Shown here: piece by piece, positions 1 to 64,000 of the stretch
Position numbering within the stretch: position 1 is the first letter of the stretch
Layout of the letters: the number at the start of each line of letters is the position of its first letter
Source: Kribbella albertanoniae
GTDB taxonomy: Bacteria > Actinomycetota > Actinomycetes > Propionibacteriales > Kribbellaceae
Assembly (NCBI RefSeq): GCF_004348455.1
Contig: NZ_SMKA01000001.1
Coordinates: 62,001-126,000 of the forward strand
Reading direction: 5' to 3'
DNA: 64,000 nt
Notes under the pieces: generated by a model
Seen by the model: only the letters and a program-made list of their open reading frames with translations
What the model was told of the DNA's origin: nothing
Databases searched by the model: none
Made by a program: the position numbers and the translations under genes

Positions 1-107
1 ACCGCGCGGTGCTCGATGCCGTCGAACGCGACACGCATCGCTTGTTCGTGAACATGTGGTCTGCGCGGGGTACTGACATCGCCGTGCTTCAGGATCGAAA
101 GAAGTAG
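1..107 (+). CDS. 3' end of an unidentified protein (partial)
   Basis: An open frame enters from the left edge and stops with TAG at 105-107, two bases before the ATG of the next gene. The visible C-terminus is about 34 residues, hydrophilic and ending in DRKK. The tight spacing and the GAAAGAAG stretch that would serve as ribosome binding site for the next gene suggest the two are one transcription unit. Too little is visible to name a family. Confidence 0.5.
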   Translation, partial: RAVLDAVERDTHRLFVNMWSARGTDIAVLQDRKK

Positions 108-109
108 AG

Positions 110-1501
110 ATGAGCGAACCTTCCAGGATGACCGGCATCCAGAAGCACTACCTGGCTGTACTTTCGTCCGTGGTCGGCGAGGACGGGATGATCGGAGCGT
201 ACGGACGCGCAGCAGTTAGCCATGTGCTGAAGGGAGCCCCCGAGCATTGCTGGCTTTTCGCCGCGACCGCTCGCCTGAGTTACAGCGAGGCGGAGATGCT
301 CATCGCTGAGCTGCGATCTCAGATCTATACCTCCAGTGCTGCGGGCGAGACACCGCCGTTCGTCCCACACGACCTGGAGGCCGTTCGCCGGGGACTCGCT
401 CTCGGATGGTGGGATCCGGATCCGGACGTGCCTACGCACCTCCGCGACCAGTCGGATCGACTGAGCTGGTGGAGTGCCGCCGTCAATTCGAAGCAGACGG
501 AATTGCCTGAACTCGTGGCAGTTTGCCAGGGACATGCTCTCGGGTGGTGGCACCCGGATCCGGACGTGGCTACAAATCTCCGCGACCAGTCGGATCGACT
601 GAGCTGGTGGAGTGCCGCCATCAACTCGAAGCAAGCGGATTCGCCTGAACTCGTGCCTCTGGATGACTGGCGGCTCGCCCAACGCCTAGCCATGATCGAC
701 GGTGAGGTTGGGCAAGACGAGCTGACGGCGCTGGGATCGCTCGGCTGGGTCTCCTTCGCGGATCCGATGCGGGAACTCGCGGGGTTGTTGCGTGTGCCTT
801 ATCGGCCCCGTCCCCACTGGTGGAGCGTCTACCTCGTACTTTCGCTGCTCCCGGCGGGTGTGCTGATCGTGCTCAGCCTCCTCACAACAGGAGTTCTGCA
901 GGGGGTTCTGTTGACCCTGGCAGGTGCGATGGCTGGCATTCAGCTCGCGGCTCCATACGTGAAAGCCGTCAGGTTCGTAGCAACCCAACTCGGTGGTCTC
1001 GCCGAATCGGAACGCAAGGTATGGCGCAGCCTCGCGACCTACTCCAGATTTGTGTTCGGCCACGAGCGTTATGTTGGATCAGCTCCCATCGGCCATAGGC
1101 ACGTCGCGCTCCCTCTTGAGCGTGCTCGATACCGGCGCCGATTCAGGCAGTGGACCAAGTACTTCCGACCGATGAGCAGTCGCGTCCTCGTGCGCGGCCG
1201 GCTACCTGGCATGGTTGCCGTTCTGAGCCCGTCACCTCGGCTCATACCGCAGAGCCTCTGGAACGCCCGGCAGAGACGCGTACTCCGACTGGTAGGCCGT
1301 GATCTCATCCGAGCAAGTGGCAACCGCAACGAGGACGCGTGCGTCCGAACTCTTGCCGACCAACTCGGACTGCCTTACGCGGCCCCAAGGGTGCGGAGAC
1401 GCTACCTTACGGACATGACGCCTACCGGTGCCAGCGAGTCGATTCGCCAGGTTGGCGAGGTACTGCGCAAGCGACGTGGGAACGCGGCGCCCAGCCGCTA
1501 G
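110..1501 (+). CDS. Unrecognised membrane protein with a 46-residue internal tandem duplication
   Basis: 463 residues. I do not recognise the family. Residues 98-136 and 144-182 are near-identical copies of a Trp-rich segment (LGWWxPDPDV ... DRLSWWSA), matching a 138-base direct repeat in the DNA. A hydrophobic stretch around residues 242-285 (VYLVLSLLPAGVLIVLSLL, then GVLLTLAGAMAGIQLA) predicts two membrane helices; the C-terminal half is very basic (RARYRRRFRQW) and probably cytoplasmic. The start at 110 follows a GAAAGAAG Shine-Dalgarno-like stretch and sits two bases after the upstream stop, so coupling is likely. It could be a sensor or effector, but nothing in the sequence fixes a role. 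Confidence 0.7.
   Translation: MSEPSRMTGIQKHYLAVLSSVVGEDGMIGAYGRAAVSHVLKGAPEHCWLFAATARLSYSEAEMLIAELRSQIYTSSAAGETPPFVPHDLEAVRRGLALGWWDPDPDVPTHLRDQSDRLSWWSAAVNSKQTELPELVAVCQGHALGWWHPDPDVATNLRDQSDRLSWWSAAINSKQADSPELVPLDDWRLAQRLAMIDGEVGQDELTALGSLGWVSFADPMRELAGLLRVPYRPRPHWWSVYLVLSLLPAGVLIVLSLLTTGVLQGVLLTLAGAMAGIQLAAPYVKAVRFVATQLGGLAESERKVWRSLATYSRFVFGHERYVGSAPIGHRHVALPLERARYRRRFRQWTKYFRPMSSRVLVRGRLPGMVAVLSPSPRLIPQSLWNARQRRVLRLVGRDLIRASGNRNEDACVRTLADQLGLPYAAPRVRRRYLTDMTPTGASESIRQVGEVLRKRRGNAAPSR
401..655 (+). repeat. Two-copy in-frame tandem repeat, 138-base period
   Basis: Copy 1 spans 401-517 and copy 2 539-655, offset exactly 138 bases (46 codons). Most differences are single bases, so the duplication is recent or maintained by gene conversion. 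Confidence 0.9.
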
Positions 1502-1703
1502 AGATCCGGCGCGGCATTGTGTGACACCGAATTGGAGGCCAAGGAACGCACGGCGAGACTGACCTCGGTACTGCCGACTGGAATGGGTCATCTGCGTCGA
1601 CCACCAGCGGCAACGCCTGCTGTTCTGGGCTTTCCACACCGTCGTCTTGATCCCGGACAAGGCGCGAGAAGGTCAGCGGAGTTCCTGAGCGCCGACGGCG
1701 AAG

Positions 1704-1937
1704 CTACTGCTCGTTGTCCATGATCAAGGGCGTGAATCCCCCGAGCGCCTGGGGCGACAAACACGTCGTGCATACCGGCAGACCCTCCTCGACACACGCC
1801 AGCAGGTCGTCGCGGCCGTGCCCGGTGTGCCAATCGCCCGTAGCTTGATCTCGAGCGGGCGTCACACCACAGTAGGGGACCAGGTCGCTTCGGCGCCGGT
1901 ACAGGTGATGTACAACATCGGTGGGCATGGGGCACAT
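1704..1937 (-). CDS. Small Cys/His-containing protein, unknown
   Basis: 77 residues from the ATG at 1937 (MCPMPTDVV). The sequence has a Cys/His pattern (PYCGVTP ... GDWHTGHG ... PVCTTC) that could bind a metal, and it reads like a real soluble protein, unlike the basic, low-complexity translation upstream of this ATG in the same frame. A purine-rich GGGATGG lies just upstream. The GTG/ATG choice is open; the ATG at 1928 is an alternative. It is the only coding candidate in the 530-base gap between 1501 and 2100, and is convergent with the upstream membrane-protein gene. Confidence 0.45.
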   Translation of the reverse strand: MCPMPTDVVHHLYRRRSDLVPYCGVTPARDQATGDWHTGHGRDDLLACVEEGLPVCTTCLSPQALGGFTPLIMDNEQ

Positions 1938-2100
1938 GGTGCCATCCCGAATGGCTGGTCCGCTCACCTGGAGACAGTCCCTGGCGGTCAGCCGCCTGTG
2001 ACGCGCTGTACCTGACCAAAATCTTGCGTATGGAATGATAGGCGCAGGAGGCCGCGTGTCGCAGAGGCATGCGCGACCGAGGCACGAGGGGGCCGACAAC

Positions 2101-2505
2101 ATGATCGTCAGGAGCATCCGACTCCGGAAGCAAGGTGTCGTGATCCCGGCTGCTGCGGTGCTTTCGGCTCTTACCTTTGCACTCACCGGCTGCAGCGGCG
2201 GCTCGGACGGCCTGAGTGGTGAGTACTACGACAAGGATGGCCAGCTCGTGATCGACGCGAGCTCGGTTACCTACTACGAGTTCGGTTGCGACGACGCCAA
2301 GAAGGGCAACGCGGTCATCGACAGCGAGCCGACCTCGTCCGGTGAGCTAAGCAAAGAAGGCGACCAGGTCATCTGGTCGAACGGCAAGGGCACCGGCAAA
2401 GTGACTACGAGCAAGAGCGGTGACACCGTCGACATCGACGGGAAGCAGTACACCAGGGTGGACAAGGACAAGGCGCTGGAGTCGTACCAGCCAATGTGTG
2501 GCTGA
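2101..2505 (+). CDS. Small secreted lipoprotein
   Basis: 134 residues from the ATG at 2101, chosen because AGGGGG lies at a normal distance upstream and because the signal peptide then begins correctly: basic N-terminus (IRLRKQG), hydrophobic core (AAAVLSALTFAL) and lipobox LTGC followed by SGGSDG. The mature part (about 105 residues) is polar with several Asp/Lys-rich turns and two Cys (FGCDD and the penultimate CG), possibly a disulphide. It should be lipid-anchored on the outer face of the membrane. The gene ends 30 bases before a strong terminator and is convergent with the transfer operon. Function unknown; it could be an entry-exclusion or envelope accessory factor, but that is only context. 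Confidence 0.75.
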   Translation: MIVRSIRLRKQGVVIPAAAVLSALTFALTGCSGGSDGLSGEYYDKDGQLVIDASSVTYYEFGCDDAKKGNAVIDSEPTSSGELSKEGDQVIWSNGKGTGKVTTSKSGDTVDIDGKQYTRVDKDKALESYQPMCG

Positions 2506-2535
2506 TGGCGATCTGAGGGCAGCGGCCCCGAATAA

Positions 2536-2577
2536 GAAGAACCCCTTGGAGCTTTGAACTGCTCCAAGGGGTTCTTC
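2536..2577. terminator. Bidirectional terminator between convergent genes
   Basis: A perfect 17-base stem (2536-2552 with 2561-2577) and 8-base loop, with A-rich bases on the left and TTCTTCAGTT on the right. It sits between the lipoprotein gene and the convergent end of the 1085-residue membrane protein gene; the latter's stop codon lies just to its right. Confidence 0.9.
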
Positions 2578-2579
2578 AG

Positions 2580-5500
2580 TTACTCGCTCGACGAGTCCTG
2601 CCTCCTGCCCCGGCGCTTCGGTGCCTCCGGGGCGGGCCTCGCTGGCCGCGTCGACTTGTCTTGCTGGAGCGGCTGCGGTGCTGGTGCGGCTTCGCGGATA
2701 CGGGGAGCTGAGTCGGGTTTCCTGATTTGCCGCGGGGATGTGCTAACAGGTGGGCTGGCTGAGCGCTCGATACGTGGTGCGCGTGTGGGACGGGGGATGC
2801 GCGGCGACTCGCCCTCGCTGGGCATCGTCGTTGCTTTGCTGTTGCTCGGACCAGAGCCGCGTGGAGGCATGATCGGGGGCCTGCCAGCGCCGTTCGGCCG
2901 GCCGTGGGCGTTGCCCGCCGAGCTGTCGCTACTTCCGCTGTTGGGCCTGCTGATTTTCTGACCTGTCGACGGACCGGTTTGGCCAGGGGACCTGCGATGA
3001 CTCTGGTTATCTGGGCCGACGCCCAGATCTGTCAGGCCACCTTGGTGAGTGACGGTTTCGGCGAGGTCGCGGTCGTTCTGTGAGCGATTGCTGCGCGTGC
3101 ATGGCTTGTTTTCGCTGGTCGCGATCGGTGAACCTGTGTCAGCCACGGATGAGTGGCTGTGGCCGGTCCTGCCGTTACCTGCACTGTCGGTGCCGTTGCG
3201 CGTATCAGCTCCACCGGCGATTCCGGTCCCTCTGGAACCGTCCGCATCTGACCCAGCTGGCAGCTCGCGGCCGGAAGCAGGTCCGCCGCGGCCGCCTGGG
3301 CCTCTGTGGCCAATGGGGCTGCCTGCGGGTCCGCCGTCGCAGGGTGGGAGCATCGGTCCGGGTGAGCGGTTCTCGAGTTCGCCTGGAGCGCCGCCAGTGA
3401 GCTCGCCCTGCTGCTTGCCTGTTAGCGACAGGCCAGCATTGGTCCCGCCGGCGTTCGTGGTCGCTGTACCGGGCTGGCCGGTGCTCGTGGGTCTACTAGG
3501 GCCCGTCTTGGGTGGCTTGCCGCCCAGTTTGCCCATCATGCCGGAGGCCGCGGCCATGCCTGCCCCCGCGCCCAGGCCGTTGGCGATCGCGGGCATCAGA
3601 CCGCCGTTGGTCTGCTTGGGCGGGGTGGTCGTGTCCAGGAACTTGTCGACCAGTTTGGTTACGGCCTCGTCGAGTGCCTTGAGGACCGTCTTGCGTACCC
3701 GCAAGAGGGTGAATGTCACCCCGATGATGAGGATGATCGACACGATCGTCATCACGACCACGGCGATCGAGCCGAGTACCGGGTTGCTGAAGATGTTCGC
3801 GAAACCGCGGCCTGAGCTGGTCGGGTTGCTGCTGACCAGCTTCGCGATCGGGCCCTCGATGATTTGCGGCAGCGACACCAGGAGCTCCGAGACGAACTGG
3901 TAGAGGAACAGTGTGACCAGCACTTCGAGGATCATGGCAATCGAGTAGATGACGACCTTGGCGATGCCGGCCATCACACCCAGGGTGGCGAAAGGAACTG
4001 CCGCGACGGTGCCGAAGGTCCGGCGCAGAGCACCGGTGAGCATTCCGACGCCGTAGAAGATTCCGATGAGTGTGATCGAACTCAGGAGGGTGAAGGTGTT
4101 GGCCCAGTACATGAACGAAGCCGGTCCGCTGCCGACCTGAGCCACCGAAGAGTGGAACGAACGCGTGAAACCCGAGGTCACCTTGTTGGACGAGAAGATC
4201 GTCATCGAGTCCGTGTTGAACTCGGTGTTCAGGTAGTTGTAGGCGCTGAGCGGGGACAAGTTGCAGTCGGCCGGTTTACCGTCGGTGTTCGGCTCGACGA
4301 CAGTGAAGCCGCACTTGGTGTTGCCACTGGTCGAGGTGAACTCTGTGCTTGCGCCGTCGGTTCTGGCTGTCAGGCCGGATCCGCTCGTCGCGAGTAGCGG
4401 GTGCTCGTTCGGAGGCACTGGCTTGTTGCCGTCGCCGAAGTCCTGGGAGTCCTTGTAGCTCTTGCCGAGGAACCAGTCCTTCTTCAAGTCCCAGTCCACA
4501 TCCTTCGGGTCGATCGCGGTCACCGCCCCCTGGATGTTTGATTCGAAGTCCGATGAGTTCACCGTCTGGCCCTGGAGGTAGCGGCCGAGCATGCCCAGTG
4601 TGGCGAACACGGTGTTCTTGTCGGTGTCGTTGTCCTTCAGCCGCGGGGTGCTGTTGGCCCAGGCGCTACCGGCGTCGCTGATCTTCTCGCCTGCGCTGAT
4701 TCCGGGGAACTGCCCGGTCTGTGCGTTGATCGCGAGTGCGGAGTTCCGGGCCGAGAACACCGAGACGGGTTGGGCGTGCCCGGTGCTTGCGTCCCAGGTG
4801 ATCGAGGCGTTCGCCGGCACCTGGAGGCGGTTCGTGTTCATCCACGCGTCGAAGTCGACGTAGGTGGAGAGCACGACTTTGGTCGGGCCTGAGCTCTGTG
4901 AGAGCAGGGAGTCGTCGAACTGGTTGAGGATCGAGGTGTACATCCCGCCGATGAGAGGGAGCCCGACGCCGATGAAGACGATGCGTACGGCAACCTTCTT
5001 GATGGCGCTGCCGCGCTCCATCTTCTTGAAGAAGACCAACCCGAGTAGCAGGAAGCCGATGAAGAGCGGCACCAGCACTCCCCACGACAGCGACACGAGT
5101 GTGCCGTACCACTGGGACACGAAGCTCGACAGGCCCGAGAGAGCTTCCGGTGTCGTGTTGACGCCTGACGATGTGGTCACCATGCCGTCGGCCCACGTCT
5201 TGTACGCCGGGGACACTGCCGCGATGCCGTCATGGAACCAGAGGAAAGGGTTCAGGAGCTTCAGGATCTGGATGAAGATCCAGAACAGCAACGAGACCCC
5301 CATGGCCAGTGCGTAGACCAGCCAGATCAGCGAGCCGCCGACCGCGTGGATCATCGGGTCGAAACCCGCGGACGACATCATGCCGTCGAAGCCGAGGTCG
5401 TGTGCGGCTGCTCCGAAGTGGGCGTAGTCCTTCATGCCGGAGGCTTGTGCGCTGTCGAGCGCGTCGTACTTGATCGTCTGTGACGAGCCCGAGATGGTCG

Positions 5501-5837
5501 AGAACAGCCATTTCACGAAGCCGTCGTCATCGGCGTAACCGAGCATCGAGCCGGCCTGGGCGGGACTGGCGACAACGGTCTTCCAGGAGTCGCCAACCCC
5601 TTTCCCGCCGTTCTCAGGGGCGCTCTTCTCACTGAAGTACACGCTTGCGTTCGACGCGAGGTGGTAGAGGCTGTAGTCCTTCTGATCCTTGTTGCTCGGG
5701 TCGTCGGCGTACGCCAGCGGCGCTACCGCGAGCACGATGAGCGACGCGAGCAGAGCCGCGAGCAGTCCGCCTGCGACGGTCCGCATCCAGGACGGCAGCC
5801 GCATGACGGATGCCGTCGGCGTGCTGTGTCGAGTCAT
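2580..5837 (-). CDS. Large polytopic membrane protein, VirB6/TrbL-like component of a type IV secretion channel
   Basis: 1085 residues. An N-terminal signal sequence (hydrophobic LLAALLASLIVLAVAPL, then AYA before DDP) is followed by a short exported region, three membrane segments (around residues 165-200, 240-275 and 283-305), an extracellular domain of about 270 residues, and three more hydrophobic segments (around 575-700) ending at a basic LLRVRKTVLKAL. The last 340 residues are Pro/Gly/Ser/Arg-rich and probably disordered in the cytoplasm. This topology is typical of VirB6/TrbL proteins that form the inner-membrane conduit in conjugation systems, including those of actinobacteria. Its ATG overlaps the stop of the VirB4-like gene (ATGA), so the two are translationally coupled. 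The family call rests on topology and neighbours, not on a signature motif. Confidence 0.65.
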   Translation of the reverse strand: MTRHSTPTASVMRLPSWMRTVAGGLLAALLASLIVLAVAPLAYADDPSNKDQKDYSLYHLASNASVYFSEKSAPENGGKGVGDSWKTVVASPAQAGSMLGYADDDGFVKWLFSTISGSSQTIKYDALDSAQASGMKDYAHFGAAAHDLGFDGMMSSAGFDPMIHAVGGSLIWLVYALAMGVSLLFWIFIQILKLLNPFLWFHDGIAAVSPAYKTWADGMVTTSSGVNTTPEALSGLSSFVSQWYGTLVSLSWGVLVPLFIGFLLLGLVFFKKMERGSAIKKVAVRIVFIGVGLPLIGGMYTSILNQFDDSLLSQSSGPTKVVLSTYVDFDAWMNTNRLQVPANASITWDASTGHAQPVSVFSARNSALAINAQTGQFPGISAGEKISDAGSAWANSTPRLKDNDTDKNTVFATLGMLGRYLQGQTVNSSDFESNIQGAVTAIDPKDVDWDLKKDWFLGKSYKDSQDFGDGNKPVPPNEHPLLATSGSGLTARTDGASTEFTSTSGNTKCGFTVVEPNTDGKPADCNLSPLSAYNYLNTEFNTDSMTIFSSNKVTSGFTRSFHSSVAQVGSGPASFMYWANTFTLLSSITLIGIFYGVGMLTGALRRTFGTVAAVPFATLGVMAGIAKVVIYSIAMILEVLVTLFLYQFVSELLVSLPQIIEGPIAKLVSSNPTSSGRGFANIFSNPVLGSIAVVVMTIVSIILIIGVTFTLLRVRKTVLKALDEAVTKLVDKFLDTTTPPKQTNGGLMPAIANGLGAGAGMAAASGMMGKLGGKPPKTGPSRPTSTGQPGTATTNAGGTNAGLSLTGKQQGELTGGAPGELENRSPGPMLPPCDGGPAGSPIGHRGPGGRGGPASGRELPAGSDADGSRGTGIAGGADTRNGTDSAGNGRTGHSHSSVADTGSPIATSENKPCTRSNRSQNDRDLAETVTHQGGLTDLGVGPDNQSHRRSPGQTGPSTGQKISRPNSGSSDSSAGNAHGRPNGAGRPPIMPPRGSGPSNSKATTMPSEGESPRIPRPTRAPRIERSASPPVSTSPRQIRKPDSAPRIREAAPAPQPLQQDKSTRPARPAPEAPKRRGRRQDSSSE

Positions 5838-8152
5838 GGCGCTCTCCGGTCTGGTTGTCTCGTCATCGAGGTCTGCGTGTTCTGCAACCCTGGATCGCAG
5901 GGATGGGCCGTCGGCTGCGATCCGGCACCGAGGAACTTCTTCCGCAGCTGCGCTGGCGGCGCACCGTCCTTCGGGGCCGTCGTGTCCTTCCCCGAGTCGT
6001 TGCCGCCGCCCGCTTGGGTGATGTTGGCGCCCGGGACCGGTTTGTCGGTCATGACGGCGTCGAATCTGGCGGCGTCCGCGGCTTGTCGCGCGGCGCGCTG
6101 CATCGTGCGGCGCTGCTTCTCGCGGTTCGGATTGATGCCCAGCGCCAGGTCCAGGTGGAACACGACGTTGGAGACCCCACGCCGCAGGTAGCTCAGGTTC
6201 TCGCCCTTGCGGGTGATGAGCTGGGCCAGGTCGGGTGGGATCCGCTGGTGCAGCAGTTCCTGGTAGTCGGCCACGGTTTTGTCCCGCATCGAGCCGAAGA
6301 TCGTGTAGTCGGCGGCGTCGAACTTGTTGAACTTCACGCCGGCGAGCATCTTTTCGATGTCGTTGTAGCTGAACACGACCCGGCCGCCGCGCTGGTAGAG
6401 CTGCTTGAGCTGCATCTCGATGTACCCCGTGACGCGGTCGTCGATGTTCTCGGCGCCGTGGATCACGACTGTGTCACCGCGCTCGAGTTTGCCGACCGCG
6501 AATCCGACGATGTTGACGAGCTGCGCCATCGCGACACCGCGGCCGCGACGCAGGAGCTTCGAGAAGTCGTAGATCACGCGCTTGGCGTTGCGGATGCCGT
6601 CGACCGCGGCGGCTGTGTGGTTGTTGAACAGGTCACCGTTGTTGTCGAGCAGGTTCTTCGCGACGCTCTTGAGTACGTTGTACGCGCGCAGCTGGTCGGG
6701 GTCGTTCTTGTCGGAGTTCAGCAGGGCCTTGTGCTCGGTGTCCAGGTAGGAGACGAACATCTGCAGGCGCGGCACCTGCTCGTGTGGAATGCCCACGACG
6801 CGCAGGCGATGCCGCTGGGCCTTGGCATTTCGCACCCACATGCGCTGGTCGACGTAGAACTGTGTCGCTGTCTTCTCCAGTTCGTTGCGGATGATCGACC
6901 CGACACCGCCATCGGCAGACTCGTAGAGCTGCTCGAACATCAGCGCGAGCTTCTGCATCTGCGCCGCGAAGACCGGCAGTTCGTCAGCCTCTTCACCGAA
7001 CATCTCGAACATGTTCACGTCACCTGTGTTCAGGTCGACGCGAGACGTCAGGGCGTCGAAGCGTGGCCCCAGCCTGTCCAGTTCCGCGCCGTCGAGGACC
7101 AGGTGCACCACGCGGCCGTTGTTCAGCAGGCACGACTGGGACAGCTTCGAGCACCACAGGTCGGAGATCTGTGCGCGGTTCAGATAGTCCGAGGTCGCAC
7201 CGTCGGCGATGACTACGTGGTGGTCGTAGTCGTTGGAATCGAAGAGCACCGCCGAGTTGTTCACGTCGCCGACCATGTAGCCGACGTACTCGCCGCTGCG
7301 GTCGTTGAGGCCGTTCGTGACGAGCGAGTATGAGCCGGCGAACTCCGTGGAGGTGAAGTGGAATCCGCGGCCGCGCTTCTTGTCGTTCTTCTTCAGCAGC
7401 CCTGACAGCTCCTGGCGCTGCTCGCCGGCGTACGCCGCGGCCTTGAGCGTCCCGAAACGGTCGATGTAGAGCCGCGAGATCCGATCGATGCTGTCTTCCA
7501 GGATTGCCAGGTCTGGGGCTTTGAGCAGCAGCCTGTTCTGCACCGACAGGTACGCCGCCCCGTTCTGGATCTCGCTGATCGTGGCCTCGAGGTCGCCGGC
7601 GACCTTCCTCGCCTTGAGCTTCGAGGACGTCGTACCGCCGTCGACCAGCTCGCCCGCCTCGAGGTTGTCGAGCTTCTCGGACTGCTTCGTGTACTGGTCG
7701 ATCCACTTGTCGGTCATCCGTGCGACCTGTTCGTGTACGACCGCGGTCACCCGTTCGTCGAGGCCATCGGGAATGCGCCCGATGCCCCAGAACGGGCCGA
7801 AGCTGTCGTGGGCGGCCATGTCGTGGAAGAACGCCAGGACGCAGCCGACCGAGGCGTCGACCTGGAAGTAGTCCGACCGGAAGAGGTACTTCTCCTTGGG
7901 CTTCAGCGCGAGCAGGTGTGGGTACGACTCGAACTTTCCCTCGAGACGCTTCGCCTCCTGGCGGCGTCGCCACCAGCCGAGCCTGGCCTCCGAGGGTGTT
8001 TGGTCGGCGATTCCGCCGGCCGGATCCTGCCCGCTTGCCACGGATACGGCAGTTGCCGGCGCGTCGGACGAGAATTTGTCGGTGAGCTCGGGACGCGCTT
8101 CATCCTTGTTCGGGGTCCCGAGTGAGGTTCGAAGCTTGGTGAGCAGTGCCAT
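5834..8152 (-). CDS. VirB4-like conjugation protein with degenerate Walker A and B (pseudo-ATPase)
   Basis: 772 residues, start ATG 8152 with GGAGAAG upstream; a longer in-frame extension to 8554 is basic and non-protein-like. The layout follows VirB4/TraC/SCO6880-type ATPases: N-terminal cytoplasmic part, RecA-like core with the NP/MF region (VNMFEMF near residue 385) and a C-terminal helical part. At the P-loop position the sequence reads GATSDYLN (residues 318-325) in place of GxTGSGK[ST], so the lysine is Leu. The Walker B position reads VVIHGAE (about 562-568) in place of hhhhDE. The protein therefore probably cannot hydrolyse ATP. It lies between the PrgI-like gene and the VirB6-like gene, where VirB4 is expected. 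A structural, non-catalytic role in the secretion complex is inferred. Confidence 0.7.
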   Translation of the reverse strand: MALLTKLRTSLGTPNKDEARPELTDKFSSDAPATAVSVASGQDPAGGIADQTPSEARLGWWRRRQEAKRLEGKFESYPHLLALKPKEKYLFRSDYFQVDASVGCVLAFFHDMAAHDSFGPFWGIGRIPDGLDERVTAVVHEQVARMTDKWIDQYTKQSEKLDNLEAGELVDGGTTSSKLKARKVAGDLEATISEIQNGAAYLSVQNRLLLKAPDLAILEDSIDRISRLYIDRFGTLKAAAYAGEQRQELSGLLKKNDKKRGRGFHFTSTEFAGSYSLVTNGLNDRSGEYVGYMVGDVNNSAVLFDSNDYDHHVVIADGATSDYLNRAQISDLWCSKLSQSCLLNNGRVVHLVLDGAELDRLGPRFDALTSRVDLNTGDVNMFEMFGEEADELPVFAAQMQKLALMFEQLYESADGGVGSIIRNELEKTATQFYVDQRMWVRNAKAQRHRLRVVGIPHEQVPRLQMFVSYLDTEHKALLNSDKNDPDQLRAYNVLKSVAKNLLDNNGDLFNNHTAAAVDGIRNAKRVIYDFSKLLRRGRGVAMAQLVNIVGFAVGKLERGDTVVIHGAENIDDRVTGYIEMQLKQLYQRGGRVVFSYNDIEKMLAGVKFNKFDAADYTIFGSMRDKTVADYQELLHQRIPPDLAQLITRKGENLSYLRRGVSNVVFHLDLALGINPNREKQRRTMQRAARQAADAARFDAVMTDKPVPGANITQAGGGNDSGKDTTAPKDGAPPAQLRKKFLGAGSQPTAHPCDPGLQNTQTSMTRQPDRRAP

Positions 8153-8199
8153 CGTCTCGTCTTCTCCTGCGTACGTGCAGGGGTTGCAGTGCTGTCGGG

Positions 8200-9081
8200 T
8201 CAGCCCAGAAGGCTTTCGGTGGTGCCCTGGTAGAGGATCCGGAGCATCTGGTGGGACTCGTCGCGGCCGAGCATCGTGACCTCCTTGATCATGAGAGAGG
8301 AACCCTCGACCTCGGCTTGCAGGACCAGGTGTCCCTGGCGCAGCGCGTCGGCGCTCTTGCCCTTGAGCAGGACGTATTGATGGATGGAGGTGAACTTGCC
8401 ACCCACATGGCCGGTGAGGATGTCGTACTGCTCGTTCTGCAGCTCCAGGAGATCCGGGTCCCGTACCTGGAGAGCCTGATTGCGGCGTTCCAGGTTGGCC
8501 ACCTGGTGGTAGATCCGCTGTGGCTCCTTCGTGGTGATAAAGACGTGCTCGCAACTGGTCGGCACTTTCCGCCAGAACGAATCGACGCGATCCAGGATCG
8601 AGGTCTGGTCCTCGTCGAAGAGCAGGTAGCTCGCCGAACCGACCACGAGGTACACCTGGCCGAGGCTGCCATCGGAGAAGGTGATCGTGCCGTTCTCGGT
8701 CACGTCGTCAACACCGACGATCGAGTAGAAGCCGCTTGGATCAGCACTGCGCCGCGTGAGCACCAGCCGGGCCTTCCTCGGCAGGTACGCCAGCAGTGCC
8801 GGCACGGTCATGAAGCGCAGTTCTCTGGTCCTGGTCAGGCCGCCGAGGTAGAACACGGTGATGAGCGACCAGACGACGAACAGCACGATGAGCGCCGGTC
8901 CGGCCGACTTGATGAACGTCGTTGTTGCCGCCCACAGAGTGACGAGGACGCCGCCGCCCAGGAACAGGATCTGCTTCATGGGAGACGGCGGGACTTGCCA
9001 GCCGCCGACGCTGAACGAGATCTCGTGGTCGAGGAAGGACCTGTTCAGCGGTGCTGGGATCTTGTAGGAGTGGCGGGCCAT
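8200..9081 (-). CDS. PrgI-like membrane protein fused to a VirB4-N-terminal-like domain
   Basis: 293 residues, ATG 9081 with AAGGAC upstream. The N-terminus (YKIPAPLNRS, then VGGWQVPPSPMKQILFLGGG) and two adjacent membrane segments (about residues 38-58 and 65-82) resemble PrgI/TcpE-type small membrane proteins that precede VirB4 in Gram-positive conjugation operons. The following 200 residues (including KVPTSCEHVFITT and KFTSIHQYVLLKGKS) resemble the N-terminal domain of VirB4/TraC ATPases. Together with the next gene it could represent a VirB4 split into a membrane-anchored half and a core half. The family match is by eye and moderate. Confidence 0.55.
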   Translation of the reverse strand: MARHSYKIPAPLNRSFLDHEISFSVGGWQVPPSPMKQILFLGGGVLVTLWAATTTFIKSAGPALIVLFVVWSLITVFYLGGLTRTRELRFMTVPALLAYLPRKARLVLTRRSADPSGFYSIVGVDDVTENGTITFSDGSLGQVYLVVGSASYLLFDEDQTSILDRVDSFWRKVPTSCEHVFITTKEPQRIYHQVANLERRNQALQVRDPDLLELQNEQYDILTGHVGGKFTSIHQYVLLKGKSADALRQGHLVLQAEVEGSSLMIKEVTMLGRDESHQMLRILYQGTTESLLG

Positions 9082-9130
9082 AGTTGCTGTCCTTACTGCC
9101 GGGTCATCGGGCCAGGGGAGTGCTCGGCTG

Positions 9131-10015
9131 TCACGGTGCCTCGAGGAGGGGGACAGGACCGCGCAGGTCGAGGACCGCGAAGCATCCAGGTGTCCGCTCG
9201 CGGTCGAGGATTTCCTGGCGGACGGGGACTGGCTGAGTCGCACCGTCTGCCGTTCCGCGCCGAAGGATCGTGCGCTCGGAGTGGCGCAGGTGATAGCGGC
9301 CGCTGACGGTGAGCGTTTCCTTGCCCGGGTCAAGCACCGAGAGCACGCGTTCGGTGTGTTCGCGCTGCGCTGTTCGCGCGTACGTCAGGTCGCTCGGGTC
9401 CCAGCCCGCGCCGTCGCCCAGGTAGGCGAGCAGCCCCGGAGTGGCCAGAGCCTCATGCGCGAGCACGACGTCAGGACCGGTCGGCGACGACAACAGTCCC
9501 TGCGCCTGCGCATCAGTCGTGAGCTCCGCGGGCCACCAGTTCCTGCCCGGCACACGCAGGCTGCGGTCGAGGCTGGCTGCTCCCGACAGCCAGCCGATCG
9601 CGTGGACGGGATCGGCGAGGCCGCCGTTGCCTGCGAGGACCACGCCGGAGCGGGGCAACAGATCGATATGGGAGAAGATCTGAACGGCGCCGTTGGCGTC
9701 ACGGGGGAGAGCGTCGATCAGGTCGTAGTTCTCGAGGCTGCCGAGCACCACGTAGAGCCGGAGCCCCAACTTGGCCAGCGTGCTGTTGAGCTCGTCGAGG
9801 GCGCGTGACTCGGCGCGGGTGCCGCTCCAGATCAGCCCGAAGTTGCCGAGCTGTACCAGCGAAGTGCACCCGCGCTGAGCCAGAATCGCCGCGGCTCCCC
9901 GCAGAAAACCGGCGTCGCCGTGCGCGTCGCCGATCAGCCCGACGAGTCCGCCCAGGACAGGGGCCGATGCCAGCTGCGCAGGGGCTACAGCCCTCGAAGG
10001 ATGAACGGTGGTCAT
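9131..10015 (-). CDS. Metallophosphoesterase-fold protein with degraded metal ligands
   Basis: 294 residues. Calcineurin-like phosphoesterase motifs can be traced but are altered: motif I is intact (GDAHGD near residue 28), motif II reads LGNFG in place of GDFG, motif III reads GSLENYD in place of GNHENYD, the AHE His is present, and the final GHxH reads GRYH. With the bridging Asp and the Asn-His pair lost, phosphatase activity is unlikely. The ATG at 10015 has AAAGGA eight bases upstream; an in-frame ATG at 10051 overlaps the topoisomerase stop (ATGA) and would add 12 residues. It lies between topoisomerase and the secretion proteins in a transfer-type operon; a binding role there is inference. 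Confidence 0.6.
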   Translation of the reverse strand: MTTVHPSRAVAPAQLASAPVLGGLVGLIGDAHGDAGFLRGAAAILAQRGCTSLVQLGNFGLIWSGTRAESRALDELNSTLAKLGLRLYVVLGSLENYDLIDALPRDANGAVQIFSHIDLLPRSGVVLAGNGGLADPVHAIGWLSGAASLDRSLRVPGRNWWPAELTTDAQAQGLLSSPTGPDVVLAHEALATPGLLAYLGDGAGWDPSDLTYARTAQREHTERVLSVLDPGKETLTVSGRYHLRHSERTILRRGTADGATQPVPVRQEILDRERTPGCFAVLDLRGPVPLLEAP

Positions 10016-10047
10016 CAAGGAAGTCCTTTCGGTTGCTGCCGCGGAGT

Positions 10048-12474
10048 TCATGCGAAGGCCGGCACGATCTTTTTTCTGCCGTCCTCGTTCTTCCAGGTGA
10101 GGTCCGCGTCGAACTTCCTGCCTCTGGCCGAGGTCAGGCCCTTCACGTGGATGCTCGTTCCGCTGGCCAGCGCGGTGCGCTCGTCGTCGGTGAAGACGTG
10201 CTGGCACCAACTCGTCGGCGGGAGCGAGGTGTCGAAGTCGGGGACGATCTTCTTGCCTTCGCCGGGCTTGTCTTCCTTGAACCAGACCTTGCACTGGAAG
10301 GCGTTGCCCTGCTTGCTGAGGAAGTCGCCGGCCTCGACCGATCCACCGGCCGCGAGCTGTTTGAGCTCGGTGGGTGTGAACACGTGGGAGCACCACTCCT
10401 TGGGTGGCTGGGCAGCGCCGCTGGCGTCGCGGCGGCCGAGGCCGAGCTTGCTGAAGCCGACAAACTTGTTGCCTTTGAACGTCTGTTCGGCCAGCTCGCC
10501 GAACACGTCGTAGGTCTTGCCCTGCTGGCTCCTGGCCTCGAACTCGATTGTCTCGGCGGCCAGCAACTGCTGTACTTCCTGGTCGCTGAACCGGTGGCCA
10601 CCCCACGCACGGGCAAATGTCACTGACTGGCCGGTCTTCGCCCAGGTACCAGCCGCACGCTCCTTGTGCGTGACTGCGGTGCCTTGCGGTCCGAGTTTTG
10701 CCTCGATTGCCGCGGCATTCTTCTCCATCTGCGCGATGTCCTCGCGCACCCAGTCCGCGACGACGGCGAGGCGTTCCTCGGCGGTCGCGGATCCGGCGGC
10801 GATGTCGCGCATGTCGGCATAGATCTTCTCTGTGAGATCCAGGCTGCCGATCCGTGTGCCGGGCAGCAGTAGCCAGCTCAGCTGGCCCGCGTCGGCGAGG
10901 GTGAGCTTGCGGCCGCGCTCCACGAGCAGTGGGTACTTCACGCTCGTAGAAGTCACCTCGCTGTAGGTCGAGGTCCGCGTTGCGCCTGTGCCGACGTCGC
11001 GCTTCTCGAGCTGCTTCATGAGCCACTTCATGCTCGGGTGCTCGGGGCGCTTGTTCGCGCCTTCGAAGACGAACGGATCGGCGTTGCGGCCGAGTCCCTT
11101 GCTGGTCTCAGTCGCCACCGGGTCTGCCGTAGCGGAGTTGTCTGCAGGATTGTCACCGGAGTCCGGGTCGAACACAGCCTTCCAGCCTGCGCTCTTGGGT
11201 ACGTTCGCGATCCCGACGAACTCCGGGTAGCGCTGTACGTGGCCCTTCTGCTGCTCGTAGACGTAGTCCTCGGCCAGCATGGCCAGGTAATTCTTGGCCA
11301 GGGTCTCGTAGATGAGGCGGCCGGTCTGGCCGAACCGTTGCGCGACCTCGTCCAGCGATGCGGGCACCTTCGGTCCCGGCCGGTTCGCACCGTGCGCGCC
11401 TTGCGGTTTGACGTGTGTTCGGCGTGGCTTGCGGTGCGTCAATAGAGCAATGTCGACACCGGCGACCGCGGCGATGCTGTCGGCGAGTGGCGCGAGCTCG
11501 TTGAACTGCTCCGGCGTGATGGTTTTGTCCTCGGTGCGCGGGTAGCTGACCACCTGTGCCTCGTACATCTTCTGGTACGTCTCGAGGACGAGTTTGGCCC
11601 TCACACCCTTGCCCACCAGCATCGACGACAGCGCCGCGAGGTCGAGCAGCCGCGGCGGCGCGGTCTGCTTCGGCACCGTGGCGTCGAGCACGACCGGCGA
11701 TGCCGAGTACCGCTGCGGTACCTGAGCCAACTGCGCGAATCGCGGCTCGTTCGGGTTCGTGTACATGACGTCGTTCTCGTCGCGGAAACGGTTCTGGAAG
11801 AACGGCTGCTTGACGTAGTCGCTGTACGCCTTCAGCTGGTCTCCGACCAGCTTGACCATCGCGGACTTCAGCCGGCCCTGCCGCAGCACCGTGTCCCGGC
11901 CGCGGGAGCGCGCGATGCTGGTTGCGCAACGGGTCCACTGCATCGACAGGAAGTCGAACTTGGAGCGGTAGATCGCCTTGGCGTACTCGTCGAAGTGCTG
12001 CAGCGAAGCGATCGCCTTACGCGACGAGAACGCCTTCTGCAGCGACACCGGTGCCTCGTCGGTGAAATACATGCGCGACCACGACTTCGGCCGCAGCCCC
12101 AGCTCAAGGAACGCATTCACGGCAATCATGCCGCCCTCACCCGTCGGGTCCACATCGGTCGCGATCACGATCTCGTCGCAGCCGGCCAGCGTCTGCTTCA
12201 CCTCCTGCGCCACCTTGGCGGCGCCCTTGATGAGCTCCAGATCCCAGGTGAGGTCGCGCGGGTCCCAGGGAAGATTCGCCAGGTCCCACTGGTGATACCT
12301 GCCTGCCAGAGCGGGATCGGACACCATCTGGTGCGGGTCAACGAACTCATACAGGTGCCCACGCGCGTGGGCGATGACGAACCGCTCGCCGTTGTAGCTG
12401 CCGCTCTTGCCTCCCAGTGCTGCCGCGAAGTGGCGCGCGGCCGACGGCTTCTCGGTCAGGATCCCCACAGTCAT
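10048..12474 (-). CDS. Type IA DNA topoisomerase (topoisomerase III / plasmid TraE type)
   Basis: 808 residues. The Toprim domain carries the catalytic Glu (LTEKPSAARHF, E8) and the acidic motif TDVDPTGEGG (D107, D109, E113), slightly divergent from DxDREGE. The active-site Tyr is Y311 in VVSYPRTEDK. Domains II-IV follow, then a linker, then three C-terminal repeats of about 75 residues (each with GHRFSDQEVQQLL- or SHVFTPTELKQL-like cores), probably DNA-binding. It would relax or decatenate single-stranded regions during plasmid replication or transfer. It is the first gene of the downstream half of the minus-strand operon, with an operator-like inverted repeat just upstream (12525-12564). 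Confidence 0.9.
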   Translation of the reverse strand: MTVGILTEKPSAARHFAAALGGKSGSYNGERFVIAHARGHLYEFVDPHQMVSDPALAGRYHQWDLANLPWDPRDLTWDLELIKGAAKVAQEVKQTLAGCDEIVIATDVDPTGEGGMIAVNAFLELGLRPKSWSRMYFTDEAPVSLQKAFSSRKAIASLQHFDEYAKAIYRSKFDFLSMQWTRCATSIARSRGRDTVLRQGRLKSAMVKLVGDQLKAYSDYVKQPFFQNRFRDENDVMYTNPNEPRFAQLAQVPQRYSASPVVLDATVPKQTAPPRLLDLAALSSMLVGKGVRAKLVLETYQKMYEAQVVSYPRTEDKTITPEQFNELAPLADSIAAVAGVDIALLTHRKPRRTHVKPQGAHGANRPGPKVPASLDEVAQRFGQTGRLIYETLAKNYLAMLAEDYVYEQQKGHVQRYPEFVGIANVPKSAGWKAVFDPDSGDNPADNSATADPVATETSKGLGRNADPFVFEGANKRPEHPSMKWLMKQLEKRDVGTGATRTSTYSEVTSTSVKYPLLVERGRKLTLADAGQLSWLLLPGTRIGSLDLTEKIYADMRDIAAGSATAEERLAVVADWVREDIAQMEKNAAAIEAKLGPQGTAVTHKERAAGTWAKTGQSVTFARAWGGHRFSDQEVQQLLAAETIEFEARSQQGKTYDVFGELAEQTFKGNKFVGFSKLGLGRRDASGAAQPPKEWCSHVFTPTELKQLAAGGSVEAGDFLSKQGNAFQCKVWFKEDKPGEGKKIVPDFDTSLPPTSWCQHVFTDDERTALASGTSIHVKGLTSARGRKFDADLTWKNEDGRKKIVPAFA

Positions 12475-12524
12475 ATCGACTCCACCTCAGATGTCTCCAT
12501 CGCGGACACCGTGCAGCCTATCCT

Positions 12525-12564
12525 GATAGTCATTAGATAGTCTATTGAATGACTATCTGAATGG
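12525..12564. promoter_or_regulatory. Inverted-repeat operator upstream of the topoisomerase gene
   Basis: GATAGTCATT (12525-12534) and AATGACTATC (12548-12557) are perfect inverted repeats; an inner pair AGATAGTC/GACTATCT (12535-12542, 12551-12558) overlaps them. Read on the minus strand the right arm is CCATTCAGATAGTCATT, which matches sites at 14226-14259 and 51417-51462. The stretch is strikingly AT-rich for this DNA. Confidence 0.65.
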
Positions 12565-12668
12565 GGGGAGTGATGAGGTGAGGACGTGGATAGGTCGCGA
12601 CTACTGCGATCGCACCTTCCTGGCACCGGATGCTGATGGCGTGCTGGAGGCGGGCTGTGGCTACGTGC

Positions 12669-13832
12669 TTACCGGATCGGCCTTCCGTCCCGGTCGTCCT
12701 CGAACTTGCTGCGTTTCCGCGTCTCATCCCGGGCTCGGTCGCGAATATAGATCGCGTCCTGGTGCGTGATCGGCGCGTCATGGATGTTGTGCGAACCGCG
12801 CAGGAAGTTCACGGTGCGATCGGCGATCGAGTATGCCACCGATTGCTCGATGACAGCGCTGGTCCGCTGAATGGCTGTCGCCATCGCGTGCAGACGCTCC
12901 AGCTGGGTGGTGTGCTGGTGCTCCAGTTGCTCGAGGGTATCGATGCGCCCGGCAATCGAACCGAGCAACGGGTCCTGTGAGCGGAACAGCTCGACGGCCG
13001 CTTGCGTCGCCGGGTCTGTCTCCATGCGCACGTCCAGCTGGGCCAGCAAGAAAGCCGTCACCAGCGCGCCCTGGCTCAGCCGCCGGCTGAACGCCTCGGC
13101 CACCTTGTCGCTGACACCTCGCTCGCGTATGGCCGCGGAGCGAAGCTGCAGGCGCAGCGCATCCACGAGCGGGCGAGGCAGGTTTCGCACCATGGGCTGG
13201 CTCGCCAGGCCGATGATCCGGAAACCTGACTCCGGCAGGGATTCGGCAGTACCGCTGCCGCCGCCCCTTGTTCCGGTTGCCGCCTGGATCGCGTCCTGCT
13301 GGTCGGTCTTGCGGTGCGCTGACATCGCGGACTCGGCCAGTTGATCGAGGTTCCGCTCGTCCTCGGCGTCCAGTACCGCATCGAGCTCCTGAGGTGCTCC
13401 GATCTCCGGCCGTGGACCACTCGTATCTGTGCCATCCGATCGGGGAGACGTCGCTGCTGGTTGCTGTGGGTCCGGTAGGGGTGCCGATGTACCGCCGCTG
13501 CCCGACGAGCTGCTGCGGCGCGGGCTACCGCCGTGGTTCGTCGGACTGCCCGCGCCCACTGCCTCAAGCCCATCGTGCGCCGCTCTCTCGGGGGCGGGCT
13601 TGTCGGCCACCGGCTCGGACGCCGGGGGGCCGGCTGCCTGCCCAGCAAGAGTGGCATCTTCAATCGGTGGTTCGGCAACGTCGAAGGTCGGCTCGTCGTA
13701 TGCGGCTCCCTCGGCCGGCGGAGGGGTTCCCGCGCCGGTCCGCCGGAACTCGTCGAGGAAGGATGTGTCGACCTCCATGGAGTCGTTGGCCTTCGCGTCA
13801 TCGAGCAGGTCCTGAAAACTGCTGCCACCCAT
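12669..13832 (-). CDS. Acidic, partly disordered coiled-coil protein, unknown
   Basis: 387 residues. I do not recognise the family. The first 170 residues are acidic and Pro/Ser/Gly-rich (disordered), then a compact region (GFRIIGLASQPMVRN to about residue 270) that is helical, then a heptad-like segment (IAGRIDTLEQLEHQHTTQLE) and a basic tail. The ATG at 13832 is preferred because GGGGAG lies eight bases upstream; a GTG at 13838 would overlap the RHH gene's stop (GTGA). Coupled to the RHH gene, it could be its partner in a relaxosome, partition or regulatory complex. That is inference. Confidence 0.6.
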   Translation of the reverse strand: MGGSSFQDLLDDAKANDSMEVDTSFLDEFRRTGAGTPPPAEGAAYDEPTFDVAEPPIEDATLAGQAAGPPASEPVADKPAPERAAHDGLEAVGAGSPTNHGGSPRRSSSSGSGGTSAPLPDPQQPAATSPRSDGTDTSGPRPEIGAPQELDAVLDAEDERNLDQLAESAMSAHRKTDQQDAIQAATGTRGGGSGTAESLPESGFRIIGLASQPMVRNLPRPLVDALRLQLRSAAIRERGVSDKVAEAFSRRLSQGALVTAFLLAQLDVRMETDPATQAAVELFRSQDPLLGSIAGRIDTLEQLEHQHTTQLERLHAMATAIQRTSAVIEQSVAYSIADRTVNFLRGSHNIHDAPITHQDAIYIRDRARDETRKRSKFEDDRDGRPIR

Positions 13833-13834
13833 GA

Positions 13835-14173
13835 TCACAACTCCCCGTCCTCGGCATCGAGCAGATAGTTGTCGCCTCGAGTGAGGCCGATGAGGGAGTC
13901 GAAGCCCTGTGTGACAACCCGCTCGAGGTTCGCGCTGTTCGTCGACAAGGCCTTGACCTCGTCGACCAGCTGATTGAGTCGGGCGATCTCAAGGGTCGGC
14001 AGGTCGTAGTCCAGGTTCTCGCGCCGGATCTTCTCGTCGACAGCCTCGGCCATGTACTCGTTGACCGACGTGTATCCGCGACGCTGGGCCCAGTACTCCG
14101 CCCGCTGCTTGACGTCCGGATGGAGGCGCACGACCGCGCGCTCCCGGCGATCCTGGTTGACGACTGCCGACAT
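13835..14173 (-). CDS. Ribbon-helix-helix DNA-binding protein (CopG/Arc-like)
   Basis: 112 residues. The N-terminal RERAVVRLHPDVKQRAEYWA / YTSVNEYMAEAVDEKIRRE segment has the strand-helix-helix pattern of ribbon-helix-helix proteins; the C-terminal half contains a probable coiled coil (residues 58-90). GGGGAGG lies just upstream of the ATG. It heads the minus-strand operon, and an imperfect inverted repeat (14226-14259) lies in its upstream region, which fits autoregulation. It may also control the topoisomerase and primase promoters, which carry a matching repeat (inference). Alternatives: relaxosome accessory factor (MobC-like) or partition protein. Confidence 0.7.
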   Translation of the reverse strand: MSAVVNQDRRERAVVRLHPDVKQRAEYWAQRRGYTSVNEYMAEAVDEKIRRENLDYDLPTLEIARLNQLVDEVKALSTNSANLERVVTQGFDSLIGLTRGDNYLLDAEDGEL

Positions 14174-14225
14174 GCCGAACCTCCCCGGTGAGCATCCACG
14201 TCCTTTATGAATACATCATACTAAG

Positions 14226-14259
14226 CCATTTAGATACTCATGTAATGTCTATCTAATGG
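14226..14259. promoter_or_regulatory. AT-rich inverted repeat in the divergent promoter region
   Basis: CCATTTAGATACTCAT (14226-14241) faces AATGTCTATCTAATGG (14244-14259). It lies between the RHH gene and the first plus-strand small gene, so it may control both. The core matches the repeats at 12525-12564 and 51417-51462. Confidence 0.55.
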
Positions 14260-14456
14260 TTCATTGGATCTGTGGGTGGGCTCGGGCTAGTGAGATCGAC
14301 AGAGTCGATCCGGGATCTCAGCGAAGAAGAAGCCTGGTTGGTTGCAGGGCGCCCGGTTGAGTCCGGGTGCCGGAACCCGCAGCACGAAGCGTGCGCAGGG
14401 CCTCCAATGACCACTGCAGGTCTCATCCATCGACACGACATTGAGGACCACCTGCC

Positions 14457-14723
14457 ATGCCCACAAAGACCATGAACCGAATCGACGCCGGCCTGATCAC
14501 CCTGAACCTTCCGGTGAGCTCCGATGGAACCTGGTACCAGATCCCGTTCAAAGGTGAGAGCGCCACGTACGTCGACCGCCAGGCAGCCGCATACGTCATC
14601 GCGTACCGAGACCGGGTGGACATCGCCATCGACGAGAACACCGACTGGTCACGATTCCCGACAACCTTCGACGCCCTGTGCGCCAACGTGCCTGTCTACG
14701 CAGTGGAGTACGCGCAGGCCTGA
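14457..14723 (+). CDS. Small protein, unknown
   Basis: 88 residues, first gene of the plus-strand array. It looks like a compact soluble alpha/beta protein (GTWYQIPFKGES, YVIAYRDRVDIAIDE) with no signal peptide and no motif I can name. GAGGA lies upstream of the ATG at 14457; an internal ATG five codons later is possible. It reads away from the RHH operon across a 283-base divergent control region. Confidence 0.6.
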   Translation: MPTKTMNRIDAGLITLNLPVSSDGTWYQIPFKGESATYVDRQAAAYVIAYRDRVDIAIDENTDWSRFPTTFDALCANVPVYAVEYAQA

Positions 14724-14770
14724 TCCACGTACTCGCCCACCCATGTCCCGAAGCGGGAGCACCGATCACC

Positions 14771-15244
14771 ATGTCATTCCTCGAACGCATCGGCTACCTC
14801 GAGACCGAGGGACAGGAGCGGGCGCGACTCGCCCAGTCTCCCGATGGCTCAACCAACCACTACCTGTCCACGCTGCCGATCACCCTTGCTGACTGGCCCC
14901 AGGACTTGCTCGTCGAGCTGCCCTGGAAGCCGCCGCGCACCACCGAAGCGCACCGTGTAGTCGTTGTACCCCTCGACTACCGGCCGGACTCGCATCCTGA
15001 TCGCGTGGACAAGGAGCCGTTGCCGCGCAAGCGCAACAGCGGTGCGTGGAGCTGTGCTGTGGTCTCGTCCGACCATCCGAGCTATCCGGTCGGCGGCTAT
15101 CGCATCGTCGTGTCAGCCGCCGAGATCGCGCGCGGCCGCAGGGTCGACCTCGCCGGCATCCTGGCCAGTCCGAAACCGACCCCAGCGATGACCACGTGCA
15201 AAAGCACGGCTGTGCGATCTAACGGAGGTGGGACGCCGTCATGA
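14771..15244 (+). CDS. Small protein, unknown
   Basis: 157 residues from the ATG at 14771, which has GGGAG upstream; the frame upstream of it is not protein-like. Features include PITLADWPQDLLVELPW and VVVVPLDYRPDSHPDRVD. No signal or membrane segment. Its TGA overlaps the ATG of the next gene, starting a run of three four-base overlaps (15241, 15486, 15620) that marks a tightly coupled operon. Confidence 0.6.
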   Translation: MSFLERIGYLETEGQERARLAQSPDGSTNHYLSTLPITLADWPQDLLVELPWKPPRTTEAHRVVVVPLDYRPDSHPDRVDKEPLPRKRNSGAWSCAVVSSDHPSYPVGGYRIVVSAAEIARGRRVDLAGILASPKPTPAMTTCKSTAVRSNGGGTPS

Positions 15245-15489
15245 GTACCGCTACTTTCACCGACAAGCTCGGCGCCACCGGCCGCACCGGAGACCAGGTG
15301 ATCGTGCCGATCTGCAACGACGACGGGCTGCCTCAGCTCGCGATCGCCGAGGTGGTCGAAGTCGCCGTGCGGGAGCCCAATCCATTCGCTTCCGAACTGA
15401 GCGTGCGCACGCGCGCCGGCGACGACGAAAGCTGCGTCTACGAACCCGACGAGATCGTCATTCTCGCTGCGGCCGGCCCCGCGCAATGA
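15241..15489 (+). CDS. Small protein, unknown
   Basis: 82 residues, ATGA overlap with the preceding gene. Predicted beta-rich (TGDQVIVPICNDDG, AIAEVVEVAVREP), ending in a hydrophobic VILAAAGPAQ. No recognised family. Coupled on both sides, so it is probably co-expressed stoichiometrically with its neighbours. Confidence 0.6.
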   Translation: MSTATFTDKLGATGRTGDQVIVPICNDDGLPQLAIAEVVEVAVREPNPFASELSVRTRAGDDESCVYEPDEIVILAAAGPAQ

Positions 15490-15623
15490 GTGACGGCTAT
15501 CGGTCCGGCGGCGAGACACGCCAGCTCGCTGACAACGACTTCTCGATGACGTGCATGAGGAGCACCTGCAACACCATCCCTGTGCTGCCCTGCGTGGTGG
15601 CCGCGAAGACAGGAGAGCCGTGA
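15486..15623 (+). CDS. 45-residue coupled small protein
   Basis: A 46-codon frame whose ATG overlaps the previous stop (ATGA at 15486) and whose stop overlaps the GTG of the lipoprotein gene (GTGA at 15620). The product begins MSDGYRSGGETRQL and has three Cys. The double overlap is the main evidence that it is translated; it may act only as a coupling leader. Confidence 0.5.
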   Translation: MSDGYRSGGETRQLADNDFSMTCMRSTCNTIPVLPCVVAAKTGEP

Positions 15624-16207
15624 TCTTCCGTAACATCGCACGAATCCTCGCCGTCGTACTGATCGGCGCCGGCGCACTGGTGGCCTGTAGCGACGATCAG
15701 CGGGCCTGTGCCGCCACCGCAGGTAGCCCGTCGAAGCCGAGCCCGCCGAGGCCGGGATCCCAGCGCACCTCGTCGAAGGTGCAAGACCGGCCGATGAGGA
15801 CCTCTGGCTCGAAACCGGGCAGCAGCAAAGAGACGACAACGAACCTGTACTGGCGCACGTCGACCAAGCCCAGCACCTGGGGCGGCTACAACACCGGCGG
15901 GCGAAACTGGTCGCAGCCGTACCGGAAGAACATGCCGCTCGCACCTCAGCCGGTAATCGTGAACTACTACGGCCGCGACTACCGCAGCTATCCAAGCTAT
16001 CCCGGCTATTACACAGTCGGGGTATGGCCCGAAGGATACGGCGCCCGGTACGGCTGCGTGGCTGACCGCGAGAGTACTCCGGAGCCGACCGGCACACCGA
16101 CGCCGTCCCCGACAGCAACCGCAACCACCACCGTCGAGCCGACCACGACTCCCACCGCCTCCGCGACTCGCAGCGGAACGGCGACTCCGAGCGGCACTGC
16201 TCGCTAG
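15620..16207 (+). CDS. Small lipoprotein with Thr/Pro-rich tail
   Basis: 195 residues from the GTG at 15620 (AGGAG just upstream, GTGA overlap). A signal peptide (FRNIARILAVVLIGAGA) ends in lipobox LVAC followed by SDDQ. The centre is rich in Ser/Gly/Tyr (NYYGRDYRSYPSYPGYYTV) and the last 45 residues are Thr/Pro/Ser repeats typical of a wall-spanning linker. It should be anchored to the membrane and exposed outside the cell. A surface or transfer-exclusion role is possible but not shown. Confidence 0.65.
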   Translation: MIFRNIARILAVVLIGAGALVACSDDQRACAATAGSPSKPSPPRPGSQRTSSKVQDRPMRTSGSKPGSSKETTTNLYWRTSTKPSTWGGYNTGGRNWSQPYRKNMPLAPQPVIVNYYGRDYRSYPSYPGYYTVGVWPEGYGARYGCVADRESTPEPTGTPTPSPTATATTTVEPTTTPTASATRSGTATPSGTAR

Positions 16208-16354
16208 GCGGTGCCCGCCACCTGGGCCTGCATCCCGCTGCAGGACTCCCAGGCCAGGGCATGCAAACCGCCGCCCCGTCTCGACGAGCGCGATGCAAGC
16301 ACAGCCGCAGCAGACGCCCCTCGTCCACCCCTCCACGCAGACAGGAACCGTTCA

Positions 16355-16603
16355 ATGCGGATCTATCACGGCACAGCGGTAGATGGCGACGCGCCGATCA
16401 CCAGCATGGTGGCAATCGCCAAGGATGAGGTGACAGCGCGTCGGGTGATGCACGAGTACGAGGCAGACGTTCACACGGACGACCCGCGCCTGGACGACGA
16501 GTTCTGGCTCAGTCCGGAGCGGACCCACATTCAGTTCCTCGGCGAGGCTGCACCGTACCTCGCAGCAGGAACCGTGTTGTGTCCCGTGCCGGGCGCCATC
16601 TAG
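16355..16603 (+). CDS. Small protein, unknown
   Basis: 82 residues from the ATG at 16355 with AGGAA upstream. Acidic and soluble (VTARRVMHEYEADVHTDD, EFWLSPERTHIQFLGEA). No recognised domain. Lies 147 bases after the lipoprotein gene in the same orientation. Confidence 0.55.
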   Translation: MRIYHGTAVDGDAPITSMVAIAKDEVTARRVMHEYEADVHTDDPRLDDEFWLSPERTHIQFLGEAAPYLAAGTVLCPVPGAI

Positions 16604-16795
16604 TCGTGGACGAGATATTCAGCCCGCCTCCAGCGGACAGGCAGGGAAAGGCCGCTGGTAGTCGATCCGACCGCCGTCTCGTTCTGGGACGATCATGCGG
16701 CCCACGTATCGCTGCAGAAGACTGACGAAGTACGAAGGCACACCAGCTACGCGTGCTCCCCCGAACGACCCACCCAAGCGCACAAGGAGACCCCA

Positions 16796-17146
16796 ATGAC
16801 CGATTCCGATCCGAACCTGACCGTCATCGGCAACGAGATACCGATCCGCTTCTCCGGAGGCCTGGTCGAATTCGTCGGCACGGTGCTCCACGACCCGGCA
16901 ACCGGGCTACTCATACTGGACACCGGCGACGGTGAGCCCGAGGAGTACCTGAGCATCTCGCTCGATGCCTACGGCATCTCCCGAGCAGCCGACGACGAGG
17001 TCTTCGTCAAGGACTGGTCCGAAGGCGAGGGAGTCGCACAGAGCCTCATCGACGCAGGCCTGGCCGAGGTCGTCGGCGAGCACAGTGTCGGATCGTTCTC
17101 GTCGCGGGCCGTGCGTCTGCGCATTCTCCCGAAGCACGCGAGCTGA
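16796..17146 (+). CDS. Small acidic protein, unknown
   Basis: 116 residues, ATG 16796 with AAGGAGA upstream. The N-terminal half looks beta-rich (IPIRFSGGLVEFVGTVLHD, LLILDTGDGEPEEYLSISL) and the rest mixed. No recognised family, signal or membrane segment. Confidence 0.6.
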   Translation: MTDSDPNLTVIGNEIPIRFSGGLVEFVGTVLHDPATGLLILDTGDGEPEEYLSISLDAYGISRAADDEVFVKDWSEGEGVAQSLIDAGLAEVVGEHSVGSFSSRAVRLRILPKHAS

Positions 17147-17422
17147 TCAGCATGCTCGAGGAAAACGGCGGACCCGTTCCTTACTAGGAGAACCCGCAAG
17201 GCATCCGGGCTGCAGAGACACAGCGGCTTCAGTAGGGGAGAAGCTGCAGGACAAAGAGCAGGGATCAACGGAGTTGATCCGGGCTTCATTTGGACAGCAC
17301 ACCTGGTCTGGCTGATCTCGGCCTCGGCGGTCTGCTTGTCGCCACTCAACCGCCTATCCCGTCGACTGGTGCATGACACCTCGGCCGGAGGATGCCTACG
17401 GCGTTCACAGGAGGACTGCCCC

Positions 17423-17653
17423 ATGCCCGCACACGATCCGAGCGAGACCGAGATCGACATCGCCGTAGCACAGAAACAACTCGTAAAGCTCGCCGAAGAG
17501 CAGCGGCGCATTCAGGACAAGATCCAGGTGGAGCTGAGGACCCAGAACCTGATCGCGTTCTTTGCCGTCCTCAAGCAGCCTGCCAGTCCGGGCGCCGACG
17601 ACTCAGAGCTCGAAGAACTCGAGCAGGACATTCGCAGCCGCTTGAAGAGCTGA
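17423..17653 (+). CDS. Small coiled-coil protein
   Basis: 76 residues from the ATG at 17423, which has a strong AGGAGG upstream; the frame before it is not protein-like. Residues 11-45 (IDIAVAQKQLVKLAEEQRR onward) form a clear heptad-type helix, and the tail is acidic (DSELEELEQDIRSR). Possibly an oligomerising adaptor; no family recognised. Confidence 0.6.
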   Translation: MPAHDPSETEIDIAVAQKQLVKLAEEQRRIQDKIQVELRTQNLIAFFAVLKQPASPGADDSELEELEQDIRSRLKS

Positions 17654-18022
17654 TCTGCATGACGCTGTGATGGCCGATCTAATGGCTGCTTCAGGAGGCT
17701 CTGGCGCGCCCATCAGCCCCTCTTCCTGCGCCAGGTGTTCGACAGACCCTCATCGGGGCCAGGGACCCAAGCAGAGCAGGGCATCAGGCCAGGCGACGTG
17801 GTTGATCCGCGACCCAGAAAGCGTTACTGCACTCGATCGGCGAGGCCGATTCGGGCGGCGAGATGACTACTGAATTGTGACGAGTCGCCTGAACGGCGCA
17901 GCCCATTCGAGGCATGCCACGAGCCCAGTCAGCCACCTGTGGCAAGCCGTCTCGGCAATGGGATCAGCAAGTCCATAGCCGTGCCCGCTCCTCCATCCAG
18001 CCAACTCACCCAAGGAGACAAC
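17654..18022. other. No convincing gene
   Basis: This stretch of about 370 bases precedes ssb. A 68-codon frame from GTG 17667 has no ribosome binding site and an unlikely composition. The ssb promoter probably lies here, but I could not pick -35/-10 boxes with confidence. Confidence 0.4.
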
Positions 18023-18502
18023 ATGTCGAACCCGGTCAACCACGGAACCCTCGTCGGCCGTCTGGCCCGTGACCCGATCCGATTCAACAACAGCGACGGC
18101 TCGCAGAAGGTCGTCTTCACGGTTTTCGCGGACCGCGACTACAAGAATGCCCACGGCGAAGCTCTGTCGGACGCGATCTCCGTCGAGGCGTTCGTGCGCA
18201 AGGAGACGACCTTCGAGGAGACTCCCTTCGCCAAGATTCATCAGGGAGACAAGGTCGCGTTGAGTACGACCTTGCGTATGGATTCCTACGTGCGCAACGG
18301 CGAGAACATCTTCGACCTGAAGGTCGTCGTCGAGAAGGTCACTTTCCTCGATTCGCTGCAGGTGACCCAGGCCCGCCTGGCTGAACGCGTTGCCGCTGCC
18401 GAGCAGACCAACCAGGCGGCCCGCGCAGCTGTGCCGGCACAAGCCAAGGCCCTCGTCGGGGCCCAGAGCTCGCCGATTGGCTCCGAACTCCCCTTCGGCT
18501 GA
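18023..18502 (+). CDS. ssb: Single-stranded DNA-binding protein
   Basis: 159 residues from the ATG at 18023 (AAGGAGA upstream). The OB-fold signature of SSB is visible: NHGTLVGRLARDP at the start, VVFTVFADRDYKN, DAISVEAFVRKE and KVALSTTLRMDSY. After a short Ala/Gln-rich linker the protein ends SELPFG, a weak version of the acidic DxxPF tip that recruits replication partners. It protects single strands during replication or conjugative transfer and fits the polymerase, primase, RecJ and topoisomerase genes of the element. Confidence 0.85.
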   Translation: MSNPVNHGTLVGRLARDPIRFNNSDGSQKVVFTVFADRDYKNAHGEALSDAISVEAFVRKETTFEETPFAKIHQGDKVALSTTLRMDSYVRNGENIFDLKVVVEKVTFLDSLQVTQARLAERVAAAEQTNQAARAAVPAQAKALVGAQSSPIGSELPFG

Positions 18503-18748
18503 TCACATCCGGCCAGCAACGCAAATACCTGCGGACGGGAACCACACCGGGCATCGGCTGCTGCCGGGAGATGGTTCCCGTCTTCTGGACAATGCCGCGC
18601 CGATGCACATCAGCGTGGCCTGGTCCTGGCCTGGACGAGACTCCGCACCCGGCCCGGCCCACCAGTCACTTTTCTGAGCGAACACCCGAATCCATCGCAG
18701 CCCCAAGAAGAGGCCCCACCATCGGAAATGAATTGAGAGTGCTGCCCC

Positions 18749-19204
18749 ATGCCCGAACCACTGCTGTCGAAGACGTGGCGCTTCCTGCACCGCGGCCAGG
18801 TATTGCGTACTGCGCAGGGTTTCCGCGCTGCCTGGGCCACACATGCGATGGTCGACGGACTCGCGCCACGCATGCTCTGTTCTGAGGCAACAGCGCTAGC
18901 GGACCTGCTGTGCGCGTTGGGCGAACCAGAGTTTGCCGGCCTGTTGCTGACCGCGCATACCGTCGAGCACGCGGGCGTGCCGGAGCGCGTGGCCCGCCAC
19001 CACGGCGATTCCAGGATCGACCAGGCCCAAGTAGAGGCCAGGCTCGCGCATTGGCCGGACTGGAACGAGGTCAGACAGCCACTTCCGGCCGATGACGGCC
19101 TCGATGTCGCAGCGCATACAGCGGCCTGGGACCAGATCGCGACTACGGACCGGACCGCCGCTGCATCCGGCCGGCCATCTGGGCTGCCAGGTGCTGAGCA
19201 GTAG
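18749..19204 (+). CDS. Small protein, unknown
   Basis: 151 residues, mostly helical (ATHAMVDGLAPRMLCSEATA, LLCALGEPEFAGLLLTAHTV), with a short His-rich segment (RVARHHGD). The ribosome binding site is weak (GAGAG). No family recognised; soluble, no signal. Follows ssb by about 250 bases. Confidence 0.5.
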   Translation: MPEPLLSKTWRFLHRGQVLRTAQGFRAAWATHAMVDGLAPRMLCSEATALADLLCALGEPEFAGLLLTAHTVEHAGVPERVARHHGDSRIDQAQVEARLAHWPDWNEVRQPLPADDGLDVAAHTAAWDQIATTDRTAAASGRPSGLPGAEQ

Positions 19205-19394
19205 CCCGAGACGCTTCAGGCCCGCGACGAGGCCTGCCGGTGGCCACCAACGTGAGGTCCGATGGCAAGTTGCCGCCCTTCACGTACTTGCCAAGGGCAC
19301 CGACACCGATGAGTCGCCCAATTCACCCCAGCCCATCACGCGTCACAGATCGACAGCGTCTGTCTGTGGCATTCCCCAGAGGAGATAGCACGCG

Positions 19395-19745
19395 ATGCAG
19401 CTCATCAACGACCGCTCCGAGTACGCACAGTTCACCGACGAGCACCTGACCAGCACCGACTGGCAGCACGCTGCCGAGAGCTACCTCGACGCCAGAGTCG
19501 AGGGACGCGCGTTCACTGCCCACGGCCACTGGCCCCGCGCGGTCCAGCGCACCCTGAAGCAACCACTCGAGCAGCACGTGATCTTCTCTCGCATAATTCG
19601 CGATGAGTTCACCGGCGCGGTGATGGTCGCGACCGACATCGCCGCGGTCAACCTCGCCACCTTGTGCGCCTGGGCCGCGGAACCACCGCAGAACCAGACA
19701 GCCCAGTCCGATGGCATCGACTGTCATCGACGAACCCCGGAATGA
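19395..19745 (+). CDS. Small protein, unknown
   Basis: 116 residues, ATG 19395 with GAGGAG upstream. Mixed helical protein with a hydrophobic stretch (AVMVATDIAAVNLATLCAWA) that may be buried or a single membrane-associated helix. No recognised family. Confidence 0.5.
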   Translation: MQLINDRSEYAQFTDEHLTSTDWQHAAESYLDARVEGRAFTAHGHWPRAVQRTLKQPLEQHVIFSRIIRDEFTGAVMVATDIAAVNLATLCAWAAEPPQNQTAQSDGIDCHRRTPE

Positions 19746-19757
19746 GGTGATGGCTGG

Positions 19758-20048
19758 ATGAGCCAGCCCGTCGCGGTGTCGGACCTGAATCCAGGCGACT
19801 ACGTATGGGACATCGGGTGGACAACGCCACTGTTCGTGACAGGAGTGTCGACCCCCATGCACCCGGCACTGGAAACTGCCGGCTACCTGGTCGTCGCCGG
19901 TCACCGGTACCTACTCACCGAGAACCACTGGAGCCCGCGCGAACAGAAGCTCACCCACCGGGCCAACAAGCAACTGACACTCGATGATCCGGCCGCGGCC
20001 GCCTCGATCTACGGCGCACCGGCAGGCAAGGAAACGATCGATGGCTAG
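19758..20048 (+). CDS. Small protein, unknown
   Basis: 96 residues, 12 bases after the previous stop, so probably co-transcribed. It begins SQPVAVSDLNPGDYVWDIGW and looks like a small beta-barrel-type fold (PLFVTGVST, YLVVAGHRYLL). No family recognised. Confidence 0.5.
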   Translation: MSQPVAVSDLNPGDYVWDIGWTTPLFVTGVSTPMHPALETAGYLVVAGHRYLLTENHWSPREQKLTHRANKQLTLDDPAAAASIYGAPAGKETIDG

Positions 20049-20155
20049 AACGATCACCACCATCAAGCCCACCACGGTCTAACGCGGCACCGTCTCCAGA
20101 TCCAAGCCACGAACACCGGACGATCTACAGAGCCACCGGAGCCACGGAGGAAGCC

Positions 20156-20386
20156 GTGAGTCAAGAATCTCAAGGCGAGATCGATGCTGCATGGCAAGCC
20201 ATGAAGCTCAAGCACGGTTGTGTCTGTCTGAAGAACCAGACCTCTCCTGAGTGCAACCTGCACAAGGACCAGAAGGAAATTTCGGTCATGTTCCAGGGGC
20301 TCTTCGACAAGGCCGCTGACATCACCGACATCGAGTTCAGCCATCGCATGGACGCCCTCCACATCGATATCTACGGGGAGGCGTAG
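20156..20386 (+). CDS. Small Cys-rich protein, possible zinc binder
   Basis: 76 residues from GTG 20156 with GGAGG upstream. A CxC ... C ... H arrangement (HGCVCLKNQTSPECNLH) near residues 21-37 could bind zinc. The rest is acidic and helical (FQGLFDKAADITDIEF). No known family. Confidence 0.5.
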   Translation: MSQESQGEIDAAWQAMKLKHGCVCLKNQTSPECNLHKDQKEISVMFQGLFDKAADITDIEFSHRMDALHIDIYGEA

Positions 20387-20453
20387 CGAGCAAATCCGAA
20401 CCATCGCCTGGTGCCGGCGGCCCCGTTGAGCACACCAAGCTGAGGAGCGCTGC

Positions 20454-20828
20454 TTGACCAACCTCGTCCACAAGTACGCCGAACTGCAATACACAATTCC
20501 CAGGGCCACCGCCGCGACGATCCTGCATCGGGCAGCCGCCGACCCGAACGACCAAGTGACGCTGATCGCCGACGAAGGCGGCATCACTGCCACTGTCACC
20601 CTGCAGACCGGATACGACAGCGCCGCCCAAGCGACCAGCGACGCGGTGACTCTGGTCAGCGCCGAGATGTACCGCCATACCCGTCAGCAAAGTGGCATCC
20701 CGGCGCCCTGGCGGGTGCTGATCGTCGACCGCGACGGCATGGCCGACCACCTCGCACATCCGCATGCCACCACCGGCCCCGAAACATTGTCTCCGCACGA
20801 TGACGGCTTGGCCGGAACCACATCCTGA
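20454..20828 (+). CDS. Small protein, unknown
   Basis: 124 residues from TTG 20454, chosen because GAGGAG sits nine bases upstream and no ATG is near. Alpha/beta content (ATAATILHRAAADP, ITATVTLQTGYDSA, WRVLIVDRDGMADH). No recognised motif. Last gene before a strong terminator at 20961-21001. Confidence 0.5.
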   Translation: MTNLVHKYAELQYTIPRATAATILHRAAADPNDQVTLIADEGGITATVTLQTGYDSAAQATSDAVTLVSAEMYRHTRQQSGIPAPWRVLIVDRDGMADHLAHPHATTGPETLSPHDDGLAGTTS

Positions 20829-20960
20829 TCCACACCGTGGTCATCGAATGCCCTGGTTAGAGCCCAGGCCGGACGGGGACCCCTCAGCGGCGACGACCGT
20901 GAGGATCAGCAGCCAGGCAGATTCCCGCTGACCTGGACCGACAAATCGAGTACTCCGGGC

Positions 20961-21001
20961 GACCCCCGCCGATCGAGCCTGGCGCTCAGTCGGCGGGGGT
21001 C
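20961..21001 (+). terminator. Rho-independent terminator
   Basis: Perfect 12-base GC-rich stem (20961-20972 with 20990-21001) followed by TTCTTTT. It closes the run of small genes starting at 19395. Confidence 0.85.
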
Positions 21002-21156
21002 TTCTTTTCCGCGCAGGGCAAGAGCCCGTCGTTGTGACATCTCGCCGTTTGAGGACTGCGGGTGAGGCGCCGGCCCCTGTGCCGGCTTCTGGCCCACTGT
21101 CACTCAGGCAGTAGCCGTCTGGCCATGACCCGGACGGCGGTTGAAGGGAGTACGCA

Positions 21157-21549
21157 ATGGCTGAAATCTCCTGCGCCCACTGCAGGAAGACATGGGACAC
21201 GCACTATCTGCGGCATGAAATGGGCTGGTTCAAATGTGTCGACTGTGGCGCGCCCATCACGAAATTCAGAGACGGGAGCTGGCAGGACAACCGCTTCCCT
21301 TGGCAGGGATCACCGGGGAACTGTACGCATCCGCTCGGCGGCGAGCTGCACTGGAACATCACCCACCGCGCTGGTGTCCCCGATGAGATCGCCGACAGCC
21401 TTGACCCGGAGGCCTGGTTCGAGGCTGTAGTTGCTGACCTGGGTTGTCCCGAGTGCGGGGTGCATGGCGGGGGCCCAGCACCCCGAATGTGGACACTGAT
21501 GCGGTGGGTGCGTTCCTCGATGAGGAAGATCAAGAGAGCGGCAAGCTGA
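21157..21549 (+). CDS. Small zinc-finger protein, unknown
   Basis: 130 residues, ATG 21157 preceded by AAGGGAG. Two CxxC pairs at the N-terminus (CAHC, CVDC) about 24 residues apart should form one zinc ribbon; a third pair (CPEC, near residue 96) precedes a basic C-terminal helix (RWVRSSMRKIKRAAS) suited to nucleic-acid binding. No known family. Flanked by terminators, so it is probably a single transcription unit. Confidence 0.6.
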   Translation: MAEISCAHCRKTWDTHYLRHEMGWFKCVDCGAPITKFRDGSWQDNRFPWQGSPGNCTHPLGGELHWNITHRAGVPDEIADSLDPEAWFEAVVADLGCPECGVHGGGPAPRMWTLMRWVRSSMRKIKRAAS

Positions 21550-21572
21550 CCGCCCACTGAGAGAGTTACGAG

Positions 21573-21603
21573 AAGCCCTGCCCAGCTTCGGCCGGCAGGG
21601 CTT
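21573..21603 (+). terminator. Rho-independent terminator
   Basis: AAGCCCTGCC (21573-21582) pairs with GGCAGGGCTT (21594-21603), followed by TCTTGTGTT. Lies 24 bases after the zinc-finger gene. Confidence 0.8.
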
Positions 21604-22167
21604 TCTTGTGTTACCAATCTGAACTGGGCTCGGCCTGATCGAGCACGCACCCCGACAGTCCGATCAGGACCCCACAGACTGTTGCCCTCGGCATTGACAG
21701 GTCGATGGTGCGAATTGCGTAGCACCGTTCAGGTGCCGACCGCGGGACCTCGCGCTGTTAGTGGCTTCGAGCCGGGCAGGGACGGGGCCATACGCGAGCG
21801 AGGCCCGGAAAGCGAATGCCCCGCTGGAAAGCGCGAAGTGAAGGGAGTACCTCTGCTTCGCACCTGCATCAGACGGGGCATTCATGATCCAGTCGCACTG
21901 AATCCACCAACCCATGACGGAGGTGGGTGCTCCCAGACCGAAACCATGCTCCCTCACCGTCGAGGCCAGACACAACCACACCCCGACGATGCCTGATGCG
22001 AGCGTCGACTTGACGCGACCCAGGCCCCACGCCGCATAACAGGACTCCCCGTTCGCTAGGCCTGCTTCGCTGTTGCGCTGCGAGTTATCCACAGGTAGTT
22101 CTGCAGGGATCCGGCTCATCGACCTACGATCGAGACTCAGACCGAGGTCACATGGGCAGGAGGCGGG
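21604..22167. other. Intergenic stretch with a DnaA-box-like site
   Basis: About 560 bases without a convincing gene. A perfect DnaA-box consensus TTATCCACA lies at 22085-22093. Frames on both strands are open but have composition unlike the real genes nearby. The promoter of the 22.2-32.3 kb cluster must lie here. Confidence 0.4.
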
Positions 22168-23469
22168 ATGAGCTACGGCAGTCCCTTCACACCTAAGCCC
22201 GGTGACGTACCCCTGTGGCCGCATGGGCGCGCCGCCGAATTCGATGCGATCCGGGATCTTGCTCAGCGGGTCGCCGCAGGGGAGGTTGGTGATACGAACG
22301 GCTTGCTGATTCATGGCACCCAAGGCATCGGCAAGACAGCGCTCCTCAACGCCGCCAACAGGCAGCTGGCCGATGGTGGCTGGCAGCTGGCGGTCATCAG
22401 CAAGTACGACTCGGACGACCTCAGCGACATCTTCCGCAACAGCGTCGACTCCCAACGGATGCGCGGCTTCGCGGCACGAGCTCGAGAGCGGTCGGCGCGT
22501 CTGAAGGGCAGCGTCCACGGCGGCAGCCTTTCGATTGGACTGCTGCGCGGTGTCGGCGCCTCAGTCGAGATCGGGCCCTCCAAGATCACGTGCGACGTCG
22601 CACAGCAGCTAGTAGACGCCGGCCAGCGTGCTGCCCGATCCGCCCGCCCCGCCATGATCCTGGTCGACGACCTCGAGAACTGGTCGCCTTCCGAGCTCCG
22701 GCAGCTCTGTACCGGTCTCGAGCAATGCTCACGGGCGGGGTCTCCGGTCGGCGTGATTGCCACCAGCGCTCCCGCCGGCGACCTACGGCTCGCCCGGGCC
22801 GATCGCGCTGGTGTCATCAACGCCCGTCGGCTCGGTCCCCTGACACCAAGCGAGGCCCAGGCGGTCTTGCTGCACACGGCCGGAGCGCGCGGAATCGCTA
22901 TCGAGCCGGGCGCCTACGAGCGACTCCTGACCTTCTCGCAGGGACATCCACAACGCCTACAGCTAGCCGCCCACGAGGCCTGCAAGGCAATGTCGCCCAA
23001 CTCAGCCTTGCTGACCGTGGCCGCCGCAGACCACGGCATCGAACGGGCCATCCCCAAGCTGGACCGCCAAGTCCACACACCGAAATGGCACATTCTGACA
23101 CCAGCAGAACAGTCAGTCGCACAAGCCCTCGCTAGCGTCGGTGGGAACCTCCCGCGCGACCGCGCAGTACTGCGTGCGCACCTGCCAAGAGCAGATCGGG
23201 CCCAGTTCGAGCCAGCCTGCGACGCCCTGGTGCGCAAAGACGTGGTCATCGAAGATGCGGCTGGCCGGCTTGCTTTCAGCAACCCCGGCACAGAAGCCTG
23301 GATACTGCGCCATCGCCCTCCCATCGGCTCTCCGATCCACGTCTTGCGGGGATCGCCACAGCAGCGTCCACTAAGCTCCCTGACTGCTGGCTCTGGACGA
23401 CGAGCCAAGCAACTAGGCCAAGGTGCAAGCGCAGACCAGCGCAGCCGACGAGGGATTGGCGGGCCATGA
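22168..23469 (+). CDS. AAA/STAND-type ATPase with C-terminal winged helix
   Basis: 433 residues. Walker A GTQGIGKTAL (K56), Walker B MILVDDLENW near residue 168, and a sensor-1-like VGVIATSAP follow in order, as in ORC/Cdc6-like and STAND ATPases. Residues about 310-390 (LPRDRAVLRAHLPRADRAQF, LVRKDVVIEDAAGRLAFS) look like a winged-helix domain, and the tail is basic and disordered. ATG 22168 has GGAGGCGGG upstream. It leads the cluster and is coupled to the next gene by ATGA. A regulatory or assembly role for the ATPase pair downstream is inferred. Confidence 0.7.
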   Translation: MSYGSPFTPKPGDVPLWPHGRAAEFDAIRDLAQRVAAGEVGDTNGLLIHGTQGIGKTALLNAANRQLADGGWQLAVISKYDSDDLSDIFRNSVDSQRMRGFAARARERSARLKGSVHGGSLSIGLLRGVGASVEIGPSKITCDVAQQLVDAGQRAARSARPAMILVDDLENWSPSELRQLCTGLEQCSRAGSPVGVIATSAPAGDLRLARADRAGVINARRLGPLTPSEAQAVLLHTAGARGIAIEPGAYERLLTFSQGHPQRLQLAAHEACKAMSPNSALLTVAAADHGIERAIPKLDRQVHTPKWHILTPAEQSVAQALASVGGNLPRDRAVLRAHLPRADRAQFEPACDALVRKDVVIEDAAGRLAFSNPGTEAWILRHRPPIGSPIHVLRGSPQQRPLSSLTAGSGRRAKQLGQGASADQRSRRGIGGP

Positions 23470-24014
23470 CTCAACCTGCATCAGCCGAACGCCAGCGCAC
23501 AGTACCCGGCCTGGATCTGGATATCGACGACGTCATCGACACCCCAGCCCAGGTCGCCGCGATCGCAGACGCTGCGTCCGACAGAGAGATGGCTGCGATC
23601 ATCCACTGCACCGAAGCACTCGCTGCCTACGTCGCCGAACTCCACGCCCCGCACGGCTTCGACCAGTTTCTGACGCCAGCCGAATGTGCAGAAGTCACAC
23701 AGTTCATCGCAGGACTGGGCAAGAACGCCGCTCGTGCTGATGAGTTCTTCGAGCCGCGGACCGGGCTGGAGCTTCGCCGTCGCAACCCGGCAGCCGGCTG
23801 GAACGCCACGACCGCGCGTGAGGCGGGCGTGCGAGGGACCGAGCTCCAGACACACGAAGGCCTACCGGCCTACGCGCTCGAATGCATCGCGTTGCTGCAG
23901 GCACTGATTGCCTATCTGGACGATTTCCACGGCACCGACGGCTTTCAGGAAGTACTCACGCCGCAGGAACGATCGAAGGTAGGGGAGCTGATCAGCCAGA
24001 TTCTCAGCGACTGA
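23466..24014 (+). CDS. Helical protein with internal duplication, unknown
   Basis: 182 residues, ATGA overlap with the ATPase gene. Two similar segments, ALAAYVAELHAPHGFDQFLT (about residues 57-76) and LIAYLDDFHGTDGFQEVLT (about 141-160), each followed by an xxE/RxxVxxxI helix, indicate an internal repeat. Soluble and acidic. No family recognised; tight coupling suggests it is a partner of the ATPase. Confidence 0.6.
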   Translation: MTQPASAERQRTVPGLDLDIDDVIDTPAQVAAIADAASDREMAAIIHCTEALAAYVAELHAPHGFDQFLTPAECAEVTQFIAGLGKNAARADEFFEPRTGLELRRRNPAAGWNATTAREAGVRGTELQTHEGLPAYALECIALLQALIAYLDDFHGTDGFQEVLTPQERSKVGELISQILSD

Positions 24015-24162
24015 ACAGCCAGCCGAAGGGGAGCACAGCACAAACACCGCTTGTGCATTTGTGAACCGACTTCGCCGGTTTGTGGTGCGCTGGGCACGTT
24101 CAGTAACTACAGTTGCCCTGGCGCGGCCCACTGGGGAGACCGCACGTTTTCGGGAGGATGCT

Positions 24163-24786
24163 GTGGCTGGCACGCGGGCCGGGCTCGAAGGTCGGCAGCA
24201 CACCCACTTGCTTTTGCCGCATGCCGCCTTGGATGCCCCGCAGCGAGGCTTGTTCGAGAGCGCGTTACGCCCAGCCGGCTGGACAATCGATCCCGACGAC
24301 AGCTCCAGCATGTCCCTACGCTGGAATCGGGGCCGCGCTGCCCTGCGGCTGCAGACACTCGGCTGGTTCCCACTACTGGTGACGGTCGGCCCGATCGGGA
24401 AGGCGACCGCGGTCCACCGGGATGCCGCAGCCAGGCTGACGGCGGCTGTCCTGGCCGGGCGCGGTATGAATTTCACCGATCAGCAACTGGTCGAGTACCT
24501 GCCGCAGGCACAAGCCCGCTGGCAGCGCGCGCTGATGGAGCGTCGGCGACTATCCACAGCGGAGCGACTGCTGCGGGCGCGCCGCTGCTCATACTGTGCC
24601 TCCTGGTCCGACACGTCCGCGACGCACTGCGCTGGATGCCGTCGACGGTTCACCGTCGCAGACGACACGGAATGGAACACCACAGTCAGCCGAGCGACGG
24701 CAACCGTGGCTGAGGCCGAGGCGATCCTCGCCGACCTGGCGCGTGGTGTGGTGCTGGAGCGGCTGACCGGGGCGTCGCATGGCTGA
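24163..24786 (+). CDS. Protein with C-terminal zinc ribbon
   Basis: 207 residues from GTG 24163, preferred because GGGAGG lies five bases upstream; an in-frame GTG at 24061 would add 34 basic residues but has no ribosome binding site. Near the C-terminus CSYC and CAGC, about 14 residues apart, form a zinc ribbon followed by RRRFTVADD. Overlaps the next gene by eight bases. Function unknown; likely part of the same complex. Confidence 0.6.
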   Translation: MAGTRAGLEGRQHTHLLLPHAALDAPQRGLFESALRPAGWTIDPDDSSSMSLRWNRGRAALRLQTLGWFPLLVTVGPIGKATAVHRDAAARLTAAVLAGRGMNFTDQQLVEYLPQAQARWQRALMERRRLSTAERLLRARRCSYCASWSDTSATHCAGCRRRFTVADDTEWNTTVSRATATVAEAEAILADLARGVVLERLTGASHG

Positions 24787-26602
24787 ACCGATCGTTGCGA
24801 CCCGTGAGGCCGAGCAGTGGGGCTGGGAGTACCGCGGGCAAGAGGTTGTAGTCGTCGAGCAGCAAGACCCACCAGTTCCCGCCGTGCCGCCCCCGTCGAC
24901 GCTCGCTACGCTGGAGACCAAGCGTGCTTCTGCAGCCCGGGTAAGTCCCGTCCTGACCTGGGCGACGGCGGGAGTCATTGCCGCAACGGCTGTGGTCTAC
25001 GTCGCCGTCGATCCTTTGCTGGCCCTGATGCCTGCCGTGATGGCAGTGGGTCTCGGCTGGTTGCGCTGGGGTCGTCCGGAGATGCTGCGCCAGGCTGCGG
25101 TCAAGGAGCACCAGCGGTGGCTGGCCGACTGTGTCACCACGATGGCCGGGTTCGAGCGGGACGTACAGGTTTGGCAGCAGGAGCTGAGCCAGCGGGAGCA
25201 GACGAAGGCGCTACAGGTCCGTGCCGTGCGTCCATGGGTGCCGGTAGGCCCGGTGACCAAGGAGCGCGTCGACCTGTACGGCGGGACCGCCGCCGGCTGG
25301 CGTGCTGCGCTGCTCGCGATGGGCAGCTCGCTGATGAGTGCGGGCGGGCGGCTCGTGGTACTAGACCTCACCCAGGATGCCGTCGTTGAGCCGCTGCGCC
25401 GCATGGCCGGCGAATACGGCGCACCGATGCGGTCGGCCGTCGTACCGAACGAAGCGAAGGCTCTGAATCCGCTGACTGGCCTGAGCCCGGACGAGATCGG
25501 TGTGGTGATCGCGGAAGGGCTGCGCGGGGCAGAGCCCGAGCAGAACGAGTCGCGCGGTGTCGACGCGAGCTTGGTCCAGCAGATTGTTGAGTGCTTGACC
25601 GATGGTCCGGTTACGTTCACGAGGCTTCATTTGGCGTTCCAGGTGCTGCTGCGGCAGCTAACGCCGGACCAGCGGGGTGAGCTGACGCGTCCGGAGTACA
25701 TGAAGCTGGCCGATCTGCTCAGCGAGTCTGCGCGGCGTACGGCGGAGGCGCGGTTGTTCCGGCTGGCTGCTGGCGTGCAGCGGTTGTCTGCCGTCACCGG
25801 AGATGAGCCGATGGACGGGTGGGACGGCGACGAGGTTTCGTTGCGGGTATTCGAGCTCTCGCCCCGTGAGTCGGAGCTGTCTGCTTCGTTGCTGCGGCAC
25901 CTGATGTTCCAGATCACGATGGTCCGAATCCAGCGCGGACAGTTGTCGGGGCTGGGCGAGCGCATCGTCGTGATCGCTGGAGCGGATGCCGTCGCGCGGC
26001 CGGAACTCGAGCGGTTCGACAGCATCTGCCGACGCAACGGGCTCCGGCTCGTGCTGCTGTTCGCGCATCTGCGCGACAGCGCCGTGGAACTCCTCGGCGG
26101 CGGCGACGCGGTGCTGTTCATGCGCCTCGGGAACGCGAAGGAAGCCGAGCAGGCCGCCACGTTCATCGGTCGGCAGCACCGACTGGTGGCGAGCCAGTTC
26201 ACGTACTCGCACGGGACGAACACGTCCACGTCGACGTCTGACAGCACCACGCGCGGAAACAGCGCCTCGACGAGCGACTCGGTCGGCGTACAGACATCGG
26301 ACAGCCGGCAGGCGACGTTCGGGCTGCTGTTCAGCCGGCGGCACCGGTCTGGTTCCAAGACGTCTGGTGAGCAGTATTCGTCGTCGACCACGGGTGGAAC
26401 GTCGTGGTCGGAGGCGATCTCCAGCTCGGAGTCGAGCGGCTCTACGGAGAGTACGTCGGTCGGGTATCAGCGCACGTACGAGTACTCGATGGAGCCGACG
26501 GTGCTGCAGGGCTTGTCACCAACCGCCTTCGTGATGGTGGACCCGCTCGATCCGGCGAGTCCGCGGCTCGGCGACTGCGATCCGCGGTTGGGGGATTCAT
26601 GA
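24779..26602 (+). CDS. Membrane-anchored TraG/VirD4-like pseudo-ATPase
   Basis: 607 residues. Two membrane helices lie at about residues 58-100 (VLTWATAGVIAATAVVYVA and PLLALMPAVMAVGLGWL). A RecA-like core follows: at the P-loop position the sequence reads GGTAAGWRAAL (168-178), without lysine, then LVVLDLTQDA. The Walker B position reads RIVVIAGADAV, lacking the acidic pair. The following segments (LRLVLLFAHLRDSAVELL, LFMRLGNAKEAEQAATFIG) match the late motifs of coupling-type ATPases. Residues about 480-575 are a Ser/Thr-rich low-complexity insert. Coupled to the active HerA-type gene by ATGA. Probably a catalytically dead membrane partner of that ATPase (inference). Confidence 0.65.
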   Translation: MAEPIVATREAEQWGWEYRGQEVVVVEQQDPPVPAVPPPSTLATLETKRASAARVSPVLTWATAGVIAATAVVYVAVDPLLALMPAVMAVGLGWLRWGRPEMLRQAAVKEHQRWLADCVTTMAGFERDVQVWQQELSQREQTKALQVRAVRPWVPVGPVTKERVDLYGGTAAGWRAALLAMGSSLMSAGGRLVVLDLTQDAVVEPLRRMAGEYGAPMRSAVVPNEAKALNPLTGLSPDEIGVVIAEGLRGAEPEQNESRGVDASLVQQIVECLTDGPVTFTRLHLAFQVLLRQLTPDQRGELTRPEYMKLADLLSESARRTAEARLFRLAAGVQRLSAVTGDEPMDGWDGDEVSLRVFELSPRESELSASLLRHLMFQITMVRIQRGQLSGLGERIVVIAGADAVARPELERFDSICRRNGLRLVLLFAHLRDSAVELLGGGDAVLFMRLGNAKEAEQAATFIGRQHRLVASQFTYSHGTNTSTSTSDSTTRGNSASTSDSVGVQTSDSRQATFGLLFSRRHRSGSKTSGEQYSSSTTGGTSWSEAISSSESSGSTESTSVGYQRTYEYSMEPTVLQGLSPTAFVMVDPLDPASPRLGDCDPRLGDS

Positions 26603-29295
26603 TCTCGAACAGCGCGATTCCGCAGTGGCGCATCACCGAGGTGCCGCTGGCCGGCGGGCCGGATACGGATGCGGCGCAACGCCTTACCGCGCTTCGGCGC
26701 GGGCTGTTGCCGACGCTGATGATGCTGGCATCGGCTGGGCGGCCGTTCAGTTGCTGCTGGACTCGCGCGGTGGCCGGCGGACCGCTCGAGGTCAGGGTGG
26801 GGATCGAGCCTGTGGACGGTTCAGTTTCCCATCCGGTCGGCGCACGAGCTGCCGATGCGGACTCAGTGAACTTTCCCTACTGGGTAGAGGTGAACGGCGC
26901 ACACGACGTACTCACCGCGCTGCCCGAGGCCGAGGTCGAACCAGCCGGAACGTTGGAGGACATGGCCGAGGTCTTGCCGGCCTTCGCCTGGCTGATCACG
27001 GCTGCTCCCGTCGGAGCAGGGGAGCGCTCCGAACTGCTCGACGACCTTCATCTGCAGATGACGATGGGGCTGGACCGCGAGAAGGTCTCAGGAAGGGACG
27101 CGCTCGAGCTGGAGCGCAACCGCGCCCGCTACCGCGACTTCTCCGCCGCACAAGGCGGCCTGTGGTCCGTGCAGATCCTCGCAGGAGGGGCCGATGAAGA
27201 CAGTGCGAGACTTGTCGCGCAGACCTTCGCAGGGGTGGCCGACCTGCACGCCACCCCCTACGCCTTGACTCCGCAGCCTGCGATTCGCACTGAAGCGGCC
27301 GTGGCCGAGGCGAGTGCACCCGAGCCGACGGGCTTCACGGCGACGGGTGAGCTGCTTGCTGCGATCGGGCGACCGCCGGTGCGTGAGATTGCCGGTGTTC
27401 GTGTGGTCGAACAGGTGCGGTTCGACCTGACGCCTGAGACGCCGGCGAACGGGATCCCGCTGGGCGATGTCATTGATGCGGCCGGGCGGGCGGTCGGGAG
27501 CATGACGGTTTCGCAGGACACGTTGAACCGGCACGCATTCGTTGCCGGCGCTACGGGGTCCGGCAAGTCGCAAACGATCCGGCATCTGCTCGAAGGGCTC
27601 ACTGACGCATCCATACCGTGGCTGGTGATTGAGCCCGCGAAGGCCGAGTACGCGGCGATGGCCGGCCGGTTGGGCTCGGACTCGAGTGTTGCGGTCATTC
27701 GGCTCGGCGACCCTGACGCCGTACCGCTGAGTTTGAACCCGCTGGAACCCGAAGCCGGGTTCCCGCTGCAGACGCACCTCGACCTTGTCCGTGCGCTCTT
27801 CCTCGCGGCATTCGAGACGCACGAGCCGTTTCCACAGGTGCTCAGCCAGGCGCTGAACCGGTGCTACACGTCGTACGGATGGGACCTCGCGCTGAGCCGA
27901 GGCGGGACCGAATACCCGTCCCTCGCCGACCTGCAAACGACAGCGCGCGCGGTCGTTGACGACATCGGGTACGGCGCTGAGCTCGCGGCGGACGTCCGCG
28001 GCTTCGTCGATGTCCGCCTGACCTCGCTGCTCCTCGGGACGCCTGGCCGGTTCCTCGGCGGGGGATACCCGCTCGACGTTGCTGATCTGCTCAGCCGCAA
28101 CGTGGTGCTCGAGCTCGAGAACGTTGGAGACGACCAGGACAAAGCGTTCTGTATGGGCGTCGTACTGATCCGGTTGATCGAACACCTTCGCATGCGGCGT
28201 GGACCGTCTTCCAGCCTGCGCCACGTGACCGTTGTCGAAGAGGCGCATCGCTTGCTCAAGGCAAGTACTGACGGCACCGCTAGTCACGCAGTGGAGATGT
28301 TTGCCGGCTTGCTCGCCGAGATCCGGGCGTACGGCGAAGGCATCGTTGTTGCGGAGCAGATCCCCAGCAAGGTCATCCCGGACGTCGTCAAGAACTCTGC
28401 GCTCAAGATCCTGCACCGGCTACCCGCCGCTGACGACCGAGAAACCGTCGGCGCCACCATGAACCTTGAAGAACCTCAGTCCCGAGCCGTCGTGTCGCTT
28501 CCGCCCGGTCAGGCCGCTGTATTCACCGACGGCATGGACCGTCCTGTCCGGGTTCGCATCCCGTTCGGCGAACCGCGCGAGCGACGGGCCGTCACAGCGC
28601 CGACGGTCAAGGCTGCCGGACGTCGGGCGCGGCTTTCTACAGTTCGCGAGAGCGCTGATGTTGCTCAGCTCCTTGAGCAGAACCCGAGATTCGTCTTGTG
28701 GGTCGAGTTGCTGACGGTGGCTCATTTGGCTGCTGCCCCCAAGCCTCTGCCGCAATCGCCCTGGGCGTTTGATGATGTTTCGCCGGCGGTGGTGGAGCGT
28801 GCGATTGCCGAGGCCGTGGGAGCGGCTGTTGCCGGACGGGCGTCGGCGATCGAGCATCACGTCGTACCTGCTCAGCTCATCGACCATCTGGCCGAGGCTG
28901 TCCTTGGCATCGTGAGGCGGCGAGAGCTCAGCTGCGCGACCACTGAGATCGAGTGGCAGGCGGGGGCCTATCGGTTCGCGGACGTGGCCGACGCCTTGCA
29001 GACCTACACCGGACCGTTTGATGCTCCGCACCCGTTGACGGAGGAGTGGGCGGCTCGTGGGGTGAAGCTGTGGGGATCGACCCTTGAGGAGCAGATCGTG
29101 ACTTACTCAAAAATCCAACCTGAGAAGGCTTCGCCGTCGTTGTTTCTCGGTGATGGGACGCTCCTTCGGGCCGCCGCCAGTCTGTCCACGGGCACTGATC
29201 CGTACTCGCAGCTGATCACCGCAGCCCACGAACTGACGGTGCCTGGGCAATGGCACCGTCACGTCTTCCGGATGCTGGAAGGGGCGGGCGAATAG
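26599..29295 (+). CDS. HerA/TraG-family hexameric ATPase
   Basis: 898 residues from ATG 26599 (ATGA overlap). Walker A GATGSGKSQTI (K323) and Walker B VTVVEEAHRLL (E547/E548) are intact, with HerA-type features between them (WLVIEPAKAEYAAMAG, LSLNPLEPEAGFPL) and the later ILHRLPAADDRETVGATM segment with an arginine-finger-like position. The N-terminal 300 residues and C-terminal 250 residues are specific to this protein. HerA-FtsK ATPases pump DNA or protein. Lying between a dead membrane-bound relative and a toxin gene, it is the likely motor of the cluster. The alternative is a conjugation coupling protein. Confidence 0.8.
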   Translation: MISNSAIPQWRITEVPLAGGPDTDAAQRLTALRRGLLPTLMMLASAGRPFSCCWTRAVAGGPLEVRVGIEPVDGSVSHPVGARAADADSVNFPYWVEVNGAHDVLTALPEAEVEPAGTLEDMAEVLPAFAWLITAAPVGAGERSELLDDLHLQMTMGLDREKVSGRDALELERNRARYRDFSAAQGGLWSVQILAGGADEDSARLVAQTFAGVADLHATPYALTPQPAIRTEAAVAEASAPEPTGFTATGELLAAIGRPPVREIAGVRVVEQVRFDLTPETPANGIPLGDVIDAAGRAVGSMTVSQDTLNRHAFVAGATGSGKSQTIRHLLEGLTDASIPWLVIEPAKAEYAAMAGRLGSDSSVAVIRLGDPDAVPLSLNPLEPEAGFPLQTHLDLVRALFLAAFETHEPFPQVLSQALNRCYTSYGWDLALSRGGTEYPSLADLQTTARAVVDDIGYGAELAADVRGFVDVRLTSLLLGTPGRFLGGGYPLDVADLLSRNVVLELENVGDDQDKAFCMGVVLIRLIEHLRMRRGPSSSLRHVTVVEEAHRLLKASTDGTASHAVEMFAGLLAEIRAYGEGIVVAEQIPSKVIPDVVKNSALKILHRLPAADDRETVGATMNLEEPQSRAVVSLPPGQAAVFTDGMDRPVRVRIPFGEPRERRAVTAPTVKAAGRRARLSTVRESADVAQLLEQNPRFVLWVELLTVAHLAAAPKPLPQSPWAFDDVSPAVVERAIAEAVGAAVAGRASAIEHHVVPAQLIDHLAEAVLGIVRRRELSCATTEIEWQAGAYRFADVADALQTYTGPFDAPHPLTEEWAARGVKLWGSTLEEQIVTYSKIQPEKASPSLFLGDGTLLRAAASLSTGTDPYSQLITAAHELTVPGQWHRHVFRMLEGAGE

Positions 29296-29299
29296 TTTC

Positions 29300-30805
29300 A
29301 TGGACCGGCCACGAAGACCCGAACCCATCGAACCGGATGACTCTTCCGGCCAGACGCCCAGCTCTGACGCTCCAGTCGAGCGGCCTATCTCGGACGCTGT
29401 TGACCGCCAGCAGGACCTTGCAGACCGCCGGCCACAGAGTGTCAACGGCGCCGGCGATCGAACTGTCGAGGAGCCATCCACGACCCCTGCTGAGTCAAGC
29501 AATGACTCGCCTGCTTCACGGCCGGACGAGGCCCAGGAAGATCGGCCGGATCAATCCTCGGTCCAGCCGGATCGGGATGCCGTAGATCCCGCCGGACAAC
29601 CAAGTCAGCGAGACGCAGCGACGGTAGACACTCCACGCTCTTCTGGCGACGCCACATCAGGCGTTCAGGTGGCCGGCGACCGAGTGTCTGCGGCCACGCG
29701 CGAATTGATGCTGCAACACCCTGCGTTTACACGCTTCGGCTGGGGATCCGGCGACGCCAGCATCACTGAAGATCAGCAGCCGGCCGTGACTGGAAACGCG
29801 GACCGAGCACTGCAGATCGAAGGAGGGCGCGACGAACAAGCCGCAGGCGACGAGCCGACCGCCGATATGGTGCATCGCGAACCGACTGGCTCAACAGTTG
29901 CCGTCGAAGCGACTGCTACGGAGTCTGAGAACAGTTCGGACCCCTCTACGGACCGCTCCGAAGCCTCCCGGCCGGAACCATTCGGTGACCCAGACCGCAG
30001 TTCTGAGGACCGAGCTGAGCCTGATGCGGTACCTCAACAGATCGCGCCACAATCCGATACGCCGGTGCTGCCACATCTCTCCCCTCTGCCTGAACAGACC
30101 GAGCGCTCCTCGAGTACCGATGCACGTTGGCAGGGCCATGCCGATGGTGGCGTGCAGGAGGTACCCGCGGGTCACGAGACTGTAGAGCACGGTGACGATG
30201 CCGAGGACCCCACGGCGCGCGCCAAGATCGCCGAACAGAGCATTGAGATCGGCCGCGAGGTCGTCCAGCCCGCCGGACGTGCTGCCGATGAATCTGAAGG
30301 CTTGTCCTTGGCAGCGATTGACCCTGCACCATCCGCGAGCCCAGACGTCAGGCTCGAGCGGTCGCTGACCAGCGAGGACGGCGATCAGTTGACTACGGAT
30401 GTCTCGGTGACGACTGAAGATGAGGCTCAACGTAGGTACGAACTCGGATACGATCCTGCGGTTAAGCAGTTCCGTCCCGGTGAAACCGAGACGGCATTGC
30501 GTATCGAATCCGAGCGAGGTGTTCAACTCGAACGCGCAAAGAGCGCCGACGAGAAATACGACTGGGTTGACTCAGATGGACGCACATATGACGCCATCGG
30601 CAATTTTCCTGCAAAGTTTCTGGATCGCCAGTGGGATAATTTAAAGGAAAAAGTGGAGCATCACCTGGAGAAAGCAGATTTCGTGCCAATTGATGTCGCG
30701 AAGTTCACTCCGGAGCAGTGTCAGAGAATCCGCGAAACGTTTGCAGTCTACTATCCGCGTGTATTTATTGTTGGAGATGATGGATTCGATGGCCGGAACG
30801 ATTGA
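29300..30805 (+). CDS. Putative polymorphic toxin with disordered N-terminal carrier and nuclease-like C-terminal domain
   Basis: 501 residues, four bases after the HerA stop. Residues 1-370 are Asp/Glu/Ser/Pro-rich and disordered, with one conserved-looking island (RELMLQHPAFTRFGWGSGD, about 138-156). The last 130 residues form a compact domain: ETALRIESERG, DWVDSDGRTYDAIGNF (D421, D424, D431), HHLEKADFVPIDVAKFTPEQ, PRVFIVGDDG. This arrangement resembles C-terminal nuclease modules (restriction-endonuclease-like) of contact-dependent toxins. The DNA turns AT-rich here (30600-30790), as expected for an exchanged toxin module. The next gene overlaps its end and is a plausible immunity gene. 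Toxicity is inferred, not shown. Confidence 0.6.
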   Translation: MDRPRRPEPIEPDDSSGQTPSSDAPVERPISDAVDRQQDLADRRPQSVNGAGDRTVEEPSTTPAESSNDSPASRPDEAQEDRPDQSSVQPDRDAVDPAGQPSQRDAATVDTPRSSGDATSGVQVAGDRVSAATRELMLQHPAFTRFGWGSGDASITEDQQPAVTGNADRALQIEGGRDEQAAGDEPTADMVHREPTGSTVAVEATATESENSSDPSTDRSEASRPEPFGDPDRSSEDRAEPDAVPQQIAPQSDTPVLPHLSPLPEQTERSSSTDARWQGHADGGVQEVPAGHETVEHGDDAEDPTARAKIAEQSIEIGREVVQPAGRAADESEGLSLAAIDPAPSASPDVRLERSLTSEDGDQLTTDVSVTTEDEAQRRYELGYDPAVKQFRPGETETALRIESERGVQLERAKSADEKYDWVDSDGRTYDAIGNFPAKFLDRQWDNLKEKVEHHLEKADFVPIDVAKFTPEQCQRIRETFAVYYPRVFIVGDDGFDGRND

Positions 30806-31118
30806 ATTTGGCGGCGGTGAGCGCTGGGATGGCCCGCAATGGGTTTTCAACTTTGTAATGAGCTACCTTGTGACCGCGTTGGATGGTGAACCGATCGCTG
30901 AAGAGATCCGTGAGATCGATGAAGAAAATGTTGGTTTCCTGAATATCGGTGAGCTCGATACCGCCATGCGGATCAGGATCTTAACGATGATCCACGAGAG
31001 TCTGGTCGCTGATGGCGATGCTCGGCTTCCGGAGGATCTGCCAGGGCGAGCGGGAGGTATAGGTCAACTCCAAGAAGTAGCCGATTCGGCGGGGTCTGCC
31101 TTGCGATCAGATCGATAG
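30780..31118 (+). CDS. Putative immunity protein for the adjacent toxin
   Basis: 112 residues, starting inside the toxin's 3' end (GGAG at 30773; ATG 30777 and 30789 are alternatives). Small, acidic and soluble (TIEFGGGERWDGPQWVFNFV, EPIAEEIREIDEENVGFLN), as immunity proteins usually are. The AT-rich composition is shared with the toxin's C-terminal module, which suggests they moved together. No named immunity family was recognised, so the call rests on size, overlap and position. Confidence 0.55.
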   Translation: MDSMAGTIEFGGGERWDGPQWVFNFVMSYLVTALDGEPIAEEIREIDEENVGFLNIGELDTAMRIRILTMIHESLVADGDARLPEDLPGRAGGIGQLQEVADSAGSALRSDR

Positions 31119-31200
31119 CCTCAGAGCGACTGGGACCAATCGAGGCCAACGCCGTCGCCGGCAGCTACTGATTCGTCCTCTGTGCAATTACCCTTGCAGC

Positions 31201-32313
31201 ATGGCGGATCCCTCGGACTACGAGCTCGCGGCATGGCGTGACTTCCAACGGTTCAAAGGCCGGCCACTGTCAAGAGGGACGAGAAACGTCGGCGAGCAAA
31301 TGGCCAGCCGTGCCGCAGGCCTCGGCAAGCGCGCCACGAAGTACCTTGAGGATCACCCACGGGCCGAGTCGGCCGTCTCGCGAGGGCAGGAAGTCGCCGC
31401 CAGAAGCGCTCACGTAGTCGGCACCGGAGCTCGCATAGCCGCCGATGCCCTCCCCGACTGGAGCGGCACTGCTTTAGGGTCTGCACGGCGGACGGTGGGA
31501 CGCATCTCGCGAGTTGGACTCTCGTCCAAACGGGTGGTGTCGATCCACAAGAAGCGCGGACATGACGTTGCATCGCTCTCTGACCTGCGTCGCCTCGACC
31601 TTGAGCAGATTGACGCTGTCGGTGGACGAGGAGCGAACTGGTATTACCCGGTTGCCGCGGCACTTTCGGGAGCAGGTGCAGGGCTGGTGATCTCCGGAGG
31701 CGAGCTTGTCGCCGCAGCCTCTGGCGGCGCCGCGGCAGCGCCCTCGGGCGCAGCAATCGCCGGCGCCTTCACCGGCGACGCCGCAGTCGTTCTCGGCCTC
31801 GCGTCTCGCTCCGTCGGCCACATCTCGCTGCTCTACGGCTACGATCCCGAAGAGCCTGCCGAGAAGCTATTCGCGATGTCAGTCGTCAACGCCGGGACGG
31901 CGATGTCAGCTACCGCCAAAACCAGCGCGATGGCCGACATCTCGCGGCTCACCCAGGCGCTCGTCCGCGGCAAGACGTGGGCCGTCCTGAACGAGACAGT
32001 TGTCGCGAGAGTCTCCGTACAGTTCGCGAAGGCATTCGGCGTCCGCCTTACCAAGCAGGGGCTCGGGAAGGTCGTGCCCGCAGTTGGGATTCTCGTTGGC
32101 GGCACCCTCAACTGGGCCACCTTAGAGGCGATCGTTGACGCCGCCGACGTTGCGTATCGACGGCGGTTCCTTCTTGAAAAGTACCCACACCTCGCCGACG
32201 AGGAAGCCCCCGGATCATTTCCTGATGTCGGCTCTGCCGTTCCAGACAACACCGATGAGGTGATCAGCGTGCTCGGTGAACTCGCAGAGGCTGGCGGACC
32301 CGACATCCCCTGA
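31201..32313 (+). CDS. EcsC-family protein
   Basis: 370 residues. The segment from about residue 200 (LLYGYDPEEPAEKLFAMSVV through VGGTLNWATLEAIVDAADVA and YRRRFLLEKYP) matches the EcsC family, including the conserved YDP..P and the C-terminal helical pattern. A Gly/Ala-rich hydrophobic region (about 150-200) may insert in or contact the membrane; the first 100 residues are basic and helical. EcsC proteins are poorly characterised and often membrane-associated. It ends the toxin cluster, 82 bases after the immunity gene, and could help handle the toxin at the membrane. No clear ribosome binding site precedes ATG 31201. Confidence 0.7.
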   Translation: MADPSDYELAAWRDFQRFKGRPLSRGTRNVGEQMASRAAGLGKRATKYLEDHPRAESAVSRGQEVAARSAHVVGTGARIAADALPDWSGTALGSARRTVGRISRVGLSSKRVVSIHKKRGHDVASLSDLRRLDLEQIDAVGGRGANWYYPVAAALSGAGAGLVISGGELVAAASGGAAAAPSGAAIAGAFTGDAAVVLGLASRSVGHISLLYGYDPEEPAEKLFAMSVVNAGTAMSATAKTSAMADISRLTQALVRGKTWAVLNETVVARVSVQFAKAFGVRLTKQGLGKVVPAVGILVGGTLNWATLEAIVDAADVAYRRRFLLEKYPHLADEEAPGSFPDVGSAVPDNTDEVISVLGELAEAGGPDIP

Positions 32314-32763
32314 ACCCCGGGCCAGTTCACATTGACCCTGAAGATTGGGCGCCGCCAACGTGCTCGCGTTTCGGCCGCCGCGGCGCCCGCAACGGGCCCA
32401 TCCAGGCGATCAACGTTCGCCTATACACCTCCGCGGCCCCAAAACTCGGCTTCCGGAATATGACGACATAGCCTCATTGCTCCACGGGACAGGCGGTTCG
32501 GTCCCTACCTACACCCCTGGATCGCGAGGAGCCAGCAAAGACTCGTGGTCGGGACGTGGTTTGCTCGACGATCCTGTGCCATGACGTTCCAGGGTTCAGG
32601 GGCGACAGTCGGTCCGGGCGACGGGGCTGGTGTGAGGCGGGGCCATGTGGCCATCGGCTTTCGCGACGGAACGAGGTGACGGGACATCTTGCGCTGCGTT
32701 GCAGCGCCGGGGGAGCAGCGACCATCGAGTAGCTCGTTCCCACAAAGAAATGCGAGCACAACC
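32314..32763. other. No convincing gene
   Basis: About 450 bases between the EcsC gene and the HD hydrolase gene. A 79-codon frame from TTG 32345 is basic, Pro/Arg-rich and lacks a ribosome binding site. The promoter of the HD hydrolase gene is probably near 32690-32760. Confidence 0.4.
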
Positions 32764-33498
32764 ATGAGCGCACTGCCCACTGACTTTCCGCAGGTCCCAC
32801 TCAAACAGATGGATCCGTCGATGCTCGTTTTCGAGCTCGGCCGTGAGGTTCACCGACTCATGCCCGAGTCGAGCGAGCTCATCACCTCCGCCGCTGCGAT
32901 GGCATCCTTCCTGCACCGCAGGCAAACCAGGTTCGTTCGTGGTCATCTGCCGTGGGTGCCGTACATCGAGCACCCACTTCGCGTCGCGCTACGGCTGATG
33001 CGATGGGGAGTGCGTGATCCAGAGGTCGTGGCCGCGGCTCTGCTGCATGATGTCGTAGAAGACTGCTTCGGAGAACTGCGCAGCGTATTTGGTCGTCAAG
33101 ACGAGATGGCGCTGGGTTGCCTGGCACGGCTCTTCGGCGATGGGACGGCGCAGCACGTGCATCAGGTCACGAACCCTGCTGCTGTGGTCGACCTGGAGAG
33201 CTACCAGAACCACGTGACGGCTTTGGCCTGGTTGCGGACTCCGGCAGTTCTGATCAAGGCCAGCGATCTCAAAGACAATGCTGGATCGATCCCCTACCAG
33301 TTGGGATACGGGCAGGACGAGCGGATGCTGCGGCTACTTCGTAAGTACCTGCCGTGCGTGCGCGAGGTTGCACGGGGCTTGAGTGCTATGGGGCTGGAGG
33401 CAACATCTGAGTTCGCTTGGTCGGCGGCCGCAGCAGACCTGTGCCGGCTCGCGGCAGAGTTGGAAGAGCTGGCCGGCGAGCTTGGCATTGTGCTGTGA
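32764..33498 (+). CDS. HD-domain hydrolase of RelA/SpoT (MESH1-like) type
   Basis: 244 residues. HPLRVALRLMRWGVRDPEV followed by AAALLHDVVED is the HD metal-binding signature of (p)ppGpp hydrolases (H ... HD ... D); the later LIKASDLKDNAGSIPYQ supplies the conserved D/N helix. There is no synthetase or regulatory domain, as in small alarmone hydrolases. ATG 32764 was chosen as the start of the conserved region, although its ribosome binding site is weak. It would cleave a nucleotide 3'-pyrophosphate such as ppGpp. Next to NADAR and SLOG genes it suggests a nucleotide-signalling module. Confidence 0.75.
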   Translation: MSALPTDFPQVPLKQMDPSMLVFELGREVHRLMPESSELITSAAAMASFLHRRQTRFVRGHLPWVPYIEHPLRVALRLMRWGVRDPEVVAAALLHDVVEDCFGELRSVFGRQDEMALGCLARLFGDGTAQHVHQVTNPAAVVDLESYQNHVTALAWLRTPAVLIKASDLKDNAGSIPYQLGYGQDERMLRLLRKYLPCVREVARGLSAMGLEATSEFAWSAAAADLCRLAAELEELAGELGIVL

Positions 33499-33647
33499 GC
33501 TGCCCGCTCCGATCGCGCCAGCGTCTCTGTAAGCCTCGCTCCAGCGACCCATCTGCCCTTCTGCGCTCAGCGGTGCTCCTCAGGCATCAGCACAGCTGAT
33601 TCGGGGGCGCCCTGCCAGATGAGTGGATACAAGTTGGAGTGATAGCC

Positions 33648-34058
33648 GTGGGCCAGTTCGATCAGTCACCCATGTTCGCCGGAGAGCTCGCTTTCCTGTC
33701 GAACTTTGACCAGACGCCGTTCCTCATGCCGCTCCTGGACGCCGAGGTTGCCTCGGCGGAGCATGCGTTCAATGCGTTGAAGACCGTCGACGAAGACCAG
33801 CAGCATCACGTGCTCGAGGCGCCGACGCCGGGGGAGAGCAAGCGCCGCGGGCGCAGGGTGACCCTTCGGCCCGGTTGGGATGCCGGCGTGCGGGTCTGGG
33901 CCATGCGGCAAGTGCTGACCGCCAAATTCGCGGTCCCTGCCCTTCGCTACCAACTCGTGCGTACCGAGGGCCGCGTGCTGGTGGAGACAAATCACTGGCA
34001 CGACCAGTATTGTGCACGTTCGGTCAGTGACCACGTGGGGACAGGAGGGCACCTGTGA
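33648..34058 (+). CDS. NADAR-family protein (YbiA-like)
   Basis: 136 residues from GTG 33648 (GGAG eight bases upstream; GTG 33639 also possible). Conserved NADAR blocks are visible: FAGELAFLSNFDQTPF, ASAEHAFNALKTVDED, TLRPGWDAGVRVWAMRQVL, KFAVPALRYQL and VETNHWHDQYC. NADAR enzymes act on ADP-ribose-linked or riboflavin-pathway N-glycosides, and some reverse ADP-ribosylation. It is coupled by GTGA to a SLOG-type gene, which points to nucleotide/NAD metabolism or toxin counteraction. Confidence 0.8.
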   Translation: MGQFDQSPMFAGELAFLSNFDQTPFLMPLLDAEVASAEHAFNALKTVDEDQQHHVLEAPTPGESKRRGRRVTLRPGWDAGVRVWAMRQVLTAKFAVPALRYQLVRTEGRVLVETNHWHDQYCARSVSDHVGTGGHL

Positions 34059-34567
34059 AGTTCGAATTGGACGAGCCGCGGGTGTTGTTTTGCGGAAGTC
34101 GCCGCTGGCCGTGGCCGAGGACGGTGGAGGCTGTGTTGGATCGGCTTGCGACTCGGCATGGTGACCGGCTGGTCGTGATCGAGGGCGCCGCGACGGGCGC
34201 GGATCAAGCGGCTCACCAGTGGTGCGAGCGGCGCGGCCTGTCAGATGACCGGCACAGGTGCCATCCGGTCGACTGGCGCGCCGAGCGCCGAGCCCGGCCC
34301 AAGGACTGGCGGATGGCCGGGCCAGACCGCAATACGCGGATGTTGCTGCAGGACCGGCCCCAGCTCATTGTCGCCTTCCATGATCACTTCGTTCTAGCCT
34401 CGGGCGGCACCTCGGACATGGCGCTGCGCGGTTTGCTCCGCGAGGTTCCGGTCTGGCTGACGCCGGGCGAGAACCCGCTCGTGGGGCGGTGGCTCACGCT
34501 CGATCTCTTTCCGCAGCAACGAAGTGACCGGGTTCGTCGGGAACTCGACGCCGCAGATGCAGCGTGA
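34055..34567 (+). CDS. SLOG-family nucleotide-binding protein (DUF2493-like)
   Basis: 170 residues from GTG 34055 (AGGAGGG upstream, GTGA overlap). The Rossmann-like pattern VLFCGSRRWPWPRTVEAVLD, VVIEGAATGADQAAHQWC, HPVDWRA and MAGPDRNTRMLL matches the YspA/DUF2493 branch of SLOG proteins, which bind or process nucleotide derivatives. Pairing with NADAR repeats at 45.3-46.4 kb with a macro-domain gene, so this SLOG type seems to travel with ADP-ribose enzymes. Confidence 0.75.
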   Translation: MKFELDEPRVLFCGSRRWPWPRTVEAVLDRLATRHGDRLVVIEGAATGADQAAHQWCERRGLSDDRHRCHPVDWRAERRARPKDWRMAGPDRNTRMLLQDRPQLIVAFHDHFVLASGGTSDMALRGLLREVPVWLTPGENPLVGRWLTLDLFPQQRSDRVRRELDAADAA

Positions 34568-34640
34568 GTTGTACTCGCATGGTCACTGACCGTTAGAGGT
34601 CGTGTAATTTGCCTGAGTGAGTTGTGGATCAAGGTGGCAG

Positions 34641-36155
34641 GTGTTCTACACGGCTCGGGATCTCCCGGCCATCGGCGAACCGATGAAGTTTCTGGCCGGG
34701 TTGCCGTCCGACCTGTCGATCTGCCTGGACGCCGAGGATGTTCCGGACGGAACTCCCTACCTGCTGTCACCGTCGTTCGAGTACGACGTCGCGCTGAACT
34801 CGTACTTTCTGTCTCACGAGGTTGTCGGGGCACCGGAGAACACCCGCGTGAACCAAGCCGGAGCCTTGAAGCGGTTCCTCGATTTCTTGTGGAGCGCGAG
34901 GTCTGGCCGCTCGTGGCGCGATGCCACCGAGGCCGATCACCTGGCCTTTCACCAGTGGCGTCGCCGGGACGAGGACGGGCCGCGGGTGGCCGGCACGACC
35001 TGGAGCCAAGAGGTCTCCCACGTCAACCAGTTCTATGTCTGGGCCGTGAAGGCAGGCCACGCCCGCGCGAACCCGATCCCGCAACGACGGCGCCGATCGG
35101 CACCACCCGGCGCGGTTCAGTGGAGGGGTTCCTCGTCGGAGACGGTCCCGGCGACCTACTCCCACGACGAGAACGGCCAACGCATCGAATGGCTCCCGCC
35201 AGCGTCCTACCGCAGATGGCGCGACGTCGGACTCCGCGGCTACGGCAGCGACGGGCTCCCGAACACCCGATTCCGGGGCCGGTGGGCGTCACGGAACGCG
35301 ACATACGCGGATCTGATGGTCCGCACCGGGATGCGACTGACCGAGCAGTCGAGCCTGACGGTGCTGGAGATCCCGACCCCGCGCGGGATGGGCGGCTATC
35401 AGCGGTTCTGGCTGCCGGGACCGATCGCGAAGTACTTCTCGGCTCGCTGGATCTACACACCGGAGGGTGTGGTCCAGGACTTGGCGTCGTATGCGGAGTT
35501 CGACCGGGCCGAGGTCGTCGACAACGCGCGGGCGGCGGGACGCTACCGCGACGTTCGCCGGCCGCTGGTCATCTCGGACTTGTCCCGGCCGACGGTCGTG
35601 CGCCAGGTCGGGAGCGCGGCCCGGCAGCGGATCAAGCTGCGTGAGCTGACCCCGAAGGAACGGCGACGGCTGTTCATCGAGACCGAGGACGGGCTCGAAC
35701 CTGCTCTGTTCTGGCTCGGCGAGGACGGGATGCCGCTGACGGTCTCAGCTTGGAAGAGCGTGTTCGCCACGGCCAACGCCCGCTGCTCGGATCACGGCGT
35801 GGCGCTGGTTTGCCACCCGCATCTACTCCGGCACTCCTTCGCGGTGATCACTCTGGAGCAATTGCAGCGCGGCCACCTCGCGGACCTGGCCGAGCTCACC
35901 CCACAACAGCGCGGGCACTACACGCGGATCTTCGGCGATCCGCTGGGCTGGGTCCGGCGGAGATTGGGGCACTCCTCGGTCATGACGACCGGGATCTACC
36001 TGCATGCCTTGCAGGAACTGGAGATGGAAACCCGCATGGCTCTGGTTCCGGACGGCTGGGAGGACCCGCGGGACACTCCGCTGTCCCAGCTCGGCGACGC
36101 CCACGCACCACCGGTCGAAGACGAGGTCCCGACTGTGACCGGCGGGGCGGCATGA
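34641..36155 (+). CDS. Tyrosine recombinase, first of three
   Basis: 504 residues from GTG 34641 (AAGG six bases upstream). Core-binding domain (about 55-145) then catalytic domain with RTGMRLTEQ (Arg232), HLLRHSF (His394, Arg397, His398) and LGHSSVMTTGIYLH (His444, Tyr453 nucleophile). All catalytic residues are present, so it should be an active integrase. It corresponds in position to TnpA of Tn554 or RitA of RIT elements. Ends in ATGA overlap with the second gene. Confidence 0.85.
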   Translation: MFYTARDLPAIGEPMKFLAGLPSDLSICLDAEDVPDGTPYLLSPSFEYDVALNSYFLSHEVVGAPENTRVNQAGALKRFLDFLWSARSGRSWRDATEADHLAFHQWRRRDEDGPRVAGTTWSQEVSHVNQFYVWAVKAGHARANPIPQRRRRSAPPGAVQWRGSSSETVPATYSHDENGQRIEWLPPASYRRWRDVGLRGYGSDGLPNTRFRGRWASRNATYADLMVRTGMRLTEQSSLTVLEIPTPRGMGGYQRFWLPGPIAKYFSARWIYTPEGVVQDLASYAEFDRAEVVDNARAAGRYRDVRRPLVISDLSRPTVVRQVGSAARQRIKLRELTPKERRRLFIETEDGLEPALFWLGEDGMPLTVSAWKSVFATANARCSDHGVALVCHPHLLRHSFAVITLEQLQRGHLADLAELTPQQRGHYTRIFGDPLGWVRRRLGHSSVMTTGIYLHALQELEMETRMALVPDGWEDPRDTPLSQLGDAHAPPVEDEVPTVTGGAA

Positions 36156-38074
36156 CCCGTACAGGCCGCGGGAGCACCCGTTACGGGCGTCCTACCGCGC
36201 AGCCGACCGGTGACTACGAGCCGCCGCCCGCGGTCCAGCGACAGGCCGGTGGTGGTGTCACGGTCGCGTTCCACGGGGACGACGACCGTCGACACGAGTT
36301 CGCCTTCGGCCGGCTCCCGCTGCCCGGTTGGCACGAACTGCTGGCGTCGGCGTTCGCCGAACGGGTCGGACCGGAGGGCACCCTGCGGACGCTGACCTCG
36401 GCGCGGAACGCCTGGATGGCCCTGGGCAGGCTGATGCGGTTCCTCCACGGACAACGCCCGTCCCCACCGTTCACGCCGGACGGGCTGACGCTCGCTGACA
36501 TCAAGGCGTTCTACTGGCACCGCGCTGCCGGGAACGTCTACCTGGGCCACGCCGATCTCCGCGATGTCCGCGGCATCCTGCTCGCCGGGCAGATCGGGCA
36601 CCTGCTGGACACCGGGGTGGTCGACTTCCTGCAGCAGCGGTTACCCGGCCGCAACCACCTGGGCGGCGAACCCGGCTACTCCAACGGCGAGCTGACCCGC
36701 CTGGTCTCCGCCGCACGCGCTGACGTCGCCGCGATCCGGGACCGCATCAAGGCCGGCGAGGACTTGGTCGCCCGCTACAAACAGGACCCCGACGCGGTCG
36801 CCGCGGCGGATCGGGAACTCGCCGCCGCGCTGGCGATCATGTCGGACACCGGCGCGGTCCCCGACATGCTCGGCTGGGGCGCGGTGATGCTGCCGAAGCG
36901 GATCAACCTGGCCAGCCACCTGTTCCTGACGTTTCGGGACCTGGCGCCGCTGATGGTGCTCCTGGCCGCGGTCACCGGCCGCAACGGCGAAACGCTCAAG
37001 GAGCTGCCCGCTGCCCACAGCGTTCTCGACGGCCGCGCCGTCGAGCTGGAGGTGATCAAACGTCGCCGCGGACCGCGCAAATGGTTCGAGAAGGTCACCT
37101 GGGAAATCGGGCCGCCAAGCCGGGAACTACACACCCCTGGCGGGATCTATCTGCTCCTGCTGACCCTGACCGCCCGCAGCCGGGCGGTCTGCGGTTCGCC
37201 CCACTTGTTCTGCGTCTGGGGCAACCGACACCGCGACGGCGAACGCGGAACCCCCGAGCACTCCGCGGTCTTCTCCGCGACGCTGCACGGGCGGGACCTC
37301 GCGTTGTCGAAATGGGCCGCCGAACGACACGACCCGGTGCTCGCCGATCCTGCGCCTACACCGGCTCGACGGGAGGGAGACGAACCGGCCGCCGAGCCCG
37401 ACCCGGTCGCGCTGAAGGTCTCCTTCAACCGGATCAAGACCAGCGTCGACGTCCGGCGCACCAAGCAGCTCGGAGGCCATCTGCCCTCCGCTGCACGCAG
37501 CAACACCATGCCGGTCTTGTTCAACAGCTATCTGCGGTCGGACCCGACCATGCTCGACTGGGCGCACGAGGTCATGGCCGATGCCGTCTCCGAGGCTGAA
37601 CGCGCAGCCCTGGACGCGCACGAACGAGCCCTGACCGCCGCAGGCGGCGCCCTTCTCGTCGTCGCAGGGCCGACCGAGGCCGACCGGCTCGAACAGGCCG
37701 GACTCGACCCAGAGACCGCCCGGCAGGCCGTCGACGGGCAGTTGGACACGGCCTGGACCGGTTGCGTCGACCACGATCACCATCCCGCGACCGGCAGCAC
37801 CTGCTCCAGCTCGTTCCTCGACTGCTTCCACTGCGGGAACTGCCTGGTCACCGCCGATCACCTCCCGAGGCTGCTCGGCCTGCTCGATGCGTTGAACACC
37901 TGCAGGTTGCGCATATCCGAGACCGACTGGTGGAACCGCTACGGCCCGACCTGGGCCGCCATCACCCGCGACATCCTCGCCAAGTTCAGCCCCCAGGAAC
38001 TCGAACAAGCCGGCCACCGCAAGTCCGCGGATGCCCTCCTCGACCTGGTCGAAGCACCCTGGGAACAGCCGTGA
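36152..38074 (+). CDS. Recombinase-like protein, second of three (TnpB-like)
   Basis: 640 residues. A SAM-like core-binding region (about 60-130) precedes a divergent catalytic region with TGRNGETLKEL at the first Arg position; the other catalytic motifs are hard to recognise. A Cys/His-rich segment near residues 530-570 (CVDHDHHP, CSSSFLDCFHCGNCL) probably binds zinc, as in TnpB-type recombinases. It likely works with its two neighbours. Both ends are coupled by four-base overlaps. Confidence 0.7.
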   Translation: MTRTGRGSTRYGRPTAQPTGDYEPPPAVQRQAGGGVTVAFHGDDDRRHEFAFGRLPLPGWHELLASAFAERVGPEGTLRTLTSARNAWMALGRLMRFLHGQRPSPPFTPDGLTLADIKAFYWHRAAGNVYLGHADLRDVRGILLAGQIGHLLDTGVVDFLQQRLPGRNHLGGEPGYSNGELTRLVSAARADVAAIRDRIKAGEDLVARYKQDPDAVAAADRELAAALAIMSDTGAVPDMLGWGAVMLPKRINLASHLFLTFRDLAPLMVLLAAVTGRNGETLKELPAAHSVLDGRAVELEVIKRRRGPRKWFEKVTWEIGPPSRELHTPGGIYLLLLTLTARSRAVCGSPHLFCVWGNRHRDGERGTPEHSAVFSATLHGRDLALSKWAAERHDPVLADPAPTPARREGDEPAAEPDPVALKVSFNRIKTSVDVRRTKQLGGHLPSAARSNTMPVLFNSYLRSDPTMLDWAHEVMADAVSEAERAALDAHERALTAAGGALLVVAGPTEADRLEQAGLDPETARQAVDGQLDTAWTGCVDHDHHPATGSTCSSSFLDCFHCGNCLVTADHLPRLLGLLDALNTCRLRISETDWWNRYGPTWAAITRDILAKFSPQELEQAGHRKSADALLDLVEAPWEQP

Positions 38075-40173
38075 AGGCCGCCGCCGCCACACCGGCCGCC
38101 CTTGCCGAGGACGCGTTCGTCCTTGCCGGGCGAGAACTGATGCCTGGCACGGTCTTGGAGTCGACCGCACGACTCGGTGAGGACGTCTGGCGGCTGCGCC
38201 CTGCGCAGTTGCAGGCACACGAGCGTTCCCACATCCTCGACTTCCGTCGCATTCCCGCTCGCTATCGCTTGGCATGCAAGGACTTGTGTCATGGATTGCT
38301 GTCCGGTGAGCCGCCTGCGCACGAGAAGCGGCCCGCGATGAGCGTGGTCCGGACGTTGTTCACCGAACACATCCGGTTCCTCAACTGGCTCGCCGAACGC
38401 GCCGGGCCGGACGAGTCCGCACCTACCTTGGCGGCGCTGACCGCCGATGATCTCCTTGGCTACCAACGCTTTCTCGTCAAGACCTTGCCGAAGTCGCACA
38501 ACGCTCGGTCCTTTGCGCGAGTGGCGGTGCGCTACTTCTGGCGGTGGCGCAGCCACCTCACGATCGACTGGCTGAGCATCGATCCACTCCACGTCGAGGG
38601 CTGGGCAGAGCCACAAGCACCGCGTCATGCTCGGGAAAACACCACCGACCGGGTTCCAGAGCAGGTTCTGGGACCTCTGGTCGCGTGGTCGCTGCGGTTC
38701 GTTGACCTGTTCTCTCCGGACATCCTGGCCGCGGATCAGGAATGGAGGGCGTTCCGCGACCCCAACCGTCTCCAAGGCACCGGCGACCCTGGTGCTGCCC
38801 GCTCCGTCCTTGCCGCGTTCCTGGACGACCACGTTGCCCGGAACAAGCCGCTACCGGGCAGGAATGGCGTGGTCAACGTCTACTTCGTCGCGACCAAGCT
38901 CGGCATCGCGCGCCACAGCATCGAACGCAACCAAGAACTCGTGGACGCTGCTGTCGACGTCGTCGGCGTCTCGTCTCACACCACGTTCGACACCCCGATC
39001 TCGGTCGAACTCGACGGCCGGGCTTGGATCGATGGGTTCGCCACCAACCACAACGACCCCGACAGTGTCGCCCGCCTGGCCCGTCACCTTCAGGTCGCCT
39101 GCTACGTCGTCATCGCCTACCTGTCGGGCATGCGCGACAGCGAGGTCAAGCACCTCCGTCGAGGCTCGGTGCGCATCGAACGCGACACCGACGGCATCGC
39201 CTACCGATGGAAGGTCAATAGCCTCGCGTTCAAAGGCGAGAACGATCCGAGAGGCGTCCCCGCGACCTGGGTGGTCGGCGAACCGGTCACCCGCGCCATC
39301 GGCGTCCTCGAAGCGCTGCATCCACCCGAGGTCGACCACCTGTTCGCGAGGCTTGGGCACGGACCGGGCAGCAAACCGTCCTCAGCCACTACCGCGCTGA
39401 CCAACACCAGCACCAACATCCAGCTCAACATCCTCGTCACCTGGATCAACACCTTCTGCGCCCGCCACGATCGCGTCGACGTCATTCCCGACGTCAAGGG
39501 CCAGGTCTGGCACCTGCACACCCGGCAGTTCCGACGCACCTTGGCCTGGTTCATCGCCCGTCAGCCGGGCGGAGCCATCGCCGGAGCCGTTCAATACCGC
39601 CACCACGGCATCCAGATGTTCGAGGGCTACGCGGGCACCAGCGAGGCCGGTTTCCGAGCCGAGGTCGAAAGCGAACAAGCACTCGCCCGCGGTGAGCACC
39701 TCATGACCATGATCGACGCACACGAGCATCACCACCTCGGCGGCCCTGCAGCGACCGAAGCCGCCCAGCGGCTGGACGAACTCGGTGATCAAGCCCTCTA
39801 CCAGGGCAAAGTCGTGCTCGACAGGCACAGGCTCCTGCGCATCATGAAGAAGAACGATCCGGGCGTCTATCCCGGTGAATACATCACCTGCGTCCACGAC
39901 CACACCAAGGCTCTCTGCGAGCGCGCCAAGCGCGGCCGCAGCGAAGGGCTGCCCGATCACGGCGGCTGCCAGCCATTTGCCTGCCGCAACGTTGCCCTCA
40001 CCTCGGAGAACACGGCGGCCCTTCACAAGGAGATCCGTCGACTCGATGCCCGTCTCGCCACGTCGCCGCCGCTACCGCCCTTGCTTCACCACCGTGTTCT
40101 CAGCCGCCGAAACGAGATCGACGTGTTCCTGATCCGCAACGCCCTACCCGACGAGCCGCACGCAAGCTCATGA
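38071..40173 (+). CDS. Tyrosine recombinase, third of three
   Basis: 700 residues from GTG 38071 (GTGA overlap). Catalytic motifs: YLSGMRDSEVKHLRRG (Arg355), HTRQFRRT (His483, Arg488) and YRHHGIQMFEGYAG (His511/512, Tyr520). A C-terminal Cys/His region (ITCVHDHTKALC, GGCQPFACRNVAL) is probably a zinc module of the same type as in the second protein. Large, TnpB-like recombinase; active-site residues appear intact. Confidence 0.8.
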   Translation: MKAAAATPAALAEDAFVLAGRELMPGTVLESTARLGEDVWRLRPAQLQAHERSHILDFRRIPARYRLACKDLCHGLLSGEPPAHEKRPAMSVVRTLFTEHIRFLNWLAERAGPDESAPTLAALTADDLLGYQRFLVKTLPKSHNARSFARVAVRYFWRWRSHLTIDWLSIDPLHVEGWAEPQAPRHARENTTDRVPEQVLGPLVAWSLRFVDLFSPDILAADQEWRAFRDPNRLQGTGDPGAARSVLAAFLDDHVARNKPLPGRNGVVNVYFVATKLGIARHSIERNQELVDAAVDVVGVSSHTTFDTPISVELDGRAWIDGFATNHNDPDSVARLARHLQVACYVVIAYLSGMRDSEVKHLRRGSVRIERDTDGIAYRWKVNSLAFKGENDPRGVPATWVVGEPVTRAIGVLEALHPPEVDHLFARLGHGPGSKPSSATTALTNTSTNIQLNILVTWINTFCARHDRVDVIPDVKGQVWHLHTRQFRRTLAWFIARQPGGAIAGAVQYRHHGIQMFEGYAGTSEAGFRAEVESEQALARGEHLMTMIDAHEHHHLGGPAATEAAQRLDELGDQALYQGKVVLDRHRLLRIMKKNDPGVYPGEYITCVHDHTKALCERAKRGRSEGLPDHGGCQPFACRNVALTSENTAALHKEIRRLDARLATSPPLPPLLHHRVLSRRNEIDVFLIRNALPDEPHASS

Positions 40174-40580
40174 GCCGACACGCTGACGTTCCTTCGGAAG
40201 TCCATGTCCGCAAAGTGCTGCGCGAGCAGCTAGACCGCGCGGAGCAGACCGGCGGGCGTCCGAGCGTGCTTGCTCTCGCCCGTCATTTCGGGCTCAGCAA
40301 CACGACCTTCCGCCGCCACTTCCCATCCATCGCCAGCGAGATCGGCACCGCTCGAACCACACCCCCTCCAGAGGATCAGCCACGCGGCGCCAGCCGCTAT
40401 GACCGCCTTGTCGAACGCAACGCGAAACTGCGTCGAGCCAACCGAGATCTCTCCGACCACATCAAGCTCGCCGCCGCCCACATCCAGCGGCTGGCCCTGG
40501 AGAACGCTCGACTCACCCAACGGCTCGAAGCCGCCAGCAAGGTCACGAGGATCGATACACGGTCCAGACACCGCACATAG
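40170..40580 (+). CDS. TnpC-like helix-turn-helix / coiled-coil partner
   Basis: 136 residues, ATGA overlap. The first half has a helix-turn-helix (SVLALARHFGLSNTTFRRHF) and the second half a long coiled coil (RLVERNAKLRRANRDLSDHI onward). This is the arrangement of the small third protein of Tn554-family elements, which assists or orients recombination. Confidence 0.7.
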   Translation: MSRHADVPSEVHVRKVLREQLDRAEQTGGRPSVLALARHFGLSNTTFRRHFPSIASEIGTARTTPPPEDQPRGASRYDRLVERNAKLRRANRDLSDHIKLAAAHIQRLALENARLTQRLEAASKVTRIDTRSRHRT

Positions 40581-40778
40581 CACCCGATCACAACCATCGC
40601 CGGTCTCCGCTGATCCACAGTTTCAAACGGTCAACGGTCAGCTTCAAAGCCTGACTACAACCAGTACTGGGGCTCGTGCTTCTGCCCGAGGCATGAGCAG
40701 ACTCCCGGTACGAATATGCTCGGCGAGCTGCTGATGGTCATCCGCGCACGTCACAGCTCAACGACCTAGTTTCCCCCG

Positions 40779-40819
40779 AAGAAGCCCTCCTGGATCTCTC
40801 TGATCCGGGAGGGCTTCTT
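40779..40819. terminator. Bidirectional terminator
   Basis: Long stem 40779-40796 with 40802-40819 (one mismatch), loop of five, T-run on the right and A-rich start on the left. It separates the recombinase element from the convergent methylase gene. Confidence 0.9.
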
Positions 40820-40838
40820 TTTCGCTGAGGCCGTCTGT

Positions 40839-41690
40839 CTATCGAGCCGTCCCCAGAGGTATCAGGGGCTTGCCAATCGGGTCACCTGGCGGTGACAGGA
40901 GAAGCCGTCGGCTACGACCCGAATCCAGGTCGGCGCAGCCTGGAGCCGTCCTGCACGGCGTTGTGGTGAACGGAGGACTGTCGGACTGCGGCGCCGAGTC
41001 GAGCAGCTTCTGCGCTCTCTCCACCGCGTCGGCATGGCGGAACTTCCAGCCCCATCCGCCGAGGATGTGCGCCGGTGTTCGCCAGCTGTCGAACGTCTCC
41101 ATGGTGAGGGTGTTTCTGCGGTGCACGACCGCGGGAACATGGAGCAGCGACAGGTGGATGTAGGCCATGTGGACGGCCTGGGGTGCGATGTCCTCTGCCG
41201 TCACGTGCAGCTGGGTCTGGGGGTTCAATCCGGCGGTCCGCATCTCCTGAGTGATGGCGACGATGAACGCGGCTGCTCCACACGCCGGTTCGTACAGCCT
41301 CGCGAAACCCTGGGATCGGACCCGCTCGGCAATCGCGTCGATCTGCATCCCTGCCATGAGCCTGGCGACGTCGTAGGGGGTGTAGAACTGTCCGAGGCGG
41401 CCATTGCCGAGCTCCAGTTCCATGTAGAGACGGCCGAGTACGTCGCACGGTGCTTCCGCCATCGCATTCACGACGAGCGCGAGGGCGTGCGCGAAGCGGT
41501 TCAGTTCCTCGCGGTCGTAGCGACCCGCAACGCGCAGGTACTGCTCCTCGCGCTCGTCGTACCCCCAGGAATCCACCGCGTTCCGGACAGCAAGAGCGGA
41601 CATCTCGACGAAGTCGTCGAACACTTCCGACATACGCTTCGCGCCGGCGTTCGCCTCGAGCAGCTTCACAATCTCCCGGTAGCCACTCAC
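40839..41690 (-). CDS. N6-adenine DNA methylase-like protein without visible NPPY
   Basis: 283 residues from GTG 41690; the open frame continues to 42029 but is antisense to parM. GRLGQFYTPYDVARLMAG and LYEPACGAAAFIVAI are the signature of N-6 DNA methylases of type I HsdM style (SAM-binding motif I). The later VTAEDIAPQAVHMAYIHLSL fits motifs II-III. I see no NPPF/NPPY catalytic motif, although the NTLTMETFDSWRTPAH segment occupies its approximate place. Last gene of the parR-parM group. It may mark the element's own DNA or be inactive. Confidence 0.7.
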   Translation of the reverse strand: MSGYREIVKLLEANAGAKRMSEVFDDFVEMSALAVRNAVDSWGYDEREEQYLRVAGRYDREELNRFAHALALVVNAMAEAPCDVLGRLYMELELGNGRLGQFYTPYDVARLMAGMQIDAIAERVRSQGFARLYEPACGAAAFIVAITQEMRTAGLNPQTQLHVTAEDIAPQAVHMAYIHLSLLHVPAVVHRRNTLTMETFDSWRTPAHILGGWGWKFRHADAVERAQKLLDSAPQSDSPPFTTTPCRTAPGCADLDSGRSRRLLLSPPGDPIGKPLIPLGTAR

Positions 41691-41745
41691 GATGCAGGCC
41701 CGCCAACGCCATCGTCGAAATGCGGCATGAGGACAGGCGGGACCA

Positions 41746-43050
41746 TCAGACAGCCACCTCAGCAGTGGTCTCGTTCTGCGCCATGCTGCCGATCTCCACG
41801 TGGCGCGCGGCAATGTACATGCCCTCGCGATTGAGGTGCCGCGAGTAGCTCGAGTCGAGATAAAGCACCGGAATGTCGCCGGCCACCTGCAGGAGTGCCG
41901 GGTGCAGCAGCTCGCGGACCGGTCCAGCGCCGCCGCCGTAGACGTAGACGACCTCGGTCGTCGCGCCGGCCTGGGAGAGAACGTCACCGAATGCCGAGAC
42001 GATCTCATCGACCAGGTACCTCGCTTCATCGGTCACGAACCCGGCCGCCCGCTCGTGCCTACCCTTCTGCAGCATTGAGGGCTCGCCCTGGAGGAAGTCC
42101 GCGAGCTGCTTGCGTGACGTGAACTGCAATGTGGAGTCCGACTCGCTCATGCGTTCCATGGCGTTCATGAGCGCGGTGCCGTAGCCCTGCTCGAGCGTAA
42201 AGGCCGCCTCGGGGTTGAACCTGCCGTCGGTGAAGACCGGGAAGTTGACCGTGCCTTCACCGACATCGACGCCGATGGTGTTGCGGACCGCCACCAGGTG
42301 GGCAGCGGTGACGTCCTCGGCGAGGTGACCTTGGCGGCCGCGGAGATCGTCGAGAAGGGCCTGCGCGAGCGGCTCGCCCTTGTCGGTGATGGCGAACTGG
42401 GCCGACGCGCCTTCGGCCATCACCTGGACGTCGACGAACTCGAGACGAACCGAGACCGGCGTCGAGAAGTTCTTGATCGTGACCAGGTGCACCACTGGCG
42501 CGGCAGTGCCGGCAGCGCCCATGAACTCGGCGGCGTAGGTATGGCGGCGCGCGACGAACTCAGAAATCGGCAGAGCCAGACCGGCGCGAATCCTCACACG
42601 CAGCTCGCGGTCGGGAAGAGTGCCCGCTGCACGAACGTGGTCGCGCAGCGCCTTGGCTGCGAAGACGCCGAGCACGAGCACCTTGGCGAGTTCCTGGTCG
42701 ACCTTGCTGTGCTTGCCCAAAACCTCGAACTCGGTGAACTTCGACCCGCGCGCGTGGAGCGACGAGCGACCGAAGATGCGGCGGTCGCTGGCGGCGATCA
42801 GAGGAGTGGTCATCGTGCAGTCGAGCCGGTTGTAGAAATCATCGCCAGCCTTTGCGGCATCATCGCCGAGCACCTCGGCGGCGGTCGCGTCCGGGAGCGG
42901 CACCTTCGGGTTCTGACGGGTCGTTGACACGACCGCTGACGGGAGGTCGATCTCGTCGAAGACGCCGGTCTCTGTGTTGCGAATGACGCCCTTCACGTAG
43001 CCGTTGCCAACGTCGATACCGCCGGTAAGGGTAATGGTCTCTGCGCTCAT
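41746..43050 (-). CDS. parM: ParM-like actin ATPase (plasmid segregation)
   Basis: 434 residues from ATG 43050 (AAGGA eight bases upstream). Actin-fold nucleotide motifs in order: GGIDVGNGYVKGVI (phosphate 1), TIGVDVGEGTVNFPVF (phosphate 2) and VVYVYGGGAGPVREL (adenosine). Length and motif spacing fit ParM/StbA and Alp-type proteins, which polymerise to push plasmid copies apart. Encoded 57 bases after a ParR-like gene with a repeat region upstream, the normal parC-parM/R layout but with the adaptor first. Confidence 0.85.
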   Translation of the reverse strand: MSAETITLTGGIDVGNGYVKGVIRNTETGVFDEIDLPSAVVSTTRQNPKVPLPDATAAEVLGDDAAKAGDDFYNRLDCTMTTPLIAASDRRIFGRSSLHARGSKFTEFEVLGKHSKVDQELAKVLVLGVFAAKALRDHVRAAGTLPDRELRVRIRAGLALPISEFVARRHTYAAEFMGAAGTAAPVVHLVTIKNFSTPVSVRLEFVDVQVMAEGASAQFAITDKGEPLAQALLDDLRGRQGHLAEDVTAAHLVAVRNTIGVDVGEGTVNFPVFTDGRFNPEAAFTLEQGYGTALMNAMERMSESDSTLQFTSRKQLADFLQGEPSMLQKGRHERAAGFVTDEARYLVDEIVSAFGDVLSQAGATTEVVYVYGGGAGPVRELLHPALLQVAGDIPVLYLDSSYSRHLNREGMYIAARHVEIGSMAQNETTAEVAV

Positions 43051-43107
43051 GTCTGGATCCTTCTTTTGCATGGTCTGGTGATCTGCGGCACTGCGGCGGG
43101 CACTGGA

Positions 43108-43587
43108 CTACCGGCGGGTGGACGACATGATTTCGTCGATGGAGACCTGCTCCCGGACCACAGGCGCTTCGTGCTGCGCGGCTGTGGCTGCCGGTGCAGC
43201 CGCGGGTTCATCGGCGGACTCGACCGGCCCGGAAAGTCGATCCGCGGTCGAAGACGCATGGTCGTGTGCCTTTGCCGGCGGTGCATCGCTCAGCTGGTTG
43301 TGTGGCTCGCCTCGCTGAACGACGGACTCCGCCTGCGAAAGGTGGGCCGGCTTCGTTGCCGCGGTAGCGCCCGGCTGGGCTTGTCCGGGGCGGAGCAGTT
43401 GCTCTACCGGCTTGTTGACGACGTCGATGTAACCATCGCGCTCGATCGATTCGCGGATCAGCAGCCGGAGCGAGCCCGAGATGTTCTCTTGGAGGTCGAG
43501 CCACTGGTTCACCGAGACGTCTGCTGCGGGAACGCTCCAGCGAAGCCGCCGCGGATCTGCCGCCTCTGGCTGACTGGTCTTGGTCAT
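43108..43587 (-). CDS. parR: ParR-like partition adaptor
   Basis: 159 residues. The N-terminal part (RRLRWSVPAADVSVNQWLDL, SGSLRLLIRESIERDGYIDV) fits a ribbon-helix-helix adaptor; the C-terminal 90 residues are Ala/Pro/Glu-rich and disordered, ending in VSIDEIMSSTRR, which may contact the ParM filament. It should bind repeats upstream (43673-43711). The name rests on position next to parM and the short DNA-binding pattern. Confidence 0.7.
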   Translation of the reverse strand: MTKTSQPEAADPRRLRWSVPAADVSVNQWLDLQENISGSLRLLIRESIERDGYIDVVNKPVEQLLRPGQAQPGATAATKPAHLSQAESVVQRGEPHNQLSDAPPAKAHDHASSTADRLSGPVESADEPAAAPAATAAQHEAPVVREQVSIDEIMSSTRR

Positions 43588-43672
43588 CCGTGCACTCTCC
43601 TCGGCCTCGTCTACGGGACTCGGCCAGGTCGCCCCTGAGTCCTCTATCCGATGCTCATCCTATGAGTATTTA

Positions 43673-43711
43673 ATGGTCTTTTGCAAACCTTTTAAAGACC
43701 ATCTAAAGACC
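43673..43711. promoter_or_regulatory. Candidate parC centromere / par promoter repeats
   Basis: ATGGTCTTT (43673-43681) faces AAAGACCAT (43694-43702), with a third AAAGACC at 43705-43711. The stretch is AT-rich and lies about 85 bases upstream of parR, the usual place for the ParR-binding centromere and autoregulated promoter. Confidence 0.5.
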
Positions 43712-45073
43712 TATGCTCGTTCGGGGTCACCTCGGGGCCCGGCAAGGACGTCGATCAGACCCAGCCGAGCCCACCCGCCAGCTCCTGCCGTGGCCCGTTG
43801 ATGGTCTTGTCAGCGCTCCAATAGGGGACAGGCCTGGTATCCGGGCCGCCCCGGTTCAGGCCCTGGTCCAGCAGATGCCCAGCATCGACCCCGAGCGCAA
43901 CGCCTGACGTTTGTCGACGGGACCGGCGGCAGACCGCGATGCGCCCCGGTCCTCCCACAGCCCAGGGACGCACGCCATTAAGGCGAGATCTGGACGGGAC
44001 TGGGCCCATACGGAGACCGGATGAGTCCCGGGCGGCACTCCCAAGCCCTGCGCTCGGGGCCTTCTTCTTGATGCGCCCACGACTGCTGCGCAGTAGCTGT
44101 GAAGGGCCTGCGGCCCACCTCGGGCGCGATGCAACGAGTGCCGGAACGACAGCCGTCGTACGAGCGATGCCGACGACCGTCACGGATGCCGGCCCAAAAG
44201 AGCCCAATCGAACTCCGGCACACGATGAGGGGGCAAACCGCTGCGCGGCGCAACAGCCTGTGGATCCACAGCGCCAACCACCGCAGCGATAGAGCGTCGG
44301 ACCACCCTGTGGCGCCGCTGTGGTAGCCGCTAGCGGCAAGGTATTGCGGAGCCGTAGGCGGTTAGAAGACCCACCAAGGCGAGCATCCGTACAGACGGAG
44401 GAAGAGTGCGCCGCTCGTACCTCGCGAGACTGCGAAGACGCATCCGTACGGCGGTGCCACGCGCGCCGATCAGAGCGAACAGCATCAGAGGGCCAAGACC
44501 AGGCGAAACAGCACCGGACCGTACACGCGCTCCACGCAAGATGACCCAGAGTCCGGACCGGTACGTACCAACGATTTCGCCTGATACACCAGCGTTCCAG
44601 TCCTCCGCTAACGCTCCGGACGTGGAACAGAAGGCGGAGAAGAAAAAGGGCATAAGGGAACCTGGCAACACGTGTCCAGCAGACCTCGCTCCGCTCGGCC
44701 CTCTGCGCTGCGCTCCGAGGACGTGTTGGTCGGCATAGCCGACAGGTTCCAACGGTCGCTGGCGCTCCCTGACCTCGCTGCGCTCGGCATGCCCAGATGG
44801 CATGGATGAGCCGCCGCGCTCGTCGCCAGCAATCGATGAATGGATGCCCTGCGGGCGCATCGAGTGAGCGGCCGAGGCGACGACCTCGAGCTAGCTGAAA
44901 CGGCTCAGAGCCAGCAGAGCTGGCACGGGACGGAACAGGAGTAGTCGGGCCAAGCCCAGTTCCTGTACCCCTGAGGAGAGTTCCGTGAATCATGCCTCAC
45001 ACCAGCGCACGCACGTGACGCATCAGCTGAGAGCCGTCCCCTGTCGACCGGCTCGCCTTCGGGAGCGTGCCTG
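43712..45073. other. Gene-poor stretch with inverted repeats
   Basis: About 1.36 kb without a convincing gene. It holds a 14-base palindrome CTGTGGATCCACAG (44258-44271), two near-identical 18-base repeats of GACCTCGCTSCGCTCGGC (44682-44699 and 44771-44788), and the nested inverted repeat at 44657-44750. A 110-codon frame from GTG 44406 has a good GGAGGAAGA site but low-complexity basic composition. Long minus-strand frames here look spurious. Confidence 0.4.
44657..44750. other. Nested inverted repeats, possible oriT
   Basis: GGAACCTG (44657-44664) and CAACACGT (44666-44673) are matched by ACGTGTTG (44721-44728) and CAGGTTCC (44743-44750), with a small perfect hairpin GTCGGC-ATA-GCCGAC (44729-44743) inside the right arm. 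Nested repeats in a gene-free region are typical of nic-region structures, but no relaxase gene is nearby. Confidence 0.3.
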
Positions 45074-45256
45074 GTGACCACCGACGTCTCTCTGATCACG
45101 ATTGCAGTCGAATGCCCTGTACCTGACTGCGACTCGATCTTGCGCAGCCGCAACCTGGAGCACGTCGTGTATGAGCACTTGGTCGACAGACATGGATGCA
45201 TCGACACGGTTGCGCACGTGATGGCCTATGAGGTCTCAGCGTCAGCAGCCGACTAG
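45074..45256 (+). CDS. Small C2H2-like zinc-finger peptide
   Basis: 60 residues from GTG 45074 (GGGAG eight bases upstream). CPVPDCDSILRS ... YEHLVDRHGC has the CxxxxC ... H ... H spacing of a classic zinc finger. No family name. It precedes the macro-domain gene by 60 bases in the same direction. Confidence 0.5.
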   Translation: MTTDVSLITIAVECPVPDCDSILRSRNLEHVVYEHLVDRHGCIDTVAHVMAYEVSASAAD

Positions 45257-45316
45257 GGCATGCGCCGCCGGCCAGGCACGCCATCAGCCCGCTACCGATT
45301 GAATGCTGGAGTCATC

Positions 45317-45796
45317 ATGCCGATCATCTTGCAGCCCCCCGGGACGAACCTGTTCGGCAGTGGCGCAGACATCCTCGTCAATGCCGTCAACACACGAGGA
45401 GTCATGGGCGCCGGTCTCGCCCTGCAGTTCAAACAGCGCTACCCGAGCATGTTCGCCGCCTACCGCGATCGCTGCCAGTCCGCTCTCGTGTCCATAGGAT
45501 CCATCGACGTGCACATCGTGGAAACACACTCGCCGCGCACAGTGATGGTCGCGAACTTCCCCACGAAAGAACACTGGCGCGACCCATCGAAGCTCCAGTG
45601 GATCGAAGCGGGGCTCGTCGCCCTTCGACAGGTAATCATCGAATCCCAAGCCCGATCAATCGCCATCCCGCCTCTTGGCTGCGGCCTCGGAGGACTCGAC
45701 TGGAGCGACGTATCCAACCGCATCGTCGAATCTCTGACGCCGGTCGCCGAGGCCGGCGTCGACGTCCTCCTGTACCCGCCTGCCAGTCGCAACTGA
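45317..45796 (+). CDS. Macro-domain protein (ADP-ribose binding / hydrolase)
   Basis: 159 residues from ATG 45317 (GGAG upstream). The macro signature ADILVNAVNTRGVMGAGLAL near the N-terminus, then VANFPTKEHWRDPSKLQWIE and SIAIPPLGCGLGGLDW, match the DarG/TARG1-like branch that removes ADP-ribose from DNA or nucleobases. It is a stand-alone domain without a DarT toxin beside it. Followed 45 bases later by a SLOG-type gene, repeating the NADAR-SLOG pairing at 33.6-34.6 kb. Confidence 0.85.
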   Translation: MPIILQPPGTNLFGSGADILVNAVNTRGVMGAGLALQFKQRYPSMFAAYRDRCQSALVSIGSIDVHIVETHSPRTVMVANFPTKEHWRDPSKLQWIEAGLVALRQVIIESQARSIAIPPLGCGLGGLDWSDVSNRIVESLTPVAEAGVDVLLYPPASRN

Positions 45797-45841
45797 GCAG
45801 GACACGTCTCGCAGATGATTCATCGCACGAGAGGATTTACC

Positions 45842-46402
45842 ATGCCCCACGTCACTCCAGACGATGCCGCAGCGGCGCGAATCGTGAACAACCCGCGCAG
45901 CCCCGTGTACTCACACGTCGACCTGGTCACCGGCGCGCGCAGCTGGGACGACGAGATCGGCATGCGTGCCGCCTACCGCGAGGGCTGGCAAGGCTGGGGA
46001 CCGTCGGGCGTGACCAGCCCGCTGCTGGTGTCCGGGCACTGTCCGGCAGATCGTGACGGTCGCGGCGCGGACGCCATGGCTGAGATGTTGTGGCGGGCCG
46101 AGGGGTTCGAGGTTCTGCCCGTTCCCGCCGACTGGAAGACCTATGGCAAGAGGGCCGGCTTCATCCGCAACCAGCAGATGGTCGACCTCGTCGTGGCCCT
46201 GCTAAAGCAGGGCAGCGCCGTGCGTTGCACGGCCTTCCTCGACCTGTGCCGCAGGCCGCGATGCCCGCAATCGCACGACCAACAGCTCATGCCGCTGGTG
46301 GCAGGGCACTTCTCCCATGGCACCGTTGACTGCCGGACCCGAGCCATCCAGGCAGGCATCGAGACCTTCGACGTGATGCATCCCTCGCTGCGTCCGGTGT
46401 GA
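45842..46402 (+). CDS. SLOG-family nucleotide-binding protein, second copy
   Basis: 186 residues, ATG 45842 with GAGAGGA upstream. SGHCPADRDGRGADAMAEML, VPADWKTYGKRAGFIRNQQM follow the same order as the GAD ... W ... GxxRN motifs in the SLOG protein at 34055, though the two are only distantly similar. An N-terminal extension of about 60 residues is specific to this copy. Probably acts on a nucleotide or ADP-ribose derivative. Confidence 0.65.
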   Translation: MPHVTPDDAAAARIVNNPRSPVYSHVDLVTGARSWDDEIGMRAAYREGWQGWGPSGVTSPLLVSGHCPADRDGRGADAMAEMLWRAEGFEVLPVPADWKTYGKRAGFIRNQQMVDLVVALLKQGSAVRCTAFLDLCRRPRCPQSHDQQLMPLVAGHFSHGTVDCRTRAIQAGIETFDVMHPSLRPV

Positions 46403-46488
46403 TGTTGGAGCCGGACCGATAGGCCTACGCCCGCTGCGGACTCGAATTCAGAGCCCAAGGCGACGATCGGTTCGGGTCGTACCGGGGG

Positions 46489-47013
46489 CTATCTCTCCCG
46501 GGCGATCCCGTGTGCTTCGTCGTAGGCGGCCTGCAACTCTTTGCTAATCCGCCCCCTGCCTTGGGCATTGAAGCCGTTGTCCCGGCCCCAGGCCCGGATC
46601 GTCTCCCGTTCCTCGGGAGTCATCGCGGGGACCTCAGGCCCGGCGCTCCGACGCGGCTTCGGCGCTGCTTTGCGGCTGGCCGTGTCGATCCCGTGCGCTT
46701 CGTCGTAGGCAGCCTGCAACTCTTTGCTGATCCGGCCCATGCCTTGGGCATTGAAGCCGTTGTCCCGACCCCAGGCCCGGATCGTCTCGCGCTCCTCGGG
46801 AGTCATCTCCGGAACTTGCCGCTGCTTCCTCGGCTCGGCTCTGCGGCCCGCCTGGACGTACTTCTTCAGATCTGCCTCGAACTCGCGCCGCTCCTTGGCG
46901 GTGAGGTCGATCTCATACCACTCGTCACCGACCGCGAACGTGACTGTCGCGGCATTCGGACGCTTACTGAGGTCCGACTCGACGACGCTTCGCTTAGCCA
47001 TGGTGTCGACCAT
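46489..47013 (-). CDS. lsr2: Lsr2-family nucleoid protein with duplicated DNA-binding domain
   Basis: 174 residues (ATG 47013; ATG 47001 gives MAKRSVVES and is a natural alternative; neither has a strong ribosome binding site). The N-terminal oligomerisation domain (VTFAVGDEWYEIDLTAKE, KKYVQAGRR) is standard Lsr2. The C-terminal DNA-binding helix pair IRAWGRDNGFNAQGxGRISK ... AYDEAHG is present twice, 61 residues apart; normal Lsr2 has one. Lsr2 silences AT-rich horizontally acquired DNA; a plasmid-borne copy may restrain host or plasmid genes. Divergent from the RecJ-like gene. Confidence 0.9.
   Translation of the reverse strand: MVDTMAKRSVVESDLSKRPNAATVTFAVGDEWYEIDLTAKERREFEADLKKYVQAGRRAEPRKQRQVPEMTPEERETIRAWGRDNGFNAQGMGRISKELQAAYDEAHGIDTASRKAAPKPRRSAGPEVPAMTPEERETIRAWGRDNGFNAQGRGRISKELQAAYDEAHGIARER
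46503..46812 (-). repeat. Duplicated Lsr2 DNA-binding segment, 183-base period
   Basis: Copies start at 46503 and 46686 on the plus strand and are nearly identical for about 125 bases, with mostly single-base differences. Offset of 183 bases equals 61 codons, keeping the frame. Confidence 0.9.
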
Positions 47014-47153
47014 AAACCACTGACTGATCTATGAAAAGTCATTGGATGACGATTCCTATAGATTAAGCAAAGATGATGTGATAACAGCATCAAGAAGAGG
47101 TTCGCGCTGCTAAAATCGCATTAGACGATCATTCGATCAGCAAGGACATGATG
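47014..47153. promoter_or_regulatory. Divergent promoter region between lsr2 and the RecJ-like gene
   Basis: AT-rich region with small palindromes: GTCATTGGATGAC near 47038-47050 and GATCATTCGATC near 47127-47138, related to but weaker than the AGATARTCATT repeats elsewhere. Probably holds both promoters. AAGGA at 47142-47146 serves the RecJ-like gene. Confidence 0.4.
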
Positions 47154-49001
47154 ATGACCACAACCCCCACCTTCGTCGACTCCGATCGCCAGTGGCAGGG
47201 TGCCGGAACCAGGTCCGACCTGTTCGCGCTCCTGCGCCAGCGCAGGGGCTGGACCGACGAGTACCTCAAGGCCATCGACTGCGAGAAGCACGACGCGCTG
47301 AAGGACCTCGAAACTATGGTGGCCGCGCTTGAAGGCGTCCGTCGTTCGGGAGGCACAATCACCGTAGCTCCCGATTTCGACATGGACGGCATTGCCTCTG
47401 GCGTTCTCGGATTCGCGGGGCTCAAGGAGCTCGGGTTCGAGGTGAACCTCTACATCCCCGACTACGGCCGCGGGCACGACCTGACCATCGAGGACATCGC
47501 CGACATCCACCGGCACTACCCGGAGACGACCACGCTGCTCACCTGTGACGGGGGAGTGAACTCCCATGCCGGTGTGCGCGCCGCACAGGCGTTGGGGTGG
47601 AAGGTCCTGGTGACCGACCATCACCAGGAACTCGCTCCCGGCAGCGCAGCCGACGTGACCGTCGACCCGTGCCGCCTCGATGAGACCTACGCTCTGCGTG
47701 GGATCTGCGGCGCCCACGTTCTCTACCAGGTGCTGGAGGCCTATACCGCGGCACACCAGCCATCAAAGCGCTGGGCCATTCGCCTGCTACGCCTGTTCGC
47801 CGGCCTCGGTACCGTGTCCGACGTCATGCCCGTGCTGTACGAGAACAGGCAACTGGTGCGGGACTCGCTCTCAATCGCCCGGCTGCTGAGCGCGGCCGCG
47901 CCGAGGACGGTTCCGAACCCTTATGGCGGCTTGGACCCGAATCCCGACGGCATCGATGTCCAGAAAGCCACGCTCCTGCAGCTGCTTGCCGCACAGCCTG
48001 GTGAGCACGATGCGGCGTACCTGGCGGCGTTCGAGGGTTTCGCGGTCCTCTTGAAGGCCTTCGCGCAGGCAGGCAAGGTCCGAAGCGTCGACGACATCGA
48101 CGAAGGCTTCTACGGCTTCTATGTCGCCCCGGCGATGAACAGCCCCCGGCGGATCGGCACACCCTTGTCCGACTGCTTCGCCGTGTTCACGAGCCCGACC
48201 ACGAACCAGAAGCTCGCAGCGGCTCAACGGGTGATCGCGAACAACGAACGCCGCAAGGAACTGGTCGTCGAGCACCTGGCCGAGCTGGCCGACGGCGACC
48301 AGCCATTGGCGCCATGGGTCTACTTCTCTGCCGCCCCTGCAGGCATGTACGGCCTGCTGGCCAACCAGATGATGGAGAAGCACGGTCACCCGGTCGTCGT
48401 GCTGAACCGGCCGGCGACGCCGTCGGAGCCGGTGAGCGGGTCTGGCAGGGCCCCGGCCTGGTTCGAGATCATCGCCGCGCTCGAGGGTCATGAGGACCTC
48501 TGGGCCATCGGTCACCAGCAGGCGTGTGGCGTGAAACTGCGCACCGCCGCAGCGCTCGACAAGCTTTCGGCAATCCTCGAAAGCGCAACCCGCGCCGCAA
48601 TGCTCGCCGCCGCAGACTCGATCGGGCCGGTGAGTGACCTCATGCTCGGTCCAGGCCCCGAGTGCGACGCACCACTGACCGACGTCGAACCACTGATCGA
48701 GCTGGTGCGCCGTATCGAGACACTGCGCCCGTTCGGCCACGGCTTCGTCGAGCCGGTCTTCGAAGTCGCGCTCGACGGATTCAGGGTGGACCGGATCGGC
48801 ACCGAGAAGCAGCACCTGCGACTCGTCACCGGCACCGGTCTTGCCTGCCTGTGGTGGAACGCGGCGGAGGAGCACCATGACAGGCTTGCTCAGACCGCTA
48901 CCAGCCACGATCTGGAGGCGTTGCGCTTCCTCGGGAGACTCCAGCTCAACACGTTCATGGGCGAGACCCGTCTCCAGGTGGTCATCACGGAGCCGCTGTG
49001 A
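47154..49001 (+). CDS. RecJ-like DHH-family single-strand nuclease
   Basis: 615 residues; ATG 47154 gives the best spacing from AAGGA, although ATGs at 47148 and 47151 are adjacent. DHH motifs are intact: APDFDMDGIASG (74-79), TCDGGV, VTDHHQE (D155, H156, H157), and a DHHA1-like CGVKLRTAAALDKL near residue 470. RecJ degrades single-stranded DNA 5' to 3' and processes replication or recombination intermediates. Start of the replication block; its stop overlaps the protease gene's GTG. Confidence 0.85.
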   Translation: MTTTPTFVDSDRQWQGAGTRSDLFALLRQRRGWTDEYLKAIDCEKHDALKDLETMVAALEGVRRSGGTITVAPDFDMDGIASGVLGFAGLKELGFEVNLYIPDYGRGHDLTIEDIADIHRHYPETTTLLTCDGGVNSHAGVRAAQALGWKVLVTDHHQELAPGSAADVTVDPCRLDETYALRGICGAHVLYQVLEAYTAAHQPSKRWAIRLLRLFAGLGTVSDVMPVLYENRQLVRDSLSIARLLSAAAPRTVPNPYGGLDPNPDGIDVQKATLLQLLAAQPGEHDAAYLAAFEGFAVLLKAFAQAGKVRSVDDIDEGFYGFYVAPAMNSPRRIGTPLSDCFAVFTSPTTNQKLAAAQRVIANNERRKELVVEHLAELADGDQPLAPWVYFSAAPAGMYGLLANQMMEKHGHPVVVLNRPATPSEPVSGSGRAPAWFEIIAALEGHEDLWAIGHQQACGVKLRTAAALDKLSAILESATRAAMLAAADSIGPVSDLMLGPGPECDAPLTDVEPLIELVRRIETLRPFGHGFVEPVFEVALDGFRVDRIGTEKQHLRLVTGTGLACLWWNAAEEHHDRLAQTATSHDLEALRFLGRLQLNTFMGETRLQVVITEPL

Positions 49002-49810
49002 CGACCACCGAGACTGACCGAAGACCGCGGACCGAGCCGCCTCTCGCGGCATCGCGCCGCATCGGCTGGTGCGTGCTCGTGATGCTCGGCGTTCCCGGCG
49101 GGTACATCCTGCTCGCCGCGCTCGTCCTGGTGTGGATCCGGAACCCGGTCGTTGCCACGATCGCCGTCGGAACGATCATCACGGTGACTGTTGGCTGCGC
49201 GCGCTACCTGCGGCCCAGATCCTTCGCCTTCGATCCCGGACCTGGGCCAATGGACGGAACGCAGCGATCCCCGGGGTTCTGGCGCTGGGTGCTGCTCGCA
49301 ATGCCAGTGACATTTCTGGCTGGTCAGACGATCGCGCTCATGCTCTATGGGCTGGTGGGGTCTCCTGGCTTCGACCGGCACCGCGAAGCCGAGCAGGCGT
49401 CGGCTCAGGTGCTGGTGATCACGCTGACTCTCGTGGTGGCCCCGCTCAGCGAGGAGGCACTCTTGCGGGGGCTCACCTATCCCCTGCTGCGCAAGCAGGT
49501 AGGTGTCATGACGTCGGCAGTGCTCACGTCGCTGATCTTCGCCTGTATGCACGGCAACCTCGTCCAGGCGGTGGCGACGGCGCCACTAGGGCTCGTGCTC
49601 GCACTAATTGCCGAGCGCACCCGTGGGCTCTGGCAGGTCGTCGCTCTCCACTCGGCGTACAACCTTGCCGCAGCTCTGGTTCCACCGGACGCCGTCCAGG
49701 CGCTGGCGACACCGGTCGGCGTCACGGTGATCAGCGCGGCCTGGGTTGGGTGCCTCGCCTGCCTGTTCGTGCGAGTCCGGTCGCGAGGTAGCGCGGCGAG
49801 GCCCGGGTGA
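48998..49810 (+). CDS. CPBP-family intramembrane protease (CAAX/Abi type)
   Basis: 270 residues from GTG 48998 (GTGA overlap). About six to seven membrane helices. The catalytic motifs of the family are present: SEEALLRGL (EExxxR), FACMHGN (FxxxH) and HSAYN (HxxxN). These glutamic proteases act inside the membrane and in bacteria are often linked to bacteriocin immunity or peptide processing. Its coupling to a RecJ-like gene is unusual; it may protect the element's host or process a plasmid peptide. Confidence 0.8.
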   Translation: MTTTETDRRPRTEPPLAASRRIGWCVLVMLGVPGGYILLAALVLVWIRNPVVATIAVGTIITVTVGCARYLRPRSFAFDPGPGPMDGTQRSPGFWRWVLLAMPVTFLAGQTIALMLYGLVGSPGFDRHREAEQASAQVLVITLTLVVAPLSEEALLRGLTYPLLRKQVGVMTSAVLTSLIFACMHGNLVQAVATAPLGLVLALIAERTRGLWQVVALHSAYNLAAALVPPDAVQALATPVGVTVISAAWVGCLACLFVRVRSRGSAARPG

Positions 49811-49899
49811 CCGGGGTGAAACCGGTCACCGGGGGACAGTGGAAAGCCGAGTTCGGCCGGCCTGCTGGCCGGTCAGTGCAGCGAAAGGAGCTGATCATC

Positions 49900-50340
49900 A
49901 TGGCTGTCATCGAGACCTGCGTCTACGCGGACGGCGAGCTGATGGCTCCGGCGCTGCTGCCGACGCTCAGGGCGAAATCCCGTCTGGCCTTTGCTAGCGC
50001 GAAGTACTTCCCAACCTTCGACATCGGCTACACCCACATCTACCGCATCACTGCCTGGGGTCTGTCCTGCGACAAGGCCGAGCGCCGTGCCAGGCGCAAG
50101 GTTGGCCGGTTCTACCGGAAGCTGAACCAGGTCGAAGGCTTCAGCACCATCACGCTCGACAAGCGTGAAGACTATGTGCGCAGCAACCAGAACTACTCGG
50201 TCACCTACGACATCGTCTATGTGATCGAGCGGACCGGCTCGCGCACCCAACGACCCGACGCCCCGTACCCGGAGTACCAGCACGATCTTCAGAAGCTGAC
50301 GTTCACGCCGGAGACGGCCGCGGTACTGATCCGGCGGTGA
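49900..50340 (+). CDS. Small protein, unknown
   Basis: 146 residues from ATG 49900, with AAAGGAG about ten bases upstream; GTG 49807 would overlap the protease stop and add 31 residues. Basic and soluble (KAERRARRKVGRFYRKLNQV, YSVTYDIVYVIERTGS). No recognised family. Ends 34 bases before a strong terminator. Confidence 0.6.
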   Translation: MAVIETCVYADGELMAPALLPTLRAKSRLAFASAKYFPTFDIGYTHIYRITAWGLSCDKAERRARRKVGRFYRKLNQVEGFSTITLDKREDYVRSNQNYSVTYDIVYVIERTGSRTQRPDAPYPEYQHDLQKLTFTPETAAVLIRR

Positions 50341-50373
50341 CCGGACGCAGATCGTGCATCGGGCAGGACATAC

Positions 50374-50425
50374 GAGAAGGACCGAAGGGATCCCTTCCCA
50401 CGGGGAATACCCTCCGGTCCTTCTC
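50374..50425 (+). terminator. Rho-independent terminator
   Basis: A 16-base stem with one mismatch (50374-50389 with 50410-50425) and 20-base loop, followed by TTCACGTTT. Ends the 47.2-50.3 kb operon. Confidence 0.8.
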
Positions 50426-50689
50426 TTCACGTTTCCATCCGCCAAGAGCGACGGCGACGGCGACAGTCTCCTGCCGTCTGCTTGTCATCGTAGCGGAATC
50501 AAAGATCATTCGACAACCATCAATAGATCATGCAGATGTGATCCAAATAGAGCCCGAATAGTCATCCATGACCCTCCCCTTGCGAGTGGCCGACCGCAGT
50601 GGCAGTCGTCCACCCACAGCTGCCCGGCAAGATGAGAACTGCTGCCGGCCATCTCCTACCACCCCGAAGCCGGCTACTGCCGGCTCTTC

Positions 50690-50724
50690 TGCCCCGGATG
50701 AGACCTCCTGTCTCGTCCGGGGCA
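50690..50724 (+). terminator. Second strong hairpin
   Basis: 15-base stem (50690-50704 with 50710-50724, one G-T pair) and 5-base loop, then CCTTTGTTC. No gene ends just before it, so it may insulate the repeat region to its right rather than end a transcript. Confidence 0.6.
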
Positions 50725-50752
50725 CCTTTGTTCAGAGCAGATCGCTGCCAGA

Positions 50753-51218
50753 TGTACCACTTGCTCTGGTACACCTCACGAACCGCGGTCTGACCTGGGG
50801 AAACGCATGGCCTGGGATTCGACAGCACGAGTCACCCGTACCACTGCGAACATTCCCGTGGTACACCCGTTTGTCCTGGTCAGACGCGGATTTCGGCCCG
50901 ATGTACCAGAGGTACCACCGATCTGGCACCGTCCTCTAGCAGTGGGACGGCCGAGACACCGAGTCCCGCCGTCGCGGTGGCGTCGCAGGGGAGTGGGGCC
51001 CGGCTGAGAACCCCGGACTGGTCGCAGGCGCACCCGCAGGCATGCGCATGTCAGGTCTGAAATCTCTGGTACCTCTGGTACAGGGGCACTAAAACCCCAC
51101 CTGACCTGGCGTTCTGTCTGTACCACTTCAAATTTGGGAAGTGGTACAGCCCGGGTAGAAGCCCCGCAGAAACACGATCTGACCTGCGGAAACGCCTGTA
51201 CCACTTGACGTGGTACAG
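50753..51218. repeat. Iteron-like inverted repeats (TGTACCAC/GTGGTACA), candidate replication origin
   Basis: Twelve half-sites of GTACC/GGTAC, all but some extended to TGTACCAC or its complement, occur as six pairs: 50753/50767, 50838/50858, 50902/50911, 51067/51076, 51118/51139 and 51196/51210. The last two are perfect palindromic arms of 11 and 9 bases. TCTGACCTG-S-GGAAACGC occurs twice (about 50789 and 51179) between them. No gene fits here. Position in front of the primase-helicase gene fits a plasmid oriV. Confidence 0.65.
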
Positions 51219-51416
51219 CCTTCGCTGCCCCAGGGCGCCCAGGATCTGCCCGGGCCTGCCGCCTCCCACGTCCCGCCGCATCCGACGAGCGGACCCACTG
51301 GGACGAACTCGGGCGGCTGACGCCGCCCCCGGGTGCTGCTAGGGGCCCGCTCGACGTCGAGCAGCCCTGGCTGCACGGACTGCGCACTCCGGCCCACGCA
51401 GCCCGCCCATGGGTGC

Positions 51417-51462
51417 AGATAGTCATTCAGATAATCATTCAATGGATTGCAGATAATCATTC
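51417..51462 (+). repeat. Three direct 12-base repeats before the primase gene
   Basis: AGATAGTCATTC (51417-51428), AGATAATCATTC (51429-51440) and AGATAATCATTC (51451-51462), followed by GAATGACA. The same core forms the operators at 12525-12564 and 14226-14259. May be iterons, an operator, or both; about 100 bases upstream of the primase start. Confidence 0.65.
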
Positions 51463-51563
51463 GAATGACATAGGGTCGGTGGACACGTTCCATTCAGAGA
51501 CGAACCGTGTCGGCTTCCCACCCCCTGCCGACGGGTCTCCATCACGATGCGAAGAGGCGACGC

Positions 51564-53429
51564 ATGACCACTTCCGGCACGGGCAACGGCTCGTCCGTCT
51601 CGCCCGGCGATACCGGATCCTCGCCGCCGGTGACGAGAACCGCGACCCTGCTGACCGAGTTGCTCGACTTCTTCGACCGCCGCTCGCAAGCCGCGGCACC
51701 GCAGAACCTCATCGTCACTCATGTCACGACCACCTACTTGTCGGGCCTCGACCTGGACGCTGCACCCACCCCTCGGCTACTGGAGCAGGAGTTGCTTGCC
51801 GCCAGCAACGCGATCATCAAGGCCGAGAACGTCAAGATCCCCAAGGGTGACGGCCGGTTGCCACTGGCCAGACGCCTCTCCTGCTGGCAGATCGCGCAGA
51901 TACTCCTGCGCCTGCACCATGTCATCCGGATCGCGCCCAACGCGAAGGACACCGACCGCGAGTACGACCTACTCGCGATGTACAACGCCACCGGAGTCAA
52001 TCGCGGCACCTACACCGTGAGCGAAGACGACCTCCGCACGACTGCGAGACGCTACGACACCCAGCTCACCCTGAACGACTTCAAAGAGGTCCTCGCGATC
52101 CTGCGCGAGGACAGCCCTCGGACCCAGCGGTGTGCGCACCGGGATCTGCTTGCCGTCAACAACGGCATCGTCTTGTACAGCACAGCCGACCGCGACATCG
52201 AGATCGGTGGCCGGACGTTCCACTTCGAGGGCAAGAAGGTCCACCGCTTCGACCCAGCCATCGTCTTTCTCTCCAAGAGCCGCGTCGACTACGTCGAGGA
52301 TGCGCCTCCGCAGGTCATCACCCACCCCGAGGACGGGGACTGGGAGATCGTCGCCTGGCTAGAGGAAATGTTCGACCAGCCCGGCCAGGAAGGACTGGCC
52401 GATCTGATCTGGGAGATCATCGGCGCGATCGTCCGGCCCCATGTTCGCTGGGGCAAGACCGCGTGGTTCTACAGCGAGCGCGGCAACAACGGCAAGGGCA
52501 CGCTCTGTGCGCTCATGCGCAACCTGGTCGGCGACGGTACCCACACCTCGATCCCACTGTCCGACTTCGGCAAGGACTTCGCGCTGGAGCCACTCGTAAG
52601 GGCCAACGCGATCATCGTCGACGAGAACGACGTAGGAACACTCATCGACAAGGCCGCCAACCTCAAGGCGATCGTGACCGGCGACGTCATCCAGATCAAC
52701 CGCAAGTACCGGATGCCGATCGCGTTCCAGTTCCTCGGCTTCATGGTGCAGTGCCTCAACGAATTCCCGAAAGCCAAGGACAAGTCCGAGAGCTTCTACC
52801 GCCGGCAGCTCTTCGTGCCCTTCACAAAGAGCTTCAGCGGCTCAGAACGCAAGTACATCAAGGACGACTACCTACAGCGCACAGAGGTCCTCGAGTACGC
52901 GCTGTGGTACGCGATCAATCGTGCCGGAGCCGCAGATCCGGGGAACTACTACCAGCTCTCGGAGCCTGTGGCGACGAAGGCCGTACTCGCCGAGTACAAA
53001 GAGGTGAACGACCCGGTCAGGTCCTTCTGGGAGGAGCTCCGCGAGCTGTTCGTCTGGGACCTGTTGCCATTCCCGTTCCTCTACGACCTGTTCAAGAGCT
53101 GGTTCCTCCGGGCGTCCCCGTCCGGGTCTCTGATCAGCCGGCAACGATTCGTCTCCAGCCTCGTCGCCATCATCGACGGCGATTCCGACTGGCACTGCCC
53201 GGACAAGAACCGCAAGATCCGTCCCGGCCAGATGCTGAGCAAGCCCGAGCCGATGATCGCCGAGTACGAACTGAAGAGCTGGTACGCCCCTGCCTACAAG
53301 GGCACCGACCCGCTGAAGATCGGCAAACCCCTGCTCCAGGCGAGCTACCGCGGACTACTGCGCCATGCCCTGACCGCGACCGGTGCGGCGTCCCTTCCGG
53401 CTCCGGGAGCGAGCCCCGATGAGCCCTGA
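51564..53429 (+). CDS. SF3 primase-helicase (phage/plasmid D5 type)
   Basis: 621 residues from ATG 51564 (GAGG upstream; GTG 51507 possible). SF3 helicase motifs are clear: Walker A GNNGKGTLCALM (about 307-318), Walker B IIVDENDV near residue 350, and motif C LGFMVQCLNEFP ending in the conserved Asn. The N-terminal 200 residues would be the primase/D5-N part but show no catalytic motif I can assign. It should unwind and prime the element's origin. It sits directly after the iteron-like repeats and is followed by the DNA polymerase. Confidence 0.85.
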   Translation: MTTSGTGNGSSVSPGDTGSSPPVTRTATLLTELLDFFDRRSQAAAPQNLIVTHVTTTYLSGLDLDAAPTPRLLEQELLAASNAIIKAENVKIPKGDGRLPLARRLSCWQIAQILLRLHHVIRIAPNAKDTDREYDLLAMYNATGVNRGTYTVSEDDLRTTARRYDTQLTLNDFKEVLAILREDSPRTQRCAHRDLLAVNNGIVLYSTADRDIEIGGRTFHFEGKKVHRFDPAIVFLSKSRVDYVEDAPPQVITHPEDGDWEIVAWLEEMFDQPGQEGLADLIWEIIGAIVRPHVRWGKTAWFYSERGNNGKGTLCALMRNLVGDGTHTSIPLSDFGKDFALEPLVRANAIIVDENDVGTLIDKAANLKAIVTGDVIQINRKYRMPIAFQFLGFMVQCLNEFPKAKDKSESFYRRQLFVPFTKSFSGSERKYIKDDYLQRTEVLEYALWYAINRAGAADPGNYYQLSEPVATKAVLAEYKEVNDPVRSFWEELRELFVWDLLPFPFLYDLFKSWFLRASPSGSLISRQRFVSSLVAIIDGDSDWHCPDKNRKIRPGQMLSKPEPMIAEYELKSWYAPAYKGTDPLKIGKPLLQASYRGLLRHALTATGAASLPAPGASPDEP

Positions 53430-53514
53430 CACGACCAGCCCCGCTCAACGGCATGAAGTCGTGCCCGGACGAGATCCCGGTTCTGCAGACCCCTAGAACG
53501 AAATGAGAGACACG

Positions 53515-56500
53515 ATGCCTGCTACCCAAGAGAGGACCCAGACCCGGCGGCGACTTTCACCCGTCACAGCGGAGTCATCGCTGTTCACGTTCTATGACAT
53601 CGAGTCCTTGTCGAATGTGTTCAGCCTCGTCGCCTACACGCCGCGCCCGGACCCGGCCCGCGATGCACTCGAGGTCTTCTACCTCGTCGACGACGCCACG
53701 CTGGCCGCAGCGGTCCAGACCCGCTCGCTGGTCGAGGTGATCCGCACCGGCAACCCCGGGCTGCCACAGGTCGAGGTTTCGCTATACGACCTCCACACCA
53801 TCCGAGGCAACCTGCGGCTGGCGCAACTGATCGGGCTTTCCGACGCAGAGCAGGTGTGCGATCCGGAGCAGGACTCCTCATACCCCGGTGACTTGCGTCC
53901 CGTCTGTGACACCGACCCCAGCTTTGACCCGGCGGTCCACCCGTTCCTCGCCGGCTACAACTCCATGAACTACGACACGACCATGTTGGCGCTGTACCTG
54001 TCCGAGGTGTACTCCGACGTCGTCGACCACCGCGCCCGCCTGGCGTACGCACAGCAGCAACGCCGCAGTGCGAGTACGCCGCAGCGCGTCGCAGAGACCG
54101 AACAACTTCTCGTCGATGTCCTCGCACAGCGCCCGCAGTTCAAGCCGATCACCGCGGCCGCGTTGCGCGCACACAACGACGAGCTGTTCGATGCCAAGAA
54201 CATCGAGTACATGCCCGGTTACCTCGGCTGGGACACACCTCAGGGCAAGATCCGCCGCGCGATGCTCCAGTCCGGGCGTCACCTCGACGTCGCGCGGCTC
54301 AACGAGCTGCAGCGCAAGGTCGGGCTGAAGCGCCTGCTCGGCATGCTCGGGCACCAGATCAAAGAATCCGACAAGCTGGGCCACGACTCGATCATCACGA
54401 CGCTCGAGGAGCTCTACGAACTGCTGGCCTACAACGTCGCCGACTGTTTGGGCCTGGCCCAGCTGTTCGAGCACCCGCTGTACTCCAGCGCCTTCGACCT
54501 CAAGGCCGGCCTACTGACCCAATACCGCGAGACCGTCTTCAACCGCAACGAGACGGTACGCCGCGACCGGCTGACCATCGATTCGTCCTCGGCGAAGTTC
54601 GTCGGCCGCATCCTCGCCCCGCACACGCCCCTGAACGACATCGAGAAGGTCTCGTATGTCTACCCCGCCGCAGAAATTGCTCACGAGCGCGGAATCGCCC
54701 AGGTCAACGTGCTCGACGAATGCGTGCGGTTCTTCGAGGAGCACGTCGCCCCCGATCGCGCCGCCAACCCAGCACAGGCGAAGGCGCACACGGACTTCCT
54801 GCAGGTCGTCGCGTACTACCGGTCGATCGAGGGGCAGAACTTCAACGACTCCGAGGAGTACAGCGAGCTGTACGGACTCCCGGTCCGGTCGCTGAAGGAG
54901 ATCCCGAAGTCGCCCAACAACCTGCCCTACTTCCTGGCCGACGGGACCCCGTCGTCGTGCTTCGCGACCTTCTCCACCGGGGGGATCCACGGGGCCGAGG
55001 CCGATATCGCCGGGTTCAACAGAGACCTCGCGGAGCACCGCGCCAGCACGATGATGCTCGGCCTGGCCCGCCACCTCTACCCCGACGCGAAAGACTTCGT
55101 CGCCGAGGCGAAGCGCCAGCACAGCATGCTCGCCCTGCCAGACGGCACGTCAGTCGACAAGCGTCTCGTACTGCTCGGATCGGACCCGGCGAAGGTCAAG
55201 TACCGCAAACCCAAGAAGGACGACCCAGTCCAGGCAGAGCAACTGACGCGATCCCAGACGCAGATCCCTGACCCCGCAGGCCTCCTGGCGGTACAACGCC
55301 CGGACCACGAAGCCCTGGACGTTGCGATCACCGACAGCATGAGTCCCGGCGGAGTGTTCGTCATCCGGGGCAAAACGGTGCTGGCAAAGTCCGCGGCCAC
55401 GTCGGCCGAGTACCGGACGGAGGCGGCGAAGAAGGCACCGGAGCTGTTCGTTGCCAAGGAGGACGCGTCCACCAAGCTCCACCCGAAATACGCCCGGACC
55501 TCGACCGGCCACGTCACCCACGAGGACTTCACGAGCTACTACCCGAACCTGCTGCGCAACATGAGGGCCTTCTACAACCCCGAGCTGGGAGAAGACCGCT
55601 ACGCAACGATCTTCTTCGACAAGGAACGACTCGGACGCGAACTCAAGCAGCCCGGCCTCCGCGCGGCTGAGAAGGAACGCCTGACCACCTTGCGCAACGG
55701 GACGAAGCTCATCCTCAACGCCGCGTCCGGCGCAGGCGATGCATCCCACAAGAACCCGATCCGGATGAACAACCGGATCATCTCGATGCGCATCATCGGT
55801 CAGCTCTTCAGCTGGCGGATCGGCCAGGCACAGACGCTCGCCGGTGCCCGGATCATCTCCACGAACACCGACGGTCTCTACTCCGTACTGGACCGGGAGA
55901 TCAACGACCAGGTGCTCGCCGAGCAGGCAGCACTGATCGGGGTCGACATCGAACCCGAGCCGATGTTCCTCATCAGCAAAGACTCGAACAACCGGCTCGA
56001 GCTCACCGCACCCCGAGCAGAAAGCACGCTCGCCGAAAGCCAGATCATCGCTGCTTCCGGCGGCACGCTGGCCTGCCATGTGGGACCCCGTCCGGACAAG
56101 TCACTGGCCCACCCGGCCGTCATCGACTTCGCCCTGGCCCAGTACCTGCAGGTGGTCGCCACCAGGGGAGAGGCCGCACTGTCGGAGGCCTTCGACACAG
56201 ACCTCGGGCGCAAGCTCATGGGCGAGGCGATCGACCCCGAGGACCCGCTGCGAACGGCGCTGCTGTTCCAGAACGTCATCGCCGCGTCGCGCGGCTCCAT
56301 CACCTACCCGTTCGCGGCGGCCCCACTGGACCCCACTGCAGGCGACGAGGGCCAGCGGATCGTGGACCCGAGGCCGCTGCAGATGGTCAACCGGGCATTC
56401 GTCGTGCGTCACGGCACCGACGGTGCGGTCAGCCTGCTCAACGCCGGCGCCTGGAAAATCCCACCGGCCACCCAGGCGAAACGCCGACAGGGTGCTCAGC

Positions 56501-56787
56501 GCCCGGTACCGGACGAGATCGCCACATCGATCCTCGCCCATCACGGCTGGGCCGCGACCCGCTGGATGAACTCCCAGAACCCCCGTCTGACCCTCATCCC
56601 CGAAGACCGAGACGTCTCCACCCGCAAAATCAACGGCATCGACCCCACCTGGTCCATGGTCATCTGCAACGACGACCTAACTGCCCTGGGACCACCCGCC
56701 CTCATGGCAATCATCGAGGCACTCGACCTCGACGTGTACACCCAGATGCTCGCCGAGACGTTCACCAAAAACTGGATGAACACCTAG
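53515..56787 (+). CDS. Family B DNA polymerase
   Basis: 1090 residues from ATG 53515 (GAGAG upstream; ATG 53503 adds four residues). Exonuclease motifs: FYDIES (Asp28, Glu30), NSMNYDTTML and YNVADCLGL. Polymerase motifs: DFTSYYPNL (motif A, near 671), KLILNAASGAG (motif B, Lys731) and ISTNTDGLYS (motif C, Asp786). Order and spacing match replicative family B enzymes; motif C reads NTDG rather than DTDS. A B-family polymerase on an actinobacterial element is unusual and suggests phage-like autonomous replication. Follows the primase gene by 85 bases. Confidence 0.85.
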   Translation: MPATQERTQTRRRLSPVTAESSLFTFYDIESLSNVFSLVAYTPRPDPARDALEVFYLVDDATLAAAVQTRSLVEVIRTGNPGLPQVEVSLYDLHTIRGNLRLAQLIGLSDAEQVCDPEQDSSYPGDLRPVCDTDPSFDPAVHPFLAGYNSMNYDTTMLALYLSEVYSDVVDHRARLAYAQQQRRSASTPQRVAETEQLLVDVLAQRPQFKPITAAALRAHNDELFDAKNIEYMPGYLGWDTPQGKIRRAMLQSGRHLDVARLNELQRKVGLKRLLGMLGHQIKESDKLGHDSIITTLEELYELLAYNVADCLGLAQLFEHPLYSSAFDLKAGLLTQYRETVFNRNETVRRDRLTIDSSSAKFVGRILAPHTPLNDIEKVSYVYPAAEIAHERGIAQVNVLDECVRFFEEHVAPDRAANPAQAKAHTDFLQVVAYYRSIEGQNFNDSEEYSELYGLPVRSLKEIPKSPNNLPYFLADGTPSSCFATFSTGGIHGAEADIAGFNRDLAEHRASTMMLGLARHLYPDAKDFVAEAKRQHSMLALPDGTSVDKRLVLLGSDPAKVKYRKPKKDDPVQAEQLTRSQTQIPDPAGLLAVQRPDHEALDVAITDSMSPGGVFVIRGKTVLAKSAATSAEYRTEAAKKAPELFVAKEDASTKLHPKYARTSTGHVTHEDFTSYYPNLLRNMRAFYNPELGEDRYATIFFDKERLGRELKQPGLRAAEKERLTTLRNGTKLILNAASGAGDASHKNPIRMNNRIISMRIIGQLFSWRIGQAQTLAGARIISTNTDGLYSVLDREINDQVLAEQAALIGVDIEPEPMFLISKDSNNRLELTAPRAESTLAESQIIAASGGTLACHVGPRPDKSLAHPAVIDFALAQYLQVVATRGEAALSEAFDTDLGRKLMGEAIDPEDPLRTALLFQNVIAASRGSITYPFAAAPLDPTAGDEGQRIVDPRPLQMVNRAFVVRHGTDGAVSLLNAGAWKIPPATQAKRRQGAQRPVPDEIATSILAHHGWAATRWMNSQNPRLTLIPEDRDVSTRKINGIDPTWSMVICNDDLTALGPPALMAIIEALDLDVYTQMLAETFTKNWMNT

Positions 56788-56961
56788 ATGGACACCGTCA
56801 AGCGTGACGTCGACCGGTACCTGCCGAAGGAACGTCTCCCACGAGGCTTCCTCTACCTGAAGCTCCGGTCACCCCTACGCAGCGGCCTCCACGCCCCGTT
56901 CGTCGCCGACCTGTGCGGCGATCAGTCGGGTCCCGAACCCGAGCGGCGGACCACTGAATGA
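56788..56961 (+). CDS. 57-residue protein directly after the polymerase
   Basis: Starts at the base after the polymerase stop and ends in an ATGA overlap with the next short frame. Basic N-terminus (MDTVKRDVDRYLPKERLPRG), then mixed. No family. Position and coupling suggest that it is translated with the polymerase. Confidence 0.5.
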   Translation: MDTVKRDVDRYLPKERLPRGFLYLKLRSPLRSGLHAPFVADLCGDQSGPEPERRTTE

Positions 56962-57005
56962 AGACCGCGACCGCCCGAAGACACCAACACAAGGCAGATC
57001 GATGA
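56958..57005 (+). CDS. 15-residue coupling frame
   Basis: MKTATARRHQHKADR, beginning in an ATGA overlap with the 57-residue gene and ending in an ATGA overlap with the HicA-like gene at 57002. Probably a translational bridge rather than a functional peptide. Confidence 0.25.
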   Translation: MKTATARRHQHKADR

Positions 57006-57754
57006 GCCGCGGCCTCACACGATCGAACCGCCAAAACACGACCGCCTTCGGCCGCATCACGAACCACGACCTCCTGGGCTTCGACCAAGCCGCCAGGGAT
57101 CTGATACTCAACGCGATCGCGCAGGGCTGCACCGGCAGAGTCTCAGCCAAAGGCCACTGCATCCTGCGAAACAACACCGCGGAGACCGCCTCGGTACCGC
57201 GCAACATGACCGCTCCGAACAGGGCGTCCCGCAACGCCAAGGCTCAGATACGCCGGCTGCTGGCCACGCACCGCCTGGACGAGGACCCCGAACAAGACAC
57301 CCTCGCCGAACCATCGGAAACACCGAGACCGATATCGATTGCCCAGGCATTCAACGACTACGCGGGCCCGTTCTCTTCGTGGCTCGACGAGCAGGCCGAC
57401 GGCCTGCCGGGGGACGCCGCGATAGAAGTCCGGTTCGACCAGAGCGGCGCACCCACGTTCCGGCTGAGACCGCACCCGGCACCGGTCGCATCCGACGATC
57501 GCCTTGCGTGTGAAGAGAAACCGAAAATTCCTATGACGACCATCCCTAAGACGTCACGCCGCCCGCACGAGAAAGTAGGCGATCACCCGAGCCTCGTTCC
57601 GCAACGCGTCCGCGAGGAACGCAGCACGACGACCACCATTGCTGAGCTGCAAGCCGAGAACCAGAGCCTGCGTGCCGAACTCGAGCGCCAGCGGAGCAGA
57701 GCCGACGAAGCCGAGGCACGGATCGCACTGGTCAAGGATGCCCTCGGCGTCTGA
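57002..57754 (+). CDS. HicA-like domain fused to a C-terminal coiled coil
   Basis: 250 residues. Residues about 28-85 (LILNAIAQGCTGRVSAKGHC, then ASVPRNM and ASRNAKAQIRRLL) fit the HicA-type double-stranded-RNA-binding-like fold with its GxGH element, here AKGH. The middle is variable and the last 45 residues are a strong coiled coil (TTIAELQAENQSLRAELERQ). No HicB antitoxin is adjacent, so it may not be a toxin but a nucleic-acid-binding accessory of the replication block. Confidence 0.6.
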   Translation: MSRGLTRSNRQNTTAFGRITNHDLLGFDQAARDLILNAIAQGCTGRVSAKGHCILRNNTAETASVPRNMTAPNRASRNAKAQIRRLLATHRLDEDPEQDTLAEPSETPRPISIAQAFNDYAGPFSSWLDEQADGLPGDAAIEVRFDQSGAPTFRLRPHPAPVASDDRLACEEKPKIPMTTIPKTSRRPHEKVGDHPSLVPQRVREERSTTTTIAELQAENQSLRAELERQRSRADEAEARIALVKDALGV

Positions 57755-57808
57755 ACCAGGAAGCAAATCCAGCACAGCAGGTCATCACGCCGAACAGGAG
57801 TACCAGGT

Positions 57809-57961
57809 ATGCGCCGGATCCCAATGAAACGACAGCACAACGCTGGGCCTGAGGCCGGCGCGAAGGAGGACAGGCAGAAGCAACTGGCGATTCCGACAAT
57901 CGTCGGCATCTTGCTCCTGTCCCTGGCCTGCCTCGTCGGCGCCTGGGCACTCCTGCGCTGA
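57809..57961 (+). CDS. 50-residue single-membrane-helix protein
   Basis: ATG 57809 with AGGAG nine bases upstream. Charged N-terminus (RRIPMKRQHN) then one hydrophobic helix (IPTIVGILLLSLACLVGAWA). Small membrane anchor of unknown role. Confidence 0.5.
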   Translation: MRRIPMKRQHNAGPEAGAKEDRQKQLAIPTIVGILLLSLACLVGAWALLR

Positions 57962-58036
57962 GCAGCACCAAGGCCGGCCCTCCATAGACCAACGACGAAA
58001 GGAGGCAGCCGGCCAGTCCAAGGCGGCTCGCCCACG

Positions 58037-60031
58037 ATGACAACTCTCGCCACAACCCCGCCCTCGGCCCCTCGCCTCATGCCGCATCAGCAACACACCA
58101 TCGACTTCATCGTCGACCACCCGTTCGCCGGTATCTGGGTAGACGTCGGCGGCGGTAAGACGCTCTCCGTCCTCAGCGCCCTGCAACGCATTCGGCCCAT
58201 CGGCCACATCCTCGTGATCGCCCCCATCGCGGTTGCCCGCTCCACCTGGATCGACGAGATCGAAGACCGAGGCTTCAACATCCGCACCCGGTCATTGATC
58301 GTCGACGAACGCGACCGGAAACTCTCGCGCGAGCGACGCGTCCAACGGTTCCGGCAGGTGTTGTCCGACCCGCCGACCATGTACTTCATCAATGCGGATC
58401 TGCTCACCCAGCCGTCCCAGCAAACCAAGGTGATCACACCGGTAGTGAGCAAGAAGGCAGACCCGGTCATGTCTGCGGAGGCGGCCCAGATCCTGCAGTT
58501 GGTGCGAACCCGAAGGATGCTCAACTACGACGAACTCGTCACCGAATACCGCGACCTGGCGGCCACAGATCCCGGCCGCTCGACCCCTGCCAAGTCCAAG
58601 ATTCACACCTGGGTGCAGGAGCTACGCAACGCTTCCCTGGTCACATCGGCGTCGTGCGCCTGCCGCACCTGCTCCGGAGCCGGCTGCCCCGAATGCAGGT
58701 TCGGCCTGGTCGACCAGATGCCGATCCAAGACCTGAACGGTCAAAAGACCCTCATCTGGCCGTTCCAGACCATCATCATCGACGAGAGCCACGCATTCAG
58801 ATCCCACTCCTCAAACCGATTCAACGCACTCAAGGCCGTGCGCCCAGCAGTCACCCGGCTGATCGAGCTCACCGCCACGCCAGCGCCGAACGGCCTCGAG
58901 GGCCTGTGGAGCCAGGCCTACCTCCTCGACCAAGGCAGGGCTCTGGGGACCGACATCGACGCGTACCGCCAACGCTGGTTCACCCCGACGGTCATCCCGG
59001 ACTCCAAAGCGCCCCCGAAATGGAAGCCCAAGCCGGGCGCCGAGCAGGAAATCCAGCAGGCCATCGCACACCTCGTGATGAGCGCACAGAACACGTCAAT
59101 CAAGCTGCCGCCACTCATCGTGGAGGACGTCCACGTCCGCCTACCTCCCGACCTGATGACTGCCTACCGGGAGTTCAAGCGCGACCTCATCGTCCAGATC
59201 GTCAGCCAAGCGGCGCTGCAGAAAGCCGAGCTCGCCTACGCCGACTGGCTGCGAAACTCCGCCGAGCCCGAAGCCCAAACCATCCGCACACACCTGGCGA
59301 CACTGACCGGCGACCTACGCGACGCCTACACGACGTTGCGCCAAGCAACGATCGGCAAGTTCCTCCACCAACCCGACGAGCACCTCGTCCGCACAGTCGT
59401 CGCCGACAACCGCGCCGTGCTGATCAGCAAGCTCATGCAGTTCGCCTCAGGCACCCTCTACACCTCCGATCCTGACGACCCGAGCACCAAAGGCCAGTAC
59501 GAGATCATCCACGACGAGAAGATCCAGAAAACCTCGCACCTGATCCGCCAGAACGCCGGAGAACCCGCGCTGGTCGCCTATCACTTCAAGTCGGACAAGG
59601 AACAGCTGCACACCCGTCTGAACAAGACAGGCATCCCTACCGAGGTATTCGACGGCTCGCGCACGATGATCCGCCGCTGGAACGCCAAGGACATCCCGGC
59701 GATGCTGATCCACCCGGCTTCGGCCGGCGCCGGCCTGAACCTCCAGCGCGGCGGCTCCACGCTGATCTGGTACACGCTGCCGTTCCTGCTCGACTACTAC
59801 CAGCAGACCATCGGCAGGCTGTACCGCCCCGGGCAGACCAAGCCCGTGAAGGTCTACCGGATCATCACCGCCGGCACGCAAGACGAGCGCATGCCTGGGG
59901 TCTTGTCCACCAAACGGCAGATCCAGGACAGGCTCCTCCGATACGTCGACGTCGACAAGGCTCTACTCGCCGCACTCGACGACGAGATCCGAAGTGACCT
60001 CAACGACCTCTGGTCCACCCTGCGGCTCTGA
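58037..60031 (+). CDS. SNF2/SF2-type helicase
   Basis: 664 residues. Walker A DVGGGKTLSV (Lys41), DEAH-box variant IIIDESHAFRS (Asp249), motif III ELTATPAPNG, and motif VI QTIGRLYRPGQ are all present, as in phage and plasmid SNF2-like helicases. A Cys cluster (CACRTCSGAGCPEC, around 207-220) is an inserted zinc module. It should translocate on double-stranded DNA and may remodel or repair plasmid forks. No strong ribosome binding site precedes ATG 58037; an AAGGAGG lies 38 bases upstream. Confidence 0.85.
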   Translation: MTTLATTPPSAPRLMPHQQHTIDFIVDHPFAGIWVDVGGGKTLSVLSALQRIRPIGHILVIAPIAVARSTWIDEIEDRGFNIRTRSLIVDERDRKLSRERRVQRFRQVLSDPPTMYFINADLLTQPSQQTKVITPVVSKKADPVMSAEAAQILQLVRTRRMLNYDELVTEYRDLAATDPGRSTPAKSKIHTWVQELRNASLVTSASCACRTCSGAGCPECRFGLVDQMPIQDLNGQKTLIWPFQTIIIDESHAFRSHSSNRFNALKAVRPAVTRLIELTATPAPNGLEGLWSQAYLLDQGRALGTDIDAYRQRWFTPTVIPDSKAPPKWKPKPGAEQEIQQAIAHLVMSAQNTSIKLPPLIVEDVHVRLPPDLMTAYREFKRDLIVQIVSQAALQKAELAYADWLRNSAEPEAQTIRTHLATLTGDLRDAYTTLRQATIGKFLHQPDEHLVRTVVADNRAVLISKLMQFASGTLYTSDPDDPSTKGQYEIIHDEKIQKTSHLIRQNAGEPALVAYHFKSDKEQLHTRLNKTGIPTEVFDGSRTMIRRWNAKDIPAMLIHPASAGAGLNLQRGGSTLIWYTLPFLLDYYQQTIGRLYRPGQTKPVKVYRIITAGTQDERMPGVLSTKRQIQDRLLRYVDVDKALLAALDDEIRSDLNDLWSTLRL

Positions 60032-60125
60032 GGCTCAGCCCGTGTGCCGCAACCGCCAGGGTCGGCTCTGCCCAGCCGGCGGAGCCGACCCGGGCGAACA
60101 GCGCAACCGACAGGAGATCACGACG

Positions 60126-60683
60126 ATGCCCAAGACCAGAAAATCAGGCAACCCGGCTAAAGCAGCCGGAGGCCGGCAGCGATGGACCCGATTCGTCCAG
60201 CACGAGAACACCACCACCGGCGAGCAGGTCTGGCAGAACAGCCGCTACATGGTGCTGGTCGCCACCCGCAACGACCGAACCGTTCGATGGGGAGGACTCG
60301 AAGGTACCCATGATGCCCACCTGTCATTCCGCCGCCGCGACAGACAGCCCGAACCGATCACCTGGCGAGACATACAACGGATCAAGTCCGAGTTGTGTGG
60401 ATCAGAAGCCGAAGCCATCGAGTGTTTCCCTGCCGAGTCACGACTGATCGACGGCAGCAACCAACGTCACCTATGGGTCTGGCGGGCAGGCAATCTGAAC
60501 AGTCCACAGTTGGGCTGGTACAACGGCCGAGCTGTGGTGGGCGAGGTGCTGTCCGAGGCTGACGCTGCCACGGTTGCGCCGCTGGTCACCGTGCACGGAG
60601 GCAAGCTGTCCAACGCCCGGCAGAACCCGTTCGAAGACGGCGCCGACGCCAACTTGAACCAGCAAGGTGTGATCTGGCCATGA
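60126..60683 (+). CDS. Phage/plasmid-type small protein, unknown
   Basis: 185 residues from ATG 60126 (CAGGAGA upstream); the frame before it is shadow. Conserved-looking blocks RYMVLVATRNDRT, HLSFRRRDRQ, WRDIQRIKSELCGSEAEAIE and RLIDGSNQRHLWVWR recall a family of phage proteins of unknown function (DUF7694-like pattern). Probably a replication or DNA-handling accessory of the block. Confidence 0.65.
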   Translation: MPKTRKSGNPAKAAGGRQRWTRFVQHENTTTGEQVWQNSRYMVLVATRNDRTVRWGGLEGTHDAHLSFRRRDRQPEPITWRDIQRIKSELCGSEAEAIECFPAESRLIDGSNQRHLWVWRAGNLNSPQLGWYNGRAVVGEVLSEADAATVAPLVTVHGGKLSNARQNPFEDGADANLNQQGVIWP

Positions 60684-60731
60684 CGCTCCAGAGGACTCGA
60701 TACGCATCGGCACACGAAGTGAGGCACAGCA

Positions 60732-61094
60732 ATGCGTGACTTTACGGCCAGCAAAGCCGAGGAGAACTCCGAGCCTGATCAATCGGGTTCGCAGTTGGGC
60801 CCTGCCGATCGAGGCTTCCGATTCAACGGGCTGAGCACCGATGATGACACTGCGATGACTGTTGCTCTCAAAAACTCGATCGCCGGCACGCTCGCCCTGT
60901 CGGGCATCAGCGGCATCAGCTTCGCTGAGCCCCAGGAAATTACCGATGCCCGCGCCCGGATCCAAGGCCGCGAGAGCACCTTCAGGCACGTCACTGACGG
61001 CACGCCCACCGGCTGTCTGTGTGGTTACACGCCCCAGAAGCCCCCTGCACGCGGGGCACCCGATTGCCCAGCCTGCGAGCTGCTCGATTGCTAG
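60732..61094 (+). CDS. Small protein with C-terminal Cys motif, unknown
   Basis: 120 residues, ATG 60732 with GAGG eight bases upstream. Acidic N-terminus and a C-terminal Cys pattern CLCGYT ... DCPACELLDC that could bind zinc. No family recognised. Convergent with the GntR gene. Confidence 0.5.
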   Translation: MRDFTASKAEENSEPDQSGSQLGPADRGFRFNGLSTDDDTAMTVALKNSIAGTLALSGISGISFAEPQEITDARARIQGRESTFRHVTDGTPTGCLCGYTPQKPPARGAPDCPACELLDC

Positions 61095-61122
61095 TACACG
61101 CTCCTCGCGACGGAGCTTGCGG

Positions 61123-61899
61123 CTAGCCGCCGAGCCTCGGTCGATAGTGGAGCTGAGCATCCTCCGCGCTGCGCCGGGTTTCCTGGATCAGGATCGGCTG
61201 ACCGTTGTGGGTGGCGATCCGGCGCGTGACCAGCATGGGGAATCCCTCGGGGATACCCAGTGAACGAGCGTCGCCTGGCGCCGGAGGACGGGCATGGATG
61301 TAGTCGTTGAGATCCAGCTTCATCCCCGCGGCCTTGGCCGCTTTGTAGGTCTGCCGGGCAGAAATATATTGCCGCCGGGCCAGTCCAGGTAGTGATTTGG
61401 CAACGACTGTGGGCAAGTAGCTGCGGACGAAGATTCGTGTCCCAGCGTCATTTTCGAGGATCCGGTCTGAGGCGTAGAACGCCGTGCCTTGAGGGACGCC
61501 GAGGGCAAGCGCCAACGGCGCATCGGCACTGGTCTGGTACTTGGACGGGGGCTCGATGTCGTGCCACTCGCCACCGGCGGACTCGGAGTCGACATAGTTA
61601 CCGTCTCCGTCAACGGTGATCGTGCGCGGGTGTGTATGACTTGGCCAATCGCCCGACCTTCGCACGAACGCCCGTTGGCCCTTGATGGTCTGCACGAGCC
61701 CTTCACTGCGGAGTTGGGCAATCGCCCGCCGCACCGTTACCAGCGACACCTCATGGACCCTGGCCAACTCGCCTTCGGATGGCAGTACGGACGCCGGAGC
61801 AAGGCGGCCGGACGAGATCTGGGCTCGCAAGTCGTTGGCGACCTTCTCGGTCAGACTTACCCGCCCATCTGTGCTCTCCGTTGCGCCTTTGGTACTCAC
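61123..61899 (-). CDS. GntR-family regulator with UTRA domain (KorSA-like)
   Basis: 258 residues from GTG 61899 (GGGAG upstream). N-terminal winged helix: VANDLRAQISSGRLAPASVL, PSEGELARVHEVSLVTVRRA, SEGLVQTIKGQRAFV, typical GntR. The C-terminal part (ALALGVPQGTAFYASDRILE, IFVRSYLPTVVAKSLPG, ILIQETRRSAED) is a UTRA ligand-binding fold. Such regulators repress transfer genes in actinomycete integrative and conjugative elements. Inverted repeats at 61971-62030 are its probable operator. Confidence 0.85.
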   Translation of the reverse strand: MSTKGATESTDGRVSLTEKVANDLRAQISSGRLAPASVLPSEGELARVHEVSLVTVRRAIAQLRSEGLVQTIKGQRAFVRRSGDWPSHTHPRTITVDGDGNYVDSESAGGEWHDIEPPSKYQTSADAPLALALGVPQGTAFYASDRILENDAGTRIFVRSYLPTVVAKSLPGLARRQYISARQTYKAAKAAGMKLDLNDYIHARPPAPGDARSLGIPEGFPMLVTRRIATHNGQPILIQETRRSAEDAQLHYRPRLGG

Positions 61900-61970
61900 T
61901 GCTACTCCCTCTTCTCATGTTCAGGAGTCCTTGATCTCGGGATCCAGGTTCTCTCGGTCTCTAATGGCTC

Positions 61971-62030
61971 TAATAGTTCTATTACACAGATCCTCTTCTT
62001 GCAATAGGGTGTTGCAAGAACCTATTGCAA
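61971..62030. promoter_or_regulatory. Operator region of the GntR regulator
   Basis: TAATAG-TT-CTATTA (61971-61984) is a perfect small palindrome, and TTGCAATAGG (61999-62008) with CCTATTGCAA (62021-62030) is a perfect 10-base inverted repeat containing a third TTGCAA at 62012. TTGCAA recurs every 13 bases. Lies 72-131 bases upstream of the start. Confidence 0.65.
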
Positions 62031-62040
62031 TACGTCAAGG

Positions 62041-62877
62041 CCGCCGGTTAGGCTTCGCGTGTCGATTCAGCAGCCGGTCGAGGGAGGGATCAGAGATGAA
62101 GTCACGACTCCGTGGAAGGTGGATACCCCGTGGCTTGGCGGTAGCCGGTCGGTGTCGCGGACCCTGTTCCACTGACGCGACGCGTACCGCCGCGAGATCG
62201 TGCAAGCGGTGATGTCTGCATGGTCAGCGCCTTCGACTGGAGGCACGTCGAGCTCATGCGCCTGATCGTCGGCCGCCCGCGATGCGAATGCACGTGCAGG
62301 TGCGAGTGCTAACGCCTGTGCAGGTGCGCTTAGGGGTTTTGACAGGTCGGTGTAGGGATGTTGCAGGTTCGTGCAATCGAGACCGATGGTTCTTGATTTG
62401 GGACGATGCCGAGGGCAATGATGGTCGGTCTGTTGAGCGGGCCTGGAGGTTGGTTGCCGAGGGCATCTAAAGCTCCGGAGCGCGCTCTCCACGTAGCGCC
62501 AGTCATCCGAGGCTGTGGCCACCTTCGGTGGCCGAGGATCGTCAGCACATCGAACAAGCTCGACGGGGGTCGGGAAGCGATGTTCAAGCAGTGTCAACGT
62601 AGTTATCCACAGATCCACATTCTTCCTCCGCGACAGGTAGCCGGAGTGGATAGTCTTCTGTTGCTGGTTCAGCGGCCAGTCGGGGGAGCAAGGAGTGGGG
62701 TCGAAACTGCTACTAGACGGGAGGTGATTGCCGTGCGAAACGGCAGTTGTCAGCGTGTGGCCCGGACCAGACAGTCTGATGACGGGTTCAACCAACGGAG
62801 CCAGGCCATCGGTCATCAAGGAGCTGACATCGGGTTTCACCGCACTTCGCGACCGTGCGCGTGAAGGGGGCACGCCG
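62041..62877. other. Intergenic stretch, no convincing gene
   Basis: About 840 bases between divergent genes. It holds a DnaA-box-like TTATCCACA (62603-62611) and a repeated GTGCAGGTGCG (62294-62304 and 62318-62328). Frames on both strands are open but lack ribosome binding sites and protein-like composition. A plus-strand extension of the next gene to ATG 62779 is possible. Confidence 0.4.
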
Positions 62878-63402
62878 ATGAGCAATCTGCAGCCTGAGGC
62901 ACCCAGCCCGGGTGAATTTCAGGGTTACAACAGGGCCCGCTGCCTTATGTGGTGCCATGAGGCCCGGGTCCGGGTGTTCGAGCGTCTCGACAAGGAGACG
63001 GCTTTCATCAGAGACACCTCGGTCGAGGCCGTCCACGTCGACAACACCAAGCTGGCCGATCGGGTCTTCCTGACGGCATTCGACGATGAAGGCCGCGTTG
63101 TCAGCGGCGACACCCTTTACAACGACGAGCCCGATCAGCGCCTGGAGGTCGCGTCGGAGTTCGACCACGACTTCACTCACATGGAAGTCCCACCCGGGTC
63201 GGACCTTGAGAAGGTTGTTGCCCGCGAGGACGGCTGGGTCGTCAACATGGAAGTGGTGCGGGAATACGACGTCGTCGACGATCGCCGGAAGACGCAGCGT
63301 GCCGTGGTACTCGCGCATCTGCCTGACCTGATGAAACGGGGCGAGGCTCGCGGCTTCCTGCTCGGCCAGGACGAGCCCGACGAGGAGGCTGATGCGGAGT
63401 GA
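62878..63402 (+). CDS. Acidic protein, unknown
   Basis: 174 residues from ATG 62878, with AAGGGGG six bases upstream. Acidic and soluble (VHVDNTKLADRVFLTAFDDE, DQRLEVASEFDHDFTHMEV), with a strongly acidic tail (DEPDEEADAE). One Cys-x-x-x-Cys (CLMWC). No family recognised. Confidence 0.6.
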   Translation: MSNLQPEAPSPGEFQGYNRARCLMWCHEARVRVFERLDKETAFIRDTSVEAVHVDNTKLADRVFLTAFDDEGRVVSGDTLYNDEPDQRLEVASEFDHDFTHMEVPPGSDLEKVVAREDGWVVNMEVVREYDVVDDRRKTQRAVVLAHLPDLMKRGEARGFLLGQDEPDEEADAE

Positions 63403-63802
63403 GAGAGCCGTTGCTGCCGTTCACCTGCCGACCCAGAAGTCCCGCCCGGATGCATTGAGCCCGGCGGGTCTCCTACATTTGGGCGGCTCGGGCGCCGTGC
63501 GGCGTCTACGGCGACGATCAGCGCAGCTGATCCGGAAGGGGCAGAGCAAAGGGTGACCGCAGCAGCACGAGGATGCTGTCGACAACGTCCGGATGAATGT
63601 GGACGGTTGCAGCGGACCGACTGACGTCGGTCTCGGGTGCGATGTGGTGCGGCGTCGGAGCCGGCCGAGTGGTCCACGCCCGCAAGCTTGCGGCGGCATG
63701 CCGGATTGCTCCTCCATCAACCGCTGCCATCACGCCGGACAGTCGTCCGATGCGCGGGTGTCGATGCCACTCACCTCGTGAATGCCGGACGAAGGAACAG
63801 CG
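63403..63802. other. No convincing gene
   Basis: About 400 bases with only low-complexity, Arg- or Ser-rich frames on both strands. The promoter of the last small gene is presumably here. Confidence 0.35.
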
Positions 63803-63997
63803 ATGGACGAGCGGTGTATCGGGCCTGGCTTCTGGGAGATCGACGGGTTCCGTGTCGAGCGCCGAGCCAGGCTCTGGGGCGTGTACCTATCACCCAACAC
63901 TGAGCCGGTGTTCGAGCATCGCACGCTCAAGTGGTGCCGGCAGTTCGTCGCGGACGGTATGGCGCATGACGCACTGACCGACAGACGTCGGCGATAG
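63803..63997 (+). CDS. Small protein, unknown
   Basis: 64 residues from ATG 63803 (AAGGA seven bases upstream; ATG 63782 adds seven residues). Mixed composition (GPGFWEIDGFRVERRARLWG, VFEHRTLKWCRQFVADGMA), basic tail. No family recognised. Complete within the window by three bases. Confidence 0.5.
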   Translation: MDERCIGPGFWEIDGFRVERRARLWGVYLSPNTEPVFEHRTLKWCRQFVADGMAHDALTDRRRR

Positions 63998-64000
63998 CCC

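Follow-up and report, generated by a model that had tools for sequence, protein, structure and literature searches.

What is the function of a 466-bp array of twelve short half-sites that lies in front of a helicase gene in Kribbella? The array is found in the window, by which we mean the whole 64-kb stretch of DNA that was analysed (bases 62001-126000 of a 203,280-bp contig). The window lies wholly within a mobile element. The contig starts with a tRNA-Thr gene, whose 3' region is repeated over 42 bp, without mismatch, 173,778 bp further on (the two repeats occupy contig bases 100-141 and 173878-173919). A tyrosine integrase gene ends approximately 90 bp before the second copy, and genes for a MobL relaxase and a TraG-type coupling protein are present as well. 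Together these features identify the 173,778 bp as an integrated, probably conjugative element. The initial annotation of the window proposed a probable replication origin at the array. Comparison of the layout around the adjacent helicase supports this proposal, and we consider it very likely that the array is the replication origin of the 174-kb element and is tied to the adjacent helicase.

Exactly 12 GTACCA half-sites, arranged in six pairs as originally described, are present at positions 50753-51218 (Table 1). The whole window contains 30 GTACCA words (both strands) and the 203-kb contig 72, and the array is the sole place in the contig with at least four sites inside 600 bp; one stray GTACCA is located nearby, at position 50274. 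The word GTACCAC occurs 12 times in the window, eight of these in the array, as compared to a mean of 3.2 and a maximum of 8 in 100 shuffles of the window. Only the outer four of the six pairs are inverted; each of the inner two consists of direct repeats with a spacing of 9 bp, and the two pairs face each other. Since the inner pairs are direct and point toward each other, the array forms one mirror-symmetric unit in the order A-B-C, C'-B'-A', with six sites in each half. Both perfect palindromes of the initial annotation are real: the one at 51118-51149 has 12-nt arms which are 100% complementary with 8 nt between them, the one at 51196-51218 has 9-nt arms with 5 nt between them. The second motif noticed earlier, TCTGACCTG(G/C)GGAAACGC, does recur twice and is located, in the form CTGACCTGGGGAAAC, between pairs. 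Alignment of the loci shows that many arrays have kept the second motif CTGACCTGGG-AAAC, and also a GGGGTATATAAA block next to C'.

Table 1. Positions of the array, its parts and neighbouring genes in the window.
Feature	Position	Strand	Remark
Actin-like (ParM/AlpC-like) partition protein	41746-43071	-	PHROG match clear; Pfam match below cutoff
RecJ/DHH exonuclease	47148-49001	+	Conserved upstream neighbour
Whole array	50753-51218		12 half-sites (TGTACCAC-like), mirror order A-B-C, C'-B'-A'
Pair A	50753-50773		Inverted half-sites, 13 bp start to start
Second motif, copy 1	50789-50806	+	TCTGACCTGGGGAAACGC; kept between pairs in aligned loci
Pair B	50837-50865		Inverted half-sites, 21 bp start to start
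Second motif core, inverted	50875-50886	-	CCTGGTCAGACG on + strand
Pair C	50902-50918	+	Two direct half-sites 9 bp apart, toward centre
Centre between half-arrays	50919-51065		Most variable length among relatives; GC-rich here
Pair C'	51066-51082	-	Two direct half-sites 9 bp apart, toward centre
Second motif, partial copy	51100-51109	+	CCTGACCTGG
Pair B'	51119-51148		Inverted half-sites, 22 bp start to start, within palindrome 51118-51149
Second motif, copy 2	51178-51195	+	TCTGACCTGCGGAAACGC
Pair A'	51197-51217		Inverted half-sites, 13 bp start to start, within palindrome 51196-51218
AT-rich stretch	51416-51462		Three 13-bp repeats CAGATA(A/G)TCATTC, between array and helicase
D5/SF3 helicase	51564-53429	+	Proposed initiator; 621 aa from ATG 51564; ORF open from 51507
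DNA polymerase of the element	53503-56787	+	1094 aa; family not settled
SNF2/DEAD-type helicase	58037-60031	+	Replication module

Minus-strand ORFs overlap the array, the longest of them encoding 216 aa. GC content by codon position is 0.67/0.69/0.62 in this ORF as compared to 0.61/0.44/0.86 in the helicase gene. Because the ORF is devoid of the third-position GC bias of local coding sequence, the array is likely gene-free, in line with the initial annotation. The AT content of the centre between the half-arrays is 0.30, as compared to 0.35 in the window overall. In 22 of 24 loci the centre is AT-richer than its locus, in some of them by little; the exceptions are the window and L042. The AT-rich stretch between array and helicase gene is a candidate unwinding element or helicase promoter.

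The gene that follows the array had been annotated as a primase-helicase. Matches to DUF5906 and TIGR01613 (144 bits, cutoff 108.7) identify a helicase, for which a good AF2 model was obtained (mean pLDDT 86.4). Among solved structures, the SaPI5 primase-helicase is closest to it (7OLA chain D; Z 37.4, rmsd 2.9, 371 residues aligned); further structural relatives are pox D5/E5 (Z about 24), NrS-1 (16) and papilloma E1 (11). A primase domain was not recognised in it; the fold comparison barely covered the part before residue 102. Bacillota relatives of the helicase, about 530-560 aa in length, have a shorter N-terminus. Taken together, these two points indicate that 'primase-helicase' is an inherited name, of which the helicase part holds. 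From the secondary structure of the model, residues ~484-606 are read as a C-terminal winged helix, with a predicted recognition helix at residues 526-537 and a predicted wing at approximately 541/542-560. The likely DNA binder is this domain and not the N-terminal primase domain suggested earlier.

Helicase matches were obtained in 6 of 38 genomes of the genus; one is marginal (E 3.3e-4, 25% identity). Three of the genomes have a helicase of 98-99% identity and a fourth has one of 83%; the Kribbella catacumbae helicase is 98% identical to that of the window. A census of 394 genomes of the class retrieved the helicase only from its own genome and from one relative with 36% identity, whose 4.3-kb locus contains no array-like word cluster.

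Conservation of the layout was investigated in 48 loci, each with a related helicase (the window, L001, L002, L053 and L005-L048). A word-free scan searched for a pair of direct copies spaced by 8-9 bp that faces another pair on the opposite strand, with inverted pairs outside; it was designed after arrays had been seen and was controlled by shuffles. Scores of at least 14 were obtained in 36 of the 48 loci, as compared to a maximum of 12 in 288 shuffled sequences. L023 also has sites at the right spacing, so that 37 loci show the layout; within the flanks examined, no such array was found in the other 11 loci, among them pGKT2 (L002), which was searched over its whole length. The inner spacing is 9 bp in 33 of the 36 scored loci. 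These loci are not independent, L005 being nearly identical to the window and L016-L018 and L026 being close relatives. The sites are also found in L050-L052, three further Kribbella copies that are nearly identical and were excluded from the counts. The 27 loci that use GTACCA would together be expected to hold 324 sites; 316 of these were found with no more than one mismatch, 304 of them being exact. Their spacings are narrowly kept: 13 bp for pair A in 24 of 25 loci and for pair A' in 22 of 24, 21-23 bp for pair B and 21-22 bp for pair B'. The centre measures 116-175 bp across 26 measured GTACCA loci. A helical phasing of the centre length was considered and dropped; it was apparent only in 22 related loci (p 0.003), and p was 0.055 for 18 unique values, 0.70 for 11 representatives and 1.0 for 10 loci with other words.

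Initiators often autoregulate, and the majority of GTACCA loci have their array no further than about 1 kb upstream of the helicase gene. The array might accordingly be an operator, at which the helicase or another regulator controls the replication operon. However, the same scaffold is found 5.8 kb before the helicase start in L028, and 7.4 kb and 9.0 kb after it in L044 and L038, which argues against a mere helicase operator. In all 12 viral loci scoring at least 14 in the scan described below, the array is downstream of the helicase, and a 466-bp mirror of 12 sites exceeds ordinary operators in size. We therefore consider an operator improbable, although autoregulation may be a second role of the array. 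The helicase is present in every locus by construction, since the loci were chosen by it. When the 174 ORFs called on the contig were compared with 46 loci, no ORF but the helicase was common to all; the polymerase was matched in 30, the SNF2 helicase in 28 and RecJ in 26 loci. In L022, which has an array, there is no other match among the ORFs found in three or more loci. The array thus recurs near the helicase in loci that have no other gene in common with the element, which suggests that array and helicase travel together and argues against a mere promoter operator.

The same loci bear on a further explanation, that the array is the centromere of the actin-like ParM partition system of the element. 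A gene for a ParM/AlpC-like actin, next to a small gene, is present in the element, and systems of this type bind repeat arrays (PMC4446434). Yet the array lies about 8 kb away from the parM gene, and the scaffold is kept in L022, L028, L030, L031 and L034, in which no parM was detected (tblastn, E 1e-6, in the flanks examined, 5.5 kb in L034). Moreover, the word of L022 differs together with the wing of the helicase. A centromere is very improbable in our view.

The layout is conserved beyond the GTACCA word. In 10 of the 37 loci with the layout, some of them in Clostridia, other words occupy the same positions: TGTCCC in Leucobacter (L022), GTACCC in Plantibacter, GTAACG in a Bacilli MAG (L030), CCTACC in a Clostridia MAG (L034), and GTCTCG, GTGAGA, ATAGAC, TGTCCA, GTGCAA and GCAGTT in the remaining six. 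The array is far from the helicase start in three of these ten loci. Half-site forms for comparison are TGTACCAC in Kribbella and ATGTCCCGA in Leucobacter. The L022 helicase is 68% identical to the GTACCA group in its core and only 26% in its wing (residues 543-557). The largest drop of identity along the protein is at residues 542-560, a segment that follows the predicted recognition helix (0.79 within the GTACCA group versus 0.26 to L022). L022 is one clear case of the wing differing along with the word. The words of L034 and L028 share TACC with the group, and their wings resemble that of the group (0.53 and 0.55, respectively), with cores that are less identical (0.49 and 0.56). An equally similar wing (0.55) is present in L035, where the scaffold is absent, and the rule relating wing and word is thus not clean.

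With respect to the origin, the following mechanism can be envisaged. The origin would serve the excised, circular form of the element, or, in relatives that live as plasmids, would be in permanent use. The SF3 helicase would read each TGTACCAC half-site through its C-terminal winged helix. At one site for one subunit, the six sites of a half-array would place the six subunits of one hexamer, and the facing halves would bring two hexamers head to head. The hexamers might then open the duplex within the array or beside it, either in the centre or instead at 51416-51462, and the polymerase and the accessory helicase of the element, probably with host proteins, would copy outward. Going further, the layout may be a molecular ruler, in which each of the 12 half-sites holds one subunit of a double hexamer and which is kept across actinobacterial, clostridial and phage-like elements as word and matching wing swap together. 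We put this forward tentatively, with rather less than even confidence. If true, the family would be a naturally mutated set for studying a protein-DNA recognition code, and would also offer a way to watch the placement of an SF3 double hexamer on duplex DNA.

An inflection of GC skew had been proposed as a check for the origin. There is none at the array in the window, the cumulative minimum being near 61 kb and not 51 kb, and the check lends the origin no support; for an element integrated in the chromosome, as here, window skew carries no information. The array is also present on a complete 639-kb circular plasmid of Streptomyces, together with helicase, polymerase, RecJ, Lsr2 and ParM genes. 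Its GC skew has no turn at the array, with a detrended minimum at 194 kb and maximum at 537 kb. Only one GTACCA cluster is present in this plasmid, as in the 203-kb contig, in a count that would miss a region without the word. Two TnsA-like transposition gene sets are located upstream of the array in the Streptomyces plasmid NZ_CP109461.1 (L001:193-3952 and L138:33890-40531), one directly before the array and the other, with TniQ, beyond the Lsr2-RecJ genes. In the circular Gordonia plasmid pGKT2 (L002), genes for the helicase, the polymerase and a RecJ-type protein follow the same RecJ-helicase-polymerase-helicase order. No array was found in its whole 182 kb, in which the densest word is a simple 9-bp tandem repeat. 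Having the helicase but no array, pGKT2 must have an origin that looks different.

Arrays of this kind also occur in viral sequences. From a viral collection, 49 stretches were chosen by DNA pattern alone (an inverted GTACCAC pair), no protein being used. Four of them (L145, L160, L161, L174) contain 8-11 GTACCA sites within 600 bp in an array-like order, and a fifth (L169) has six sites along one strand. In tblastn searches at 1e-3, none of the 49 stretches, most of which are partial contigs, matched the helicase. The arrays of L160 and L161 adjoin genes of another 'DNA primase/helicase' family (PHROG 8841, E 6e-91 and 6e-110) that show no BLAST similarity to the helicase of the window; in L145 and L174 no helicase was recognised among the ORFs scanned. 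GTACCA arrays therefore occur away from this helicase, and the word is not private to its family. The arrays beside PHROG 8841 genes support a function of such arrays in replication; unrelated initiators may share one word.

In a separate scan of 80 viral and 5 phage loci, in which an inner spacing of 8-10 bp was allowed, 12 of the 85 loci scored at least 14 and 20 scored at least 12; 85 shuffles reached a maximum of 12 (one shuffle). All 12 high-scoring viral loci have the array just downstream of a helicase with 26-30% identity, and their contig sizes suggest that they are PICI-like. No word clusters were found in phage bIL310 and in one faecal phage contig. Streptococcus phage Pika has nine GTAACA sites near its helicase gene and no scaffold score of 9 or more. 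In Lactococcus phage phi31, a TGTTCCAT array in the origin region (ori31) spans approximately positions 9579-9881 of AJ292531, beside the pri31 3' end. Like the Kribbella array it has direct inner pairs on either strand (++ and --), 8-9 bp apart; it differs in its irregular outer sites and scores only 11. The viral arrays and the one beside pri31 also argue against an oriT, a clt or another conjugation site. Such a site might be expected from the MobL relaxase and the TraG-type coupling protein of the element, but the relaxase gene is about 48 kb off, and we give this explanation hardly any credence.

As a replication origin, the array is of an already known kind, namely the origins of self-loading D5/SF3 helicases in P4, PICI/SaPI and SCCmec. 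PICI origins have an AT-rich centre flanked by two sets of iterons, and plasmids can be replicated by rep-ori segments (PMC6092414). The Kribbella locus resembles PICI/SaPI in that short iterons form two opposed sets on either side of a centre, in its initiator of the D5/primase_Cterm type and in that the closest solved structure to its helicase is the SaPI5 protein. By analogy we propose that the array works like a PICI origin. It differs in several respects: the array is upstream of the helicase gene, whereas the PICI origin is directly 3' of rep; its 12 sites form two sets of six, the inner ones phased at 9 bp; its centre is GC-rich (AT 0.30 versus 0.35 in the window), whereas that of PICIs is AT-rich; no primase domain was recognised in its helicase; and it is carried by a 173,778-bp element with relaxase, coupling protein and tyrosine integrase, not by a satellite. 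Because of the upstream array, the GC-rich centre and the non-satellite element, we do not file it as a PICI origin.

P4 has 8-bp type I iterons, TGTTCACC, and 8-bp iterons with direct pairs 9 bp apart are likewise found in the Kribbella array. Among the annotated crr repeats of P4, TGTTCACA/TGTTCACC, two copies are direct and 9 bp apart and the others inverted. The P4 alpha protein is a primase-helicase fusion. In P4 the sites are split between ori and crr, approximately 4.7 kb apart, whereas one array holds all sites found in Kribbella. SCCmec, with a direct-repeat origin, encodes the same helicase type. The isolated C-terminal domain of Cch2 binds iterons, and the repeat contains TACCACTT, which is close to the Kribbella TGTACCACTT; there are only three iterons, downstream of cch2 (PMC7581432). 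SCCmec has an A-family polymerase, with MP as the primase, whereas the Kribbella polymerase is not recognisably A-family. Further background is given in PMC10061031, PMC7145576 and PMC5719810.

What appears to be new, judged from the comparison of sequences, is the occurrence of such an origin in large actinobacterial elements and in a circular 639-kb plasmid, with a regular twelve-site mirror and swapped words. No description of such an origin for large actinobacterial elements was found in full-text searches of open-licence papers. If the reading as an origin is true, a defined origin and initiator become available for the large integrative elements of actinobacteria and for one 639-kb plasmid at least. 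An origin layout reported to be private to phage satellites would thereby be extended. Ten alternative words on one layout make specificity swaps and the idea of six sites per hexamer directly testable. Vectors for hard-to-engineer actinomycetes are a possible yield.

Several observations concern the neighbouring genes. The polymerase gave no Pfam match and no PDB sequence match; its AF2 model is poor (mean pLDDT 65.8), and the fold search returned no match below E 0.001. By eye only, family-B-like motifs (DFTSYYPN, TNTDGLYS) and a possible proofreading domain are seen. A conserved block near the array, at 41746-47013, comprises the actin-like gene, its small neighbour, a weakly SLOG-like gene and an Lsr2-type silencer. 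It recalls prophage CGP3 of Corynebacterium glutamicum, which also encodes an actin-like protein (PMC4446434). Upstream of the actin gene, at 43660-43715, an AT-rich stretch with repeated GGTCTTT/AAAGACC words was seen by eye; a repeat search at 10 nt gave no direct repeats there. This stretch is possibly a centromere, distinct from the array. Beyond the window, an ORF of 1852 aa is located on the minus strand (L060:914-6472, corresponding to window coordinate 84914-90472). It matches Rpb1 domain 2 above the cutoff and, weakly and just below the cutoff, Rpb2 domain 6, and it contains the motif DGDFDGD. The ORF may encode a single-chain two-barrel RNA polymerase of the element.
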